Assembly: GCA_014584695.1 (NCBI GenBank) | Contig: JACTMI010000020.1 | Coordinates: 1-64,000, forward strand | Length of the DNA: 64,000 nt | From: Acidobacteriota bacterium | GTDB taxonomy: Bacteria; Acidobacteriota; Thermoanaerobaculia; Multivoradales; JAGPDF01 | Direction of reading: 5' to 3' | Shown here: positions 1 to 64,000 of the stretch, in pieces | Layout: every line of letters starts with the position of its first letter | Numbering within the stretch: the first letter of the stretch is position 1 | The notes under the pieces: generated by a model | Databases searched by the model: none | Told to the model about the DNA's origin: nothing | What the model saw: the letters and a program-made list of their open reading frames with translations, nothing else | Translations under genes and position numbers: made by a program

Positions 1-126
1 CTCGGCGGCGCCCAAGAGCGCGCGGCGCTGGCGGCGGTCGCCGCGCGCGCCCGCGCCGCCGGCCTCGCCGCGCTCGCGGGTCGCGCCGAGGCGCTGGCTG
101 GAAAGCCAGCTCGACCGGCCGCCTAG
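1..126 (+). CDS. 3' end of an unidentified gene
   Basis: The first frame is open from the window edge to a TAG at 124-126. It encodes about 41 residues, rich in Ala, Arg and Leu (AALAAVAARARAAGLAALAG), which look like a helical C-terminus. The composition would suit a TPR or other alpha-helical protein, but no domain can be recognised. It is followed by 68 bases and then the ClpX-like gene on the same strand. The call rests on the open frame and GC-rich codon usage only. Confidence 0.4.
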   Translation, partial: LGGAQERAALAAVAARARAAGLAALAGRAEALAGKPARPAA

Positions 127-194
127 ACGCCGCCCCTTCGGTCTCCGTAGGAGTTTCCCGGAGCGCGCCCCGGCGCGCCGGGAGAGCTGTCGAT

Positions 195-1331
195 ATGATC
201 GAGGCGATGACGAAGAGCCCGGAGACCCAGACCGAGATTGCCGACCAACTGACCCCGCGGGTGCTCTTCGCGGAGCTCCGGCGGGGGGTCCTCGGTCAGG
301 ATCGAGCCCTTCGCTTCGTCTCGGTCGCCATTCACAAGCACATCCTGGGCAAGGTCTCCGGCAACATCCTCCTGATCGGGTCGTCCGGCACCGGCAAGAC
401 CACGATCATGAACAACATCCAGCGCCTCTACGACACCGTGGCCGGCTTCGAGGCATTCCGCGCGGTGACGATCCTCAACGCCAACCTGCTGGTCGACTCC
501 GAGCGGACGGAGTTCCGGCCCGACCGGATCTTCTCGGCGGTCGAGCAGCGGGCGCGGGTGATCCTCGGCGACCGGCCCTCGATCGCCGAGCTCGAGGAGA
601 CGATGGAGCGCGCCACCGTCTGTGTCGACGAGATCGACAAGATGTCGACCGTGGTGGCCGGCAAGCCGAACCCGATCGGCGTCGTCTTGCAGCAGGGCCT
701 CCTGACCTTGATGGAGGGCGAGCGGGTGCCCTACCGCCTGCGCGGGTTCGAGGACGGGCGGGAGGTCGAGCGGACGGTCGAGATCGACACCAGCAAGATC
801 ATGTTCGTCTGCGGCGGCGCCTTCGAGGGGCTCTACGACCAGGTCCACAACCGGGTCTCGAAGTCGGGCTCGGGCGAGCGGATCAAGACCGAGGCGATCA
901 AGACCGCCGACGGCTCGGTCCGCCTCGAGAGCCGCTTCACCCTGGCCGACTTCCTCAAGATGAAGGATCTCTTCGAGTACGGCATGGTGCCGCAGTTCAT
1001 GGCCCGTTTCGACAAGGTGGTGGTGCTCAACGACCTGAACACCGCCGTCTTGAAGGAGATCCTGCTGCACAGCCAGGACTCGCCGCTGTCGCGCTCGAAG
1101 CGCTACTTCGAGGCGCTCGCGGTCGAGCTCGAGATCGACGACCTCGCCGCGGCGCTGATCGCCGAGCGGGCCTCGCACGAGAACCGCACCGGTGCCCGCG
1201 CGCTGCGCGACGTCTTCTCCGAGATCCTGAACCCGATCGAGTTCGACCCCGACGCCGAGAGCGGCCGCAGCCCCGGCCAGGCGGTCGTCATCCGCATCGA
1301 CGCCGAACGGGTCCGCCGCCTGCTCAAGTGA
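195..1331 (+). CDS. ClpX-like AAA+ ATPase lacking zinc domain and ClpP loop
   Basis: A 378-residue AAA+ protein. Walker A is GSSGTGKT (about 62-69), Walker B is CVDEIDKM (about 143-150), the central region carries GGAFEGL, and the sensor-2 region is RTGARAL (about 331). These place it in the ClpX/HslU clade. It lacks the N-terminal Cys4 zinc domain. The position of the GYVG pore loop reads ERTEFRPDR, and no IGF tripeptide for ClpP docking is visible. It probably remodels or unfolds protein substrates, but perhaps not as a ClpP partner. ATG 195 is chosen; ATG 207 is an alternative. It converges with gspB, with 9 bases between the two stops. Confidence 0.8.
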   Translation: MIEAMTKSPETQTEIADQLTPRVLFAELRRGVLGQDRALRFVSVAIHKHILGKVSGNILLIGSSGTGKTTIMNNIQRLYDTVAGFEAFRAVTILNANLLVDSERTEFRPDRIFSAVEQRARVILGDRPSIAELEETMERATVCVDEIDKMSTVVAGKPNPIGVVLQQGLLTLMEGERVPYRLRGFEDGREVERTVEIDTSKIMFVCGGAFEGLYDQVHNRVSKSGSGERIKTEAIKTADGSVRLESRFTLADFLKMKDLFEYGMVPQFMARFDKVVVLNDLNTAVLKEILLHSQDSPLSRSKRYFEALAVELEIDDLAAALIAERASHENRTGARALRDVFSEILNPIEFDPDAESGRSPGQAVVIRIDAERVRRLLK

Positions 1332-1340
1332 GCCCGCGGC

Positions 1341-2195
1341 TCACTTGAGCCGGATCGTCAGCCGATTGCCGCCGCGCTGGAGAGCGACGTGGCCGCGCGC
1401 GATCGCGGTCAGCGTCCAGCCCTCGATGCTCTCGCCCACTCCCAGCAGGCGGCCGTTCAGGTAGGCGAGCGGCGCCGTCTCCGACCAGGCGATGCCGCCC
1501 AGGCGGAGCACGCGGCCGTCGTCGAACACCGCCTCGCGCACGAAGCTCTCCGCAGGCTGCCGCGCGGCCGCAGGTCGTGTCTGTGAGCCGCGCCCATCGG
1601 TTTCCGGTCGCGAGCTCGCGTCCGATGGGGTTGGCGAGACGTTGCGAACAGCTGCCATGGAAGGGGGTGCCGTTGCCGCGTCAGGGGCGAGCGCGGACGA
1701 CGGGGGCAGGCGAGACGCCCGGTCGACGGCGCTCGTGCCTGTCAGCCCGCTGAGCTCCGCTCCGTGCTCGGTGGCTGGGTTCGCGCCGGACGCCGGAGCG
1801 GCGGTCTCGGCGGGCGAGGGCACGGAGTCCGGGATCTCTCCCGCGGATCCTGCTTCAGCGCCAGCACCCGGGACCGCCGCCTCCCCGACGCCGGCGCGGG
1901 CTGGCAACGGCCGCTCGGCCGGTCTTGCTTTCCCTTCTAGGGAGCTTTTCCGCCCCGTCAGCGGAGACGAATCGGACTCGCGACCGAGGACCCGGTAAAG
2001 CGTCGCAACCAGAATCGCGATCGCGATCAGCGTGAGCGTCAGCGCGAGCGAGGAGGTCCAGCTCCGCCGTCGCCCGCGGCTGCGGAAGGGTTGCGCCGGG
2101 CTGGCGGCGAGGGGCTCCGGCAGCCCTTTGTCGCGGGCCTCGCGGGCGGCGGCCTCGCGCTGGGCCTTCTTGAGCGCGTCGTTGACCAGGCTCAT
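1341..2195 (-). CDS. gspB: general secretion pathway protein B (GspB)
   Basis: 284 residues. The N-terminus MSLVNDALKKAQREAA is the conserved start of the GspB family. It is followed by a basic stretch, one membrane helix (SSLALTLTLIAIAILVATLY) and a long Pro/Ala/Ser-rich periplasmic linker. The C-terminal folded domain has VLRLGGIAWSE, GRLLGVGESIEGW and LQRGGNRLTIRLK, typical of the type II secretion GspB domain. Its ATG overlaps the exeA stop (ATGA at 2192-2195), so translation is probably coupled. Known role: with the GspA/ExeA ATPase it inserts or assembles the secretin in the cell wall. Confidence 0.85.
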   Translation of the reverse strand: MSLVNDALKKAQREAAAREARDKGLPEPLAASPAQPFRSRGRRRSWTSSLALTLTLIAIAILVATLYRVLGRESDSSPLTGRKSSLEGKARPAERPLPARAGVGEAAVPGAGAEAGSAGEIPDSVPSPAETAAPASGANPATEHGAELSGLTGTSAVDRASRLPPSSALAPDAATAPPSMAAVRNVSPTPSDASSRPETDGRGSQTRPAAARQPAESFVREAVFDDGRVLRLGGIAWSETAPLAYLNGRLLGVGESIEGWTLTAIARGHVALQRGGNRLTIRLK

Positions 2196-3007
2196 CGGTG
2201 GCGCCCCTCGAGCTCGCGGATGGCGCGGCCGACGTGGCGGCCGGTCAGGTGGCTGGCGGCGTCGACGTAGCCGGCGAGCAGCGCCGTGTCGCAGACGGCG
2301 TTGATCAATCTCGGAATGCCGCGCGAGTAGCGCCAGATCCGGCGCAGCGCCCAGGGCGAGAAGGTCGGCTGGCCGTTGCCGCCCGCAACCTGCATCCGGT
2401 AGTGCAGGTAGAGCTCGGTCTGGTCGCGATCGAGCGGGCTCAAGTGGTAGCGGACGGTGATCCGCTGGCGCAGCTGGCGCAGCCGCGGGTCGTCGAGCAT
2501 CCGCCGGAGCTCGGGCTGGCCGATGAGCACGATCTGGAGCAGCTTGCGCTGGTCGGTCTCGAGGTTCGACAGCAGCCGCACCTGCTCGAGCAGCTCCGGG
2601 GAGAGGTCCTGGGCCTCGTCGATCAGCAGCACGACATCGCGGCCGAGCGGCACCTGCTCGAGCAGGAAGCGGTTCAGCAGCTCGAGGTAGGCCACCCGGT
2701 CGGTCCGCCCCGGAGGGGTCAGGCCGAGCTCGGTCAGGATCGTCCGCAGCAGCTGGGTCGACGACATCACCGGGTTCAGGATCAGCGCCGTCCGGTACTC
2801 GGGCCCGAGCTGCTCGAGCGCCGCCCGGCAGAGGGTCGTCTTGCCCGCGCCGACCTCGCCGGTGATCTGCACGAACCCCTTGCGCTCGCGGATGCCGTAG
2901 AGCAGGTGCTGCAGCGCCTCCCGGTGGCGGTCCGAAAAGTAGAGGAACCGGGGGTCCGGCGTGATCGAGAACGGGGGCTCGGCGAAGCCGTAGAAGTCGA
3001 GGTACAT
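2192..3007 (-). CDS. exeA: ExeA/GspA-like AAA ATPase of general secretion
   Basis: 271 residues starting MYLDFYGFAEPPFSITPDPRF, the usual ExeA/GspA opening. Walker A is GEVGAGKT (about 50-57) and Walker B is VVLLIDEAQDLS; an arginine-rich sensor region (RRLRQLRQRITVRYHL in part) follows. The ATPase partner of GspB lies immediately downstream, with a 4-base overlap. The frame is open further upstream, but the extra 26 residues are low-complexity and the conserved N-terminus fixes the start at 3007. No peptidoglycan-binding domain is present, so this is the short form of the family. XrtA-associated ATPases are similar, so an exosortase link is an alternative. Confidence 0.85.
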   Translation of the reverse strand: MYLDFYGFAEPPFSITPDPRFLYFSDRHREALQHLLYGIRERKGFVQITGEVGAGKTTLCRAALEQLGPEYRTALILNPVMSSTQLLRTILTELGLTPPGRTDRVAYLELLNRFLLEQVPLGRDVVLLIDEAQDLSPELLEQVRLLSNLETDQRKLLQIVLIGQPELRRMLDDPRLRQLRQRITVRYHLSPLDRDQTELYLHYRMQVAGGNGQPTFSPWALRRIWRYSRGIPRLINAVCDTALLAGYVDAASHLTGRHVGRAIRELEGRHR

Positions 3008-3274
3008 CGGGAGGGGTGCCGGCGCGTCCTGGCGAGGCCGAACCTGCGGGAGCCGAGGGTGCGCCCGACCCCCGGAAGCTAGCACACCCCGGCAGGCGAC
3101 GCGGCGGACGCTCCGGGCGCGCTGCAGTGCCGGTAAGAGCTGGCGGCCCCTTACTTGCCAAGCCGCTGCGAATCCGCTAGCTTTGCCCCGTTCTACTCAG
3201 CTCGGCGGGAACGGACCGGGATGTCCCCGGTGGGGTGGGGTCCAGCCGAGATTGCTTTGGAGGGGAGACCGCTC

Positions 3275-4672
3275 GTGTTCGAGACCAGACTGACGACCGT
3301 TGCCGGGTGGGTGTTGTGCGCGGGGCTCTTCGCAGGTGTCGCGGCTGCCCAGACCTACCCCGGCAACGCGACCAACACGGCGGGCAACTCGCTCATCCCC
3401 TCCACGGGCTCCGGTAGCTGCGGCGTGGTCCCCCAGACCACGGGCGGCACGGTTTTCGACAATCCGGTTGCCGGTCTCGCCGCCGGCGCGCTGGTGCTCA
3501 ACACGCAGATCAACCTGAACCACACCTGGGACTCCGACCTCGCCATCTTTCTGCGCGCGCCGAACGGGCAAGTTCTCGAGCTGACTTCGGGCAACGGCGG
3601 CTCCGGCGACAACTACACGAACTCGGTGTTCCAGGACGGGTTTCCGAGCATCACGACGGGCACTCCGCCCTTCACCGGGACCTTCTCGCCCGAGGGGACG
3701 ACGGCAGCCACCTGCGGACTCGCCGGAAACATCGCCACTCTGGGCGCCTTCACGGCCGGCCAGAACGGGAACTGGCAGCTGGTCATCATGGATAGCGCCT
3801 CAGGAGACACGGGGACGATGCTCGGCTGGTCGATCACCTTCGCCGCCCCCGCTTGCACTCTCACCTGCCCTGCCAACCCGACCGTTGGCACCGACTCGAA
3901 CCAGTGCGGCGCGGTGGTGAACTACCCGGCGCCGACCCCCAGCGGCGATTGCGGGCCGGTCATCTGCACGCCGCCTTCCGGCTCCTTCTACCCGCTGGGC
4001 TCGACGCCCGTCACCTGCTTCGAGGACTTCCCCGACGTCGGCGAAGGAACACCCGGCGGGGCGAGCTGCTCGTTCAGTGTCACGGTCTTCGACACCCAGC
4101 CGCCGTCGGTTACCGCACCCGCGAATCAGAACGTCGGAACAGACGCCGGGGTCTGCAGTGCGGTGGTCAACTACCCGGCGCCCACGATCTCGGACAACTG
4201 CCCGGGCGTCACGGCCTCGTGCGCGCCGCCGTCCGGCTCGACCTTCCCCCTCGGCTCGACGCCGGCGATCTGCACGGCTCTGGACGCCGCGGGCAACACC
4301 GCGACCGCCGGCTTCTCGGTCACCGTCTTCGACGACGAGCCGCCGGCGCTCACCTGCCCGGCCGACGTCTTCGCGACGGCGCCTCCGGGCTCGCTCTCGT
4401 GGCCGGTGAGCTTCGCCACTCCGACTCCGACCGACAACTGCCCGGGCGCGACCGCCGGCTGCGTGCCGCCCTCGGGGAGCGCCTTCCCGGTCGGCACCAC
4501 CACCGCGGTGTGCACCGCGGTCGACGGCGCGGGCCTCCAGGCGGCCTGCGACTTCGACGTCACGGTCGAAGAGCGGGTCATCCAGGAGATCCCGACGGCC
4601 TCGACCCTCGGCTTGGCGTTGCTCGCGCTGCTGCTCGCGGGCGCGGCGGTGGTGGCGCTGCGGCGCGGCTGA
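3275..4672 (+). CDS. secreted P-domain and HYR-repeat protein with IPTAS C-terminal anchor
   Basis: 465 residues from GTG 3275, preceded by GGAGGGGAG; the frame upstream has no signal-peptide-like start. A signal peptide ends near AGVAAAQ. Next comes one P/Homo-B-like jelly-roll domain (NHTWDSDLAIFLRAPNG, then NGNWQLVIMDSASGDTG and LGWSITF), and then three Cys-containing HYR-like modules (VTCF, PPSGSxFPLGST, VCTA). The tail is IPTASTLG followed by a hydrophobic helix and ALRRG. This tripartite end resembles IPTLxxWG exosortase substrates but lacks the Trp. No protease domain accompanies the P-domain. Probably a surface or outer-envelope protein of unknown ligand. Confidence 0.75.
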   Translation: MFETRLTTVAGWVLCAGLFAGVAAAQTYPGNATNTAGNSLIPSTGSGSCGVVPQTTGGTVFDNPVAGLAAGALVLNTQINLNHTWDSDLAIFLRAPNGQVLELTSGNGGSGDNYTNSVFQDGFPSITTGTPPFTGTFSPEGTTAATCGLAGNIATLGAFTAGQNGNWQLVIMDSASGDTGTMLGWSITFAAPACTLTCPANPTVGTDSNQCGAVVNYPAPTPSGDCGPVICTPPSGSFYPLGSTPVTCFEDFPDVGEGTPGGASCSFSVTVFDTQPPSVTAPANQNVGTDAGVCSAVVNYPAPTISDNCPGVTASCAPPSGSTFPLGSTPAICTALDAAGNTATAGFSVTVFDDEPPALTCPADVFATAPPGSLSWPVSFATPTPTDNCPGATAGCVPPSGSAFPVGTTTAVCTAVDGAGLQAACDFDVTVEERVIQEIPTASTLGLALLALLLAGAAVVALRRG

Positions 4673-4700
4673 GCCCCCTGAAACCGCGCGTCGGCGGTTC

Positions 4701-4737
4701 CTCGAGCGGGTGACCGGTTCGCCGGTCCCCGCTCGAG
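4701..4737 (+). terminator. hairpin after the first IPTAS gene
   Basis: CTCGAGCGGG pairs with CCCGCTCGAG, and inside it GACCGG pairs with CCGGTC around a TTCG tetraloop. This gives about 16 base pairs with one bulged T. It lies 28 bases after the stop codon. No clear T tract follows, so it may end transcription, protect the 3' end, or both. The rest of the gap up to 4977 shows only the ribosome-binding site AGGAGG at 4968-4973. Confidence 0.6.
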
Positions 4738-4977
4738 TCGTCTCTGGCCAGCTGTCGCGCGAGGCTCCCCGCGGTGCCTGGGCACGTTTCACGCGATCGG
4801 CCGGAGGGACACGAACGCCGAGGTTTGCCGACTGGCGGATCCGCAAGTATCGAAAATCTCAGCAGATGGCGGCGCGAGACCGGGGTGGCCAGCGCGCCCC
4901 GCTTCTGGTAGGGTGTGGCGAAATCGAGAGATCACGTGGGCCGCTACGAGGTCTTCCTCGAGGCCCCAGGAGGAACG

Positions 4978-6543
4978 ATGAGACGGCTTACCGGTGTGAT
5001 GGCGGGGTGGGCGTTGGTGGCGGTTGTCGCGATGGCTTTCGCGGCGGCGCCTGGGAACGCCTCCGACAAGCAGGCGGCGCACGACGAGATGATCGCGATC
5101 GCCGCGGAGATCCGGCAGCTCAAGCCGCAGGCCGGCGAGCCCGGCGTCGCGGCGCAGATCGCGACGCTGCGCGCGCGCTACGAGCAGCTGTCGGCGCAGC
5201 TGGGCGGCTTCGATCCCGCCGCGACCCTGGGACAGGAAGCCGTCGCCGCGGCGCCACTGGTCGCTCCGGCTCCGCCGCCGGGTTGCGCTGCCATCACGGT
5301 CAATGCCGCCAACAACACGCCGGTGGCGATTCCCGACGGACCGGGCGGCCAGGTCCAGTCGCAGGTCACCGTCGCCGGCGCCGGCGCTTATCTGTTCGAT
5401 CTTGACCTCACGACCTTCATCACCCACACCTGGAACGCCGACCTGCGGATCACGCTCCAGTCGCCGGCCGGCTCGATCGTGACGATCACGACCAACAACG
5501 GCGGCAGCAACGACAACGTCTTCAACGGCACCCTCTGGGACGACCAGGCGAACGACCCCGCCACCGACAAGACCTACGCCAACAACGTCGTCGCCACGCC
5601 GCTCACGCCCGAAGGGATGCTGCAGCAGTTCATCGGCCAGAACCCGAACGGCACCTGGACCCTGACGATCCAGGACACCGCGGCGGCCGATGTCGGCACG
5701 CTCAATTCCTGGTCGCTCGACGTGACCTCGTTCGCGGCCCCTCCGGCCGTCCTCTCGACGGTACTGAACAACAACACGCCGGTCGCCATCGTCGACAACA
5801 CGACAGTCCAGAGCACGATCAACGCGGCGGGCGTCGACACCTACTTGCTCCAGACGCGGCTGACCACCGCGATCACCCACACCTGGAACGCCGACCTCAA
5901 CGTCCGCCTGATCTCGCCCGGGGGGACGACCGAGGCGGTGACCACCGGCAACGGTGGCAGCAACGACAACGTCTTCAACGGCACGCTCTGGACCGACAAT
6001 ACTGCTGCCACGCCACCCTCCGATTTCGTTTACGTCAACAACGTGGTCGCCACGCCGCTGACATTCGAGGGCTCCTCCGGCGTCTACACTGGCCAGGACC
6101 CCAATGGCACCTGGACCCTCTCGGTCCAGGACACGGCGACGGGTGACGTTGGCACGATCAATTCGTGGTCGCTCGAGCTGATCACGGCCACCTGCGGCTG
6201 CCAGATCGACCTGACCTGCCCCGGCAACGTCACCGCGACCGCGCCGCCGGGTGCCCTGAGCACGACCGTCAATTTCCCGGCTCCGACGGTCGGCGGAACC
6301 TGCGCCAGCGTCACCGTCGAGTGCGTGCCGGCCTCGGGCGACGCCTTCCCGGTCGGGGACACGACCGTGGTCTGCACCGCGATCGACGCCGCGACCCAGA
6401 CGCAGGCCGCCTGCACCTTCAACGTCGCCGTCAACGACCGCCTGATCCAGGACATCCCGACGGCTTCGACCGTCGGGCTCGCGGCGCTCGCGCTGCTGCT
6501 CGCGGGCGCGGCGTTCGTGGCCTTGCGGCGCGCCGGAGCCTGA
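4978..6543 (+). CDS. secreted protein with two P-domains, HYR module and IPTAS anchor
   Basis: 521 residues from ATG 4978, with AGGAGG four bases upstream. A signal peptide (ending near AAAPGNAS) is followed by a short helical segment (EIRQLKPQ to YEQLSAQL). Two tandem P/Homo-B-like domains come next, each with THTWNADL, NGGSNDNVFNGTLW, PNGTWTL and a TGDVGT-type turn. One HYR-like module (LTCPGNVTATAPPG ... VCTAIDA) leads to the IPTASTVGL anchor with a hydrophobic helix and RRAGA end. It has the same C-terminal cassette as the genes at 3275 and 15613. The duplicated P-domains are clearly similar to each other and look like internal duplication. Likely exported and envelope-attached; function unknown. 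Confidence 0.75.
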   Translation: MRRLTGVMAGWALVAVVAMAFAAAPGNASDKQAAHDEMIAIAAEIRQLKPQAGEPGVAAQIATLRARYEQLSAQLGGFDPAATLGQEAVAAAPLVAPAPPPGCAAITVNAANNTPVAIPDGPGGQVQSQVTVAGAGAYLFDLDLTTFITHTWNADLRITLQSPAGSIVTITTNNGGSNDNVFNGTLWDDQANDPATDKTYANNVVATPLTPEGMLQQFIGQNPNGTWTLTIQDTAAADVGTLNSWSLDVTSFAAPPAVLSTVLNNNTPVAIVDNTTVQSTINAAGVDTYLLQTRLTTAITHTWNADLNVRLISPGGTTEAVTTGNGGSNDNVFNGTLWTDNTAATPPSDFVYVNNVVATPLTFEGSSGVYTGQDPNGTWTLSVQDTATGDVGTINSWSLELITATCGCQIDLTCPGNVTATAPPGALSTTVNFPAPTVGGTCASVTVECVPASGDAFPVGDTTVVCTAIDAATQTQAACTFNVAVNDRLIQDIPTASTVGLAALALLLAGAAFVALRRAGA

Positions 6544-6574
6544 GCCCGGGCGCGACGATTCCAGCTGGATCCCG

Positions 6575-6607
6575 GCGAGCGGGTCCCTCGGAAGGGGGCC
6601 CGCTCGC
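6575..6607 (+). terminator. hairpin after the second IPTAS gene
   Basis: GCGAGCGGG pairs with CCCGCTCGC, and TCCC pairs with GGGG inside the stem with wobble pairs. The loop is about five bases. It lies 31 bases past the stop, and the downstream sequence GTTGTCTC is only weakly T-rich. The arm core GAGCGGG/CCCGCTC is the same as in the hairpin at 4701-4737. Confidence 0.6.
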
Positions 6608-6636
6608 GTTGTCTCGGCCCGAAGGAGAACGCGGCC

Positions 6637-9450
6637 ATGCCGAACCAGGGGGACGTGATTCGCGGCGAGAGCCCGGCGATGAGCCGGGGGCAGCGCCGGC
6701 TGTTCCGCCTGCTGGCGGCGGCGGGGGCGGTGTTGGTGGCCAACTCGATCTATCTGGCGGCCGTCCACGGGTTGGAGCGGGCGACCGGACGACTGCTCGA
6801 GAACGCCGTCTCGCTCGGCATGCTGCTGCTCCACGTCGTGCTGGGGCTGGCGGTGGTCGTGCCGGCGGCGCTGTTCGCGCTCCGGCACGGCCTGCGCGCG
6901 CGGGCGGTCGGCAACCGGCGCGCGATCCGTCTCGGTGTCGCGCTCGCGGCGACGCTCGCCGCCGTCACCGTCACCGGCTTCGCGTTGCTGCGCGTCGAGG
7001 GCTGGTTCGACCTCGCCGATCCGCGCTGGCGCTACGCCGTCTGGCTCGGCCACGTCCTGCTGCCGCTGCTGGCGGTCTACTTCTATGTCGCCCACCGCCG
7101 GCGCGGTCGCGGGCTCGAGCCGCGCGTCGTGCGTGGCTGGCTGGGCGCGGCGGCGGGGTTGACGCTCGCCGTCGCGCTGGCGCACGTCGCCGCCTCGTCC
7201 GAACCGCTGCGGGCGCCGGAGGCCGAGCAGCGGCGGGCGTACTTCCCCTCGCTCGTGCGGACCGCCGACGGCGGCTATTTCGAAGCCGGCGAGTTGATGA
7301 TCGAAAGCTATTGCCAACAGTGTCACGCGCAGGCCCACGAGGCGTGGTCCGAGAGCGTGCACCGGTTCAGCTCGTTCAACAACCCGGCCTACAAATTCTC
7401 CGTGCTCGAGACACGCCGCGTGGCCCTGGCGCGCGACGGCAAGATCGACGCCTCGCGCTGGTGCGCGGGCTGCCACGATCCAGCGCCACTGCTCACCGGG
7501 CGATTCGACGACCCGGATTTCGACGTCGACGGCGATTCGACGGCGCTGGCGGGGATCGGGTGTCTCACCTGCCACGCCATCACCGAGATCGGCTCGACCC
7601 GCGGCAACGCCGATTTCCTGCTCGAGCTGCCGCGGCACTATCCGTACGCATTCTCGGACAGCGAGCTGCTGCGCTGGGCGAGCCGTCAGCTCATCCGCGC
7701 GCGGCCGGAGCTGCACCGCGCGACGTTCCTGAAGCCATTGCACCGGACCTCCGAGCTCTGCTCGACCTGCCACAAGGTGCACCTGCCCCCCGAGCTCAAC
7801 CACTACCGCTGGCTGCGCGGCCAGAACCACTACGACTCCTTCCGTCTCTCCGGGGTCTCCGGCCACGCGGCGGCGAGCTTCTACTACCCGGAGAAGGCGG
7901 TCTCGAACTGCGCCGAGTGCCACATGCCGCTCGAGCCTTCGCAGGAGTTCGGCGCGCGCGATTTCGACGGCGCCGGCCGGCGCGCTCTCCACGATCACCG
8001 CTTCGCGACCGCCAACACGGGCATCGCCGCCCTGGTCGAGATGGGCGAGGACGCGGTCGAGCGGCGGCGCAAGTTCCTCGAGGGATCGCTGCGCGTCGAC
8101 CTGTTCGGCTTGCGCGAGCGAGCGGACCTCGCCGGCCCGCTGCTGGCGCCGCTGCGGCCCGGGCTGCCGGCGCTCGCCCCCGGAGGCAGCTACCTGGTCG
8201 AGGTCGTCGTCCGCACGCTCCGGCTCGGCCACGAGTTCACGCAGGGGACCGCCGATTCGAACGAAGTCTGGCTCGAGGTCGAGGCCCTGGCGGGCGAGCG
8301 CCGGCTCGGCATCTCCGGCGCGCTGGCGGAGGACGGCGAGGTCGACCCCTGGGCGCATTTCGTCAACGCCTGGGTGATCGATCGCGAGGGGCGGCGGATC
8401 GACCGCCGGAATCCGCAAGACATCTACGCCACGGTCTACAACCACCAGATCCCGCCGGGCGCCGCGGCGGTCGTCCACTACCGGCTCGACCTGCCGGCCG
8501 GACTCGCCGAGCCGGTGACGCTGCGTGCCCGCCTGCGCTACCGGAAGTTCGACACCACCTACCTGCGCCTCTTCGCCGGAGTCGACCGCGACAACGACCT
8601 GCCGATCGTCGACATCGCGCGCGACGAGGTGACCCTGCCGGTGGGCGCCTCGTCGGCCGGCGGCGGCGTGGGAGAGTCGACGGTGCCGGCCTGGGTGCGC
8701 TGGAACGACTACGGCATCGGCCTGCTGCGCGAAGGCGGGCCCCGCGTCGCGGGCTCGCTCGCCGCGGCGGCCGCGGCCTTCGCCCGGGTCGAGGAGCTAG
8801 GCCGCTACGACGGCGCCTTGAACCGCGTGCGGGTCGATCTCGCGCAGGGCACGGTCGGCGCGGACACCGTGGCGGCGCTCGAGCGGGCGGCCGCCGACCC
8901 GGCGGCGCCGGTCTGGGTGATCGACTGGCTGCGGGCGCAAGTCGAGCTCCATCGCGGTCGCCTCGACGAGGCCATCGCCGCGCTCGAACGGCTGACCGCC
9001 GCGCCGAGCGGCGAGGCGGCGCGCCGGGGCTTCGACTTCCGCGTCGACGAGCGCGTCTACGAGCTGCTCGGACGGGCCCGCATCGAGCGGTCGGCGGCGG
9101 CGGCGGGCGCGGCGCGCCGCGCTGACTTGGTCGCGGCGGCCGCCGCGTTCGAGCGCGTCCTCGAGCTCGACTCGGAGCACGCGGCGGCGCACTACCAGCT
9201 CTCCCGCCTGCGGCGCGAGCTGGCCGATCCGGTGGCCGCCGAGCGGCACGCGGCGGCGTTCGAGCGCTATCGCCAGGACGACCCGGCGCGCGACGAGGCG
9301 GTCGCCCGCGCCCGCCGCTCGAATCCGGTCGCGGATCGCAAGGCGGAGCCCTGGGTGGTCTACGACCTGACCGCGAAGTCGAGCCCGACGCCGGGGGCGA
9401 TCGCGCGTCAGAGCAGCGCGGGACCGGCGCTCGGCTCCCCGCGCCGGTAG
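6637..9450 (+). CDS. membrane five-haem c-type cytochrome with C-terminal TPRs
   Basis: 937 residues, with GGAG about nine bases before ATG 6637. The N-terminal 190 residues hold about five hydrophobic segments. Five CxxCH haem sites follow, at about 226, 276, 309, 375 and 425 (CQQCH, CAGCH, CLTCH, CSTCH, CAECH). A beta-rich middle region and helical TPR-like repeats (from about 690) complete the protein. It probably passes electrons at the membrane or periplasm; donor and acceptor are unknown. The C-terminal 14 codons overlap the convergent TPR gene by 43 bases. The cytochrome-TPR fusion next to TPR and ASPIC/UnbV genes suggests one functional set. Confidence 0.8.
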   Translation: MPNQGDVIRGESPAMSRGQRRLFRLLAAAGAVLVANSIYLAAVHGLERATGRLLENAVSLGMLLLHVVLGLAVVVPAALFALRHGLRARAVGNRRAIRLGVALAATLAAVTVTGFALLRVEGWFDLADPRWRYAVWLGHVLLPLLAVYFYVAHRRRGRGLEPRVVRGWLGAAAGLTLAVALAHVAASSEPLRAPEAEQRRAYFPSLVRTADGGYFEAGELMIESYCQQCHAQAHEAWSESVHRFSSFNNPAYKFSVLETRRVALARDGKIDASRWCAGCHDPAPLLTGRFDDPDFDVDGDSTALAGIGCLTCHAITEIGSTRGNADFLLELPRHYPYAFSDSELLRWASRQLIRARPELHRATFLKPLHRTSELCSTCHKVHLPPELNHYRWLRGQNHYDSFRLSGVSGHAAASFYYPEKAVSNCAECHMPLEPSQEFGARDFDGAGRRALHDHRFATANTGIAALVEMGEDAVERRRKFLEGSLRVDLFGLRERADLAGPLLAPLRPGLPALAPGGSYLVEVVVRTLRLGHEFTQGTADSNEVWLEVEALAGERRLGISGALAEDGEVDPWAHFVNAWVIDREGRRIDRRNPQDIYATVYNHQIPPGAAAVVHYRLDLPAGLAEPVTLRARLRYRKFDTTYLRLFAGVDRDNDLPIVDIARDEVTLPVGASSAGGGVGESTVPAWVRWNDYGIGLLREGGPRVAGSLAAAAAAFARVEELGRYDGALNRVRVDLAQGTVGADTVAALERAAADPAAPVWVIDWLRAQVELHRGRLDEAIAALERLTAAPSGEAARRGFDFRVDERVYELLGRARIERSAAAAGAARRADLVAAAAAFERVLELDSEHAAAHYQLSRLRRELADPVAAERHAAAFERYRQDDPARDEAVARARRSNPVADRKAEPWVVYDLTAKSSPTPGAIARQSSAGPALGSPRR

Positions 9451-10985
9451 CGGGCGAGCCCGGCGTCGAGCCGGGCCCGCAGCTCGGCGGCGGCGCCCGG
9501 GCCGGCGAGCTCGATCGCCTCGCTCTGCGCGGCGGCGGCCGCGGCGAAATCACCGTGCGCCGCGAGCGCCATGGCGAGCGTCTCGAGCGTGAAAACGTTG
9601 CGGTGGTCGCGGGCCGCCCGGCGCGACGAAGCGAGCGCGGCGGCCGGATCGCGGGCGGCCGGATCGCGCGCCGCCGCCGCCAGCCGGCACCAGGCCGTCT
9701 CGAGACGCCAATCGGAAGCGACTTCGCCGCGCGCCCGCTCCAGCGTCGCCTTGGCCTCGACTTCGCGACCCAGCGCGGCCTCGACCGCCGCCAGTCCGAG
9801 CCATGCTCCGAGATTCTCGGACTGGAGCTCGGTGAGCGCCCGGAAGTGGTGCACGGCCTCGGCGGCGCGCCCCGCACGCAAGAGCACGTTGCCCAGGTTC
9901 TGCAGGACGCCGGCGTGTCCGGGCTCGAGCGCGAGGGCGGCCTCGAAGTGCGGGATCGCCTCGTCGGAGCGGCCAGCCGCCGCGAGCACGGTCGCGAGGT
10001 TGAAGCGAATCTCGGCGTTGCCGGGCTCGAGCCGCGCGGCTTCGAGCAGGTCCCCGATCGCGGCCTCGAGCTGCCCGGCCTGGAACCGGGCGACGCCCAA
10101 GTTCCACCGCGTGCCGACGTCCGCGGGCGCGGCCGCCACGGCGCGCTCGAACGCCGCGATGGCTTCGGGCAGATGCCCCGCCTCGAACAGCCGCTGTCCC
10201 TCGATCGCCGCCAGGCGAGCGCTCGCCAGCTGCTGCTGCACCTCCCAGCGGAGCGGATCGTCGACGGCGGGGACGCCCTGGCCGCGCGCCGCCAGCTCCC
10301 GGTCCGCCGCCTCGATCCGTCCGAGACGGCGCAAGACGAGCGCGTAGGGCGCGCGCAGCTTCGATGCCCGGGGCTGCTGGTTGAGGAGCCGCTCGTAGGC
10401 TTCGGCCGACCGCTCGAAGCGCCCGGCGGCGGCCGCCGCTTCGGCGAGCGCCATCAGCTCGAGGGGACCGTCCGGGGTCAGCGCCACCGCGCGCTCGGCT
10501 GACTTCAAGGCACCGTCCGTCTCGCCCAGCTGCCGCTCGACCGAGGCGAGCGCGGCCAAGGCGCGTGAGTCGGCCGGCGCGAGCTCCGCTGCCGCGGCGA
10601 AGGCCTCGCGCGCGTCTTCCAGTCGGCCCTCCCGCTCGGCCACGAAGCCAGCCAGATAGGGCCAGCGCGCCGACTCGGGGGCCAGGCGCCGTGCCGCCGC
10701 GTAGGCGGCGGCCGCCGAGGCGAAGCTGCCATTGGCGTCGTAGACCATGGCCAGGCGGCCGAAGGCGGCGGCGCGGCCGGCGTCGTCGTTCGCCGCCCGA
10801 AGCTCGAGGTCGGCCTGTTCGCGCGCCCGCCGGAAGTGCTCCACGAGGTCCGGCTCGAGCGCTTCCGCGGCCGGTACGGGAATCTCCGCCAAGGTCGGCG
10901 CCGCGGCGCGACGCGGGGCGCCGCAGGCCGGCAGCGTGAGCAACAGTGCGACCGCCAGCGCGGCCGCTTCAGTTCGCCCGGCCAT
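9408..10985 (-). CDS. TPR-repeat lipoprotein
   Basis: 525 residues from ATG 10985, starting MAGRTEAAALAVALLLTLPAC with a lipobox-like LPAC. Most of the protein is TPRs, for example AVAAAPADVGTRWNLGVARF, GNAEIRFNLATVLAAAGRSD and GHAGVLQNLGNVLLRAGRAAE. It probably acts as a periplasmic or outer-membrane scaffold. The start lies inside the end of the ASPIC/UnbV gene (17-base overlap), so the two form an operon. The frame is open upstream of 10985, but only the internal Met is followed by a signal sequence. Its 3' end overlaps the cytochrome gene. Confidence 0.8.
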   Translation of the reverse strand: MAGRTEAAALAVALLLTLPACGAPRRAAAPTLAEIPVPAAEALEPDLVEHFRRAREQADLELRAANDDAGRAAAFGRLAMVYDANGSFASAAAAYAAARRLAPESARWPYLAGFVAEREGRLEDAREAFAAAAELAPADSRALAALASVERQLGETDGALKSAERAVALTPDGPLELMALAEAAAAAGRFERSAEAYERLLNQQPRASKLRAPYALVLRRLGRIEAADRELAARGQGVPAVDDPLRWEVQQQLASARLAAIEGQRLFEAGHLPEAIAAFERAVAAAPADVGTRWNLGVARFQAGQLEAAIGDLLEAARLEPGNAEIRFNLATVLAAAGRSDEAIPHFEAALALEPGHAGVLQNLGNVLLRAGRAAEAVHHFRALTELQSENLGAWLGLAAVEAALGREVEAKATLERARGEVASDWRLETAWCRLAAAARDPAARDPAAALASSRRAARDHRNVFTLETLAMALAAHGDFAAAAAAQSEAIELAGPGAAAELRARLDAGLARYRRGEPSAGPALL

Positions 10986-12699
10986 CGCCGCGGCGCAGGG
11001 CGTGGTAGCGACCGGTCTCGGGCGGCGCGAAGCGCTCGGTGCGGCCGCCGGGCCAGCGGACCTCCAGACCCTCGACCGCGCCGCAGCCGCCCAGGCCGAA
11101 GAGCAGCCGGGAATCATTGGCGGCGGCGTAGCTGCCGTCGGTGCGCGCCCGGCGCATGCGGCGCTCGCCGGTGCCGCAGAGCAGAGTCGCCTCGGCCCCG
11201 AGCACGTCGGTCCGGCCCGCCTCGTCGAGCAATCGCAGCCCGATCCAGGGCGCGAGCTCCGACGCTCGGGAGAGCAAGAGCCGGGCTGGGCCGCCGTTGT
11301 TGGTGACCACGAGGTCGAGATCGCCGTCGTTGTCGAGGTCGCCCCAGGCCACCGCGCGGCTCACCTCCGCCGGTTCGAGCGCGGGGCCGCCGGCCGCCGA
11401 GACGTCCTCGAAGCGCCCGCCGCCGAGGTTGCGCAGCAGTCGGTTCGGTTGCTTCAACGGTGTCGTCTCTCCCGGCTCGGAGAGCCGCTCGATCGCCCGC
11501 ACGGCGCCGTTGGCCAGATACAGATCGAGCGCCCCGTCGCCGTCGACATCGAGCGGCGCGGTGCCGAAACCGGTGTCGCCGAAAGTGGCGCGCAGCAGCC
11601 CGGCGCCGGAGGCCGACTCCCAGAAGGTGCCGGCGCCGTCGTTGACCCAGTAGCCGAGCCCCTCGCCGGGGATGTGGGTGACCACCAGATCGTCGTCGCC
11701 GTCGCCGTCGAAGTCGGCGGCTTCGACGCCCATGTCGCCGGTGCGCAGACCGGTGGAATTGACCGCCACGCCGCGCCCGAGCGCCGCGTTCTCGAACGTG
11801 CCGTCGCCGCGGTTAAGGAAGAGGAAGTTCTCGGTGGCGTCGTTGGCGACGAACAGATCCAGGTCGCCGTCGCGGTCGGCGTCGAAGGCGGTGACGCCGA
11901 GCGCGCGGCCGGGTTCGACGGCGAAGCCCGCCGGAGCCGTCGCCTCCTCGAACGTGCCGTCGCCGCGGTTGCGCCAGAAGCGGTCCGCGATCGCGGGATA
12001 GGTCTTCGGGCTGCAGTAGTCGCGCGCCGAGTCGGCGCGGAAGCAGGTGCGATCCGTGGCGGTCTGATAGGCGACATAGGCCCCGACGTAGAGGTCGAGA
12101 TCGCCGTCGAGGTCGGCGTCGAAGAAGGTCGCCGGCACCGTCCAGCGGTCGTCGCCGAGCCCCGCCCGCAGCGTCGCGTCCTCGAAGCGGCACCCGCCCA
12201 GCCCGCGCAGCAACCGGTCGGGCCCGAAGTTGGTCAGGTAGACATCGACCCGACCGTCGCCATCGTAGTCGCCCGTCGCGACGCCCATGCCGTAGGCCGG
12301 CTGCTCGAGACCGCTGCCGGCCGTGATGTCGACCCAGCGGATCTGCCCGGCCTCGAGGTCGTTGCGGAACAGGCGATCGGTCGGCGAGCCGGGCGGCGGC
12401 GCACCGCTGCCGTCGAGCGGCCCGCCCTGCCGGAGCAGCAGGTCGAGATCGCCGTCGTCGTCGCAATCGAGGAGCGCCGCGCCCGCACCCAGGTTCTCGA
12501 CGAAGTAGAGCCGCCCGGTGGCGCCGTTGACGTGCACGAAGTCGAGGCCGGTCTCGGCGGTCGCCTCCACCAGCCAGGGCGCGGACGGGGAGTCGGGGGA
12601 GCGTGCCGGCGGCTCTGGAGCCGGTGCCTCGCCGCCGCGGCAACCGAGCAACACCAGCAGGAGACCCGCGAGGGTCCATCGAGCGAGACGCGTTGTCAT
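10969..12699 (-). CDS. CRTAC1-like FG-GAP/ASPIC-UnbV lipoprotein
   Basis: 576 residues. A lipoprotein signal (LLLVLLGC) is followed by about seven FG-GAP/VCBS-type repeats with Asp-rich loops (DCDDDGDLDLLL, DYDGDGRVDVYL, DADLDGDLDLYV, DFDGDGDDDLVV, DVDGDGALDLYL, DLDNDGDLDLVV), which form a beta-propeller that probably binds calcium. The C-terminal ASPIC/UnbV domain includes TDGSYAAANDSRLLFGLG and VRWPGGRTERF. The family is secreted or surface-bound, and its biochemical role is not settled. It is the first gene of a two-gene operon with the TPR lipoprotein, divergent from the HD gene across a 224-base gap in which no clear promoter could be picked. Confidence 0.88.
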   Translation of the reverse strand: MTTRLARWTLAGLLLVLLGCRGGEAPAPEPPARSPDSPSAPWLVEATAETGLDFVHVNGATGRLYFVENLGAGAALLDCDDDGDLDLLLRQGGPLDGSGAPPPGSPTDRLFRNDLEAGQIRWVDITAGSGLEQPAYGMGVATGDYDGDGRVDVYLTNFGPDRLLRGLGGCRFEDATLRAGLGDDRWTVPATFFDADLDGDLDLYVGAYVAYQTATDRTCFRADSARDYCSPKTYPAIADRFWRNRGDGTFEEATAPAGFAVEPGRALGVTAFDADRDGDLDLFVANDATENFLFLNRGDGTFENAALGRGVAVNSTGLRTGDMGVEAADFDGDGDDDLVVTHIPGEGLGYWVNDGAGTFWESASGAGLLRATFGDTGFGTAPLDVDGDGALDLYLANGAVRAIERLSEPGETTPLKQPNRLLRNLGGGRFEDVSAAGGPALEPAEVSRAVAWGDLDNDGDLDLVVTNNGGPARLLLSRASELAPWIGLRLLDEAGRTDVLGAEATLLCGTGERRMRRARTDGSYAAANDSRLLFGLGGCGAVEGLEVRWPGGRTERFAPPETGRYHALRRGDGRAN

Positions 12700-12923
12700 G
12701 GTGGGCGCAACGCTACCCCATTCCTCGGAGCTCTGGTGGAGCCCGGCCGCGAGCGTCCAGGTCGGTCACCCGAGCGCTGGACGACGGGACGGGACCGGCA
12801 GGCCGGCCGGCCAGGTCGCGACCGGCGTCGACGGGCGCGCCTCGGTCCATGGGCAGAGCGGACGCTTCCATCTTCGGCGGATCTCGGGCACCTCGCCGCG
12901 CCCCCTTGATACGCTTCGGAGCC

Positions 12924-13529
12924 ATGGCGATGACCCGCGACGAAGCTTGGCGGATCGTTCAGGACCACGTCGGGGCCGCGGGGCTGCGGCGCCACATGGT
13001 GGCGGTCGAGTCGGCGATGCGGCGCTACGCGGCCGAGCTCGGTGGCGATCCCGAGACGTGGGGCCTGGCTGGCCTGCTGCACGACTACGACTGGGAGATC
13101 CACCCGACGCTCGAGGCCCACCCGAAGGAGGGCATCGCGCTCCTGGTCGAGCGCGGCTGTCCGCCGGAGGTGGTGCAGGCGATCCTGGCGCACAACAGCG
13201 AGGGCACCGGCGTCGAACGCGAGACGGTTCTCGACTACGCGCTGCTCGCCTGCGACGAGGTCACCGGCCTCGTCATCGCGGCGGCGCTGGTGCGGCCGAG
13301 CAAGGACGTGCGCGACGTCGAGCTCAAGTCGATCCAGAAGCGGTGGAAGGAGCGGGCCTTCGCGGCCGGCGTCGACCGCGAGCACGTCGAGCAGGTGACC
13401 GCGGACTTCTCCCGCGTCGCCTTCGCCGGCGGGCTCGATCTCTGGCGGCACGTCGGCAACGTGCTCGCGGCCATGCAGGGGGCCGCCGCGGCGCTCGAGC
13501 TCGACGGCAGCCTGGTCCGCCCGGCGTGA
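12924..13529 (+). CDS. HD-domain hydrolase (COG2316-like)
   Basis: 201 residues from ATG 12924 (ATG 12930 is possible). The metal-binding HD signature is spread over RRHM (His about 24), LLHDYDWE (His-Asp about 53-54), HPKEG and AHNSEGTG. This arrangement fits small stand-alone HD phosphohydrolases of the COG2316 type. The substrate is unknown; nucleotide or phosphate esters are typical for the fold. Its stop overlaps the GTG of the alkaline phosphatase-like gene (GTGA), so both are probably translated from one message, pointing to a shared role in phosphoester turnover. Confidence 0.8.
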   Translation: MAMTRDEAWRIVQDHVGAAGLRRHMVAVESAMRRYAAELGGDPETWGLAGLLHDYDWEIHPTLEAHPKEGIALLVERGCPPEVVQAILAHNSEGTGVERETVLDYALLACDEVTGLVIAAALVRPSKDVRDVELKSIQKRWKERAFAAGVDREHVEQVTADFSRVAFAGGLDLWRHVGNVLAAMQGAAAALELDGSLVRPA

Positions 13530-14722
13530 GGCGGCCGCTCGTCCTCGCCGCCGCGGCCCTGGTGGCGCTCGCGGTCGCCTTCGCCTTCCAGCTCGGCGGG
13601 CGCTCGCGCGCCGCCGCCAAGGTGGAGCGGCTGCCGGTGGCGGCGGCCGGTGAGCGCGTCGCGCCGGCACCGCCGGTGATCGCGGACGGCGTCGTGCGCA
13701 ACGTCGTGCTGCTGCTCGGCGACGGCCTCGGCCTGAGCCAGCTCTCGACCGCGCGGATCCACCTGCACGGTCCGACCGGCCGGCTGGCGCTCGAGCGACT
13801 GCCGGTTCTCGGTCTGATGACCGTTCATCCGGCGGGGGGCCTGGTGCCCAAGTCGGACGCCGCGGCGACGGCGCTCGCGAGCGGCTTCGCGACCACCAAC
13901 GGCAGAATCGGCTCGGATCCCGCCGGCCGGCCGCTCGGCTCGTTCGCGAAGGGCTTTCACGAGCTCGGCGGCGCGGTCGGGCTGGTCACCACGAGCCGCG
14001 TCACCGACGCCACGCCGGCGGCCTTCGCCGCGCATGTCGAGCGCCGCGGCGACCAGGCCGCGATCGCCGAGCAGCTGCTCGAGGCCCGCTTCGACCTCCT
14101 GCTCGGCGGCGGGCGCGCCTGGTTCGCGCCGGTAGCGGCCGGTGGGGCTCGCGCGGATGGCCGCGACTTGCGCGCCGAGGCCCGCGCGGCCGGCTATCAG
14201 GTGGTCGAGACGCTCGCCGGCCTCGATGCCGCCGGCCCCGGACCGCTGCTCGGGCTCTTCGCGGCGGATCAGCTGCCGCTCTCCTCCGGCGAGCCGACGC
14301 TCGACCAGATGGCCCGCGTCGCGCTGACGAGGTTGACCGCGACGGGCCGCCCCTTCTTCCTGCTGCTCGAAGAAGAGGGCCTCGATACCGCGGCGCACCA
14401 GCGGGACCTCGAGGCTCTGGCCGCCGCTCTCGCGCGCTTCGACGCGGCGGTCGAAGTGGCGACCGAGTTCGCCGCCGCCGACGGCGCGACGCTGGTGGTG
14501 GTGGTCGGCGATCACGGCACCGGCGCCCTGCGCATCGACGCCCGCTCGACCGAGCGCGAGCTGGTGGCGGTGTGGACCAGCGACGCCCACCTCGCCGATC
14601 CGGTGCCGCTGTTCGCCTACGGACCGGGGAGCACGGCGTTCTCCGGACTTCACGACAACCGCGATGTCGGCCGCGCGCTCGCCCGCGCCCTGGGCGTCGA
14701 GCTCGCCGCCGGCGCTCGCTGA
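13526..14722 (+). CDS. alkaline phosphatase superfamily protein
   Basis: 398 residues from GTG 13526, overlapping the HD stop by four bases; this start puts a signal/anchor sequence (LVLAAAALVALAVAFAFQL) at the N-terminus. Alkaline phosphatase features are VVLLLGDGLGLSQ (metal Asp about 66), KSDAAATALASGFAT (candidate nucleophile Ser110), EEEGLDTAAHQRD and VVVGDHGTGAL. The classical D-S-A context around the nucleophile is replaced by K-S-D, so catalytic competence is not certain. Probably periplasmic. Nineteen bases separate it from peptidase E. Confidence 0.8.
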   Translation: MRRPLVLAAAALVALAVAFAFQLGGRSRAAAKVERLPVAAAGERVAPAPPVIADGVVRNVVLLLGDGLGLSQLSTARIHLHGPTGRLALERLPVLGLMTVHPAGGLVPKSDAAATALASGFATTNGRIGSDPAGRPLGSFAKGFHELGGAVGLVTTSRVTDATPAAFAAHVERRGDQAAIAEQLLEARFDLLLGGGRAWFAPVAAGGARADGRDLRAEARAAGYQVVETLAGLDAAGPGPLLGLFAADQLPLSSGEPTLDQMARVALTRLTATGRPFFLLLEEEGLDTAAHQRDLEALAAALARFDAAVEVATEFAAADGATLVVVVGDHGTGALRIDARSTERELVAVWTSDAHLADPVPLFAYGPGSTAFSGLHDNRDVGRALARALGVELAAGAR

Positions 14723-14740
14723 GTCCTACCGGGAGGTCGG

Positions 14741-15442
14741 ATGCGAAGGCTCCTGCTGCTGTCGAACTCCACCCAGCATGGCCAGGGTTACCTCGACCAC
14801 GCGATCGAGGCGATCACGGGCTTTCTCGCGGGACATCGGCGTTTGCTATTCGTGCCGTTCGCCCTCCACGACCGGGCGGGTTACGCGGAGAAGTTCCGGG
14901 CCCGGATGGCCGCGGCGGGTCTCGAGGTCGACGCGCTCGCAGGGGATGCCGCCGATCCCCGCCGGATCGAGGCCGCCGAAGCGGTTTTCGTCGGCGGCGG
15001 CAACACCTTCCGCCTGCTCGACACGCTCCAACGCCAGCGCCTGTTGCCGCTGCTGCGCGAGCGCGCGCTGGCGGGCATGCCCTACCTCGGCGCCTCCGCC
15101 GGGATCAACCTCGCCGGACCCACCATCCGCACCACGAACGACATGCCGATCGTCGAGCCGGTGTCGTTCGAGGCCCTCGGCCTGGTGCCGTTCCAGATCA
15201 ACCCCCACTATCTCGACCCCGATCCGGCCTCGACCCACATGGGCGAGACGCGCGAGCAGCGCCTGAGCGAGTTCCTGGAGGACAACGATCGCGTCGTCGT
15301 CGGCCTGCGGGAGGGGGGCTGGATCCAGGTCGAAGGCGGCTCCGGCCGGCTCGGCGGTCTGCGCGGCGCCCGCATCTTCCGGCGCGGCGCCTCCCCCGAG
15401 GAGCGCGCCCCGGGCGACGCGCTCGACGACCTGCTGGCTTGA
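14741..15442 (+). CDS. pepE: peptidase E (alpha-aspartyl dipeptidase, family S51)
   Basis: 233 residues, close to the usual family length. The start MRRLLLLSNST and the motifs FVGGGNTFRL, GASAGINLAGPTIRTTNDMPIV and FQINPHY match PepE. The catalytic triad would be Ser119 (GASAG), Asp134 and His156. The family cleaves Asp-Xaa dipeptides in the cytoplasm. ATG 14741 has GGGAGG close upstream. It is the last gene of a three-gene run with the HD hydrolase and phosphatase genes, although no functional link is obvious. Confidence 0.92.
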   Translation: MRRLLLLSNSTQHGQGYLDHAIEAITGFLAGHRRLLFVPFALHDRAGYAEKFRARMAAAGLEVDALAGDAADPRRIEAAEAVFVGGGNTFRLLDTLQRQRLLPLLRERALAGMPYLGASAGINLAGPTIRTTNDMPIVEPVSFEALGLVPFQINPHYLDPDPASTHMGETREQRLSEFLEDNDRVVVGLREGGWIQVEGGSGRLGGLRGARIFRRGASPEERAPGDALDDLLA

Positions 15443-15493
15443 GCACCCCTCCGGGCCAGAGCGCGCCGCCGGAAAGGCGACAGGAAATCCTGT

Positions 15494-15521
15494 AGTATCC
15501 GGACAGTAATGTCCGAATACT
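15494..15521. promoter_or_regulatory. 12-bp imperfect inverted repeat upstream of the third IPTAS gene
   Basis: AGTATCCGGACA and TGTCCGAATACT form a near-perfect inverted repeat (one C-A mismatch) around GTAA. A smaller palindrome, CAGGAAATCCTG, lies just upstream at 15481-15492. The position, 92 bases before the ATG at 15613 and 52 bases after the pepE stop, fits either an operator for the downstream gene or a transcription-ending hairpin for pepE. There is no T tract. Confidence 0.45.
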
Positions 15522-15612
15522 CTGGTCTCGACGCTCGATCCGCGGGACGGTCAACTGGAGTCGCTCACCGCGAAGGCGGCCAACCCAGCAAGCATGAGTC
15601 AGGAGGAGATGG

Positions 15613-16608
15613 ATGAACAGGAGCGTAGCGGTTCTGATCGGGCTCACCGTTCTTGTCGCCGGTCCGGCCCTCGCGGCCGACAAGGCGTCCGAGCTCGCCC
15701 GTCCGAAGGACTTTTCGCGGGACTTCCAGGTGCCGCCCGCGCCGGCAGCCCCGAACGCGATTGTCCTCTCGGAGAGCTTCACCGCCGGCATTCCGGGCAC
15801 CTGGCAGGTGATCAACAACGAGGGAGAAGGACCCGAGTGGAGCAATCTGGCCGGCTGCGGAGAATCGGGCAACTACACCAACGGCAGCGGTGACGTGGCC
15901 TGCGTCAGCAGCGACGTGTTCGGTCCCGCCGAGTTCGACACCGAGCTGTGGACGCCCGCCCTCGATCTGTCCTCCTACGTCGCCCCCGCCTCGCTCACGT
16001 TCACGGTGAACTATCAGAACTTCGCGAATTTCGACTTCTTCGAGGTCGACGTCTCGACCAACGGCGGTGGCTCCTGGACCAACCTGCTCTCCTGGAACGA
16101 AGATCACGGGGCGTTCGGCGCGCCGCCCGGAGAGAACGTCAACTTGAACATCGGCGCCTACGCCGGGCAGCCCAGCGTGATCTTCCGCTTCCACTATTTC
16201 GATCCCAACGAGGGAGACTGGGATTGGTATGTGCAGGTCGACGACGTCGTCGTCGACGCGAGCCTGGGGGGTTGCACGCTGGCACTGACCTGTCCGCCTA
16301 ACGTCTCGGCGACGGCGGCCCCCGGAGCCGAGAGCCAAGTCGTCACCTTCCCGGCACCGACCCCGTCGGGCACCTGCCCGGATCCGTCGGTCGGTTGCGT
16401 GCCGGCTTCGGGCTCGGCGTTTCCGATCGGCACGACCGCGGTCGTCTGCACGGCGACCTCCGGCCAGACAGTGGCCCAGTGCTCCTTCGACGTCACGGTG
16501 AGCCAGGGTGTCGTGCAGGCGATTCCGACCGCCTCGACGGTCGGCTTGGCGGCACTCGCGCTGCTGCTCGCGGCCGGCGCCTTCGTCGCCATGCGCCGCG
16601 CCAGCTGA
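15613..16608 (+). CDS. secreted choice-of-anchor-type protein with HYR module and IPTAS anchor
   Basis: 331 residues. A clear signal peptide (MNRSVAVLIGLTVLVAGPALA) is followed by a jelly-roll region (ESFTAGIPGTWQVINN ... FDTELWTPALDLSSY ... DWYVQVDDVVVDA). This resembles choice-of-anchor/MAM-like adhesive modules found in secreted bacterial proteins. One HYR-like module (LTCPPNVSATAAPG ... VCTATSG) and IPTASTVGLAALALLLA with MRRAS end follow. The C-terminal 110 residues closely resemble those of the genes at 3275 and 4978, whereas the N-terminal part is unrelated. GGAGATGG lies just before the ATG. The adhesive role is inferred. Confidence 0.75.
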   Translation: MNRSVAVLIGLTVLVAGPALAADKASELARPKDFSRDFQVPPAPAAPNAIVLSESFTAGIPGTWQVINNEGEGPEWSNLAGCGESGNYTNGSGDVACVSSDVFGPAEFDTELWTPALDLSSYVAPASLTFTVNYQNFANFDFFEVDVSTNGGGSWTNLLSWNEDHGAFGAPPGENVNLNIGAYAGQPSVIFRFHYFDPNEGDWDWYVQVDDVVVDASLGGCTLALTCPPNVSATAAPGAESQVVTFPAPTPSGTCPDPSVGCVPASGSAFPIGTTAVVCTATSGQTVAQCSFDVTVSQGVVQAIPTASTVGLAALALLLAAGAFVAMRRAS

Positions 16609-16631
16609 GCCGTTCCGGCCCGCGGACTTCG

Positions 16632-16657
16632 AGCGGCCCCCGGAGACGGGGGCCGCT
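16632..16657 (+). terminator. strong hairpin after the third IPTAS gene
   Basis: AGCGGCCCCC pairs perfectly with GGGGGCCGCT around GGAGAC, followed by TGTTCC. It lies 23 bases after the stop and 18 bases before the end of the convergent DUF1648 gene, so it may serve both directions. Confidence 0.7.
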
Positions 16658-16674
16658 TGTTCCGGACGAGGCCG

Positions 16675-17193
16675 TCAGGAGGGCCGGCGGCCGAAGCGGA
16701 CGAGCAGGCTCGCGACGGTGCCGAGCGTGCCGGCGAGGAAGAGCCCGAAGACCCAGAAGAAGGACGGCGGCAGGTGGTCGCCGCCGGTGCGCGCCAGGCC
16801 GAACGAGATCGCCGCGATGGCGTGGAAGAGGACCATGCCGAGGGCGGCGACGACGTGGAGATGGGCCGCGATCACGCCGCGCGTCTCGACGAGCCGCTCC
16901 GGGGCCAGCCAGTGCTCGCGGTGGGGCAGGTTGACGAAGCGAGCCGGCAGCCGCCCGACGAGCCACCCCGAGCCCGCGATCGCAACGTAGAGGAAGAGCG
17001 CGAAGAGCGCCAGAAACCAAGCGAAACCGGCGGGTGACATCCAGGCGTCGGCGCGACCGGCGGCGCCGAAGTGGCTCGGCACCCGCTCCGGCAGCGTCGG
17101 CACCTCGATCCAGAGCCGCAGCCAGAGCGTGGCCAAGAGCACCGGCGGCAACAGCGCGAGCAGGCGGCGCAGGGGCGAGTCGGCCGGCGTCAT
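16675..17193 (-). CDS. DUF1648 membrane protein
   Basis: 172 residues with four hydrophobic segments. The region LPERVPSHFGAAGRADAWMS between the first two segments is the characteristic DUF1648 motif (LP..VP.HF...G..D.W). Related proteins include SdpI-like integral membrane proteins, but no specific function can be assigned. It lies 53 bases downstream of the SDR gene on the same strand and may be co-transcribed with it. Confidence 0.75.
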   Translation of the reverse strand: MTPADSPLRRLLALLPPVLLATLWLRLWIEVPTLPERVPSHFGAAGRADAWMSPAGFAWFLALFALFLYVAIAGSGWLVGRLPARFVNLPHREHWLAPERLVETRGVIAAHLHVVAALGMVLFHAIAAISFGLARTGGDHLPPSFFWVFGLFLAGTLGTVASLLVRFGRRPS

Positions 17194-17246
17194 GTCGACG
17201 GGATCCTAGTCGATCGCGGAAGACTCGACAGTGCGCGCGCCGGCGC

Positions 17247-18050
17247 TCAGTGCCCGCGCGCCACGGCGCGCGCGGCGATGCGGTCGATGAGGCCGGGAGC
17301 GAACATCCGCACCCAGCGGCCGAGCTTGCCGCGCCAGGAGAGCAGGACCAGCCGCCTGCGGGCGCGCGCGGCGGCGAGGATGCGGGCCGCGCAGGCGGCC
17401 GCCGACATGATCTTGCCCTCCTGCATCGGGCTCTCGCCGAGAGGCTGGCCGTCGGGTCCGACGGCCCGCCGATGGATCTCCGAGACGACGAAGTCTGGGC
17501 AGACGATCGTCACCGAAACCCCGGTGCCCGCGAGCTCGACCCGCAGAGCGTCGAAGAAGCCGTGCAGGGCGTGCTTGGACGCGCAGTAGCCGGTGCGCGT
17601 CGGCACGCCGGTCAGGCCGGCGAGGCTCGAGACCACGACGATCCGCCCCTTGGCCTTGACCAGGGCAGGCAGCGCGGCGTGGGCGAGCCAGGCGCAGCCG
17701 AGATAGTTGACCCGCATCAGCCGCTCGAACAGCGAGCTGTCGGTGATCTGGTCGAGGCGCGCCCACATGTCCTGGCCGGCGTTGAGCAGCAGGACATCGA
17801 GACGGCCGAAGGCCTCGAGCGCCCGCTCGACGAGCCGCCGGCAGTCGGCTTCGACGCCGACGTCACCGGGGATCGCGATCGCGTCGGCGCCCCGCTCGCG
17901 GCAGAGCACGGCGACCTCCGAGAGGGCGGCGGCGTTTCGCGCCGCGAGCGCGAGGCGGGTCCGCTCGCGCGCGAGCTGGAGCGCCATCTCCCGCCCGATC
18001 CCCGCCGAGGCGCCGGTCAGGAGGATCGCTTGACCCACGAAGCTCGCCAT
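17247..18050 (-). CDS. short-chain dehydrogenase/reductase
   Basis: 267 residues. The classical SDR features are the cofactor loop TGASAGIG (about 12-19), LLLNAGQD for NAG, catalytic Ser in VVSSLAG, and the YCASK pair for Tyr-x-x-x-Lys. The Arg after the cofactor region (LALAARNAA) hints at NADP, although this is only suggestive. The C-terminal extension AARILAAARARRRLVLLSWRG is typical of SDRs acting on lipid-like or keto substrates. The substrate is not identifiable. Confidence 0.85.
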   Translation of the reverse strand: MASFVGQAILLTGASAGIGREMALQLARERTRLALAARNAAALSEVAVLCRERGADAIAIPGDVGVEADCRRLVERALEAFGRLDVLLLNAGQDMWARLDQITDSSLFERLMRVNYLGCAWLAHAALPALVKAKGRIVVVSSLAGLTGVPTRTGYCASKHALHGFFDALRVELAGTGVSVTIVCPDFVVSEIHRRAVGPDGQPLGESPMQEGKIMSAAACAARILAAARARRRLVLLSWRGKLGRWVRMFAPGLIDRIAARAVARGH

Positions 18051-18126
18051 GGCATCGGCTCCCTCGACCGCCCGTCGGACGGCTCACCCCGGTCGAAGCG
18101 AGCCCAGGAGCGGCGCTCGGCCGATG

Positions 18127-18789
18127 CTATCCCGGCGCTTCGGCTGCCCGCGATCCGGGCGGCTCGGAGCCCCGGCCCCGGCCCTTGGAGCCCGGCTTGC
18201 CCGGCTTCGCTGGCTTGGATTTCCCTCGGCCGGGCGAATCGAGCTTGGCGCCGTTGCGGCCGGCGAGGTCGCCGTGGATGGCTGCAAAGCCCTGGCCCTT
18301 GCGGCGCAGTTCGATCACCCGCTCGGGCGGCACGCGGTAATGGTCGACACAGAGCTTCAGGTTGACCAGGTCGATCACCTCGCGGTCCGAGAGGACGATC
18401 GTGTTCCAACGCGCGCGCGGCGTCTTCTTGTAGTAGCCCCAGGCCTTGCCGTAGGGCGGGCCGGGGTCGGCCGCGATCGGCACGTGGAAGATCTCGGGAC
18501 CCAGTCCGAGACGGATCGAGATGTCGAGAAACGAGAGTCCTTCACCGCGCAGGGCGACGATCCTCTCCCCGGGGACACCGGCGCGCTGGGAGAGCAGACC
18601 GACCACCGGCAGGTGGTCCTGGGGGAGACCCTGCTCGAGTAATCGGACGATCAGTGGCTCGGGCAGGCCGAGGGACTCGTGGACGGCGCGATGGAGTGCG
18701 GCGATCGGCTCGAGCGGTCCGAGAGCGGCGGCGACCGGTGCGGCCAGCACGGCCACGGCCGCGGCGGTCAGCCAGAGGGAGCGGCGCAT
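18127..18789 (-). CDS. secreted hypothetical protein with basic Pro/Gly tail
   Basis: 220 residues from ATG 18789, which has AGGAGG just upstream; longer frames start before this good site. A signal peptide (SLWLTAAAVAVLAAPVAAA) is followed by an alpha-helical domain with repeated Ile/Leu heptad-like units (LIVRLLEQGLPQDHLPVVGLL ending LLSQ in part, SDREVIDLVNLKLCVDHYRV). The C-terminus is a low-complexity Lys/Gly/Pro/Arg tail (GRGKSKPAKPGKPGSKGRGR). No family is recognised. It is divergent from the ArsR-methyltransferase gene. The basic tail could bind an anionic surface, which is speculation. Confidence 0.6.
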   Translation of the reverse strand: MRRSLWLTAAAVAVLAAPVAAALGPLEPIAALHRAVHESLGLPEPLIVRLLEQGLPQDHLPVVGLLSQRAGVPGERIVALRGEGLSFLDISIRLGLGPEIFHVPIAADPGPPYGKAWGYYKKTPRARWNTIVLSDREVIDLVNLKLCVDHYRVPPERVIELRRKGQGFAAIHGDLAGRNGAKLDSPGRGKSKPAKPGKPGSKGRGRGSEPPGSRAAEAPG

Positions 18790-18891
18790 GGGAAGCCTCC
18801 TTTCGCCTGTGAAGTCGGTGCCATCATGCAGTCGAGAACTGCACAGAGAGTGCCAGTCGAGTCGCGCCAACGGCCCAGTCAGACCGAGGAC

Positions 18892-18920
18892 TTGACCTTT
18901 CGAGAGACTGCTTGTATCGT
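18892..18920 (+). promoter_or_regulatory. predicted sigma70 promoter of the arsR-methyltransferase/ahcY operon
   Basis: TTGACC (18892-18897) and TATCGT (18915-18920) are separated by 17 bases. Transcription would begin near 18927, ahead of ATG 18938. This makes the in-frame TTG at 18920 unlikely as a start. Confidence 0.5.
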
Positions 18921-18923
18921 TGA

Positions 18924-18939
18924 ATCCGGATTTACGGAT
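18924..18939. promoter_or_regulatory. candidate operator over the transcription start
   Basis: ATCCG and CGGAT form an inverted repeat around GATTTA, and the left arm continues into the palindrome ATCCGGAT. It covers the predicted start of transcription, a plausible autoregulatory site for the ArsR-domain protein encoded immediately downstream. This is inferred from position only. Confidence 0.35.
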
Positions 18940-19947
18940 GAATTACCCGACGCCCACTCCCGCTGCCACGACCCTGGTCGATCGCCTCGCTTCGCTCGCC
19001 GAGCCGGCGCGATTGCGCCTGTTGGCGTTGGTCGAGAGGCGGGAGCTCTCGGTCTCGGAGCTCTCCGAGATCCTCCAGCTGCCGCAATCGACGGTCAGCC
19101 GTCACCTCAAGGTCCTGGCCGACCTTGGCTGGGTGGCGGCGCGCTCGGAGCGGACGGCCAATTTCTACCGCATGGCCGACGGCGATCTCCCCAGCGGTGC
19201 CGTGGCGCTCTGGCGACTCGCGCAGGCGGAGCTCGACGGCTGGTCCGAGCTGCGGCAGGACCAGCTGCGCCTCGAGCGCGTGCTCGCCGCGCGACGAACG
19301 GATGCCCGCGCCTTCTTCGCTGGCGTCGCTTCCGAGTGGGACCGTCTGCGGACGGAGCTCTACGGCGAGCGCTTCACGGCCGAGGCGATCGCGGCGCTGC
19401 TGCCCGAGAACGCGGTGGTCGCCGACCTCGCCTGCGGCAGCGGCGCCGTGACCGCCTTGCTCGCCCCGGCGGTGGGCCGCGTCCTCGCCGTCGACTCGTC
19501 GCCCGAGATGCTGCGCGCGGCGCGCGCGCGCACCGGCGGTGCGCCGAACGTCGAGCTGCGCGCCGGCGACCTCACCGACCTGCCGATCGCAACGGGCGGC
19601 TGTGACGCCGCGCTGCTGCTGCTCGCGCTCACGCACGTCGCCGACCCGCCGCGGGTGCTGGCCGAGGTGGCGCGCATCCTGGCCCCCGGCGGGCGGGCGG
19701 TGGTGGTCGACCTGCTGCGCCACGACCGCGACGCATTCCGCCGCCAGATGGGGCAGCTCGGTAATGGATTCGAGCCGGCCGAGCTCGCCGCGCTGCTCGA
19801 AGGCGCCGGGCTCGGCGCCGTCCGCTGCCGTCCGCTGCCGCCCGAACCGAAAGCCAAGGGCCCGGCGCTGCTGCTCGCGACCGGTGCCCGTGAACGCTCA
19901 ACCCGAACCGCTCCTGGCTCGCGCCGGAGCCGAGAAAGGAAGACCCG

Positions 19948-19951
<4 letters not shown>
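18938..19951 (+). CDS. ArsR-family regulator fused to SAM-dependent methyltransferase (SahR-like)
   Basis: 337 residues from ATG 18938. The N-terminal 90 residues form an ArsR winged helix ([47 protein letters not shown]). The C-terminal half is a class I methyltransferase fold ([55 protein letters not shown]). The stop overlaps the ahcY ATG (ATGA). Fusions of this kind beside ahcY are known; SahR-type regulators respond to S-adenosylhomocysteine and control methionine-cycle genes. Sensing SAH through the methyltransferase fold is therefore likely. Whether it still methylates anything cannot be told. Confidence 0.85.
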
Positions 19952-21408
<1,457 letters not shown>

Positions 21409-21415
21409 CGGGTCG

Positions 21416-21443
21416 CGGCTGCGACGCGGCAACGTCGCAGTCG
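21416..21443 (+). terminator. hairpin after ahcY
   Basis: CTGCGACG pairs with CGTCGCAG around CGGCAA, and the stem extends outward to about 11 pairs with one wobble. It lies seven bases after the stop codon. No T tract is present. Confidence 0.4.
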
Positions 21444-21634
21444 AGGCGAGAAAGAGGCTCCTCAGAAGGGAAGCATGCGCAGCGATCACGACTTTCGTCG
21501 AACCGTCGTGCCGACCGAGTCGGACCCGCTGTCCGCACGGTGCCCGTCCTGCGGCGCCCGCTCAGCGGCGAATGCTCCGCCCCGGCTCCCTCTCGAGGGG
21601 TCTAGACGCTGCGGCGTGGGAGATCGTAAGCGGG

Positions 21635-21663
21635 TTGACAGAATTCGGGGGGGGGGGTAGCTT
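21635..21663 (+). promoter_or_regulatory. promoter with an 11-G tract in its spacer
   Basis: A perfect TTGACA (21635-21640) is followed by a 17-base spacer and TAGCTT (21658-21663). The last 11 bases of the spacer (21647-21657) are all G. Slippage in the tract would change the spacing around the 17-base optimum and so change expression, as known for Neisseria porA. Upstream of it, 21444-21634 shows nothing else recognisable. Confidence 0.55.
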
Positions 21664-21684
21664 AAGGGCAAAGGAGGTATTGCT

Positions 21685-22365
21685 ATGGGGTTGGGAAGAC
21701 TCGCAGCGGTAGCGTTGGTCGTCAGTGGATCAATCAGTGCGTCGCCGGTAGTGGCGGATGCTTGCAACCCGGAGAGCCTGGCGGCGTCTCCGTCGCTGGT
21801 CATACGAACCGGTCCATCGCCCGAGCAGGATGCGCCCGGGATTCGGATCGAGAGCGAGATTGCGGGCGTGCTGGCGATTCTCGCGAGCTTCGAGAGCGCG
21901 AGCGGGAGGCTGGACGAGCTCCTCCTCACCGCGGAGAGAGCACCGAAGTGGGAGCAGGTCGCCCCCGAGCCGGGAGCGGCACCACCGAGCGCCAAGATCT
22001 CGATCTCGAGCCCGGAGCTGCGTGGGCGGTTCTCCTACCTGATGTCGAATCCGCCGGATCCTGAATCGCTGCTGGTCGTTCGGCTCTATTTCGACGACGG
22101 CAGCGTGAGGGCATTCTCGGTCTGCGAAGCGAGCGCGACCGCGCAGCTGACCGTGACGGCGAGTGCCGGTCCGCAGGGCAAGCGGCCGGGACCTCGGCCG
22201 CCCGGTCAGGAGTGCTACTGCGTGCGCCTCGAATGCTCCGGAACCTCCGTCTGCTCGCTCGAAAAGGAGTGTTGCGGCGAAGCGTATGCGGCCTGCGCGT
22301 GCTGCTCGTGCGGCTCGAACCATAGTTGTCAGATCACTTGCCCGCCCTGCGACCAGGTGCCCTAG
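21685..22365 (+). CDS. secreted protein with Cys-rich C-terminus
   Basis: 226 residues with an ideal ribosome-binding site (AAGGAGG, seven bases before the ATG). A signal peptide ends near SPVVADA. The middle is a beta-rich domain with VVRLYFDDGSVRAFSVCE. After a Pro/Gly linker (GPQGKRPGPRPPG), the last 47 or so residues hold 13 cysteines (CYCVRLEC, KECCG, CACCSCG, CPPC), a pattern of a disulfide-stabilised or metal-binding knot. No family is recognised. The codons are a little less GC-biased than those of the neighbours. It is transcribed from the poly-G promoter at 21635. Confidence 0.65.
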   Translation: MGLGRLAAVALVVSGSISASPVVADACNPESLAASPSLVIRTGPSPEQDAPGIRIESEIAGVLAILASFESASGRLDELLLTAERAPKWEQVAPEPGAAPPSAKISISSPELRGRFSYLMSNPPDPESLLVVRLYFDDGSVRAFSVCEASATAQLTVTASAGPQGKRPGPRPPGQECYCVRLECSGTSVCSLEKECCGEAYAACACCSCGSNHSCQITCPPCDQVP

Positions 22366-22759
22366 CAAAGCCCGGAGAAGGAAAGGAAAGCCCAGGGAAG
22401 GAACGCAAGATAGCCTGAGCTGGCGTCCCTGCTTCGCCGGTTCGCGTCGAGACTCGACGGCACCCGCGCGCTCTCGAGCGCTACGACTTCGTGCCTCGCT
22501 GTCGGCCCATACGAACCCGTGAAGACCTTTCTTGAGAGGGGGCTTCAGATCCCCCGTGCGACCGTGTCGTCCCACCGGCGCACCGCGGGCCCAGTCCCTC
22601 CCTATAGGGTGCTTTCCTTCGCCGAGCAGCCGAGAACAGATCGTCTTCGCGGAGAAGCGACCTCCTTTGAACTGAGGGCGCGAGCCGACGCGCTCAGATC
22701 TCTTCTCCTATCCCAGCCAGCCAGAAGGCAGGCCCTCTGCCGGGGCAGCTCGGTTAAGA
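22366..22759. other. 394-base gap without a recognised gene
   Basis: The gap between the Cys-rich gene and the toxin-antitoxin promoter has no convincing coding frame. It holds a two-copy tandem repeat at its left end, a GGGGG/CCCCC hairpin with an eight-base loop (22538-22555) and a perfect CCCTATAGGG palindrome (22600-22609). Its function is not evident. Confidence 0.4.
22367..22403. repeat. 20-bp-period tandem repeat, two copies
   Basis: AAAGCCCGGAGAAGGAA and AAAGCCCAGGGAAGGAA are separated by AGG. It begins directly after the stop codon of the Cys-rich gene. Confidence 0.55.
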
Positions 22760-22788
22760 TTGACTAAGTCATGGACTTAGTCTACAAT
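22760..22788 (+). promoter_or_regulatory. promoter of the Phd/PIN toxin-antitoxin operon
   Basis: TTGACT (22760-22765) and TACAAT (22783-22788) are each one base from consensus and separated by exactly 17 bases. The predicted transcription start falls at or next to the antitoxin ATG at 22795, so the message is probably leaderless. Confidence 0.7.
22762..22782. promoter_or_regulatory. toxin-antitoxin operator palindrome
   Basis: GACTAAGTC and GACTTAGTC form a perfect nine-base inverted repeat around ATG. It fills the whole spacer between the -35 and -10 boxes, so binding by the antitoxin or the toxin-antitoxin complex would block RNA polymerase. This is the usual autoregulation of type II systems; the binding itself is inferred. 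Confidence 0.7.
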
Positions 22789-22794
22789 CTCCGC

Positions 22795-23025
22795 ATGGAG
22801 GTCAGCGTGCACGAGGCGAAGACGCATCTGTCGCGGCTGCTGCGGCGGGTGGCCGAGGGCGAGGAGGTGGTGATCGCCAAGTCCGGTCGGCCGGTGGCGC
22901 GGCTGGTGGCGATCGCGCCGGCGCGGCCGCGGCGACGTCTGGGGCTCGACGCGGGGCGGGTGCGGATCGCCGAGGACTTCGACGCGCCTTTGCCGGAGGA
23001 TCTCGCGCGGAGCTTCGAGGGATGA
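22795..23025 (+). CDS. Phd/YefM-family antitoxin
   Basis: 76 residues from ATG 22795. An in-frame ATG at 22771 lies inside the operator between the promoter boxes and is rejected. The N-terminal half MEVSVHEAKTHLSRLLRRV and GEEVVIAKSGRPVARLV is the Phd/YefM DNA-binding fold. The C-terminal half (RRRLGLDAGRVRIAEDFDAPLPEDL) would wrap the toxin. Its stop overlaps the toxin ATG (ATGA at 23022-23025). It neutralises the PIN toxin and probably represses its own promoter. Confidence 0.88.
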   Translation: MEVSVHEAKTHLSRLLRRVAEGEEVVIAKSGRPVARLVAIAPARPRRRLGLDAGRVRIAEDFDAPLPEDLARSFEG

Positions 23026-23414
23026 GGATCCTCCTCGACACCCACTGCTGGCTGTGGATGGAGGCGGCGCCCGAGCGTCTCGGCGAGCGGGTGCGAGAGA
23101 TCCTGGAAGACCCGGAGACCGAGCTCCGGCTGTCGTCGGCGAGCGTCTGGGAGCTGGCGATCAAGATCGCCCTAGGCAAGCTCGAATTGCCGGAGCCGAT
23201 CGAGCGCTACGTGCCGGCCCGGCTCACCCGCGGAAGTGTCGAAGCCTTGCCGATTCGGCACGAGCACGCGCTCGAAGTCGCGGCGCTGCCGCCGCACCAC
23301 GCCGATCCGTTCGATCGCATGCTGATCGCCCAGGCGCGACGCGAGTCGCTCGTCCTGCTCACCGCCGACGCGGCGTTCGCGCCCTACCAGGTGGAGTTGC
23401 TGCGGCCCGCGTAA
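23022..23414 (+). CDS. vapC: PIN-domain toxin (VapC-like)
   Basis: 130 residues. The acidic PIN-domain residues are visible: Asp6 (MRILLDTHCWLW), Glu44 (SASVWELAIK), the Asp95/Asp98 pair (HHADPFDRMLIAQA) and Asp116 (LLTADAAF). Proteins of this COG3744-type subgroup pair with Phd-type antitoxins and are metal-dependent ribonucleases. The RNA target is unknown. It is translationally coupled to the antitoxin, and the pair sits in an accessory region. Confidence 0.88.
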   Translation: MRILLDTHCWLWMEAAPERLGERVREILEDPETELRLSSASVWELAIKIALGKLELPEPIERYVPARLTRGSVEALPIRHEHALEVAALPPHHADPFDRMLIAQARRESLVLLTADAAFAPYQVELLRPA

Positions 23415-23454
23415 CGCGCGTGCGCCGCGCGACGATCCGCGCCGTGCGCGCCCG

Positions 23455-24720
23455 TCAGCTCGTCGCGGACCAGGCGCCGGTCGCGCCGCATTCGAAGTCG
23501 TCGGCGAAGACGACGGAGTTCGGGATGCCGAAGGGCACCGAGGCCGGGCAGCCGGGCTGGAAAAGCTTCAGCCGGTGGCGCAGCGCCGAAGGCGGGGCGT
23601 CGGCGTCGAACCAGAAGGAGAACATCGTCCCCCAACGCAGGGCGTTGGCGTTCGGATCGACTGTGAAGGGATCGGTCGCCCAGCGCACGACGCCCGGCGA
23701 CGAGGTGTCGATCGACCACGGATTGGTCGAGTAGGGCTCGCCCGAGTGGTGATCGGCGGAGCGGAAGCCGGCGAGGGTGATCGTGCCGCCCCCCTCGATC
23801 TCGATCTCGAGCCGCTCGCCGGCCCGGCTCGAGTTCATGTTGCGGATCGCCATCTCGTAGTGCCAGGTGCCGTTGAGCAGGTCGGTCACGCGCCGGGCGA
23901 CCTCGAAACGCTCGAGCAGTCGGGGGCCAGAGCCGCTCCGGAAGTCGATCATCGCCAGCTCCACCTGCGCGTCCTCGGCCTTCCAGGCGTACACGGCCGA
24001 GAGCTCGCGCACGGTGCTGCCGGAGAACGAGAGCGTGCGGGAGCTGTTGGCCGAGACCGTGACCTTCCGGTAGGAGGCGTTGTTCAACGCGTTCTCCGCC
24101 GCGGCATCGTCGGCCGCCACGTACTGCGCCTCGAGCCAATAGACCGCGCCCGCGTTCTGCGCCGGATCGACGTCGGCGTCGGCGACGCGGATCCACTGCT
24201 CGGCGCCAGTCGCCGAGACGCTCGTGTAGGGGAACGGGAAGGCCCCACTCGTGGCGTCCACCTCGGAGCGCATGCCGAGCGGCCGGCTGCCGTTGAGCGA
24301 AGCGCTGTAGATGTCGGTGCAACCGACCCCGAGCTGATCGCCGCCGTGTGGCGGGCCGTCGCAGGTGCCGCAGGAGGCGCTCGGTGAGTTGGTCGACAGG
24401 AAGCCGTGCTTGAGCCAGCTCAGGCCGACCTGCTCGAAGCGCCCCCCCTTGAGCCGGAAGAGGTTCTGGGCGATCACCGGATGCTGGTCGTCGTCGCAGT
24501 AGGCGCGCACGTTGTCGCACCACCAGACCGGCGCGTCGCCGACGTTGCAGGCGTTGGTCCCGAGCGAATAGCCGATCCAGCCGCCGAAGTTGCCGTAGCT
24601 GTTGATGTCGACGAGACTCATGACGGTCACGTCGGGCCCCCCGGCGAGGCCGACCGGCGCGAACCCGAGAGCGAGCAGGAGGGTGGTGCGGACGGATCGG
24701 AAAAGGCTGAACGATGCCAT
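23455..24720 (-). CDS. secreted protein of unknown family with FEC...WS tail (copy 1)
   Basis: 421 residues from ATG 24720. A signal peptide (ending APVGLAG) is followed by one large domain shared over its whole length with the gene at 24873. Shared blocks are HPVIAQNLFRL, WLKHGF, LNNASYRKV, ADHHSGEPYSTNPW and NANALRWGTMFSFWFDA. It ends VVFADDFECGATGAWSATS, a tail also found on unrelated secreted proteins in this window. It has several Cys and many aromatic residues, and no catalytic motif is recognised. The spacing and strand suggest a tandem gene pair. Function unknown. Confidence 0.7.
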   Translation of the reverse strand: MASFSLFRSVRTTLLLALGFAPVGLAGGPDVTVMSLVDINSYGNFGGWIGYSLGTNACNVGDAPVWWCDNVRAYCDDDQHPVIAQNLFRLKGGRFEQVGLSWLKHGFLSTNSPSASCGTCDGPPHGGDQLGVGCTDIYSASLNGSRPLGMRSEVDATSGAFPFPYTSVSATGAEQWIRVADADVDPAQNAGAVYWLEAQYVAADDAAAENALNNASYRKVTVSANSSRTLSFSGSTVRELSAVYAWKAEDAQVELAMIDFRSGSGPRLLERFEVARRVTDLLNGTWHYEMAIRNMNSSRAGERLEIEIEGGGTITLAGFRSADHHSGEPYSTNPWSIDTSSPGVVRWATDPFTVDPNANALRWGTMFSFWFDADAPPSALRHRLKLFQPGCPASVPFGIPNSVVFADDFECGATGAWSATS

Positions 24721-24872
24721 GGCGCTCGTCTCCTCTCGGGAGGCCGGAACGGGTCCAGAAAGCCTGGGCTTCGAGTCGAGTCGAGCTTGCCGGGCCGGGG
24801 CCCGTCCGTCAAGGGGCCGCTTCACCCCGGCGGCGCGGCCCCCGCGAGCGAAGGGCCGCGCCTCGCGACCGG

Positions 24873-26207
24873 TCAGACCTGTTCTGACCAGCTCGCGGTC
24901 GACTGGCACTCGAAGTCGTCTTCGAAGAGCACCGTGTTCGGGATCGTGAAGCGCAGCTTCTGCGGGCAGCCGGGCTTGAACAGCTGCAGGACGTGCTCGG
25001 CGCCGTCGCCGCCGACGGTGGCGTCGAACCAGAAGTTGAACATCGTGCCCCAGCGCAGCGCGTTGGCGTTGGCGTTGGTGCCGAAGGGCTCGGTCCACCA
25101 GACGACCTCGTTGCCGCCGCTCACCTGCGAGCTCCAGTCGGTGGTGGCGTAGGGCTCGCCCGAGTGGTGATCGACGTCGTGGAAGCCGACGTTCGAGATC
25201 ACCGCGCCGGCGGGCAAGTGGACGACGAAGCGGCCGGCGGCCAGGTCCGAGTTCAGGTTGTGCACCGCGTACTCGTGCCGGAACGAGCCGTTGCCGAAGT
25301 CGTGCACCTTGCGCGCGACGTGGAAGCGCTGGACCGGGTGCCTCGCGGTGTCGAGGTAGACGAATTCGACCGTGCTGTCGATCATCGGCCAGACCGCGAT
25401 CGCCGGATACTGCTGCTGCGTCGTGCCACCGAAGGCGCCGCCCCAAGTCAACGTCTTCGACGTCGTGTTGCTGAACACCGCCTCGCGGAAGGAGGCGTTG
25501 TTGAGGCCGTTGCCGGCGGCGGCGTCGTCGGAGGCGATGTACTGCGCCTCACCGAAGTAGCGCACGCCGGCCGTCGGGTCGAGGTCGGCATCGGCGACGA
25601 TCAGCCGCTTGCGCAGCGTCGTGCTCCCCGTGCCGCAGGTTCGGTAGGGGTAGGTGATCTGCCCGGTCGTCGGGTTGACCTCCGAGCGGGCGCCGAGGCC
25701 ACCCTGTCCCCCCGGGCCGCCGCACTCGGTGCCCTGGGTGGTGTTGCTGCCGTTGAGGCCGGTGCTGTAGGGGTCGGAGCAGCCGAGGCCGAGCAGGCTG
25801 CCGGTGCCCGGGTTGGTGCAGGCGCAGAACTCGCTTTGCGCCAGCGCCGTGAAGCCGTGCTTGAGCCAGCTCATGCCGATCTGCTCGAGCCGCCCGCCCG
25901 GCCGCTCGCTGTCGGTCCTCAGCCGGTAGAGGTTTTGGCCGATCACCGGGTGGAGGCTCGTGTTGCCCTGCCAGAGCAGCGGCTGGTCGCCGACGTTGAC
26001 CGACTTCGTACCGATCGAATAGGCGCGGTTGCCGTCGATCGGCGTGCCCTGGACGTAGTTGCCCCAGGTGTCGTAGAGCGAGCCCACGATCACGTCCGGG
26101 CCGACGCTCGGGTTGGGACAGATTCCCCACACCACCGCGGCCGTCGAAGCGAGAGCGAAGGTGGTGAGCAGGCGTCGGGCGCGGCGTCGGGCGGGCGTTG
26201 GCGTCAT
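24873..26207 (-). CDS. secreted protein of unknown family with FEC...WS tail (copy 2)
   Basis: 444 residues from ATG 26207, with GAGGAG upstream. A basic N-terminus (RRRARRLL) and a signal peptide (TTFALASTAAVVWG) precede the same domain as in the gene at 23455. Matching blocks are HPVIGQNLYRL, WLKHGF, LNNASFREA, VDHHSGEPYATTDW and NANALRWGTMFNFWFDA. It ends VLFEDDFECQSTASWSEQV. The two copies are well diverged but collinear, which indicates an old tandem duplication. Possibly a surface or secreted structural protein; no enzyme signature is visible. Confidence 0.7.
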   Translation of the reverse strand: MTPTPARRRARRLLTTFALASTAAVVWGICPNPSVGPDVIVGSLYDTWGNYVQGTPIDGNRAYSIGTKSVNVGDQPLLWQGNTSLHPVIGQNLYRLRTDSERPGGRLEQIGMSWLKHGFTALAQSEFCACTNPGTGSLLGLGCSDPYSTGLNGSNTTQGTECGGPGGQGGLGARSEVNPTTGQITYPYRTCGTGSTTLRKRLIVADADLDPTAGVRYFGEAQYIASDDAAAGNGLNNASFREAVFSNTTSKTLTWGGAFGGTTQQQYPAIAVWPMIDSTVEFVYLDTARHPVQRFHVARKVHDFGNGSFRHEYAVHNLNSDLAAGRFVVHLPAGAVISNVGFHDVDHHSGEPYATTDWSSQVSGGNEVVWWTEPFGTNANANALRWGTMFNFWFDATVGGDGAEHVLQLFKPGCPQKLRFTIPNTVLFEDDFECQSTASWSEQV

Positions 26208-26357
26208 CAAGTCGTCACTCCTCTTCCAGGGCTCCGGTGGCAACGGATACGGCCGTGTCGGGGCCGAACGATCCCTCGAGGCTGATGATGGGACCGGCGG
26301 AGCTTTCCAGAGCGCGGCCAGCTCGTCAAGGCCACACGCCACGAGCCGACCGTCGAG

Positions 26358-27371
26358 TTATTCGGAGTCGAGGCTCCGGTGAAGCTCTCGCTCGATGATG
26401 CGGCGCGCCGTGGGCCGCGCCTCGAGCGCTTCCCAAGCGTCATCGAGGTCGGCCGGCCGGTCGACGCGGAGGAGCTCGAGGAGCGCCGCGGCCTGCGCCC
26501 GGTCCTTGCGGGACTTGGCGCTCTCCGAGGGGCTCCGTTGCGCCGCCGTCCAGAGCTTGTGGAGCGCGAAGCGCGCCGGCCGGGGCACCCGGACGAGCAC
26601 GGCGACCCCTCCGAGGACAACCGCGGGGATCGGCTCCTCGATGAGGTAGTCGAGCATGGGCAGCGGGTGCGCGGAGATGCCGAGCGCCGGAATCGAGACC
26701 GCGCGATCCCGCCGGCGAGATCTTGCCGGGACGAGGAAATCGACCCGCAAGTCGCGGCCCCGGATCTTGAACGAGGTCGAAGGCTCGCCACGACCGAGGC
26801 CTGGCACCGGCAGGAACCCGAGGGCGGTGAGCCCCTCGACAACGCCCGGCGGCCCCTCCTCCAAGGTCGCGAGGGCGATGGCGAGATCGTGCGCGACGTC
26901 GATGTCCTGGGTCCGCAGCGTCGTCGACGCGAGCGCGACGCCGAGCAGATTGCCGTAGGTGCGATAGGCCACGGTGCCCACGAGCACGCCGCCGCGGCGG
27001 AAGAGCCCGAGGCCGGCGAGCAGATCGAGTACCGAGACGACCGGCGTCTCTTCACGCAGCATTCCGCCACGGAGCGCCATCGCGGCGAGGCGCGCGAGCG
27101 CCGTGCGATCGAGGTCGAGGCTCGCCCGGTCCCGGCGCAGCCGTGCCAGCGCCGCGCGTAGCTCGGGCGTGTCGGCGCCGAGGTAGCGTTGGGCCGAGCG
27201 ATCGCCTTTGCGGATCTGCCAATAGAGGTAGCTATTTGCCCCCAGCTTCTTCGCGACGACGCCGCCGGGCACGGCGGCGCTCTCGGGCGCAGTCCGCTCC
27301 ACCGCGAGCGCCTGCTCGAGGAGCTCGGCGTACACGGTCGCGGTCGTTTCGGGGAGGCGATCGAGGGTCAC
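26358..27371 (-). CDS. GSU2403-like nucleotidyltransferase-fold protein
   Basis: 337 residues from GTG 27371. Blocks such as SYLYWQIRKGDRSAQRYLG, VLVGTVAYRTYGNLLGV and TQDIDVAHDLAIAL match the GSU2403 family (NTP_transf_8 fold), related to nucleotidyltransferases of toxin-antitoxin and abortive-infection type. The D-I-D motif of TQDIDVAHD is the likely metal site. A TATAAT lies six bases before the GTG, so the message is probably leaderless, and a ribosome-binding site is missing. The neighbouring Phd/PIN pair supports an accessory or defence-like setting. Its substrate is unknown. Confidence 0.7.
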   Translation of the reverse strand: MTLDRLPETTATVYAELLEQALAVERTAPESAAVPGGVVAKKLGANSYLYWQIRKGDRSAQRYLGADTPELRAALARLRRDRASLDLDRTALARLAAMALRGGMLREETPVVSVLDLLAGLGLFRRGGVLVGTVAYRTYGNLLGVALASTTLRTQDIDVAHDLAIALATLEEGPPGVVEGLTALGFLPVPGLGRGEPSTSFKIRGRDLRVDFLVPARSRRRDRAVSIPALGISAHPLPMLDYLIEEPIPAVVLGGVAVLVRVPRPARFALHKLWTAAQRSPSESAKSRKDRAQAAALLELLRVDRPADLDDAWEALEARPTARRIIERELHRSLDSE

Positions 27372-27377
27372 GACGCG

Positions 27378-27410
27378 ATTATACGCTGGCAATAGAAACT
27401 GGGCGTATAA
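27378..27410 (-). promoter_or_regulatory. TATAAT box and inverted repeat before the nucleotidyltransferase gene
   Basis: On the minus strand TATAAT (27378-27383) stands six bases before GTG 27371. TTATACGC (27379-27386) and GCGTATAA (27403-27410) form a perfect eight-base inverted repeat with a 16-base spacer, and the left arm overlaps the -10 box. No good -35 is visible, so the repeat may bind an activator or repressor. Confidence 0.5.
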
Positions 27411-27450
27411 CCTCCGTGGTCCGACTGCTACTGGGCGCAGGTTCGGCCCG

Positions 27451-29448
27451 CTAGCGCCCGGCCGACCGGGTGAGCTCTTCGAGGAGCTCCGCGGCCCGGG
27501 AGGAGCCGGGCGCAAGGGCCAGAGCGGCCTCGACCTCGCGCCGCGCCTCTTCGAGCCGGCCCGCGCCGGCCAAGGCGCGGGCGAGCAGGAGGCGGGTCTC
27601 GGCGTCGTCGGGGGCGCGCTCGAGCGCGGCGCGGAACTCGGCCGCCGCTTCGTCGAAGCGGCCGAGGGCGGCGAGCGTGCCGGCCAGGTTCTCGCGCGCC
27701 GGCAGATGGTCGGGCTCGAGCGCGAGCGCGCGGCGAAAGCCCGCTTCGGCGCCCGTGAAATCGCCCGCGTAGGCGGCCACGAGCCCGGCGTTGTAGGCGA
27801 AGTCGACCGAGTCTCCGGCCGCGATCCGGCCGCGCTCGAAGGCGCGCGCGGCCCCGCCGAGGTCACCGGCGCGGCCGAGCGCCAGGCCGAGGGCGAGATA
27901 GCCCCCCGGCGCCGCGGGCTCGAGCGCGATCACTCCCTCCCACGCCGCGGCGGCGCGCGCGAGGTCCCCGCGCTCGGCGGCGCCGCGGGCGAGCAGACGC
28001 AGCGCGTCGGCGGCGTCGACCCGCGCCGCGACCGCCGCGCGGGCCCGCGCCTCGAGCGCGCCGGCGTCGCCGGCGAGCCAGGCCAGACGGGCGAGCGGCA
28101 GCTCGAGCTGCGGCTGCGGCAGCGCGCCCCAACGGCGCGCGCGGTCGAGCCAGCTTCTCGCCGCCTCGACCCGCTGGCGCTCCGGCAGCGCCAAGACCGG
28201 TGCCCCCTCGCGCGCGAGCAGAGCGCGCTGGAGGTCGAGGGTCTGTGCGTAGCGCCACTCGCCGACGCGCAGGTTGACCTGCACCGCCGCCGAGTGGAGC
28301 ACACCGGCGGCTAGCAGCGCTGCCGCGGCGAGCGCCAGCTGCCCGGCCGGGAGCAGCCGCCCGCGCGCTTTGAGCCGGACGCGGCGGAACGCGACATGGG
28401 GCTCGGCCAGGAGACGTCCGGTGAGGAGCGCGACGTAGGCGAGGCAGGCGGCGAGCCCGAGCGAGAAGAGGAACGGGAAGATGCCGTAGAGGCCGCGCAG
28501 CGACAGGAACGAAACAGCGAAGGCGGCCCCCGCGAGCAGCTCCTGGCGCCAGGTGAGCGCCGCCCGTCGGGGCGGGCCTTCGGCGCGTGGCCGAACGACG
28601 AGCGAGGGCTTGGCCCAGCCGAAGGAGAGCGCGTCGTTCGGGCAGACCGAAACGCAGTCCATGCACTTCATGCAGCCCGGGTCGACCACCTGGCCGTAGG
28701 CGCGCACCTCCTCGTGCACGCGCACGTTGGAGGTGCACACGGCCGTGCAGTGGCCACAGCCCTGGCAGGCGTCCGAGACCACGATCCGGCCGGGCGCGAT
28801 CCGGTCGGCGAGGCCGAAGATGGCGCCGTACGGGCAGGCGTAGCTGCAGAAGCCCTTGGCGCCGAGCAGGTAGACGCAGACGAAGCCGCAGACGAGAAAG
28901 GTCGCGGTCGCCACCGCCCAGCCAGGAAAAGTGGCCCAGAACTCCGAGGTCTCGAAGTGGAACGTGAGCTCGGGCAGCCCGAGCCCGGCGAGCAGTCGGT
29001 AAGTGAGCGGCCAGAGGAACATGTAGAAGAAAGCCGCCGCCGGCACCCAGGCGAGCAGCCGCGAGCCGAGCGGCCGGGGTCGGATGCCGGCCCGTTCGAG
29101 CAGTGAGCGGCAGAGGTCCTGGAGGGCGACCAGGTGACAGCCCCAGCCGCAGAAGAAGCGGCCGAAGATCGCGGTGCCGAGGATGGTGACGGCGAAGAAG
29201 ACCGCCCCGGCGTTGACGACCCCGCTGCGCCCGAGCTCCATCGCCTCGGAGGGCTCGACCGGGGTCACCGTCGTGCCGGTGGCCAGCCAGTGCGCGATGT
29301 GGAGCGCCGCGACGACGTGGACTCCGATGAGCACCGCCGCGCGCCAACGGGTGGTGCGCGAGCGGCGGAGCGGCGGGGACTCGGCGACCACCCGCAGCGC
29401 CGGGTGCCCGGGCGCTCGACGCGCGGGGGAGGACGGGGGAGACGGCAC
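27451..29448 (-). CDS. membrane polyferredoxin (NapH/CcoG-like) fused to TPRs
   Basis: 665 residues from GTG 29448; the exact start is uncertain. The N-terminal half has about five membrane helices with paired cysteine motifs (FFCGWGCH and FCSYACPYG) typical of NapH/CcoG electron-transfer proteins. Two 4Fe-4S ferredoxin motifs follow (CQGCGHCTAVC and CMKCMDCVSVC). More membrane helices come next, and the C-terminal 250 residues are TPRs (YNAGLVAAYAGDFTGAEAGF in part, LPARENLAGTLAALGRFDEA). It probably moves electrons between the quinone pool and a periplasmic or membrane partner. It is 77 bases downstream of the FKBP gene on the same strand. Confidence 0.82.
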   Translation of the reverse strand: MPSPPSSPARRAPGHPALRVVAESPPLRRSRTTRWRAAVLIGVHVVAALHIAHWLATGTTVTPVEPSEAMELGRSGVVNAGAVFFAVTILGTAIFGRFFCGWGCHLVALQDLCRSLLERAGIRPRPLGSRLLAWVPAAAFFYMFLWPLTYRLLAGLGLPELTFHFETSEFWATFPGWAVATATFLVCGFVCVYLLGAKGFCSYACPYGAIFGLADRIAPGRIVVSDACQGCGHCTAVCTSNVRVHEEVRAYGQVVDPGCMKCMDCVSVCPNDALSFGWAKPSLVVRPRAEGPPRRAALTWRQELLAGAAFAVSFLSLRGLYGIFPFLFSLGLAACLAYVALLTGRLLAEPHVAFRRVRLKARGRLLPAGQLALAAAALLAAGVLHSAAVQVNLRVGEWRYAQTLDLQRALLAREGAPVLALPERQRVEAARSWLDRARRWGALPQPQLELPLARLAWLAGDAGALEARARAAVAARVDAADALRLLARGAAERGDLARAAAAWEGVIALEPAAPGGYLALGLALGRAGDLGGAARAFERGRIAAGDSVDFAYNAGLVAAYAGDFTGAEAGFRRALALEPDHLPARENLAGTLAALGRFDEAAAEFRAALERAPDDAETRLLLARALAGAGRLEEARREVEAALALAPGSSRAAELLEELTRSAGR

Positions 29449-29525
29449 GCGGGGGGCGACCTCGCCGCGATCCTACACGCGGCGGCCGCGGCCTCTGGCG
29501 ACGAACCCGACCGCGGTCTCCGGGC

Positions 29526-30455
29526 TCAGGAGCTCGAGCCCGGCTTGGCCGGCACCTTGCCCGCCAGTGCCTGCTCGAAATCGAGGATCTCGAGCAGCTC
29601 GACCTCGAAGACGAGCGCGCCCGTGGGGGCGTTCGGGAAACCCTCGTTGCGCTCGGCGGGGATCCAGCAGTGGCGCTTCTCGCCCGGCTTCATGCCATCC
29701 AGACAGTCGGCGAACCCGGGCATCACCTTCGCCATCGGGAACAGCGTCGGCCGCCCCTCGGCGATCGAGGAGTTGACGGCCTGACCGTCGGACTTCCAGA
29801 AGGTGAAGCTGACCATCGCGCCGTCGGCGCGGCCGAGCTTGCGCTCGCCCTTGCCCCCGGCGAGCGACTGCACGGCGACACCGCTCGGCAGCCGCTTGGC
29901 CTTCGGATCGGGCACCGCCACCGAGCGCGGCGGGTCCGGGATGCGGCCGACCGAGACGATCTCGACGTCGAAGATCGCGGGCTCGCGGCGGCCCGTCTTC
30001 GGATTGGGCGGCACGCTGTCGGCCGGGAACCACCAGCGGCGCACCTCGCCGGCGACCATCGTCTTCATCGCCTCGCGCCACGCCGGAAAGGCGTGCCGGA
30101 CCTGCATCCGCTGCGGCTTGCCCTGGGCGAAGCTGTCCTGGAAGAGCTCGCCCGAAGGAGAGCGGCCGATGACGTAGATCGCGATCACGTCCTTGTCCGC
30201 TGGCGGCAGCTCGCCCGCCGGCGCGGTCCGGAGGACTTTGTAGGCCAACCCCGAGGGCAGCCGGATGGCGTCCGCCGGCGGTCCCTTGAGCTCGGAGGTG
30301 AGCGGTGGCGGCGGCGCCGGCGCCGGATGGACCGGCGGCGCTTGGCCCGGCATCGGCTGCGGCCCCTGGGCGAGGCCCGGCCCCGCGGCGAGGAGCGCCA
30401 GGGCGGCCAGCTGGAGCAGTCGAGGGGTGACGGAAATGGGACTGGGAGTCGTCAT
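29526..30455 (-). CDS. exported protein with two FKBP-type isomerase domains
   Basis: 309 residues from ATG 30455. A signal peptide (LLQLAALALLAAGPGLAQ) and a Pro-rich linker precede two FKBP-like domains. The first holds DVIAIYVIGRSPSGELFQDS, WREAMKTMVAGEVRRWWFP and FDVEIVSV. The second holds MVSFTFWKSDGQAVNSS, MPGFADCLDGMKPGEKRHCWIP and LVFEVELLEI. Known role: cis-trans isomerisation at proline and folding help in the periplasm. Some active-site aromatics appear to be replaced, so one domain may be structural. Probably in one operon with the polyferredoxin gene downstream. Confidence 0.82.
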   Translation of the reverse strand: MTTPSPISVTPRLLQLAALALLAAGPGLAQGPQPMPGQAPPVHPAPAPPPPLTSELKGPPADAIRLPSGLAYKVLRTAPAGELPPADKDVIAIYVIGRSPSGELFQDSFAQGKPQRMQVRHAFPAWREAMKTMVAGEVRRWWFPADSVPPNPKTGRREPAIFDVEIVSVGRIPDPPRSVAVPDPKAKRLPSGVAVQSLAGGKGERKLGRADGAMVSFTFWKSDGQAVNSSIAEGRPTLFPMAKVMPGFADCLDGMKPGEKRHCWIPAERNEGFPNAPTGALVFEVELLEILDFEQALAGKVPAKPGSSS

Positions 30456-30695
30456 GAGTCGGAGCAATCTCCTCCGGGTTCCCCGTGTCTGCAACCCGCG
30501 AGCCACCGGCGAGTCGCCGGGCCGGGCGAGAGCCGGCGCGGCGGTCGCGGCCAGGGCGACTCGACGGCGAGGCCACCCTGGCCTGCAGGCTCGCCATTCT
30601 GGCGTCACCGGACACCCCGGCCCGATGCCCGCAGAGGATCCGGCCGCGCGACCTGCGGCCCGGGGCGCCGCGGACGCTCTGCTACCATCCGGGGG

Positions 30696-31043
30696 GTGAG
30701 CGCCGGCAAACGGATCTTCAAGATCGTCTTCCAGAGCCAGGGACAGGTCGTGGAGCTGTTCGCGCGCTCGGTCGGCCAAGCGGAGCTGTTCGGATTCGTC
30801 GAGGTCGAGGATCTGATCTTCGGCGCCCGCTCGGAGCTGGTGGTCGACCCCTCCGCGGAGGGGTTGCGCGCCGAGTACGGCGGCGCCAAGCGGCTCCTGC
30901 TGCCGCTGCACGCGGTGCTCCGGATCGAGGAGGTCGAGCGCGAGGGGGCGCCGCGGGTGCACGAGGCGCGTGAGCCGGCCGGCCAGGTACGGGCCTTTCC
31001 GGTGCCGCTCGGTCCGCCGGCGCGCGACCCGCGCCGGACCTGA
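30696..31043 (+). CDS. DUF1820 family protein
   Basis: 115 residues from GTG 30696. Blocks IFKIVFQSQGQVVELFARSV, LFGFVEVEDLIFG, ELVVDPS and LLLPLHAVLRIEEVEREG match DUF1820, a small cytoplasmic family of unknown function best known from proteobacteria. The C-terminal 20 residues are Pro/Arg-rich. The gene stands alone between the FKBP gene (divergent) and the exporter operon. Confidence 0.8.
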   Translation: MSAGKRIFKIVFQSQGQVVELFARSVGQAELFGFVEVEDLIFGARSELVVDPSAEGLRAEYGGAKRLLLPLHAVLRIEEVEREGAPRVHEAREPAGQVRAFPVPLGPPARDPRRT

Positions 31044-31172
31044 CCGCCCGCCGACCCGGTCCGTCGAACTTTTTTCGCCAGCCGCCGTAGAGACTCGAGA
31101 CGGCGTCGCGCCGCCCCGCTGGGGGTGTCGGTGCCCGGCCCGGGGCGCTGCGCTGATCGGAAACGGCCGACC

Positions 31173-31895
31173 ATGATTCGACTGCGCAACGTTCACAAGA
31201 GCTACCGGATGGGGGACAACCTCCTCCACGTCCTGCGGGGGATCGATCTCGACATCGCCGCCGGCGAGCTGGTCTCGATCATGGGGGCGTCCGGCTCGGG
31301 CAAGTCGACGCTCATGAACGTCATCGGGCTGCTCGACCGGCTCGACGAGGGCAGCTACGAGCTCGACGGCGTCGACATGACCGGCCTCACCGAGACCCGG
31401 GCGGCCCGCTACCGAGGGCAGCTGATCGGCTTCGTCTTCCAGTCCTTCCATCTGATTCCCTTCAAGACCGCGGTCGAGAACGTGGCGCTGCCGCTCTACT
31501 ACCAGGGCGTCGCGCGCCGCGAGCGCAACCGCCTGGCCGGGGAGTACCTGGAGAAGGTGGGCCTGGCCGACCGCGCCGGCCACTTGCCACGCGAGCTCTC
31601 CGGCGGCCAGCAGCAGCGGGTGGCGATCGCGCGCGCCCTCGTCACCCGCCCCAAGGTCCTGCTCGCCGACGAGCCCACGGGCGCCCTCGACTCGGTGACT
31701 TCGCGCGAGGTCATGGCGGTGCTGCAGGGGATCCAGGGCGAAGGCGTGGCGGTGGTGATCATCACCCACGAGCACGACATCGCCGAGATGACCGACCGAC
31801 TGGTCCACCTGGTCGACGGCCGGATTACCGAGGACCGCGCCACCGCGCGCGGCGGGGCGGTCGGTGAGGCGGCGCTCGCCGGGAGCGGCGGATGA
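31173..31895 (+). CDS. ABC transporter ATP-binding protein (MacB/LolD type)
   Basis: 240 residues from ATG 31173. Walker A is GASGSGKST, the Q-loop is FVFQSFHLIP, the signature is LSGGQQQRVAIARAL, Walker B is VLLADEPTGALD, and the switch His is in ITHEHDIAEM. This is the type VII (MacB/LolD/FtsE) subgroup. It is the first gene of a four-gene exporter operon and its stop overlaps the next ATG (ATGA). It powers the two permeases by ATP binding and hydrolysis at the inner membrane. Confidence 0.92.
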   Translation: MIRLRNVHKSYRMGDNLLHVLRGIDLDIAAGELVSIMGASGSGKSTLMNVIGLLDRLDEGSYELDGVDMTGLTETRAARYRGQLIGFVFQSFHLIPFKTAVENVALPLYYQGVARRERNRLAGEYLEKVGLADRAGHLPRELSGGQQQRVAIARALVTRPKVLLADEPTGALDSVTSREVMAVLQGIQGEGVAVVIITHEHDIAEMTDRLVHLVDGRITEDRATARGGAVGEAALAGSGG

Positions 31896-33127
31896 TCGAT
31901 CGCGACACCTGGGGCGAGATCGCCGAGGTGGTGACGCGCAACAAGCTGCGCACCGTGCTCACCGGCTTCGCGGTCGCTTGGGGGATCTTCATGCTGGTGG
32001 TGCTGCTCGGCTCGGGCACTGGCCTCGCCGAGGGCATCGAGTACCAGTTCCGCGACGACGCGATCAACAGCATCTGGGTCTCCGCCGGCCAGACCTCGCT
32101 GCCCTACCAGGGGTTGCAGCCCGGCCGTCAGGTGCGGCTGACCAACGACGACTACGACCAGGTGGTGACGCGCGTGCCGGGGGTCGAGCACTCCTCGGCG
32201 CGCTTCTGGATCTTCGGCAACCAGCAGGTCACCTACGGCAGCGAGACCGGCAGCTTCACCATCCGCGCCGTCCACCCGGGCCACCAGATCCTGGAGCGCA
32301 CCCAGGTGATCGCGGGCCGCTACCTGAACCCGCTCGACCTCGCCGAGCACCGCAAGGTGGCGGTGATCGGCACCGTGGTCGCGGACGCGCTGTTCGGCAA
32401 GGCGGCGGCGATCGGCGAGGAGATCAAGATCAACGGCATCGCCTTCCGGGTGATCGGCGTCTTCGACGACGAGGGGAGTGAACGCGAGCGCGAGTTCATC
32501 TACCTGCCGATCTCGACCGCCCAGCGGACCTTCGACGGCCGCAACCGGATCGCCCAGATCCTCTACACGACGGGCGACGCCGACCTGGCGCGCAGCCAGG
32601 CGATGGCCGGCCGGACCACCGAGATCCTGGCCACCAACCACGGTTTCGATCCCGAGGACCCGCGCGCCCTGTTCGTCAACAACAACGTCGAGAACTTCCA
32701 GCGCTTCGCCTCGATGATGAAGGCGATCCGGGCGTTCGTCTGGGTGGTCGGCGTCGGCACGCTGATCGCCGGCGTGGTGGGGGTGTCGAACATCATGTTG
32801 GTGGCGGTGCGCGAGCGGACGCGGGAGATCGGCGTGCGCAAGGCGGTGGGCGCGACGCCGGCCTCGATCGTCTCGCTGGTGCTGCTCGAGTCGGTCCTGA
32901 TCACGACGGTGGCGGGCTACCTCGGGCTGATCGCCGGTGTCGGCGTCCTCGAGGGGCTGGGCGCCGTACTGCCCGCGGAGGCCGAGTTCTTCAGGAACCC
33001 CCACGTCGACTTGCGCGTCGCGGTCGCCGCGACGCTGCTGCTGATCTTCGCCGGCACGGTCGCCGGCTTCTTCCCGGCGCGCCGGGCCGCCGCGGTGCGG
33101 CCGGTCGAAGCCCTGCGCGACGAGTAG
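31892..33127 (+). CDS. MacB-like ABC transporter permease 1
   Basis: 411 residues with the four-helix MacB topology. There is one N-terminal membrane segment (LRTVLTGFAVAWGIFMLVVLLG), a large periplasmic domain, and three C-terminal helices with the FtsX-type block GVSNIMLVAVRERTREIGVRKAVGATP. It ends RRAAAVRPVEALRDE, the usual family ending. Type VII exporters use a mechanotransmission mechanism rather than a transport channel. The second permease in the same operon suggests a heterodimer. Confidence 0.9.
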   Translation: MIDRDTWGEIAEVVTRNKLRTVLTGFAVAWGIFMLVVLLGSGTGLAEGIEYQFRDDAINSIWVSAGQTSLPYQGLQPGRQVRLTNDDYDQVVTRVPGVEHSSARFWIFGNQQVTYGSETGSFTIRAVHPGHQILERTQVIAGRYLNPLDLAEHRKVAVIGTVVADALFGKAAAIGEEIKINGIAFRVIGVFDDEGSEREREFIYLPISTAQRTFDGRNRIAQILYTTGDADLARSQAMAGRTTEILATNHGFDPEDPRALFVNNNVENFQRFASMMKAIRAFVWVVGVGTLIAGVVGVSNIMLVAVRERTREIGVRKAVGATPASIVSLVLLESVLITTVAGYLGLIAGVGVLEGLGAVLPAEAEFFRNPHVDLRVAVAATLLLIFAGTVAGFFPARRAAAVRPVEALRDE

Positions 33128-33137
33128 GCGAGCGAGC

Positions 33138-34406
33138 ATGTTCGATCTCGACCACTGGCAGGAGATCTGGGCGGCGCTGGCGAAGAACCGGCTGCGCACG
33201 CTGCTCACCGCCTTCGGGGTGTTCTGGGGCATCTTCCTGCTGGTGGTGCTGCTCGGCTCCGGCAACGGTCTGTCGAACGGCGTGACCTCCGGCTTCTCGG
33301 GCATGGCGACCAACAGCGTGTTCGTCTGGGCGATGCGCACCAGCAAGCCGTACGCCGGGCTGCCGGCCGGCCGCCGCATCGAGTTCACCGACGAAGACTG
33401 GCAAGCGCTCGCCAGCCAGCTCGACGAGGTCGAGGTGATCGCGCCGCGCCTCCAGCTCGGCGGCTGGCGCGGCGGCGCGCGCGTCTCGCGGGGGCAGCAC
33501 ACCGGCTCCTACTCGGTGACCGGCGAAGTGCCGGAGATCCAGCGCGTCCAGTCCCTGGTGGTCTCCGCCGGGCGCTTCGTCAACCAGCTCGACGTCACCG
33601 AGCGGCGCAAGGTGGCGCTGATCGGCCAGCGGGTGCGCGAGGTCTTGTTCGACCCGGGCGAGGATCCGATCGGCGGCGACATCCAGATCAACGGCGTGCA
33701 GTTCAAGGTGGTCGGCGTCTACCGCTCGCGCCAGACCGGGCGCAACGCCGACGAGGTAGCGCAGTCGGTGATCGTCCCCTTCAGCTCCTTCCAGACCGCC
33801 TTCAACGCGGTCGGCAAGGTGCACTGGTTCGCCGTCGTCGGGCAGCCGCAGGTCTCCGCCAAGGAGCTCCAGGAGAAGGTGCTCGCGCTGCTCAAGAGCC
33901 GGCACAAGATCGCCCCCGACGACCGCCGCGGCATTGGCAGCTTCAACCTGCAGGAGGAGTACGACAAGATCCAGGGGCTGTTCACGGGCATCCGGATCCT
34001 GCTCTGGATCGTCGGCTTGGGCACCCTCGCCGCCGGCGCCATCGGGGTGTCGAACATCCTGCTGATCGTGGTGCGGGAGCGGACCAAGGAGCTGGGCATC
34101 CGGCGCGCCGTCGGCGCGACACCCTGGTCGGTGCGCGGCCAGATCCTGTTCGAGGCGATTCTCCTGACCTCGGTCGCCGGCCTCGCCGGGCTGGTCGCCG
34201 GCGTCGCGCTGCTCGAGGTGATCGCCGCCCTGATCCCGCCCGCCGCCGCCGGCAGCCAGCCGAGCATGTTCCAGGCGCCGGGCATCGACGCCGGCGCGGG
34301 CCTGCTGGCGCTCGCGGTGCTGATCGTCTCCGGCGCCGTCGCCGGCCTGCTGCCCGCCCAGCGCGCGGTCTCGATCCACCCCGTCGAGGCGCTGCGCGCC
34401 GACTGA
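33138..34406 (+). CDS. MacB-like ABC transporter permease 2
   Basis: 422 residues, collinear with the preceding permease and starting 10 bases after it. It has the same layout: an N-terminal helix (LRTLLTAFGVFWGIFLLVVLLG), a periplasmic domain and C-terminal GVSNILLIVVRERTKELGIRRAVGATP, ending RAVSIHPVEALRAD. The paralogue pair probably arose by duplication and forms one transporter with the ATPase at 31173. The substrate is unknown; peptides, lipids or siderophore-like molecules are typical. Confidence 0.9.
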   Translation: MFDLDHWQEIWAALAKNRLRTLLTAFGVFWGIFLLVVLLGSGNGLSNGVTSGFSGMATNSVFVWAMRTSKPYAGLPAGRRIEFTDEDWQALASQLDEVEVIAPRLQLGGWRGGARVSRGQHTGSYSVTGEVPEIQRVQSLVVSAGRFVNQLDVTERRKVALIGQRVREVLFDPGEDPIGGDIQINGVQFKVVGVYRSRQTGRNADEVAQSVIVPFSSFQTAFNAVGKVHWFAVVGQPQVSAKELQEKVLALLKSRHKIAPDDRRGIGSFNLQEEYDKIQGLFTGIRILLWIVGLGTLAAGAIGVSNILLIVVRERTKELGIRRAVGATPWSVRGQILFEAILLTSVAGLAGLVAGVALLEVIAALIPPAAAGSQPSMFQAPGIDAGAGLLALAVLIVSGAVAGLLPAQRAVSIHPVEALRAD

Positions 34407-34435
34407 TCTCCGTACCCGGAGGGAGAGCTCTCGCG

Positions 34436-35569
34436 ATGAAGAAGCTGTTCGGAATCCTGCTCGCGATTCTGTTCGTCGGCGCCGTCGTCGGCACCGGCGT
34501 GCTGCTGTTCAAGAAGTCGCAGCGCCAGCCAGTCGTCTACGCGACCGCCCAGCCGGCGCGCGCCACCATCGTGCGCAAGACGGTCGCCACCGGCTCGGTG
34601 GTGCCGCGCAAGGAGGTGGCGATCAAGCCGCTGGTCTCCGGCATCATCGAGGAGCTGCACGTCGAGCCGGGTCAGCGGATCGAGCGCGGGCAGCTGATCG
34701 CCAAGGTGCGCGTGATCCCGAACATGGTGCAGCTGTCGAGCGCCGAGTCGCGCGTCAACAAGGCCGGCATCGCGCTCGCCGACGCCGAGCGCGAGCTCGA
34801 GCGGCGCCGGCGGCTGTTCGCCGACGGCACGATTCCCGAGGCCGAGCTGCAGGCGGCGGAGATCGCCTGGCAGCAGGCCAGCGAGGAACTCGCCGCGGCC
34901 AGGGACAACCTCGACATCGTCCGCCGCGGCACCAGCGACCGCGTCGCCTCGTCGTCGACCACGCTGGTGCGCGCGACCATCGGCGGCACGGTGCTCGAGG
35001 TGCCGGTCGAGCAGGGCAACTCGGTCATCGAGGCGAACAACTTCAACGACGGCACCACCATCGCGACCGTCGCCGACCTGGGCGACATGGTGTTCAAGGG
35101 CAAGGTCGACGAGTCGGAAGTGGGCAAGATCCGCCCCGGCATGGCGCTGGTGCTGACCGTCGGCGCGCTGCCCGACGCGCGGCTCGCCGCGACGCTCGAG
35201 CACATCGCTCCCAAGGGCGTGAAGGAGGAGGGGGCGATCCAGTTCGAGATTCGCGCCGCGCTCGCCGACCCGGGGGACCTGACGATCCGGGCCAACTACA
35301 GCGCCAACGCCGACATCGTGCTCGACAAGCGCGAGGACGTGCTGGCGATCGACGAGGGGCTGCTCCAGTTCGGCTTGGACGGCAAGCCGTTCGTCGAGGT
35401 CCAGACCGCGCCGCAGGTGTTCGAGCGCCGGGAGGTGGTGACCGGCCTGTCGGACGGCCTGCGGATCGAGATCGTCTCCGGCGTCGCCGAGGGCGACGAG
35501 CTCAAGAACCCCAATCCGGATCTGGTCGCCGGACCCGGCGCCGGCCGGCCGCCCGCGCGCCGCGGCTGA
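34436..35569 (+). CDS. MacA-like periplasmic adaptor
   Basis: 377 residues with GGAGGGAG before the ATG. An N-terminal anchor helix (LFGILLAILFVGAVVGTGVLLF) is followed by the lipoyl/barrel-sandwich halves (VVPRKEVAIKPLVSGIIEEL and TIGGTVLEVPVEQGNSV) around a helical hairpin (ESRVNKAGIALADAERELER in part). Beta-barrel and membrane-proximal domains follow, and the end is Pro/Arg-rich. It links the MacB-like permeases to an outer-membrane channel; no TolC gene is in this operon. Confidence 0.88.
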   Translation: MKKLFGILLAILFVGAVVGTGVLLFKKSQRQPVVYATAQPARATIVRKTVATGSVVPRKEVAIKPLVSGIIEELHVEPGQRIERGQLIAKVRVIPNMVQLSSAESRVNKAGIALADAERELERRRRLFADGTIPEAELQAAEIAWQQASEELAAARDNLDIVRRGTSDRVASSSTTLVRATIGGTVLEVPVEQGNSVIEANNFNDGTTIATVADLGDMVFKGKVDESEVGKIRPGMALVLTVGALPDARLAATLEHIAPKGVKEEGAIQFEIRAALADPGDLTIRANYSANADIVLDKREDVLAIDEGLLQFGLDGKPFVEVQTAPQVFERREVVTGLSDGLRIEIVSGVAEGDELKNPNPDLVAGPGAGRPPARRG

Positions 35570-35611
35570 GCCGCGCTCGCTCGCGCCCCGGCGGTCGGAT
35601 GAGCGCGCGGA

Positions 35612-36760
35612 TCAGCTGGCGGCGGCGCCGGCGAGCGGGACCAGGGCCGGGTGGACGATCCGGCCGTCGCGCGTTGCCAGCGTGCCGTCGATGACGTCGT
35701 CGCCCTGCGGCAGCGCGAAGGCCTTGGTCTTCTTGTCGACGCAGAGCATCAAGAGCGCCAGCAGGTTGCGCGAGTAGAGCAGGCTCGAGTCCGAGGCGAG
35801 CTCGGCCGCGAGGTTGAGCGGCCCGAGGATGGTGACGTCGCCGTGGACCACTTCCTCCCCCGGGCGGGTCAACTCGCAGTTGCCCCCCTGCCCGGCGGCG
35901 ATGTCGACCACCACCGCGCCGGGCTTCATCCCCTCGACCATGGCGCGGGTGAGCAGCGTCGGCGCCTTCTTGCCCGGCACCTGCGCGGTGGTAATGACGA
36001 CGTCGGCGAGCGCGATGCGGGCGGAGAGGATTTCGCGCTGCTTGGCCAGGAACTCCGGCGGCAGCTCCTTGGCGTAGCCGCCCTGGCCCTCGCCGCTCGG
36101 CAGCTCCGGCAAGTCGATGAAGCGGCCGCCGAGCGACTCGACCTGCTCCTTGACCGCCGGGCGGACGTCGGAGACCTCGACGATCGCGCCCAGCCGCTTG
36201 GCGGTGGCGAGCGCCTGCAGGCCGGCGACACCGGCGCCCAGGATCACCACCCGCGACGGCTGGATGGTGCCGGCCGCCGTCATCAGCAGCGGGAAGTGCT
36301 TGCCCAGCCGGTCGGCAGCGCGCAGCACGGACTTGTAGCCGGCGATCGAGGCCTGCGAGGAGAGGACGTCCATCGACTGCGCGCGGGTGGTGCGGGGCAC
36401 CAGCTCCATGGCGAACGCGGCGACGCCGCGCGCGGCCAGCCGGCCGATCCGCTCGAGGTTCCGGTAGGGGTCGAGCAGGGCGAACAGCAGCGCTCCCGAC
36501 TTCGGCAGCTCCGCCTCCGCGGCGTTCGGGGGCTGCACCTTGAAGATCACATCGGCCGCCCGCCAGGCGCTCTCGGGCGCGTCGACCAGGCGCGCGCCGG
36601 CGCCCTCGTAGGCGGCGTCCAGGAAGCCGGCGGCCCCGCCGGCGCCGCGCTCGACCTCGACCGCGAAGCCGGCGGCGGCGAGCTTCTTGACCGTCTCCGG
36701 GGTCGCCGCCACGCGGCGCTCGCCCGGCTGGGTTTCCTTCGGCACGAAGAGAGTGGGCAT
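35612..36760 (-). CDS. pntA: NAD(P) transhydrogenase alpha subunit, part 1 (PntAA)
   Basis: 382 residues from ATG 36760. The N-terminus LFVPKETQPGERRVAATPETV, the mobile-loop motif TRAQSMDVLSSQASIAGYKS (Arg-Ala-Gln-Ser-Met-Asp about 126-131) and the nucleotide-binding loop ILGAGVAGLQALATAKRLGA match the NAD(H)-binding domain I of proton-translocating transhydrogenase, not alanine dehydrogenase. Normally pntAB and pntB follow, but downstream is the end of the convergent macA-like gene, so the membrane subunits are missing here. Confidence 0.88.
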   Translation of the reverse strand: MPTLFVPKETQPGERRVAATPETVKKLAAAGFAVEVERGAGGAAGFLDAAYEGAGARLVDAPESAWRAADVIFKVQPPNAAEAELPKSGALLFALLDPYRNLERIGRLAARGVAAFAMELVPRTTRAQSMDVLSSQASIAGYKSVLRAADRLGKHFPLLMTAAGTIQPSRVVILGAGVAGLQALATAKRLGAIVEVSDVRPAVKEQVESLGGRFIDLPELPSGEGQGGYAKELPPEFLAKQREILSARIALADVVITTAQVPGKKAPTLLTRAMVEGMKPGAVVVDIAAGQGGNCELTRPGEEVVHGDVTILGPLNLAAELASDSSLLYSRNLLALLMLCVDKKTKAFALPQGDDVIDGTLATRDGRIVHPALVPLAGAAAS

Positions 36761-36853
36761 GAGAGTTCCTGTTCCGCTCCTGATCCGGGCGGCCATGGTA
36801 CCGGGGGGCTCGCCGCGGCTGCAACCGCGCCTAGAATCCCCCCGGAGGCCGAG

Positions 36854-38296
36854 ATGACCCGATTTTCGCTGCCGCTCGTCACGCTGCTCGTCGCGCTGCC
36901 GGCCGTCGCTGGCTCGCTCGCGGCGACCTCGCCGCCGCTGTCGATCCACGATCCGACCGGCTACGCGCTCGTCTGGAGCGAGCCGGGCGTCGAGCGGACG
37001 ATAGCGCGGGAGGACTTGGTCTTCGGCCGCCCCGCGGGGCGGGATCTGCGCCTCGACCTGGTCGCTCCGGCGGGTCTCGCGCCCGGCGAGCTGCGCCCCG
37101 CGGTCGTCTTTCTCTCCGGCCTGGGCGACGCCGGCGAGAAGCGCCCGCTGCGCCGCTGGGAGATCTACCGGAGCTGGATGCGCACGCTGGCGGCGCGCGG
37201 CTACGTCGCGGTGATGGGGGAGTCGGACCGCGAGGATGTCGCGGGCAGCCTCACCGCGCTGTTCGAGCACCTCTCGGCGCACGGCCGGGAGCTCGGCATC
37301 GACACGACGCGGTTGGGCGTCTACGCCTGCTCGGCCAACGTGACCGCCGCGCTCCCCTTCCTGATGTCGGACGCCGCCGCCGCGCCGGTGCGCGCCGCGG
37401 TGATCTTCTACGGCGCCGGCGAGATCGCGACCTTCCGCAGGGACCTGCCCGTCCTGCTGGCGATCGCCGGCCGGGACACGGCCGCGCTGCTCGAGCGGGA
37501 GCGCCAGTTGGCGGCGGATGCCGCCGCGGCCGGAGCGCCTTGGACTTTGGTCCACGCGCCGGAGCTGCCGCACGCCTTCGACCTGGTCGACCCGAGCTCG
37601 GAGAGCCGGGCGGTGATCGGCCAGGCGCTGGCGTTCTGGGATGGCCACCTCGGCCGGACGGCCGAGCCGGCGCCGCTCGACCCGGAGCGCTCGGCGGCGC
37701 GGCAGGCGCTCGCCGACCTCTACGGCCAGCGCTTCGAGGCGGCCCACGAGTACCTGAATCAGATCGCCGACGGCGAGGCGCGCCGCGACGGCCAGCTCTG
37801 GCGCAACTTGGCGTGGGCGCGCCAGGCGATGGGCTCCTCCGTCGGCGCGATGCTGGCGCTCGAGCAGGCGGTCGAGGCCGAGCCGGACGATCTCGATCAG
37901 CGCCGCGGCTTCGCCAAGCTCGCCGGCCGGCTCGCCGGCTGGACTCAAGTCGATGATGCCCTGAGCCCGGTCGAGACGAGCGCCGAGCTCGACGCCGTCG
38001 ATCTCGGCCTGCTCGGTTTGGCGCGGCTCCATCTCGGCCGCCCCGAAGCCGCCGTTGCGCCCCTCGAGCGCGCGGTCGCCGCCGGTGGCGAAGCGGGGAG
38101 CCACTACAACCTGGCCTGCGCCCTCGCCCGGACCGACCGCGTCGACGAGGCCTTCCGCGCCCTCGAAGGAGCCCTCGCCGCCGGCTTCGCCGACGCCGCC
38201 GCGCTCGCCTCCGACCCCGACCTCGCCAACCTGCGCGGCGACCCCCGGTTCGCCCCGCTCGCGGCGCGTCTCGACGCGGCACCGCCCAGCGAATGA
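36854..38296 (+). CDS. secreted alpha/beta-hydrolase-like protein with C-terminal TPRs
   Basis: 480 residues from ATG 36854, with CGGAGG upstream. After a signal peptide (LVTLLVALPAVAGSLAA), the first 270 residues read as a dienelactone hydrolase-like fold (AVVFLSGLGD oxyanion region, GVYACSANVTAALPFLM nucleophile elbow, PVLLAIAGRDTAA, ELPHAFDLVD with the likely catalytic His). The elbow C-S-A-N lacks the usual G-x-S-x-G glycines. The C-terminal 200 residues are TPR-like (LGRPEAAVAPLERAVAAGGE, SHYNLACALARTDRVDEAFR). Substrate unknown. It is divergent from pntA. Confidence 0.7.
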   Translation: MTRFSLPLVTLLVALPAVAGSLAATSPPLSIHDPTGYALVWSEPGVERTIAREDLVFGRPAGRDLRLDLVAPAGLAPGELRPAVVFLSGLGDAGEKRPLRRWEIYRSWMRTLAARGYVAVMGESDREDVAGSLTALFEHLSAHGRELGIDTTRLGVYACSANVTAALPFLMSDAAAAPVRAAVIFYGAGEIATFRRDLPVLLAIAGRDTAALLERERQLAADAAAAGAPWTLVHAPELPHAFDLVDPSSESRAVIGQALAFWDGHLGRTAEPAPLDPERSAARQALADLYGQRFEAAHEYLNQIADGEARRDGQLWRNLAWARQAMGSSVGAMLALEQAVEAEPDDLDQRRGFAKLAGRLAGWTQVDDALSPVETSAELDAVDLGLLGLARLHLGRPEAAVAPLERAVAAGGEAGSHYNLACALARTDRVDEAFRALEGALAAGFADAAALASDPDLANLRGDPRFAPLAARLDAAPPSE

Positions 38297-38303
38297 CGGC
38301 GCG

Positions 38304-39860
38304 TCAGCCCGCCGCGTGTTCGGGGCGGGCGAGGTCGAGGATGGTCTTGACCGGGGCGAAGAGCGGGCCGGGGATCTCGACGAAGACGGTCAGCCAGCCG
38401 GCCATGGCGCCGTTCCAGAGGCCGGGGCGCTCGAGCACCACGAGCTCGCGGCCGCCCTCGTTCTTGCGCGCGACGAAGGCGGTGTCGGGGTCGACCCAGC
38501 GGCCGAGCTCTCGTGGATCGCCCCGGCGATCGCGCAGGGCGACCGCCAACTGCACCGGGTTGAAGTGGGTCGAGGCGGACCAGATTTCCAGCTGCCGGGC
38601 ATCGTCCGCGGCGACTTGCGAGGCCTCGACGATCTGAGGTGTCGTCCGGCCATCTGCGCCCCTCACCCAGAAGGGGCCGCCGCCCGGCTCGCCGGTGTTG
38701 GGGACGACGCCGGCGACTCGGAGCGGACGGTCGAGCAGGTCGCGCGCGGCGAGAGCTCTCGCGGCGAGACGGGGATCCTCGGATACCGCCGCTTCACGGC
38801 CAAACGTCGCGCGCGCGAAATCGAGCGCCTGATCGACGAGCGTCGGGTCGCCCGGCGCCGCGTCGAGCGCCGCCAGCAGCTCGTGGCACCGCGCCTCGAG
38901 CTCGAGCAGGCGACCGACGAGGATGCTCTGCCAGCGCGCCACCTCGGCGTGCCGGGCGCCGGGCAGGACGTTGTCGATGTTCTTGACCAGGACCAGGTCG
39001 CCGGCCGAGCGCTCGAGATTGCCGAGCAGCGCGCCGTGGCCACCCGGGCGCAGCAGCAGCGAGCCGTCCTCGCGGCGGGCGGGGCGACCGTCCCGCGTGT
39101 CGAGCGCCAGCGTGTCGGTGGCCGGGTCCTGCGTCGAGAAGCGGACCTCGAGGCGGTCGCCGCCGGGCAGGCGAGCGCGCGCGGCGTCGAGCGCCCGCTC
39201 GAAGGCCTCGAGGCTCTCCGACGCCACGGTGAAGTGGAAGCGGGCGGTGCCGGTGGCGTCGGCGAGATAGGCGAGCCCCTCCCGGAGCTGCTCCTCGAAG
39301 GCCGTCCACAGCTCGTCGCCGGCGGCGTGGAAGGGGAGCAGCGCCTTGGGCCGCCGCGCCGTCTCGAGCACCGCGGCGAGGAGCGGGCGGACCGGCTCGC
39401 CGAGAGCTCGCCGGCCGAGCTCCTCGACCGAGACCCCGCGGGCGGCCGCGAGCGGCCGGGCGAGCGCCAGGCGCGGCAGGATCTCCAGGAAGCGCGCGGC
39501 GGCGGCGGCGGCAGCGTCGCCGGTCGCCGCTGCGGTGGCGAGCTCGGCGGGGGTCGGAGAACCACCCCGCTCGACCACGGCCGCGAGCGCGGCGAACATC
39601 CGCGTCGCCGCCCCGGAAGCGGGGACGAGCTTCGACAGGCGGCCGGCTCGCCGCGCGCTCTCGGCGCGCTGCGCGAGCCCCTCGGCGCGGGCGGGGGTCA
39701 GCCGCTCGATGCCGTCGCCGACCGTCGCCGGGCGGTCGAGCCGGACGGGCCGGGCCGGCGCGGCCAGCCGCGCCAGCTGGCGCCGGATCTCCTCGGCGTC
39801 GAGGCCGCGGCGCGCGAGCCGCGCCAGGTCGCGGTCGGTGAGGGCGGCGAGCGGGTCCAT
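38304..39860 (-). CDS. DUF4301 family protein
   Basis: 518 residues from ATG 39860. Blocks SKLVPASGAATRMFAAL, LPFHAAGDELWTAFEEQ, RFSTQDPATDTLALD, RPGGHGALLGNLE, DLVLVKNIDNVLPG and VRGADGRTTPQIVEASQV match DUF4301. The G-G-H-G-A-L-L and K-N-I-D-N blocks resemble sugar-nucleotidyltransferase active sites, and the fold is probably of that type. The activity is not known. It is eight bases downstream of rfbC on the same strand, which supports a role with sugar nucleotides or surface glycans. Confidence 0.8.
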   Translation of the reverse strand: MDPLAALTDRDLARLARRGLDAEEIRRQLARLAAPARPVRLDRPATVGDGIERLTPARAEGLAQRAESARRAGRLSKLVPASGAATRMFAALAAVVERGGSPTPAELATAAATGDAAAAAAARFLEILPRLALARPLAAARGVSVEELGRRALGEPVRPLLAAVLETARRPKALLPFHAAGDELWTAFEEQLREGLAYLADATGTARFHFTVASESLEAFERALDAARARLPGGDRLEVRFSTQDPATDTLALDTRDGRPARREDGSLLLRPGGHGALLGNLERSAGDLVLVKNIDNVLPGARHAEVARWQSILVGRLLELEARCHELLAALDAAPGDPTLVDQALDFARATFGREAAVSEDPRLAARALAARDLLDRPLRVAGVVPNTGEPGGGPFWVRGADGRTTPQIVEASQVAADDARQLEIWSASTHFNPVQLAVALRDRRGDPRELGRWVDPDTAFVARKNEGGRELVVLERPGLWNGAMAGWLTVFVEIPGPLFAPVKTILDLARPEHAAG

Positions 39861-39868
39861 GGCCCCGG

Positions 39869-40423
39869 CTAGCGGGCGAACCGGGGGAGCCGGTCGGCGA
39901 CCTCGGCCAGCCGTGGTGCGGCGGCGTCCTTGGCGGAGAGGACCGGCTCCTCGAGCGGCCACGCGATGCCGATCTGCGGGTCGTTCCAGGCGATGGCCTG
40001 GTCGCTCGCCGGGTCGTAGAGCGTGGTGCACTTGTACTCGACCTCGGCGTGCTCCGAGGTGACGCAGAAGCCGTGCGCGAAACCGGGCGGCACCCAGAGC
40101 TGGTGGAAGTTCTCGGCGGAGAGCGCCGCGCCCACCCAGCGGCCGAAAGTCGGCGAGCCACGGCGGACGTCGACGGCGACGTCGAAGATCTCGCCGGCGA
40201 TGCAGCGGACCAGCTTGCCCTGCGGCGCCGTGAGCTGGAGGTGCAGACCGCGCAGCGTGCCGCGCCGCGAGCGCGAGTGATTGTCCTGGACGAAAGCGAG
40301 CGGCAGCCCCTGGGCCTCGAACTTGCCGGCGTGGAAGACCTCGAGAAAGAAGCCGCGCTCGTCGCGATGCAGGTGGGGCTCGACGCGCAGGACGCCGGGC
40401 AGCTCGGTCGGCAGGAGCTTCAC
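39869..40423 (-). CDS. rfbC: dTDP-4-dehydrorhamnose 3,5-epimerase
   Basis: 184 residues. Motifs [65 protein letters not shown] and YKCTTLYDP are typical of RmlC. The catalytic base is the His in RGLHLQ. It acts in the third step of dTDP-L-rhamnose synthesis for surface polysaccharide. It overlaps the upstream rfbA by four bases. rfbB and rfbD are not in the window. Confidence 0.95.
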
Positions 40424-41298
40424 GGTGCCGCCCCCTCGGCGACGATCTGGCGCAGGTAGTCGGCGTACTCGGTCCGTCCGAGCTCGGCGGCCAGGCGGCC
40501 CACCTGGTCGGCCGTCAGCCAGCCCAACCGGTAGGCGATCTCCTCGAGGCAGGCGACCTTGAGGCCTTGCCGCTGTTCGACCGCGGCGATGAACTCGCCG
40601 GCCTGGAGCAGCGACTCGTGGGTGCCGGTGTCGAGCCAGGCGATGCCGCGGCCGAGCACCTGGACGTGGAGATCGCCCGCGGCGAGGTAGGCGCGGTTGA
40701 CGTCGGTGATCTCGAGCTCGCCGCGCGGCGACGGCGCGAGGCCGGCGGCGATGTCGAGCACCCGGTTGTCGTAGCAGTAGAGGCCGGTGACCGCGAACGG
40801 CGAGCGCGGGCGCGCCGGCTTCTCCTCGATCGACAGGGCGCGGCCCTCGGCGTCGAGCTCGACCACGCCGTAGCGCTCCGGGTCGCGCACCCGGTAGGCG
40901 AAGACGGTGGCGCCCCGGTCGCGCGCGGCGGCGCGCGCCAAGTCCTCGGGAAAACCGTGGCCGTAGAAGATGTTGTCGCCGAGCGCGAGGGCCACGCGCT
41001 CGCGGCCGACGAAGTCGCGGCCGATCAGGAACGCCTGGGCGAGGCCGCCGGGATGGGGTTGGGCGGCGTAGGCGAGCGAGAGGCCGAACTGCGTGCCGTC
41101 GCCCAGCAGGCGCTCGAACGAGGGCAGGTCCTGCGGCGTCGAGATGAGCAGGATCTCGCGGATGCCGGCGAGCATCAGGCTCGACAGCGGGTAGTAGACC
41201 ATCGGCTTGTCGTAGACCGGCAGCAGCTGTTTGCTCACCCCGCGGGTGACCGGATAGAGCCGGGTGCCGGAGCCGCCGGCGAGCACGATTCCTTTCAT
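40420..41298 (-). CDS. rfbA: glucose-1-phosphate thymidylyltransferase
   Basis: 292 residues from ATG 41298, with GGAG just upstream. The start [18 protein letters not shown] and the blocks [52 protein letters not shown] and [10 protein letters not shown] identify RmlA. It makes dTDP-glucose from glucose-1-phosphate and dTTP, the first step towards dTDP-rhamnose. It is followed by rfbC with an ATGA overlap and then DUF4301. Confidence 0.96.
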
Positions 41299-41422
41299 GG
41301 TCTCCTCGAGCGATCTCGGAGTCGGAGCCCGGCGCCCCGCGGCGCCGGTCGGAGGAAGCGTGAGCTTATCAACCGTGCCATAGGATGCGCGCTGCCATGG
41401 CGATTCCAGGACACGCGCGCTC

Positions 41423-42232
41423 GTGACTCCGTTCCAGGCCGTGCTGTTGGCGCTGGTGCAGGCGGCCACTGAGTTCCTGCCGGTCTCTTCCTCGGGCCAC
41501 CTGATCCTGATGCCGCGGCTGCTCGGCTGGGGCGACCAGGGGCTCGAGTTCGACATCGCGACCAACACCGGCACGCTGCTCGCGGTCCTCGCCTACTTCC
41601 GCAAGGATCTGGTCGAGATCGCGCGCGGCTGGGCGACCTCGTTCCGGCCGGGGGGCGCGGGAGCCTGCGAGCCGGCGGGGCGCCTCGGCTGGGCCCTGAT
41701 CTGGGGGACGGTGCCGGCGGGACTGGCCGGCCTGTTGATCAAGGACTGGGTCTCGACCCACGGCCGCGATCCGCGCTTGATCGCCACCACGGCGATCGTC
41801 TACGGCGTGCTGCTCGGGGTCGCCGATCGACTGGGCCCGAAGCGGCTCGGCCTCGGGGCGATCGGCAAGCGCGAGGGGCTGCTGATCGGCTGCGCCCAGG
41901 CGCTGGCGCTGGTGCCCGGCACCTCGCGCTCGGGCGTCACCATGACCGCCGCGCTGGGGCTCGGGCTCGACCGCCCGGCGGCGGCGCGCTTCGCCTTCCT
42001 GCTCTCGGTGCCGATCGGGCTGCTGGTGGGAGTCAAGCAGCTGGTCGATTTCGGCCGCGGCGAGATCGTCGGCCTGAGCGGGTCGACGATCGCCATCGGC
42101 ATCGCGGTCTCGGCGGTCGCCGGCTACGCGGTGATCGCCGCGCTGCTCGCCTGGGTGCGCACCCGGCCGCTGCTGGTCTTCGCCCTCTACCGCGTGGCGC
42201 TCGGTCTGCTGCTCTTCGCCTACTTCTCCTGA
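41423..42232 (+). CDS. uppP: undecaprenyl-diphosphatase
   Basis: 269 residues from GTG 41423, the expected family start ([13 protein letters not shown]). The two phosphatase motifs are [15 protein letters not shown] and [12 protein letters not shown]. About eight membrane segments are present. It recycles undecaprenyl diphosphate to the monophosphate carrier used for peptidoglycan and O-antigen assembly. The usual Gly before TEFLP is Ala here. It overlaps the convergent TerC gene by 13 bases. It is divergent from rfbA, with 124 bases between them. Confidence 0.95.
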
Positions 42233-43161
42233 CTCTCGGCCGGCGCGCGCCGGGGCAGCAGCCACGAGGCGGCCACCGAACCGCCGAGCAGCAGCACGAT
42301 CACCGACAGCGAGACGCCGATCGGCACCTTGAACCAGCCGCTTACGACCATCTTGGAACCGACGAAGGCGAGCACCAGGCCGAGCCCGTACTTCAGGTAG
42401 TGGAAGCGGCCCATGAAATCGGCGAGCAGGAAATAGAGCGCGCGCAGGCCGAGAATCGCGAAGATGTTCGAGGTGAAAACGATGAACGGGTCGCGGGTGA
42501 CGCCGAAGATCGCCGGGATGGAGTCGACGGCGAAGACCACGTCGGTCGCCTCGATCACGATCAGGACCAGGAACAGCGGCGTCGCCAGCCGCCGCCCGTT
42601 CTCGACCACGAAGAAGCGCTGGCCGTGGTAGCGCGGCGTCACCGGCACGAACCGCCGCGCCAGGCGCAGCACCGGGTTCTTCTCCGGGTCGACCTCGCCC
42701 TCGCCGGCGAACAGCAGCTTGAGGCCAGTGACCACCAGAAAAGCGCCGAACAGAAAGATCATCCAATGGAACTTGGCGATCAACACCGCGCCGGCCAGGA
42801 TGAACGCCGCGCGCAGCACCAGCGCGCCGACGATGCCCCAGAACAGCACGCGATGCTGCAACTCGGCCGGCACCGCGAAGTAGCCGAAGACGACCAGGAA
42901 GACGAACAGGTTGTCGACCGAGAGGGCGTACTCGATCAGGTAGCCGGTGACGAACTCGAGCGCCGGGCGGGCGCCGAACTTCCAGCCCAGCCAGGCCGTG
43001 AACAGCAGCGCCAGCGTGACGCAGAAGCCGCACCAGATGGCGGCTTCGCGGGGACGGATGACGTGGGCCTTGCGGTTGAAAACGCCGAGATCGAGGAACA
43101 GGATGACGCCGACGCCGAGCAGGAAGAGGCTCCAGAAGAGCGGCGTGCCGATCGTCTCCAT
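42220..43161 (-). CDS. TerC/Alx family membrane protein
   Basis: 313 residues with about nine hydrophobic segments. The family motifs YALSVDNLFVFLVVFGYF and VIEATDVVFAVDSIPAIFGV carry the conserved acidic residues. The block VFTSNIFAILGLRALYFLLADFM (in part) is also typical. Members include TerC and the manganese exporter Alx/MeeY; metal export or support of exoenzyme metallation is therefore the best guess. The 110-base upstream region shows no clear riboswitch structure. Confidence 0.9.
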   Translation of the reverse strand: METIGTPLFWSLFLLGVGVILFLDLGVFNRKAHVIRPREAAIWCGFCVTLALLFTAWLGWKFGARPALEFVTGYLIEYALSVDNLFVFLVVFGYFAVPAELQHRVLFWGIVGALVLRAAFILAGAVLIAKFHWMIFLFGAFLVVTGLKLLFAGEGEVDPEKNPVLRLARRFVPVTPRYHGQRFFVVENGRRLATPLFLVLIVIEATDVVFAVDSIPAIFGVTRDPFIVFTSNIFAILGLRALYFLLADFMGRFHYLKYGLGLVLAFVGSKMVVSGWFKVPIGVSLSVIVLLLGGSVAASWLLPRRAPAESQEK

Positions 43162-43271
43162 CGCGCGCGGACTCTATCGCCGCGCGCCGGTCTCAGATCG
43201 CCCCAACCGGCCGGGCGGCGAGTCGAGCGCCGCCGCGAGGTGTCGAGTCGCCGTGCTAGCGTTCCGCCGCG

Positions 43272-43913
43272 GTGGCGCTCTTCATCACCTTCGAGGGTCT
43301 GGACGGCAGCGGCAAGTCGACCCACCTGGCGCGCATCGCACGCCATCTCGCCGAGCGGGGCATCCCGCACGCGGTGACCCACGAGCCGGGTGGGACCGAC
43401 CTCGGCGGCGCGCTGCGCGGGCTCTTCCTCGATCGCCGCTTCGCCGGCATGGACGGCACCGTCGAGCTGCTGCTCGTCTTCGCCAGCCGGCGCCAGCACC
43501 TGCTGGAGGTCATCGATCCGGCGCTCGCCGCCGGCCGCCACGTCCTGTGCGACCGCTTCACCGACTCGACCTTCGCCTACCAGGGCGGCGGCCGTGGGGT
43601 GCCGCGGGCGGCGATCGAGGCGGTCGACCGGCTCGCCACCGGCGGCCGGCGGCCGGACCGGACGCTGCTGTTCGACCTGCCCGCGGAGGCGGCGCGCCGG
43701 CGCGGCCGGTCCGGAGCGAGGCGCCGCAACGGCGGCGTCGACCGCCTGGACGCCGAGTCCCTCGACTTCTACGAGCGGGTGCGCGGCGGCTTCCTGGAGC
43801 TGGCCCGGGCCGATCCGGAGCGCTTCCGGGTGATCGATTCGCACCACCCTCCCGCTGTGACCGCGGTGGCGGTGGACGCGGCGCTCGAGGATCTCTGGGA
43901 GCGGCCGGCGTGA
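43272..43913 (+). CDS. tmk: thymidylate kinase
   Basis: 213 residues from GTG 43272. The P-loop is TFEGLDGSGKSTHLAR, the dTMP-binding blocks are THEPGGTDLG and CDRFTDSTFAYQGGGRG, and the lid region is GRSGARRRNGGVDRLDAES. It phosphorylates dTMP to dTDP for DNA synthesis. Its stop overlaps the holB GTG by four bases (GTGA). This tmk-holB pairing is widespread in bacteria and supports both calls. Confidence 0.95.
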   Translation: MALFITFEGLDGSGKSTHLARIARHLAERGIPHAVTHEPGGTDLGGALRGLFLDRRFAGMDGTVELLLVFASRRQHLLEVIDPALAAGRHVLCDRFTDSTFAYQGGGRGVPRAAIEAVDRLATGGRRPDRTLLFDLPAEAARRRGRSGARRRNGGVDRLDAESLDFYERVRGGFLELARADPERFRVIDSHHPPAVTAVAVDAALEDLWERPA

Positions 43914-44803
43914 GCGAGAGCCGGCAGCTGACGCGCGCGCTCGACCTCGTTCGCCGGGGGCGTCTCTACCCGTCGGTCATCCTGCACGGCGGCACGGCGA
44001 CGGCGCGCCGTGGGGCGGCGGTCGAGCTCGCCCGCGCTCTCCTGTGCGCGCGTGAGCCGGAGCGGCGCCCCTGCGGCGCCTGTCCGCACTGCCAGCGGAT
44101 CGCCTGGCCCGACGGCGAGGTGGAGCGGTTCCACCCCGACTTCGGGGTGCTCGGCCGCGATCTGAAGACGGTCACTTCCGCGGAAGCAACTCGGGAGTGG
44201 CTGCGCGGCGCCCAGGTGGCGCCGTTCGAGGCGCGCGGGCAGGTCTTCGTGGTGGCCGAGGCCGAGACGCTCTCCGCCGAAGCGGGCGACGCGCTGCTCA
44301 AGGCGATCGAAGAGCCGGGTCTGGCCAGCCCGCGCCACTTCTTCCTGCTCGCTCCCAACCGGCTGGATCTGCCGCCCACGCTGCGCAGCCGCTCGATGGG
44401 GCTCTACCTGGGCGCCGCCGAGCCGCCGGACGAAGCGAAGCTCGACCAGGCGGCGGCGGGGTTCGGCGGCGCGTTCGATCGCTTCCTGGCCGGCGGCGGC
44501 GGCGCCTACCTGCTCGAGGCCGCGGCGGTGCTGGTCCGCGCCGGGGACTTCGCGGACGCGCGGGCCGAGGGGGGCTTCGAGCTCGCCGCGCACGCCGTCC
44601 GCGCGGCCGCGACGGATCCGGCCCGACCGGCGCCGGTCCGCCGCCGGCTGCTCGCCCTGGCGCAGGCGGTGCTCGAGGCGCCGCCGCTGCGCCTGCGCGG
44701 CATCTCCGCGGAGCGGATCCTGGAGGGCCTGCTCTCCGAGCACCTCGCCCCCCTCGCCCCTTCGGCTCCTCCGAAAGCGACGACGAGCGTCGTCCGGCGC
44801 TGA
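43910..44803 (+). CDS. holB: DNA polymerase III delta' subunit
   Basis: 297 residues from GTG 43910. The clamp-loader features are a zinc-binding CGACPHCQ with an upstream Cys, VFVVAEAETLSAEAGDALLK, AIEEPG and FFLLAPNRLDLPPTLRSR. The Walker A position reads HGGTATARRGAA and lacks the G-K-T/S core, fitting delta' subunits that do not hydrolyse ATP. It is part of the clamp loader with DnaX and HolA. Coupled to tmk; the last residues are low-complexity. Confidence 0.88.
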   Translation: MSESRQLTRALDLVRRGRLYPSVILHGGTATARRGAAVELARALLCAREPERRPCGACPHCQRIAWPDGEVERFHPDFGVLGRDLKTVTSAEATREWLRGAQVAPFEARGQVFVVAEAETLSAEAGDALLKAIEEPGLASPRHFFLLAPNRLDLPPTLRSRSMGLYLGAAEPPDEAKLDQAAAGFGGAFDRFLAGGGGAYLLEAAAVLVRAGDFADARAEGGFELAAHAVRAAATDPARPAPVRRRLLALAQAVLEAPPLRLRGISAERILEGLLSEHLAPLAPSAPPKATTSVVRR

Positions 44804-44916
44804 CGTTTTCTGGCGCCCGGGGCGGAATCGGGGCCGGTGAAGTCGAGAAAGGCGCCATTGAAGGGGGGGAAGGGTGGCGGAACGGCTCTTGCTCTGCCTG
44901 CACGAGGAGCCTCTTC

Positions 44917-45942
44917 ATGCCGCAACCTCGAACGCCGTCGAGCCTCCGTCTCTGGGTTGCAGTTCTCGGCGCGGTCGGGGTTGCCGCGGTTGCCTCGGCT
45001 CAGCTCATTTCCACACCGCCGCCGCTCGTCGCCCCACCCGACGAGGAGACGATCTGGGAGCTCTGGTTCCCGGAGGAGCCGCTCGTGGCGCCCCCGGCGA
45101 CGTTCGAGGAGCAGATCGCGGAGTTGGTCAACCTCGAGCGGCTCAACTGCGCCGACGCCGGCTGCCCGAAGCCGCCGCTCAAGCACCAGGGCCATCTGAT
45201 CGCCGCCGCCGAAGGGCACGCTGCGGCGATGGCGCTCGACGACTTCTTTTCCCACCGCGGCTTCTCGAGCGGCTGCAACACGGTCGGCGACCGGATGAAT
45301 GCCGCCGGCTACACCGGCTGGACCAACGGCGGCGAGAACATCGCCGCCGGCAACGCGACCGCCGCGGCGACGATGGCGCAGTGGATGGCGAGCTCCGGGC
45401 ATCGGGCCAACATCCTGAGCAGCAACTATCGCGACCTCGGCGCGGGCCACTTCCACCAGGCCGGTGACCAACCGACGGTGGACCTCGACTGCAACAGCAA
45501 CTGCACCTGCACCGACCCGACCGCCTGCGGCGGGAACCCGGAGTCCTGCTCCGCGGGCCCCTACTCCCACTACTGGGTCCAGGTCTTCGGCGCGCGCGGC
45601 GGCACCACCGGCTATCCCATGATCATCGAGCGCGAAAAGCACTTGATCGCGAGCCGCAACGTCGCGCTCCACCTCTACCAGCCCCCCGGCAGCAACCCGC
45701 AGATGCGCTTCGCCAACGAGACCGGCTCGTTCAGTGGCTCCGAGGCCTTCTCGACCGCCAAGGCCTGGCAGCTTTCGGCCGGCGACGGTCGCAAGGCGGT
45801 GATCACTGAAGTAACGACCGGCTCGGGGACCTTCCGCACCTGCGACCGAATCTGGCTCGACGGCTCGGGCGACGGCTCCTTCGTCTTCGCCGAGGGCTTC
45901 GAGTGCGATGGCCTCGCGGCTTGGAGCGCCGTCGTCCCCTGA
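44917..45942 (+). CDS. secreted CAP (SCP/PR1) domain protein with FEC...WS tail
   Basis: 341 residues from ATG 44917, with GAGGAG seven bases upstream. A signal peptide ends near AVASAQ. The CAP domain spans about 40-210 with LVNLERLNCADAGC, EGHAAAMALDDFFSHRGFS, GGENIAAGN, WMASSGHRANILSSNYRD and YWVQVFG; the cavity His and Glu residues are present. A beta-rich region follows, and the protein ends FVFAEGFECDGLAAWSAVVP, the same type of tail as the genes at 23455 and 24873. The CAP fold often binds sterols or lipids; the ligand here is unknown. Confidence 0.85.
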   Translation: MPQPRTPSSLRLWVAVLGAVGVAAVASAQLISTPPPLVAPPDEETIWELWFPEEPLVAPPATFEEQIAELVNLERLNCADAGCPKPPLKHQGHLIAAAEGHAAAMALDDFFSHRGFSSGCNTVGDRMNAAGYTGWTNGGENIAAGNATAAATMAQWMASSGHRANILSSNYRDLGAGHFHQAGDQPTVDLDCNSNCTCTDPTACGGNPESCSAGPYSHYWVQVFGARGGTTGYPMIIEREKHLIASRNVALHLYQPPGSNPQMRFANETGSFSGSEAFSTAKAWQLSAGDGRKAVITEVTTGSGTFRTCDRIWLDGSGDGSFVFAEGFECDGLAAWSAVVP

Positions 45943-46160
45943 TCGACCGCGGCCCCGGCGTGGACCACGCCGCGGCAACGACTTCTCGCGCTTCACGGCT
46001 CCGAGTGGGTAGCGCCCTTGGAAATCCGGCCCCTCACTTCTTCTTGGTTCTTCCGAATTTCCGGGAAAGCAGGGAAGGGACAACGACAGGCACTTGCCCT
46101 ATCTTGAGGTTGTTCAAGGACCTCAGGGAAGGGAGGCTGCGGTTGTCCGGGACCCAGACC
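45943..46160. other. gap without a recognised gene
   Basis: Lower-GC, gene-free DNA between the CAP gene and a decayed transposase tail. GGGACAACGACAGGCAC at about 46077-46093 resembles the GGGGACAGGCAC block at 46352. Nothing else is recognisable. Confidence 0.3.
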
Positions 46161-46346
46161 TGCGAAGCGCTTGAAACCCCCTATCTAAGCGGAATCTTCG
46201 CCCACAGCCGCTGGCCACTCCACACGAGCCTGCTCGAGGGCATCGACAACAGGATCAAGGTCATCAACCGAATGGCCTACGGCTTCCACGACCATTCCTG
46301 TTTCTGCCTCAGAATCCGGGCCGCTTTCCACGGATTTGCCAGATGA
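46161..46346 (+). pseudogene. C-terminal remnant of an ISL3-like transposase (1)
   Basis: The frame ending at the TGA of 46344-46346 reads AHSRWPLHTSLLEG, then DNRIKVINRMAYGFHDH and LRIRAAFHG. This matches the conserved C-terminus of ISL3-type DDE transposases (PLHT..LEG.NN.IKVIKRMAYGFRD). No upstream catalytic domain is present, so it is a decayed insertion-sequence end. A second remnant in the same orientation lies at 51154-51264, with the lipase/lipoprotein duplication between them. Confidence 0.65.
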
Positions 46347-46351
46347 ACGAA

Positions 46352-46369
46352 GGAAATGGGGACAGGCAC
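46352..46369 (+). repeat. GGGGACAGGCAC-type block after the transposase remnant
   Basis: GGAAATGGGGACAGGCAC follows the remnant's stop by five bases. From memory, very similar blocks occur near IS200-like/RAYT transposases and other insertion sequences in many bacteria. Only one clear copy and one degenerate copy (about 46077) are seen here. Confidence 0.3.
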
Positions 46370-46496
46370 GCAACATCTACTGCGTGCCACCTCCCCTCTT
46401 TTCGGCTAGGAGCGTCGGTCAGTAGCGCCACCGCCTCAGCGCCGTCCCGCCCTCGACCTCTTTCGAGATACCGAAGGCCTCCGGACGGGAAGGGTG

Positions 46497-47321
46497 CTAC
46501 TTCACGCCCGACACGACCCGGTCGGCGAGAAGTCGGCGCTTGCCGGACTTGCGGTCAAGCAGGATGGCGCAAGTCCCCTTGTCTCCGAAGGCCTCTCTTC
46601 CCACGGTGATGCCGATCCAGCTGCCGTCGGGCGAGATCGTGGCGGTGTCCGCGTCCAGCCAGTTCACGTAGCCGCGAAAGCGAGCGATCCGCCGGTCGCC
46701 GCGCTCGCGATCGAGCAGGTCAAAGGTCGATCGCGAGTGAATCGCCACCTTGAGCCTCGGGTCGAATTCGACCGGTAGATGCACCTGCCGCTGGCGGGCC
46801 TGCAGCGAATCGTTGACCATGAGTTCGCCAGGCAAGCCGTCGATCAGGTGTACCTCGAGCCACGGTGCGTTCTTCGGCAGCATGCGGTCGAACTCCATCC
46901 TGCGCCCGCTGGGAGGATGGCTGATGAAGGCACCGCCGCGCCCGATGAACCGAGCGGGGAAGCGCACCTGCGAGCTGCTCTCGTCCCACTCCAACGCCTC
47001 GATCCCGGGCTGCGGTTCGATCAGCAGCTCCCCGTGCGCGTTCCACGAAGGCCGCGGCTCGTACGAGCGACCGCTCGCCAGCTCGACCAGGAAGATCCGC
47101 GGCCCGAGATCCGGGCCGCCGTGAGCCCCGGCCGCTGCCCACCGTCCGTCGGGCGAGATCGCGACCTCCATCAACAACCAGCGCGAGTCCTCGAGGAAGA
47201 GCAACCGCTCGCCAGGCAGCTCCCTCCCACCACCAGGCCCGCAGCCGGCACCCACCAGCCACGCCGCGGCGAGTGCGAGCATCGCTCCACGGAATCCGAA
47301 GCTGCCCGCGCACTGTCTCAT
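46497..47321 (-). CDS. lipoprotein of unknown function, copy A, cut short by an amber codon
   Basis: 274 residues from ATG 47321. The lipobox is LVGAGC, followed by a beta-rich domain with VAISPDGRWAAAGAHGG, GPRIFLVELASGRSY, IEALEWDESSSQVRFPARFI, PWLEVHLIDGLPGEL, RIARFRGYVNWL and TATISPDGSWIGITVGREAFG, resembling TolB/WD-like propeller blades. Copy B reads Trp (TGG) where this copy has TAG (46497-46499). After it the frame stays open for 25 more codons, ending RRWRY at 46419 like copy B. It is a truncated gene, or a readthrough case. Confidence 0.65.
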   Translation of the reverse strand: MRQCAGSFGFRGAMLALAAAWLVGAGCGPGGGRELPGERLLFLEDSRWLLMEVAISPDGRWAAAGAHGGPDLGPRIFLVELASGRSYEPRPSWNAHGELLIEPQPGIEALEWDESSSQVRFPARFIGRGGAFISHPPSGRRMEFDRMLPKNAPWLEVHLIDGLPGELMVNDSLQARQRQVHLPVEFDPRLKVAIHSRSTFDLLDRERGDRRIARFRGYVNWLDADTATISPDGSWIGITVGREAFGDKGTCAILLDRKSGKRRLLADRVVSGVK

Positions 47322-47328
47322 CTCCGCC

Positions 47329-47530
47329 TCAGGGCGCACTCGCCGACCACCAGGTCAGATCGCCGCTCTCGAAGTTGTCGATGAAGATCGGCGACCCGGG
47401 CGGCAACACCTCGACCACCAGGCTCGCCGAGTGGGTCTCGAACAGGGCCTCGACAGTCGTCTGGCCGATCGCCTGGGCGCTCGCCACCCCTTCGGCGTCG
47501 ACGGTCACAGCCTCGGGGATCGTCTCGCCT
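47329..47530 (-). pseudogene. orphan 3' end of the lipase-like gene
   Basis: This is a partial copy of the C-terminal 65 residues of the gene at 48630. It keeps VTVDAEGVASAQAIGQTTVE, LFETHSASLVVEVLPPG and the complete tail PIFIDNFESGDLTWWSASAP. The N-terminal hydrolase part is absent. The frame is open upstream, but that part is Pro/Gly/Arg-rich with no similarity. It is the right end of duplicated segment A. The tail is as well preserved as in the parent. Confidence 0.65.
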
Positions 47531-47719
47531 CGCGCACCACCCACGCCCCAGCGCTGGCCGACGCTTCCGAATTCCGACACGGAATCCACTCTAGCGCCAA
47601 TGCCAGAACCAGAGCCCGAGCGCCGCCCCGGCCCCGGCGCTCTCGTCGGTGGGGCGCGCTGAAGCTCGGCCGAGCGACCGAGCTCCCGGTGAGCAGGTCG
47701 GAGTCGCGAAGAGCGAGGG

Positions 47720-48622
47720 TCAGTACCGCCAGCGCATGAGCACCCACCGGCCGTCGGAGTCCTTCTCGACACCGAAGAGCTCTCGCCGACTGGGGTGCCA
47801 CCTCACGCCGTACACGATCCAGTCGGCGAGGGTGCCCCGCTTGCCGCTCTGGCGATCGAGCAGGAAGCCGCGCGCTCCCTTGAACCCGAAGGCTTCCCGG
47901 CCGACCGTGATCGCGACCCAGTTCCCATCGGGCGAGATCGACGCCGTGTCCGGATTCAACCAGTTCATGTAGCCGCGGAAGCGCGCGATCCGCCGGCCGC
48001 CGCGCTCGTGATCGAGCAGATCGAAGTTCGAGCGCGAGTGAATCTCGACCTTGAGTCGCGGATCGAACTCCACCGGCAGGTTCACCGGGCGCATGCGGGC
48101 CTCGCGCGAATCGTTCACCACGAGATCCCCAGGATGACCGTCGACCAGGTGCACCTCGAGCCACGGGGCGTTTCTCGGGAGAACGGGGTCGAGCTCCACC
48201 TTCCGTCCGCTCGGTGGGTTACTGACGACCGTACCGCCGCGTCCGATGTACCGCGCGGGGAACCGAACCTGCGTTCCGCCCTCGTCCCACTCCATCGCCT
48301 CGATCCCGGGGTGCGCCTCGATCAGGAACTCCGCGCGCGCGTCTCGAGTCGGCAGGGCCTCGAACGAGCGACCGCTCTCCAGGTCGACGAGGAAGATCCG
48401 CGGCCCATGATCCGGGCTGCCGAGCGCCGCGGCCGCGGCCCAGCGGCCGTCGGGCGAGATCGCGACCTCGTTCAAGCGCCACCGTGGGTCCTCGACGTCG
48501 AGCAGCCGCTCACCGGCGAGCCGGCGACTCGCCCCGGGCCCGCAGCCGCTGGCCACGATCCACGCAGCGACCAGAGCGAGAAGCGCTCCGCGCCGACGCC
48601 AGACCCGCGAGCCCGTGCTCAC
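47720..48622 (-). CDS. lipoprotein of unknown function, copy B (intact)
   Basis: 300 residues from GTG 48622. A signal with lipobox-like IVASGC precedes a propeller-like domain: VAISPDGRWAAAAALGSPDHG, GPRIFLVDLESGRSF, IEAMEWDEGGTQVRFPARYI, PWLEVHLVDGHPGDLVVNDS, RIARFRGYMNWL, TASISPDGNWVAITVGREAFG and YGVRWHPSRRELFGV, ending RWVLMRWRY. The S-P-D-G-x-W repeats suggest TolB/WD-type blades. It is the undamaged paralogue of the gene at 46497 and lies seven bases downstream of the lipase-like gene, so probably in one operon. Role unknown. Confidence 0.7.
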   Translation of the reverse strand: MSTGSRVWRRRGALLALVAAWIVASGCGPGASRRLAGERLLDVEDPRWRLNEVAISPDGRWAAAAALGSPDHGPRIFLVDLESGRSFEALPTRDARAEFLIEAHPGIEAMEWDEGGTQVRFPARYIGRGGTVVSNPPSGRKVELDPVLPRNAPWLEVHLVDGHPGDLVVNDSREARMRPVNLPVEFDPRLKVEIHSRSNFDLLDHERGGRRIARFRGYMNWLNPDTASISPDGNWVAITVGREAFGFKGARGFLLDRQSGKRGTLADWIVYGVRWHPSRRELFGVEKDSDGRWVLMRWRY

Positions 48623-48629
48623 CCGACCC

Positions 48630-50678
48630 TCAAGGGACGCTCGCCGACCACCAAGAGAAGTCGCCGCTCTCGAAGTTGTCGACGAAGATCAGCGGTCCGG
48701 GCGGCATCACCTCGACCTCCAGGCTCGCCGAGTGAGTCTGGAACTGGGCCTCGACGGTCGTCTGGCCGATCGCCTGGGCGCTCGCCACCCCTGCGGCGTC
48801 GACGGTCACGATTCCGGGAGGCGTCGTGGAGAACGTCACCTGGCTCGGCGCGATCTCTCGCGGGACTCCATCGGCGAACCAACCGGTCACGGCGAGTCGA
48901 AGATCGTCGCCGACACCCACGAGGAAGGCCGGCGCCGGCTCGATCTCGATCGACAGCAGGCTCGCCGCCGGCTGGACAGTGAGCGCTAGGTCCGGCGACG
49001 CGTAGTACTCCTCGGTCGTCGCGTTCTTGCCGAAGGCGGCGATCGAGTAGGCCCCGAAGGCCTCGTCCGGGATGGTGAAGGCGACCTCGAACGGCGCCTC
49101 GGTGTCGAGCCCGGCGCCATTGGGCCCGACGACGAGCACCTGATCGACGGTGAGCCCGGAATCGGGTTCGACGACGACCGTGATCGTCGCCCCCGACGCC
49201 ACGAGCGTCCCCGGCCCTGGCGACGTGATCGTCAACCCGAACTCGGGCCCTGGTGGGGCGGCCGTGGCAGGTTCCTCCCGCGTGCGACCGGCCGGGGCGG
49301 GAGGCGCCGGACTTGGAAGCTCGGCGAGGGGCGCCGCGGGCGCCGGCAGCAGACCCCACTCCGAGCTCGACGCTGGCGTGTCCAGCAGCTCCCGAATCCG
49401 GTCTGAGTAAGCCTCGCTCCCCGTGTTCCCGCGGGAGACGAACCGAATGCCGAGATGGATGCCGTCCGGGAATCCAAACAGCGTCGTGGCGGCGGCGGGC
49501 AAGCCCCCTTCCTGGCTCGACCTGCCGACGACACCGTCGTGCTGCGCGGGCCCGAAGATGTCGCTGCCCGTGACGACCGAGGCCAGGTAGAGCACCTGGT
49601 AGAAGCGCCCGAGCGGCGGGAAGAGGAGCGAGAGAGCATCGGGCCCTCCGGTGCCGACCAACGCGTGAGTGGGGACGGAGCAGGCCTGGAGCGCCTGGAG
49701 GGCGGGGCTGCCGGTCGCCAGGTCCGCGATCGCTCCTTCGTCGATAGGCATCTGCTTCTTCCGAAAGGCCTCCCGCATCCGTTGTCCACGCGACGATTCG
49801 TCGAGGGCGATCTCCTTGAGGAAGCTCGCCAGCGGTGAGCCTGCGTGCGGAGTGTCGAGCGTGACGATCTTGCGCACGTTGCCGTGGTTCCGGTTCAGGG
49901 GCGTCGCGAACAACGGCGAGCTCGTGTGGATTCGGGCCAACAAGCCTCCCATGCTGTGGCCGACGACGTCGACTCGGGTGCAGAGGATCTCTTCCTTCTG
50001 ACACCTTTCGAGGGCGGCCTGAATCGCGCCATAGGTGACGGTCAGATACTGCGCGAAGCTCTTGGCAAAGGAATCAGAGTAGTCTGCGCGCACGAGCACT
50101 GGAAAGGCGGGGTCGTTGGCCAGCGGAAACTCCCAGGTCTCTCGTTTCGACCAGAGCCCATGCACGAACACCACGGGCGGGCGGACGAGGTCGAGGAAGA
50201 TCGAGAGCACGAAGGGACCGCCGACATCCGGGATGAATCGCGCTTCTACGGTCGCGAAGCGGACGGAGAGCGCCCCGTCGTCGCCGCGATTGAACTCCTC
50301 GGGGACGCGGTACCAGCCTTCCGCGATCCAGCAACCGTCTTCCAGCACCGCCGGAATCGAGACCAGGCCGAGCCTCGGATCGTCAGGCCCCGCCGCGACA
50401 CCGCCGTTCTCGCCCACCGGAACGCCGAGCATGTCGAGCCGGAAGGTGCCCGAGCCGAAGAGGCCGAAGCAATCGGCCCAGACGATCTGGAGCACCGTGA
50501 CGCCGTCCACGGCCATCGTGGCGTCCGCACCCTCCGGGCCCGCGAGCGCGAGCCCGCCGGGCGCGCCGACCAGGAACCCGGTTGTTCGCGAAGGCAGGCC
50601 TCCCGGAGTGATTCCGCCGGCAGGCGCTACGAAGACCGAAGCGATGACGAGGGCTGTTGCGATCGACCTAGTGCGCAT
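48630..50678 (-). CDS. secreted lipase-like alpha/beta hydrolase with Ig-like modules and FESGD...WS tail
   Basis: 682 residues from ATG 50678, with GGGAGG upstream. A signal peptide is followed by a beta-rich region, then an alpha/beta-hydrolase domain: oxyanion region VVFVHGLWSKRETW (about 169-182), nucleophile elbow VVGHSMGGLLARIH (Ser242), TLDTPHAGSPLA and likely acid/His in GPAQHDGVVGRSS. A Pro-rich linker leads to two Ig-like modules (ITSPGPGTLVASGATITV, and Big2-like TVDAAGVASAQAIGQTTVEA). It ends LIFVDNFESGDFSWWSASVP. The family includes secreted lipases; substrate unknown. It is followed by the lipoprotein copy B. Confidence 0.82.
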   Translation of the reverse strand: MRTRSIATALVIASVFVAPAGGITPGGLPSRTTGFLVGAPGGLALAGPEGADATMAVDGVTVLQIVWADCFGLFGSGTFRLDMLGVPVGENGGVAAGPDDPRLGLVSIPAVLEDGCWIAEGWYRVPEEFNRGDDGALSVRFATVEARFIPDVGGPFVLSIFLDLVRPPVVFVHGLWSKRETWEFPLANDPAFPVLVRADYSDSFAKSFAQYLTVTYGAIQAALERCQKEEILCTRVDVVGHSMGGLLARIHTSSPLFATPLNRNHGNVRKIVTLDTPHAGSPLASFLKEIALDESSRGQRMREAFRKKQMPIDEGAIADLATGSPALQALQACSVPTHALVGTGGPDALSLLFPPLGRFYQVLYLASVVTGSDIFGPAQHDGVVGRSSQEGGLPAAATTLFGFPDGIHLGIRFVSRGNTGSEAYSDRIRELLDTPASSSEWGLLPAPAAPLAELPSPAPPAPAGRTREEPATAAPPGPEFGLTITSPGPGTLVASGATITVVVEPDSGLTVDQVLVVGPNGAGLDTEAPFEVAFTIPDEAFGAYSIAAFGKNATTEEYYASPDLALTVQPAASLLSIEIEPAPAFLVGVGDDLRLAVTGWFADGVPREIAPSQVTFSTTPPGIVTVDAAGVASAQAIGQTTVEAQFQTHSASLEVEVMPPGPLIFVDNFESGDFSWWSASVP

Positions 50679-51153
50679 GGTGCCTCCCGTAGCGAAACAA
50701 ACGTGAAAGAATGCGGCCAAGTCATCTCCTATCAGCCACCGGGCTTCGTGTCAATGAACGGCTACTAGCGTTCGCTTGCGAAGATTCCCCACCGCTCGAC
50801 CGCGAACAGAGGGGTCTCATCGACAAGTGACTCACAGCAGTTCGCGTCCCCGCAGCGCAGGGTGCGGGGCGCCCGTACCCCACCAGCCGGCGCGACCTCG
50901 CCACCCAAGGTAGCGTCGGACCGGCCCTCGGATCGCGTCCCCGCAGCGCAGCGCGAGGGGCCCCCGCGCCTCCAGGAAAGGAATCCAGATACCGTGGGGT
51001 GTTGCGGGCGCGAGGAGACCAGAGCCGAGGGCTGGTTCGACGCGGCGGACGCAGACGGCGTTTCCCGTGACTACGCGCGAAGGACTGGTTCCTGGCCAGC
51101 GCCGCGCCAGGGCGTGGCTCGCGCCGGCTCTCCTCGCCCCCACGACACCCCAC
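50679..51153. other. 475-base gap without a recognised gene
   Basis: Gene-free DNA between the lipase-like gene and a transposase remnant. It holds a 19-base direct repeat (see 50842-50951) and scattered degenerate sequence. No coding frame with a plausible start, composition or family was found. Confidence 0.4.
50842..50951. repeat. 19-bp direct repeat, 91 bp apart
   Basis: TCGCGTCCCCGCAGCGCAG occurs at 50842-50860 and again at 50933-50951. It lies near an insertion-sequence remnant and may be a leftover of insertion or deletion. Confidence 0.6.
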
Positions 51154-51264
51154 GAGGGAACCAGCAACAAAGTCAAGGTCATCAAGCGAATGGCCTACGG
51201 CTTCCGCGACCATGCCTATTTCTTCTTCAGAATCCGGGCCGCTTTCCCCGGAACTACCGGATGA
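51154..51264 (+). pseudogene. C-terminal remnant of an ISL3-like transposase (2)
   Basis: The frame ending at the TGA of 51262-51264 reads EGTSNKVKVIKRMAYGFRD, then HAYFFFRIRAAFPG. At the DNA level it is plainly the same sequence as the remnant at 46161-46346, and this copy is closer to the family consensus. Only about 36 codons remain. It ends three bases from the stop codon of the convergent SDR gene. It marks the right side of a roughly 4.9 kb stretch bounded by two same-direction remnants. Confidence 0.7.
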
Positions 51265-51266
51265 AC

Positions 51267-51986
51267 CTACTTCTTCGGCGGCTGGCTGGGGCGGATCTCG
51301 ATCAGGCTGGGCAGCGCGCGGGCGGGGAAGTCGAGCAGGTCGGTGATGACCTTGGCGACGTCTTCGGGCTGCAGGCGCCAGGAGGTGCCGTCCTTCATCC
51401 GGCCGGCGGCGAAGTCGGTCTCGACCGAACCGGGGCAGATCGCCGCCATCCGGATGCCGTGGTGCCGCAGGTCGAGCATCGCGGCCTCCGAAAGCCCCAC
51501 CAGGCCGAACTTCGAAGCGTTGTAGGCGGAGCCGCCGGCGAAGGCGTTCTTGGCAGCGAGCGAGGCGACGTTGAAGATCCAGCCGTCGCCCCGCGCTTTC
51601 ATCGGCGCCGCGGCCGCCCGGATGGCGTAGAAGGCGCCGAATAGATTCGTCTCCAGCACCTCGCGGAACTGCTCGCCGGAGAGCTCGTCGACCGGGGCGA
51701 AATGGCCCAGGCCGGCGTTGTTGACCAGCACGTCGAGCCGGCCGGCCTCCTCGACCACCCAGGCGACCAGCGAGTCGACCTCCGCTTGCCGCCGGACGTC
51801 GCAGAGCCGCGCCGCGACCCGGCCCGGGAAGCGGATGTAGAGGGCACGGTGGGTCGCTTCGACCCCTTCGAGGGAGCGGCCGCAGAAGAAAACCCGGAAG
51901 CCCCGCTCGAGCAGCGCCTCGACCACCGCCCGCCCGATCCCCCGGCTGCCGCCCGTCACCAGGGCCACCCGCGCCTCGCTCGTCAT
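51267..51986 (-). CDS. short-chain dehydrogenase/reductase (FabG-like)
   Basis: 239 residues from ATG 51986; the open frame upstream adds 17 residues without conservation. The cofactor loop is TGGSRGIG, with NNAG in VLVNNAGLGHF, catalytic Ser in FNVASLAAK and YNASK for Tyr-x-x-x-Lys. The end of the enzyme keeps ICPGSVETDF. The length and motifs fit classical NAD(P)-dependent reductases; the substrate is not determinable. It is convergent with a transposase remnant and divergent from the metal-efflux block. Confidence 0.88.
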   Translation of the reverse strand: MTSEARVALVTGGSRGIGRAVVEALLERGFRVFFCGRSLEGVEATHRALYIRFPGRVAARLCDVRRQAEVDSLVAWVVEEAGRLDVLVNNAGLGHFAPVDELSGEQFREVLETNLFGAFYAIRAAAAPMKARGDGWIFNVASLAAKNAFAGGSAYNASKFGLVGLSEAAMLDLRHHGIRMAAICPGSVETDFAAGRMKDGTSWRLQPEDVAKVITDLLDFPARALPSLIEIRPSQPPKK

Positions 51987-52072
51987 CTCGGCTCCCCCTC
52001 TTCCGGCGCCGATGCTATCCGCTCGGAGCGAGGCCAAACCGGACCGGCGGAGTGCTGTTACAATCGCGCGCC

Positions 52073-52465
52073 GTGATTCGCCTGCCCCGCGCCGCCGCGG
52101 CCCTGCTGGCCCTGCTCGTCGCCCTGGCGACGGCGGCGCCGCTCCAGGCCGCCCGCTGCCAGAGCGCCGTCGAGAGCTGCTGCCCGCTGATGCGCGGCGC
52201 CGCTTCCGCGCTCTGCCACCGCGCGGGAGCGATCGCGGCGCCGCCGATGGACTGCTGCCGGACCAAGGGCGCCCCGGCGCCGGCTCCGACAGCGGAGCGC
52301 GCTGCAGCCCCGGCGGCGCTCGCGGTGCTGCCCGCCGGCGGCGCCGAGCTGGCGACGGCGCTCGCCGTGTCCGCCCCGCCCGCCGCGGTCGCCGCCCCCA
52401 CGCGCGCCGCGGCGCAGCTCCACCGGTTGGGCCTCTTCACGCTGCTCGCGGTCTTCCGGAACTGA
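52073..52465 (+). CDS. small exported Cys-rich protein heading the metal-efflux block
   Basis: 130 residues from GTG 52073; GTG 52052 is an alternative. TACAAT (52059-52064) stands eight bases before GTG 52073, which suggests a leaderless message from that start. A signal sequence (AAAALLALLVALATAAPLQA) is followed by cysteines in CQSAVESCCPLM, CHR and DCCRTKG, then an Ala/Pro-rich stretch and a short hydrophobic end. The Cys/His/Met content and its position before cusCBA-like genes suggest metal binding or sensing in the periplasm. This is inference; no family is recognised. Confidence 0.6.
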   Translation: MIRLPRAAAALLALLVALATAAPLQAARCQSAVESCCPLMRGAASALCHRAGAIAAPPMDCCRTKGAPAPAPTAERAAAPAALAVLPAGGAELATALAVSAPPAAVAAPTRAAAQLHRLGLFTLLAVFRN

Positions 52466-52546
52466 TCCGCTCGACGGGGGAGAAGTGTGTCTGGACGGGG
52501 CCGTGCCCCGCCCGGCCGGCCCGTTCGAATCCGGAGAGTGAGGCTC

Positions 52547-53854
52547 ATGGTCGCAGCATTCCAGTCGTGGTCGAAGTTCCCGCTGCCGAGGCGCGTCGTC
52601 GCGTCGATGCTGCTCGGCGGGGCGCTGCTGGCCCCGCCCGCGCCCGCCGAGGGCGACGACGCCCTCCGTCAGCTCGCCGAGCTCGAGCGGCGGGCGCTCG
52701 CCGAGTCGCCGGTTCTCGCGGCGGCCCGCGCCGAGCTCGCGGCGCTGCGCGCCGAGGCGCGCGCCGCCGGCGCCCTCGAGGATCCCCTGCTGGAGGTCGA
52801 CGGCCGGTGGCTGCTGCCGGCCGGGGAGCGCATGCCGTTCGAAGCGATGGTCGTGCTGGCCCAGCCGCTACCCGGGCGGGGACAGCGGGGGGCGGCGCGC
52901 GCGCTCGCGGCGGCTCGGGTGGCCTTGGCCGAGGCCGAGCTCGGCCGCGAGGAGCAGCTCCTGCTGCGGGATCTGCGCCGCGGCTGGGCCGAGCTCTACG
53001 CGGTAACTCGCGAGCTCGTCGTCCTCTCCGAGACACACGAGCTGCTCGACCTGCTGGTCGCCACCGCGGCGGTCCTCTACGGCGCGGGCCAGACCGGGGT
53101 CGGCGCGCCGCTCGCGGCGCAGCTCGAGCTGTCCCGCCACGATCTCGACGTCGAGGCGGCCGAGTCCAAGCTGCGCGCGGCCGCGGCGGCGCTCGCTGCG
53201 CGCGTCGGCACCGCCGACGCCGGAGCCTGGCCGCGCGCCGGCGCGCTGCCCGCCGTCGTGCTGCCGCGCCTCGACCCGGCGACGGCGGCGCCGGTCGCCC
53301 TCGGCACCGTGCTCGCCGGACTGCGTGTCGCGCTCGCCGAGCTCGAGGTCGAGGCGGTGCGGGCGGGGCTCGCTCCCGGCTGGACCGTCGGCGGCGGGCT
53401 CGTCGTCCAGGACGGCCGGGATCCCAATCTGGTCGCGCGAGTCGGGGTCGAGCTCCCCCTCTTCCGGCGCGCCCGGGAGCTGCCGCGCCTGGAGGCGGCC
53501 GAAGCGCGCGTCGTGGCCGAGCAGGCCCGCCAGCGCGCGGCCGAGCTCGACGCCCGCGCGATGCTGACGCGATGGCTGGCCGAGGGCCGGCGGCTGGAGA
53601 CCGTTCGGCGCCGCTACGCCGAGGCGCTGATCCCGCAAAGCGCCGCGGCGCTCGACGCCGCGCGCAGCGAGCTGGTGGCCGGCCGCGCCCCGCTCACGGA
53701 GGCGCTGATGCGATTCGAAGAGTGGTACCACACCCGCATCGACCTCGCGCGCGCCGAGGCCGATCTCTATGTCGCCTGGGCCGAGATCGAGGCCCTGACC
53801 GCCTCGCCGCTGCCGGCGAGCGCGTCGACGCCCGCCGCCGGAGGTCCGCGATGA
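52547..53854 (+). CDS. TolC-family outer-membrane efflux protein (CusC/CzcC-like)
   Basis: 435 residues from ATG 52547. A signal peptide is followed by two TolC-type halves rich in long helices (LAELERRALAESPVLAAARA, then LEVDGRWLLPAGERMPFEAM in the first; LARVGVELPLFRRARELPRL in part in the second). The pattern of paired coiled helices with beta strands matches the outer-membrane factor family used with RND pumps. Its stop overlaps the adaptor ATG (ATGA). It forms the outer-membrane duct of the metal-efflux complex with the two downstream proteins. Confidence 0.85.
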   Translation: MVAAFQSWSKFPLPRRVVASMLLGGALLAPPAPAEGDDALRQLAELERRALAESPVLAAARAELAALRAEARAAGALEDPLLEVDGRWLLPAGERMPFEAMVVLAQPLPGRGQRGAARALAAARVALAEAELGREEQLLLRDLRRGWAELYAVTRELVVLSETHELLDLLVATAAVLYGAGQTGVGAPLAAQLELSRHDLDVEAAESKLRAAAAALAARVGTADAGAWPRAGALPAVVLPRLDPATAAPVALGTVLAGLRVALAELEVEAVRAGLAPGWTVGGGLVVQDGRDPNLVARVGVELPLFRRARELPRLEAAEARVVAEQARQRAAELDARAMLTRWLAEGRRLETVRRRYAEALIPQSAAALDAARSELVAGRAPLTEALMRFEEWYHTRIDLARAEADLYVAWAEIEALTASPLPASASTPAAGGPR

Positions 53855-55245
53855 CCCCTTCTGCTGTCGCTCGCTGGCTGCTGCCGCTGCTCGTCTTCGC
53901 GCTGCTCGCCGCGCTCGCCGGCTGTGGCGCTCCCGAGCGCGCGCCAGGGCTCTGGATCTGCCCGATGCACCCGGAGGTGGTGGCCGATCGTGCGGGCTCC
54001 TGCCCGATCTGCCACATGGACCTGGTGGCCAAGGAGCCCGACGAAACGCCTCGAGTCTGGGTCTGTCCGATGCACCCGGAGGTGGTCGCGCACGAGCCCG
54101 GCTCCTGTCCGATCTGCCACATGGACCTGGTGCCCCGGGAGGGCGACGACGAAGGGGGCGAGGGCGGCGCCGGCCCGCCGACGCACGCGCCGGTGCGCGC
54201 CGACGCCGAGGCGCTCGAGCGGGCCGGCGTCGCCACCGCCGTGGCCGAGCGCGCGGCCTGGCGCCCGGAAGTTCGCACCGTCGGCTCGGTCGCCCCCGAC
54301 GAGCGGCGCAGCTACCGCATCGAGGCCCGCTTCGCCGGCTGGATCGAGCGCCTGCCGGCCGACTTCACCGGGCGGCGCGTCGCCGCCGGCGAGACGCTCG
54401 CCGAGATCTTCTCGCCCGAGCTGCTCGCCGCGCAGCAGGAGTTCCTGCTGGCGCGGCAGGTCGGCGCCCGCTTCATCGCCTCGAGCCTCCCCGAGGTCCG
54501 GCGGGGGGGCGAGGAGCTGGTGGCGGCGGCGCGCAAGCGGCTCGATCTCTACGGCCTGCCGGAGGGCTTCGTCGAGACCCTCGAACGGAGCGGCGAGACC
54601 CGGCGGACGGTGCCGGTCGTGGCGCCCGCGGCCGGCTTCCTGGTGGAGAAGTCGGTGTTCGCCGGGCAGCAGGTCGCTCCCGGCCAGGCGATGTTCCTGC
54701 TGGTCGATCTCTCGCGGGTCTGGGTGGCGGCGAGCCTGTACGAGCGCGACGCGGCGCGAGTGCGGATCGGCGACCGGGCGCGGATCGCGCTCGCCTTCGA
54801 ACCAGAGCGGGCGCGCGAAGGCCGGGTGTCGTGGGTCGACCCGCGCGTCGACGCCGAGACGAGGACGCTGTCGGTCCGCTTCGACGTCGCCAACGGCGAC
54901 GGCGCCTGGAGGCCCGGCATGTTCGCCGACGTCGTTCTCGCCGGCGAGCCGCGGGAAGCGACGATCGTGCCGGATGCCGCCGTGCTCGACACCGGCGCGC
55001 GCCGCCTGGTCTTCGTCGAGAGCGTGCCCGGGCGCTTCGAGCCGCGCGAGGTCGAGGTCGGGGACCGGCGGGATGGCCGCGCCGAGATCCTCGCCGGCGT
55101 CGAGGCGGGAGAGCGGGTGGCGGCGCGCGCCGCCTTCCTGCTCGACTCCGAGTCGCGACTGCGCGCGGCGCTCGCGGCGCGCGCCCCGAAGTCCGGGACC
55201 GCGGTGGCCGCGCCGCACGGCGCCGCCGGAGACGAGCGGCCGTGA
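53851..55245 (+). CDS. CusB-like periplasmic adaptor with two heavy-metal-binding modules
   Basis: 464 residues from ATG 53851. A lipobox-like LAALAGC is followed by two tandem heavy-metal-binding modules (WICPMHPEVVADRAGSCPIC and VWVCPMHPEVVAHEPGSCPI, both continuing CHMDLV). The adaptor core has YRIEARFAGWIERLPADFTG, ETLAEIFSPELLAAQQEFL, VAPAAGFLVEKSVFAGQQV and the barrel region LSRVWVAASLYE. It binds metal in the periplasm and hands it to the RND pump. Coupled on both sides by four-base overlaps. Cu(I)/Ag(I) is the likeliest substrate from the Cys/Met/His sites. Confidence 0.9.
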   Translation: MTPSAVARWLLPLLVFALLAALAGCGAPERAPGLWICPMHPEVVADRAGSCPICHMDLVAKEPDETPRVWVCPMHPEVVAHEPGSCPICHMDLVPREGDDEGGEGGAGPPTHAPVRADAEALERAGVATAVAERAAWRPEVRTVGSVAPDERRSYRIEARFAGWIERLPADFTGRRVAAGETLAEIFSPELLAAQQEFLLARQVGARFIASSLPEVRRGGEELVAAARKRLDLYGLPEGFVETLERSGETRRTVPVVAPAAGFLVEKSVFAGQQVAPGQAMFLLVDLSRVWVAASLYERDAARVRIGDRARIALAFEPERAREGRVSWVDPRVDAETRTLSVRFDVANGDGAWRPGMFADVVLAGEPREATIVPDAAVLDTGARRLVFVESVPGRFEPREVEVGDRRDGRAEILAGVEAGERVAARAAFLLDSESRLRAALAARAPKSGTAVAAPHGAAGDERP

Positions 55246-58200
55246 TCGCCCGCCTGATCGCCTTCTCGGCGCGCAACCGGCTGCTGGTGCTGGCGGCGAC
55301 CGCGGCGGCGGTGGCGTATGCCGTGCACACGCTGGGGGTGATCCGGCTCGACGCGCTGCCCGACCTGTCCGACACGCAGGTGATCGTCGCTTCGCGCTGG
55401 GATCGCTCGCCCGACATCCTCGAGGACCAGGTCACCTACCCGATCGTCTCGGGGCTGCTGGGCGCGCCGGCGGTCAAGGCCGTGCGCGGCTTCTCGGATT
55501 TCGGCTACTCCTTCGTCTACGTCATCTTCGAGGACGGAACCGACCTCTACTGGGCGCGCTCGCGGGTGCTCGAGTACCTGTCGAAGATCCAGCCGCAGCT
55601 GCCGGCGGGCGTGCGGACCGAGCTCGGACCGGACGCCTCCGGCGTCGGCTGGGTCTATCAGTACGCGCTGCGCGACCGCAGCGGCCGGCTGGGGCCGGAC
55701 GACCTGCGGGCGATCCAGGATTGGACGCTGCGCTACTCGCTGCAGAGCGTGCCCGGAGTCGCCGAGGTGGCTTCGCTGGGCGGCTACGGCCGCCAGGTGC
55801 AGATCACGGTCGATCCCAACCGGCTGGCGGCCTACGGGCTCGACCTGGCGGAGCTCGGCGAAGCGGTCCGGCGGTCGAACGACGAGAGCGGCGGCCGGCT
55901 GATCGAGTTCGCCGGACAGGAGGCGATGGTGCGGGTGCGCGGCTACGCGCGCGCGCTCGGCGACTTCGAGCGCATCGTCGTGCGCGCCTCGACGGGCGGC
56001 GTGCCGGTGCTGTTGCGCGACGTCGCCCGCGTCGACTGGGGGCCGGAGCTGCGCCGCGGCGTCGCCGACCTCGACGGTCTCGGCGACCACGCCGGCGGCA
56101 TCGTGGTGATGCGCCACGGCGAGAACGCCAAGAACGTCATCCGCCGGGTCGAGGCGCGGCTCGGCGAGCTCGCCGCTTCGCTGCCGGAAGGGGTCGAGGT
56201 GGTCACCACCTACGACCGCTCCGACCTGATCGACCGCGCGCTGGCGACGCTGCGCCACGAGCTCACCGTGGCGATGATCGTCGTCTCGCTGGTGATTCTC
56301 CTCTTTCTCTGGCACCTGCCGTCGGCGATGGTGCCGATCCTGACCATTCCGATCTCGGTGCTGCTGTCGTTCATTCCGCTCTACTACTTCGGCATCACCG
56401 TCAACCTGATGTCGCTCTCCGGCATCGCGATCTCGATCGGCGTTCTGGTCGACGGCGCCATCGTCGAGGTCGAGAACGCCTACAACCGGATTCACCTCTG
56501 GAACATCAGCGGCCGCAAGGAGGACTTTCACGAGGTCCGGCTGAAGGCGCTCCAGGAGGTCGGCCCGGCGGTCTTCTTCTCGCTGCTGGTCATCGCGGTC
56601 GCCTTCCTGCCGGTGTTCACGCTGGTCGATCAGGAGGGCCGGCTGTTCCAGCCGCTGGCTTGGTCGAAGAACCTCACCATGCTGCTGGCGGCGATCCTGG
56701 CGGTGACCCTCGACCCCGCGATGCGGATGCTGTTCGCGCGCGCCGACCCGTTCGCCTTCCGGCCCCGGTGGCTGGCGCGCGTCGCTTCGGCCGCGCTGGT
56801 CGGCACCTACCGGTCGGAGGAGCGCCACCCGATTTCGCGCGCCATCCACTGGGTCTACGAGCCGGTCTGCCGCTGGTCGCTCCGCCACCCGGTCCTGGTC
56901 CTGGTCGGGGCCGCGCTGGTGCTGGCGCTCACGCTGCCGGTCTACTTCCAGCTCGGCCACGAGTTCATGCCGCCGCTCGCGGAGGGCTCGATCCTGTTCA
57001 TGCCGACGACGCTGCCGGGGCTGTCGATCGCCGAGGCGCAGCGTTTGCTCGAGACGCAGGACCGGATCCTCGCCTCGTTCCCCGAAGTGGCGAGCGTGCA
57101 CGGCAAGGCCGGACGGGCCGAGACCGCGACCGACCCGGCGCCGCTGTCGATGATCGAGACGACGATCGTGCTCAAGCCGGAGACGGAGTGGCGCGCCAAG
57201 CGCCGCTGGTACGACGGCTGGCCCGAGTGGCTGAAGCCGGTCTTCCGTCCCTTCGCCTCCGATCGCATCTCCTACGACGAACTGGTGGACGAGATGGACC
57301 GGGCGCTCCGGATCCCCGGCGTCACCAACGCCTGGACGATGCCGATCAAGGCGCGCATCGACATGCTGTCGACCGGCGTGCGGACGCCGGTCGGAGTCAA
57401 GGTCTTCGGTCACGATCTCGAGGTGATCGAGCGGGTGGGGACGGCGATCGAAGGGGCGCTGCGCGCGGTGCCGGGGACGCGCAGCGTCTACGCCGAACGG
57501 GTCGCGGCCGGGTCCTTCGTCGACGTCGTCCCGGACCGCGAGCGGCTGGCGCGCTTCGGCCTGACGGTCGAGGACCTCCACCGAGCGGTCGGCGCCGCGC
57601 TCGGCGGCGAGAACGTCTCGACGGTGGTCGCCGGGCGCGAGCGCTACCCGGTCAACCTCCGCTATCCGCGCGAGCTGCGCGAGGACCTGCCGATGATCGA
57701 GCGGGTCCTGCTGCGGACCCCGAGCGGCGTCCAGGTGCCGCTCGGCCAGGTGGCCCGGGTCGAGGTCGTGCGCGGACCCTCGATGCTGCGCGACGAGAAC
57801 GGCTTCCTGGCCGCCTACGTCTTCGTCGACGTCGCCGGCCGGGACGTCGGCTCCTACGTCGGCGAAGCCAAGCGCGTGGTGGGGGAGGAGGTCGCGCTGC
57901 CGCCGGGGACGAGCCTGCTGTGGAGCGGGCAGTACGAGAACATGCTGCGCGTGCGCGAGCGGCTGAAGCTGGTCGTGCCGGTGACTCTCGGGTTGATCTT
58001 CGTCCTCCTCTACGCCAACACCCGCTCGGGCTTCAAGACCCTGCTGGTGCTCGTCTCGGTGCCGTTCTCGGCGGTGGGCGCGATCTGGCTGTTCTGGGCG
58101 CTCGGCTACGACGTCTCGATCGCCGCCTGGGTCGGCATGATCGCGCTGCTCGGCCTCGACGCCGAGACGGCGGTGTTCATGCTGCTGTTCCTCGACCTCT

Positions 58201-58529
58201 CCTACGACCGCGCGCGCGCCGAAGGGAAGCTCGGCTCCCGCGCCGAGCTCGACGAGGCGCTGGTCCACGGCGCGGTCCAACGCGCGCGGCCGAAGATGAT
58301 GACCGTTACCGCTTCGTTCCTCGGCCTGCTGCCGATCCTGTTCATGACCACGGCCGGCGCCGACGTGATGAAGCGGATCGCGGCGCCGATGATCGGCGGC
58401 CTCGCCACCTCGTTCCTGGCCGAGCTGCTGATCTACCCGGTCGCTTACAAGCTCTGGAAGCTCCGCACGGAGCTCCGTCACCTCCCCGCGGGGGAGCAAC
58501 ACTCGTCCATTGCCAAGGAGACGCCATGA
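55242..58529 (+). CDS. cusA: CusA-like heavy-metal RND efflux pump
   Basis: 1095 residues from GTG 55242, which overlaps the adaptor stop (GTGA). Heavy-metal RND features are DALPDLSDTQVIV, DQVTYPIVSGLLG, VRGFSDFGYSFVYVIFEDGT, GVGWVYQYAL, SIGVLVDGAIVEVENAYNR (helix 4 acidic residues), GHEFMPPLAEGSILFMPTTL, the Met-bearing PIKARIDMLSTGVRTPVGVK and LLGLDAETAVFMLLF. It is a proton-driven pump expelling periplasmic metal through the TolC partner. The conserved periplasmic Met and the neighbouring copper-type genes favour Cu/Ag over Zn/Co/Cd. Confidence 0.93.
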   Translation: MIARLIAFSARNRLLVLAATAAAVAYAVHTLGVIRLDALPDLSDTQVIVASRWDRSPDILEDQVTYPIVSGLLGAPAVKAVRGFSDFGYSFVYVIFEDGTDLYWARSRVLEYLSKIQPQLPAGVRTELGPDASGVGWVYQYALRDRSGRLGPDDLRAIQDWTLRYSLQSVPGVAEVASLGGYGRQVQITVDPNRLAAYGLDLAELGEAVRRSNDESGGRLIEFAGQEAMVRVRGYARALGDFERIVVRASTGGVPVLLRDVARVDWGPELRRGVADLDGLGDHAGGIVVMRHGENAKNVIRRVEARLGELAASLPEGVEVVTTYDRSDLIDRALATLRHELTVAMIVVSLVILLFLWHLPSAMVPILTIPISVLLSFIPLYYFGITVNLMSLSGIAISIGVLVDGAIVEVENAYNRIHLWNISGRKEDFHEVRLKALQEVGPAVFFSLLVIAVAFLPVFTLVDQEGRLFQPLAWSKNLTMLLAAILAVTLDPAMRMLFARADPFAFRPRWLARVASAALVGTYRSEERHPISRAIHWVYEPVCRWSLRHPVLVLVGAALVLALTLPVYFQLGHEFMPPLAEGSILFMPTTLPGLSIAEAQRLLETQDRILASFPEVASVHGKAGRAETATDPAPLSMIETTIVLKPETEWRAKRRWYDGWPEWLKPVFRPFASDRISYDELVDEMDRALRIPGVTNAWTMPIKARIDMLSTGVRTPVGVKVFGHDLEVIERVGTAIEGALRAVPGTRSVYAERVAAGSFVDVVPDRERLARFGLTVEDLHRAVGAALGGENVSTVVAGRERYPVNLRYPRELREDLPMIERVLLRTPSGVQVPLGQVARVEVVRGPSMLRDENGFLAAYVFVDVAGRDVGSYVGEAKRVVGEEVALPPGTSLLWSGQYENMLRVRERLKLVVPVTLGLIFVLLYANTRSGFKTLLVLVSVPFSAVGAIWLFWALGYDVSIAAWVGMIALLGLDAETAVFMLLFLDLSYDRARAEGKLGSRAELDEALVHGAVQRARPKMMTVTASFLGLLPILFMTTAGADVMKRIAAPMIGGLATSFLAELLIYPVAYKLWKLRTELRHLPAGEQHSSIAKETP

Positions 58530-59014
58530 AGAAGACGCGCTTCGCCCCACTCGCCCTCGCCATCTGCGCCGTCGTCGCCCTCGGCGCGCGCGCCGCGGCC
58601 CACCCGCCCGCCGAGACCGCGCCGCTGTTTCTGTCGGAGTACGGCAAGATCCACGACGCTCTGGCGTCGGACCGGACCGACGGCGTCGTCGCCGCGGCGT
58701 CGAAGCTCGAATCGACCGCGCGCGCGATGCTCGGCCACGCTGACACGGCGGAGAAGCCGTTGTACGAAGCCGTCGCGACGGCGGCCGGCCAGATGAAGGG
58801 CGGCGACATCGCCGCCCTGCGGGCGCCGATGAAGGAGCTGTCGGTCGCGGTCGATGCCTTCCTGCGCGCCGCGGGGACCAAGGGCTGGCAGCTCTACTTC
58901 TGTCCCATGGCCGACGGCTATTGGATCCAGACCGCCGAGGGGGTGCGCAACCCCTACTACGGCAAGTCGATGCTCAAGTGCGGCGACAAGGTGCCGGGTG
59001 TGGCCAAGGGCTGA
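58526..59014 (+). CDS. DUF3347-type exported metal-associated protein
   Basis: 162 residues from ATG 58526, overlapping the cusA stop (ATGA). A signal peptide (LALAICAVVALGARAAA) precedes a helical DUF3347-like domain (FLSEYGKIHDALASDRTDGV, LRAPMKELSVAVDAFL). It ends with the conserved YFCPMADGYWIQ and NPYYGKSMLKCGDKV. The same block is often fused to CusB-type adaptors. It probably binds copper in the periplasm with the Cys/Met residues. As the last gene of the coupled block it should be made in step with the pump. Confidence 0.85.
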   Translation: MKKTRFAPLALAICAVVALGARAAAHPPAETAPLFLSEYGKIHDALASDRTDGVVAAASKLESTARAMLGHADTAEKPLYEAVATAAGQMKGGDIAALRAPMKELSVAVDAFLRAAGTKGWQLYFCPMADGYWIQTAEGVRNPYYGKSMLKCGDKVPGVAKG

Positions 59015-59072
59015 GCCCCCTCGACGGCTCCCGAGCCTGGCGCGAGCACCGCGAGTCGCCTAGCATTCCGGG

Positions 59073-60596
59073 ATGCGGGTCGAGCGGCTGCCGGCGTCGT
59101 TCTGGTGGCTCTTCGTGCCGCTCGCTCTGGTGGCGGTCCTGCCGCTCTGGTTGGCTGGGCCGCCGCCGCTCACGGACCTGCCGCAGCACGAAGCCCAGGT
59201 CTCGGTGCTGCGCCATTGGCACGACTCGGACTGCGGCTACCCGGCGCTCTACGAGATCCGTTGGTTCACCCCCTACTGGTTCGCCTACGCGCTCGCTTGG
59301 GCACTCTCCTGGGTGGTCGGCGTGACGGCCGCTTTCCAACTCCTGTTGAGCCTCGCCGTGGTCGCGATCCCGTTCTCGACCGCGCGGCTCGTCCACCAGC
59401 TGGGCGGTGAGCCGGCGTGGGCGCTGCTCGCTCTGCCGCTCGCCTACGGCATGCCCACTTCCTGGGGATTCGTCACCTTCGTCGTCGCGGTGCCCCTCGT
59501 CATCGCCCTGCTCGGTCCCGCGTTCCGCTACGCCCGGGCCCCGACCCCGGGGGCGGGCGCTCGCTTGGGTCTCCTCCTCGCCGGACTGTTCGTCGTCCAC
59601 GTCCTCGCTCTGGCCTTCGCCGGAGTGGTCGTCGCCGGCGTCATCGCCGCCGCGACACGGCGGCTCCGCGATCTGCCCTCGCGGCTCGCGCCGCTGGCGC
59701 TGGCGCTGCCACTGCCGCTCGCATGGGCCTGGCAGGCGGCACGGACGGATGGCGTCGCCCCCGCGCGAATCCTCCACCTCGGCGGTTTCGAACGGCTCCG
59801 GGAGCTGCCCGTCCTGCTGACCGCGATTCCCTCCGCAGCGCTCGCGACGCTCGCGCTGGCTCTCGTCGCCGCGAGTCTCTTCGCGGCGCGCCCCCGCTGG
59901 GCGCGAGAGCGGGAGCGCTGGGTGCCGCTCGCCCTCGTCGCCGCGATCGTGCTGCTGGCGCCCAACTTCGCTTTCGGCACCGCCTACCTCGCGCCCCGCT
60001 ACGCGATCTTCCTCCTGCCCGCGCTGCTGGTCGCTCTCGACCGCGACGGGGCGACGGGCCTCGGCGGCTTTCGGCGGGCGCAGCTCGCCGCGGTCGCGCT
60101 CGCGCTGCTCGGTGTCGTCGCCTTCCGCTTCCACGGCATGGCGCGCGAGGGCGCCGGGTTGGCCGAGCTTCTCGAGACCGCGCCCGCCGGCGGCCGCCTG
60201 CTCTACCTCGGCTACGACCGCGGCAGCGGCTACTCGCCGGAGGCGCCGTTCGTCCATTCCGGGATGCGCTACGCGGTCGACCGCTGCGGCGTCGCCGAGC
60301 GCTCCTTCGCGCGCAACTTCCAGCAGCCGGTCCGCTACCTGCCCGGTACCGCGCCGCCGCTGCCCGACATGATCGAGTACGCGCCCTACCGCTTCCGTTG
60401 GGACCGGCACGGGGGAGCGGACTACGACCTCTTCCTCGTGCGCGCGAAGGAGCGGCCCGACGTGACCCGCCTGGCCGGCGCCGAGGGGCGTCTGGAGCTG
60501 CTCGCCCAGAGCGGCCGCTGGTGGCTCTACCGGGACGCGCAGCGAAAGACCAGGGTCTTCACCGCGCCGGGCTCGACGAGAGGAGGGGGGCCATGA
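59073..60596 (+). CDS. polytopic membrane protein, function unknown
   Basis: 507 residues with about ten hydrophobic segments in the first 360 residues (FWWLFVPLALVAVLPLWLAG, LLGLAGLF-like runs and LAAVALALLGVVAF), then a soluble C-terminal domain of about 140 residues (LLYLGYDRGSGYSPEAPFVH, IEYAPYRFRWDRHGGADYDL, WWLYRDAQ). The architecture resembles GT-C type glycosyltransferases or their relatives, but no diagnostic acidic motif beyond DLPQHEAQV is certain. Its stop overlaps the amidase ATG, which suggests an envelope-related operon. Confidence 0.65.
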   Translation: MRVERLPASFWWLFVPLALVAVLPLWLAGPPPLTDLPQHEAQVSVLRHWHDSDCGYPALYEIRWFTPYWFAYALAWALSWVVGVTAAFQLLLSLAVVAIPFSTARLVHQLGGEPAWALLALPLAYGMPTSWGFVTFVVAVPLVIALLGPAFRYARAPTPGAGARLGLLLAGLFVVHVLALAFAGVVVAGVIAAATRRLRDLPSRLAPLALALPLPLAWAWQAARTDGVAPARILHLGGFERLRELPVLLTAIPSAALATLALALVAASLFAARPRWARERERWVPLALVAAIVLLAPNFAFGTAYLAPRYAIFLLPALLVALDRDGATGLGGFRRAQLAAVALALLGVVAFRFHGMAREGAGLAELLETAPAGGRLLYLGYDRGSGYSPEAPFVHSGMRYAVDRCGVAERSFARNFQQPVRYLPGTAPPLPDMIEYAPYRFRWDRHGGADYDLFLVRAKERPDVTRLAGAEGRLELLAQSGRWWLYRDAQRKTRVFTAPGSTRGGGP

Positions 60597-61423
60597 GGAG
60601 CGAGGGACGATCCGAGCGGCGCGGCGCCCGCGCGCGCCGCCGTGGTGGACGGGGGGCGAGCCGCAGGCGATTCGGATCGCTCGGCCCTGCGCTCCGCCTC
60701 TTCGCGCTGGCGCTCGCGACGCTCGTCGCCGGGTCCTGCACCGGGCTGCCGCGGCAGTCCTGGCGCGGGCCGGCGGTGGCGGCGGAGGCCTGGTCGCCGC
60801 GGCTCGCGGACGGCACGCGGGTCCGGATCCGGCCGCTGCCGTTCGGCGCCGTGAGGAGCCAGGCCACGCTCGACTACCTGCGCGAGCGCACCGGCGAGCC
60901 GGCGCTCGACTCGATTCTCTTCACGCCGCGGATGATCGTCGTCCACTGGACGGCGATTCCGACGCTGCGCGAGACCTGGGACGCTTTCGCGCCCGAGCTG
61001 TTGCCGGCCGGGCGCCCGGAGATCGCCGCCGCCGGGCGGGTCAACGTCTCGGCGCAGTTCCTGGTCGACCGCGACGGCACGATCTACCAGCTCCTGCCCG
61101 AAACCGTGGTCGCTCGCCACGTCATCGGTCTCAACCAGGTGGCGATCGGCATCGAGAACGTCGGCGGACCCGAGGCGCCGCTCACGCCGGCGCAGCTCGA
61201 CGCCAACCAGGCGCTGGTCACCCACCTGGTCGGCAAGCACCCGACGATCCGCCATCTGATCGGCCACCTGGAGTACCGGGAGTGGGAGGGGAGCCCACTC
61301 TGGCGGGAGCGCGACGCCGCCTACCGGACCGAGAAGAGCGATCCCGGAGCCGGCTTCCTGGCCGCGCTCCGCTCGCGGATCGCGGCACTCGGTTTGGACG
61401 CCAGCCCGGCGCTACCGCGGTAG
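60593..61423 (+). CDS. N-acetylmuramoyl-L-alanine amidase (Amidase_2/AmpD type)
   Basis: 276 residues from ATG 60593. A very basic N-terminus (about 28 residues) precedes a lipobox-like LVAGSC. The amidase_2 fold has the first zinc His in RMIVVHWTAIPTL, VNVSAQFLVDRDGTIYQLLP, RHVIGLNQVAIGIENVGG and the later His in HLIGHLEY. It cleaves the bond between MurNAc and the peptide stem in peptidoglycan or its fragments. The signal suggests a periplasmic or outer-membrane lipoprotein. It overlaps the membrane protein gene by four bases and converges with the TPR gene. Confidence 0.88.
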   Translation: MRSEGRSERRGARARRRGGRGASRRRFGSLGPALRLFALALATLVAGSCTGLPRQSWRGPAVAAEAWSPRLADGTRVRIRPLPFGAVRSQATLDYLRERTGEPALDSILFTPRMIVVHWTAIPTLRETWDAFAPELLPAGRPEIAAAGRVNVSAQFLVDRDGTIYQLLPETVVARHVIGLNQVAIGIENVGGPEAPLTPAQLDANQALVTHLVGKHPTIRHLIGHLEYREWEGSPLWRERDAAYRTEKSDPGAGFLAALRSRIAALGLDASPALPR

Positions 61424-61440
61424 CCGGTCGCGAGCACCGC

Positions 61441-63075
61441 TCACCGAGCGGCGAGGCGGGCGCGGGCGCGGACGACCTCGGGGCGCTGGCTGTCGGGCGC
61501 GGCAACCGCGGCCACCAGCGTGTGGAGGGTGCGGGCGCGCTCGGGCTGGCGCGCGAGATCGGCCGCGCGGGCCGCGCCGGCCAGGGCGCGCAGGCGGTTC
61601 GGCGCCTCGACCAGCACCCGCTCGTAGGCGGCCAGCGCCTCGGTGGCCCGTCCCAGCTCGAGCAGGACGTCGCCGAGCAGCTCGCGTGGCGGCAGCACGG
61701 TGCCCGGTGTGACCGGATGCTTGCCGACCCGGGCGTCGAGCTCGGCCGCCTCGGTGAGGAGACGAACGGCCTCGTCGGCGTTGCCACGCGCGTGGGCGAG
61801 CAGGCCGGCGGCGGCGAGGCGGGTCGCCTCGACGTGCGCCGCCCAGTCGTAGGGTCCCGGCGGCGGCGCGGCGGCGAGCTTCGCCCGCAGCTCGCCGAGT
61901 TGCGCGATCGCCGCCTCGGCGCGAGCCGGGTCGCCGGCGCGGGCGGCGCCGATCGCCCGTCCATAGACGGGGATCGCCGCGGCGTAGGGAAAGGCCGCCG
62001 CGGCCCGCTCGGACAGCAGGTCGGCCGCCGACGCCGCGGCTTTCCAGTCCTCGCGCTCGAGGTGGAAGCGGACGGCGATCGCCGCCAGGGCATAAGCGCC
62101 GGCGAAGTTCTGCTGGTCGAGCTCGGAGAACCGGGCGGCGCGCGCGGCGATCTCGCGGGCGAGCTCGTCCTGGGCGGTCTGCAGGTAGGCGTACTCGAGG
62201 TAGTCGAGCGCGTGCAGCTCGTCGAAGGAGGAGGCGACCGGGTAGATGGGCCGCGTCGCGTGCGCGGAACTGGCCGAGTCGAGATTCGAGGCGATCGACT
62301 CGGGCCACAAGCCGAGGCGGACGAAGATGTGCGACGGCATGTGCAGCGCGTGCGACGACGAGGGCGCGATGCGCGCGTAGCGTCGCGCCGCGTCGAGCGC
62401 CAGATGGGCGAGCTCGGGATAGTCGAGCGAGTGGATCAGATAGTGCGCGATCCCCGGATGGTCGGGGTGCTCGTCGACCAGCGGGCGCAAGATCTCGACC
62501 GCGCGCTTCTGCTGCGCGAAGCTCCGGTCGCTGGGCGGCGCGGTACCGAGCAGCATCAACGCCTCGAAGACCCGCGCCTCGTGGTCGTCGGGGAATCTCT
62601 CGGCGAGCGCCGTCAGCGCCTCGCGGTAGCGGACCGCCCGGGTGCGGTGATCCGCGCTCTCGGCATCGGCGTAGAAGGCGCCGATGGCGGCGATCCAGGC
62701 GCGCTCGCGCTCGGTCTGCGCCCCCACCTCGGCCGCGCGCTCGGCGGCGGCGCGGCCGGCCGCCAGCTCGGCCGGCGTCGGAGCCGCCCAGAGCGGGTGG
62801 AGGTAGGTCGTCGCGACCCCCCAGTGCGCCATGCCGCAGCGGGAATCCTCCTCGGCGACCGCCTCGAAGCCGGTCTTGGCGAACTCGTAGCCGAAGGAGT
62901 GCAGCTGGGCGACCGCCCGCTCGAAGCGCTGCTGGACCGCGGGGGAGCAGCTGGTCTTGAACTCGACGGTGCCGTGGACCTCGCCCGCCGCGTGGTCGGC
63001 GACGAGGCCGGGAGCGGAGCCGAGCGAGAGCAGCAGCGAAAGGGTCAACGGGACAGCCAACGGGTGGATGCGCAT
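61441..63075 (-). CDS. exported TPR protein with conserved Cys/His block
   Basis: 544 residues from ATG 63075, with a GGAGGAGG-type site upstream. A signal peptide (LTLSLLLSLGSAPGLVA) is followed by FKTSCSPAVQQRFERAVAQL, LHSFGYEFAKTGFEAVAEED and RCGMAHWGVATTYLHPLW, a block typical of a bacterial TPR family (C...AQ..F..G...L..F.Y..A...F..A...D..C.MA.WG.A). Then come YLIHSLDYPELAHLALDAAR, HALHMPSHIFVRLGLW and many TPRs to the end. The role is unknown; the position between the copper genes is suggestive only. Confidence 0.75.
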   Translation of the reverse strand: MRIHPLAVPLTLSLLLSLGSAPGLVADHAAGEVHGTVEFKTSCSPAVQQRFERAVAQLHSFGYEFAKTGFEAVAEEDSRCGMAHWGVATTYLHPLWAAPTPAELAAGRAAAERAAEVGAQTERERAWIAAIGAFYADAESADHRTRAVRYREALTALAERFPDDHEARVFEALMLLGTAPPSDRSFAQQKRAVEILRPLVDEHPDHPGIAHYLIHSLDYPELAHLALDAARRYARIAPSSSHALHMPSHIFVRLGLWPESIASNLDSASSAHATRPIYPVASSFDELHALDYLEYAYLQTAQDELAREIAARAARFSELDQQNFAGAYALAAIAVRFHLEREDWKAAASAADLLSERAAAAFPYAAAIPVYGRAIGAARAGDPARAEAAIAQLGELRAKLAAAPPPGPYDWAAHVEATRLAAAGLLAHARGNADEAVRLLTEAAELDARVGKHPVTPGTVLPPRELLGDVLLELGRATEALAAYERVLVEAPNRLRALAGAARAADLARQPERARTLHTLVAAVAAPDSQRPEVVRARARLAAR

Positions 63076-63230
63076 GGGCCTCCTCCTCCTGGAAACTACG
63101 GCTGGTGATGTGCCCCCAAAGTTGCACATTCCGGCCGCGCTGGCAAGGGCGTGGCCGTCGGCCGACCCGAGCGCCTCGGGCGGCGGTAAGGTATCGAGCG
63201 TCCGCGGTGCCGAGAGGAGCGAGCGAGCCG

Positions 63231-64000
63231 ATGAGCCACGAGAGTCACGAGAGCCACGAGAGCCACGAGAGCCACGATCCGAGTCCGAAGCGGGGCCTGG
63301 GGCTGCGGGTGCTGCCGGACGCGGCGCCCGGCGCGGTCGACCTCGTCTGTGGGATGCGGGTCGACCCGGCGACCGCGCGCCACCGGCTCCTCCACGAGGG
63401 CACCGAGTACGTCTTCTGCTCCGGCGGCTGCGCGGCGAAGTTCGAGGCGGATCCGGCGAGGTACCTCGCCGGGCACCGCGAGGCGATGGCGCCCGCGGTG
63501 ACGGCCGGCGCCGGTGCGGCCATGGTGCCCGCCGGGACGAGGTGGATCTGCCCGATGGATCCGGAAGTCGAGAGCGACGCCCCCGGCGCCTGTCCGAAGT
63601 GCGGCATGGCGCTCGAACCGGCGCTGCCGCTCGCCCCGGCCACGAGGACCGAGTGGACCTGCCCGATGCACCCCGAGATCGTCCGCGACGCCCCGGGCAG
63701 CTGCCCGATCTGTGGCATGGCGCTCGAGCCGCGCACGGTCGAGGTCGAGGCAGGGCCCAACCCCGAGTACCTCGACATGCGGCGGCGCTTCTGGATCTCG
63801 GTGCCGCTCGCGGCGGCGACCCTGGTCCTCGCGATGGGCGAAATGATCCCGGGCGATCCGCTCGGCCGCCTGCTCTCTCCGGCCACCCGCCTCTGGCTGC
63901 AGCTCGCCTTCGCGACGCCGGTCGCGACCTGGGCGGCCTGGCCGTTCTACCAGCGCGCGGTGGCCTCGGTGCGCAACCGCAGCCTCAACATGTTCACGCT
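63231..64000 (+). CDS. copper/heavy-metal P-type ATPase, N-terminal part
   Basis: The first 256 residues are in the window, which cuts the gene. The protein starts with four His-Glu-Ser repeats (MSHESHESHESHESHD). A YHS-type metal module follows (DLVCGMRVDPATARHRL, YVFCSGGCAAKFEADPARYL). Two heavy-metal-binding modules are next (WICPMDPEVESDAPGACPKC and WTCPMHPEIVRDAPGSCPIC, each continuing GMALEP). The first membrane helices then run to VRNRSLNMFT, the canonical opening of CopA-type ATPases. It pumps Cu(I) or Ag(I) out of the cytoplasm, complementing the periplasmic CusABC system. The ATPase core lies beyond the window. Confidence 0.9.
   Translation, partial: MSHESHESHESHESHDPSPKRGLGLRVLPDAAPGAVDLVCGMRVDPATARHRLLHEGTEYVFCSGGCAAKFEADPARYLAGHREAMAPAVTAGAGAAMVPAGTRWICPMDPEVESDAPGACPKCGMALEPALPLAPATRTEWTCPMHPEIVRDAPGSCPICGMALEPRTVEVEAGPNPEYLDMRRRFWISVPLAAATLVLAMGEMIPGDPLGRLLSPATRLWLQLAFATPVATWAAWPFYQRAVASVRNRSLNMFT
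63237..63275 (+). repeat. 9-bp tandem repeat encoding His-Glu-Ser
   Basis: CACGAGAGC is repeated four times (the first as CACGAGAGT), followed by another CAC. It encodes a run of His-Glu-Ser near the N-terminus of the P-type ATPase. It is prone to slippage and may vary in copy number without breaking the frame. Confidence 0.85.

Follow-up and report, generated by a model that had tools for sequence, protein, structure and literature searches.

A run of 11 consecutive G residues lies between the −35 and −10 elements of a promoter that precedes a gene for a secreted cysteine-rich protein in an Acidobacteriota genome. The most likely interpretation is that the poly-G is the length-variable spacer of a housekeeping-type promoter, and that it serves phase variation of the type described for Neisseria porA; the basis for this is comparative and not direct. 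What is shown is that the promoter type exists, that the tract is present and recurs, that the target genes form a coherent set, and that orthologs retain the tract while its length or the spacing changes.

Promoter elements at the window locus

The window, i.e. the entire 64-kb stretch of DNA analysed, contains the following elements.

21635..21640, + strand: −35 element TTGACA (promoter type enriched in the genome; −35 conserved in the ortholog from genome G007)
21641..21657, + strand: 17-base spacer, GAATTC followed by G11 (read off the sequence)
21647..21657, + strand: poly-G tract of 11 G, putative slippage element, abutting the −10 (sequence; architecture found at 57 sites in the phylum)
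21658..21663, + strand: −10 element TAGCTT, of the lineage type TAGNNT (sequence; the G007 ortholog has TAGCCT at equal spacing)
about 21670..21677, + strand: Shine-Dalgarno sequence AAAGGAGG (sequence)
21685..22365, + strand: gene for a 226-amino acid secreted protein with 15 Cys (open reading frame; no Pfam or NCBIfam family)

The original prediction, made from the sequence alone, had listed TTGACA, a spacer of exactly 17 bases ending in G11, TAGCTT and a ribosome-binding site; all held and their positions are confirmed. The ATG start at 21685 is downstream of the strong ribosome-binding site, and the 5′ leader would be ∼15 nt long if transcription begins ∼7 nt past the −10, a start site that is inferred. 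TAGCTT matches the Escherichia coli TATAAT at only three of six positions, and because of this a strict sigma-70 consensus scan misses the promoter; the element does fit the enriched TAGNNT −10 of the organism itself. An Rfam search near the promoter gave no match. An overlapping open reading frame of 61 amino acids (21475–21660) is judged to be a chance frame.

The pattern TTGACN-spacer-TAGNNT is found in the genome of the window at 26 sites with a spacer of 17, 11 with a spacer of 18 and three with a spacer of 16. Other spacings yield about one site each, and there are none at 15, 19 or 20. This sharp peak at 16–18, together with conservation of the −35/−10 pair in the G007 ortholog, shows that the pair represents a real promoter type with a constrained spacer; the demonstration is statistical, without a mapped start site. 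Upstream of the G007 ortholog the arrangement is TTGACG-17-TAGCCT, with a spacer that is G-rich and has no homopolymer. At the window gene, the promoter is therefore conserved but the tract is not, as shown by this one ortholog, and the absence of the tract there counts against switching at the window locus.

Long G runs in the window and the genome

Within the window, no other G or C run exceeds 7, and under an order-3 Markov model only about 0.01 runs of at least 11 G would be expected on this strand. Genome-wide, however, runs of ≥ 10 number eight in 4.35 Mb, which is near the expectation from composition. Tract length alone is therefore weak evidence, and it is the placement that matters. 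The idea that the other long G runs of the genome are also promoter spacers was rejected: none of the other seven is, and that just one of the eight sits in a promoter spacer is a further point against switching. Among other runs in the same genome, 31 consecutive G residues lie between intergenic inverted repeats (L031, G000:C18:56935-56965) and remain unexplained. A C10 run (L035, G000:C41:156358-156367) immediately precedes the ribosome-binding site of the gene for a further predicted secreted protein.

These data raise the question of whether the window G11 is a neutral chance expansion within an ordinary promoter, with nothing selected here, even supposing that phase variation is genuine elsewhere in the phylum. 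The near-expected frequency of long G runs in the genome and the matching promoter of the G007 ortholog, with a G-rich spacer and no tract, are consistent with this. Against it, G11 sits exactly in the spacer, abuts the −10 and precedes a secreted Cys-rich protein, as at other sites, and of the six further long-tract sites in the taxonomic family of the window, five include G9–G12 spacers before secreted proteins. Neutral expansion is thus considered unlikely.

The gene behind the promoter

The window protein has a signal-peptide-like start, a middle region predicted from sequence to be β-rich, and a C-terminal domain in which most of the 15 Cys are located within the last 50 residues. Pfam, NCBIfam and PDB sequence searches detected no relatives. 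The G007 ortholog is 39–41% identical, keeps the Cys pattern and is at a different locus. It was the only ortholog detected when 149 genomes of the class were searched, and the one sequence found in the named genome collection is from the same organism. Structure prediction from the two sequences was poor (pLDDT 46).

The gene is flanked on one side by an S-adenosylhomocysteine hydrolase gene and on the other by a toxin-antitoxin pair. Three congeners retain the hydrolase gene and are without the Cys-rich gene, which indicates that the latter is accessory; in the two of these where the downstream side is readable, other genes are present there. The toxin-antitoxin pair (window 22760–23414) consists of a Phd/YefM-type antitoxin and a PIN-domain toxin. 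A perfect palindrome, GACTAAGTC-ATG-GACTTAGTC, overlaps the promoter of the pair, TTGACT-17-TACAAT, and by inference is likely to be the operator through which the pair regulates itself.

Recurrence in the class and the phylum

Across the class, TTGAC followed by ≥ 7 G before TAGNNT gives 27 matches, compared with two for the pattern read backwards. The C-tract version gives 13 matches, only two of which have ≥ 9 C, vs 12 with ≥ 9 G in the G version. With the stricter pattern TTGAC...G9+...TANNNT, and the reversed pattern as control, there are 18 matches vs 0 in the 149 genomes of the class, and 47 distinct sites vs four in 396 genomes of the phylum; no outgroup phylum was covered. The phylum listing contains one site twice, and class and phylum pooled give 57 distinct sites. 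Chance sites are admitted by the search pattern, e.g. those at a branched-chain aminotransferase gene and at tatA. Hits in G196 (L100, L121–L123) and G359 (L105, L124, L125) look like copies of repeat elements, which contain TTGAC...G9-10-CACC; they were left out of the promoter set, and 50 non-repeat sites were used for tract and spacer statistics. One criterion for a system of the porA/opc/fetA type, a homopolymer of about ≥ 9 between −35 and −10, is met.

Variation in tract length and spacer

The tracts are 9–16 long and directly abut the −10 in 32 of the 50 non-repeat sites. Spacers with poly-G range from 13 to 23 (SD 2.2), whereas those of ordinary promoters are 16–18 (SD 0.56); only 18/50 poly-G sites fall within 16–18, vs 40/48 ordinary promoters (P 2e-6). 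Since the search pattern permitted spacers well above 23, the range is promoter-like and also broadened. Draft metagenome assemblies are prone to error in homopolymer length, which could inflate the spread.

In five ortholog pairs, drawn from different species, genera or families, both members have the tract, and length or spacer is altered in every pair.

G284 and G277: G11, spacer 20 vs G9, spacer 19
G362 and G191: G11, spacer 16 vs G11, spacer 19 (proteins 82% identical)
G224 and G355: G11, spacer 19 vs G12, spacer 19
G191 and G224: G10, spacer 16 vs G9, spacer 19
G202 and G190: G14, spacer 21 vs G10, spacer 16

When the G284/G277 gene was sought in congeners, only two of 41 were found to have it. 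A second criterion, variation in tract length among otherwise similar promoters, is met between species only, and no variation within a strain was observed.

The protein behind a G12 spacer in G145 has a homolog in G142 (44% over 64 amino acids, E 3e-6), and the promoter of that homolog has a C11 spacer. Being a homopolymer thus seems to matter more than the identity of base or strand, and the exchange of poly-C for poly-G favours slippage that alters the spacing over a sequence-specific binding site. This bears on a second alternative, in which the homopolymer is no switch but an invariant element, structural or regulatory (stiff poly(dG)·poly(dC), a G-quadruplex, the site of a shared regulator), that marks a regulon of secreted Cys-rich proteins. 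The coherence of target genes and the usual abutment of tract and −10 would fit this proposal as well. However, tract (9–16) and spacer (13–23) vary widely, orthologous promoters are not alike in length or spacing, and poly-C takes the place of poly-G before one homolog; all of this is contrary to what a sequence-specific binding site or a fixed geometry would predict. A fixed element therefore appears improbable, and a length-variable spacer remains the preferred reading.

At L119 (G165:C64) and L084 (G005:C393), a scaffold gap has poly-G promoter leader sequence at each of its ends, and the L119 leader copies have G14 and about G20. These duplications might reflect tract-length heterogeneity in the sample, or assembly failure or plain sequencing difficulty. 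A third alternative, that the window tract or its length is an assembly or sequencing artefact, can draw on these gaps and duplicated leaders and on the 31-G run in the assembly of the window organism. It is very unlikely: the window tract is embedded within a 259-kb contig, its unique flanks and the gene are intact, and tens of assemblies made independently show the pattern, with a bias in gene function not expected from an artefact.

Genes that follow the tracts

Most downstream products are short secreted proteins that contain 4 to 15 Cys and share no recognisable relationship; ten of them gave no significant match to Pfam or NCBIfam. For a blind call, the first downstream open reading frame was picked by ribosome-binding site and distance only, and signal-like start and Cys content were scored afterwards. 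Signal-like starts, which rest on a hydrophobicity rule and are sequence predictions only, are found at 36 of 57 long-tract sites, the window gene included, vs one of 25 ordinary promoters and four of 15 sites with 7–8 G. Products both signal-like and Cys-rich follow 27 of 57 long-tract sites, but none of the 25 ordinary promoters (Fisher P 5e-6) and none of the 15 sites with 7–8 G (Fisher P 5e-4). The ordinary-promoter set (n = 25) is from the genome of the window alone, and the 7–8 G set (n = 15) from several genomes of the class. The signal/Cys rule is crude, but the contrast is large and both control sets agree. The idea that any G run in the spacer matters was rejected: sites with 7–8 G precede housekeeping genes and have a spacer of 17. 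A third criterion for a porA/opc/fetA-type system, a secreted or surface-exposed product, is met at the level of sequence prediction only.

At several loci (L067, L084, L096, L098, L108, L109, L110 and L119) the small Cys-rich gene is often followed by one for a secreted β-propeller-like protein of ∼265–400 amino acids. Only L119 reaches the Pfam cut-off for a β-propeller (PF17170, 6-bladed β-propeller, E 1e-6), and L098 is weak. Possibly the β-propeller-like protein is encoded by a partner gene of the Cys-rich gene. At L114 (G191:C5) a tandem pair of G10-TAC units is located upstream of one secreted Cys-rich gene.

Proposed mechanism and relation to known systems

In the proposed mechanism, replication slippage (slipped-strand mispairing) would add or remove G residues in the tract. 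A change in G number would shift the −35/−10 distance and helical phasing, and the altered spacing would change the rate at which RNA polymerase initiates transcription of the gene for the secreted Cys-rich protein. A tract of 11 G makes the spacer 17, expected to be the strongest state, and the assembled window sequence would represent that state. With 10 or 12 G the spacer would be 16 or 18 and the promoter weaker; two or more steps away, it would be near-off. As the device precedes many unrelated short secreted Cys-rich proteins in Acidobacteriota, it looks like a phylum-wide means by which clonal cells would come to differ in the secreted proteins that they expose or export. That the tract slips within a strain, that this alters expression and that the cell benefits are all inferences, there being no reads, isolates or expression data.

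In Neisseria meningitidis porA, spacers with 11G, 10G and 9G give high, intermediate (about twofold lower) and low (13-fold lower) surface expression (PMC3639595). The Acidobacteriota tracts resemble those of porA (9–11 G) in length class and in preceding an exported product, and a step-wise length likewise predicts a step-wise promoter strength (PMC3639595, PMC3899988), here only a prediction, as no switching has been measured. They differ in phylum, in a lineage-specific −10 (TAGNNT/TANNNT), and in that the products are unrelated short secreted Cys-rich proteins, whereas PorA is an outer membrane porin. Neisseria opc (poly-C) and fetA also have a homopolymer between −10 and −35 (PMC2791445, PMC3960869), and the opc poly-C parallels the C11 site in G142. 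However, opc and fetA are single genes of a host-adapted pathogen, and the present tracts are at many unrelated genes in a phylum of mostly environmental bacteria. At the Haemophilus influenzae hifA/hifB promoter, repeat number also fixes the −10/−35 spacing (PMC3899988), but the repeat is a TA dinucleotide and the promoter is bidirectional. Orsi et al. 2010 (PMC2831843) likewise treated slippage of homopolymers as a means of regulation in prokaryotes in general; that study covers tracts in coding sequences and does not mention Acidobacteria, whereas the tracts described here are in promoter spacers.

The analogy with porA in the original prediction is apt and supported, on a comparative basis only: the arrangement recurs throughout the phylum, avoids housekeeping genes and targets secreted Cys-rich products, orthologs keep the tract and spacers are dispersed. 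Of the predicted switchable expression of a surface or secreted product, the secreted product held, as a prediction, and the switching itself is not shown. One correction applies: a change of one G gives a spacer of 16 or 18, both of which are used by ordinary promoters of the genome, and graded behaviour, not all-or-none switching, is therefore expected.

Significance

No report of promoter-spacer poly-G phase variation in Acidobacteria/Acidobacteriota was found in the open-access literature searched. What is new, with comparative support, is the presence of a known porA-type architecture in Acidobacteriota, aimed at a shared class of products. A bolder reading, for and against which the case is evenly balanced, is that Acidobacteriota carry a dispersed phasome. 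In it, poly-G (sometimes poly-C) tracts in promoter spacers would switch, each independently of the others, the members of a large and rapidly evolving set of short secreted Cys-rich proteins, often with a secreted β-propeller-like partner following, and each clone would display shifting combinations. The poly-G promoter rule finds such genes without homology, and the proposal is directly testable in existing metagenome reads. Switching by promoter-spacer homopolymers is known mainly from pathogens adapted to a host, and immune escape is the explanation given there. If the present interpretation is true, it would suggest that secreted Cys-rich proteins in an abundant, mostly uncultured environmental phylum face changing biotic pressure, perhaps from phages, predators or competitors.
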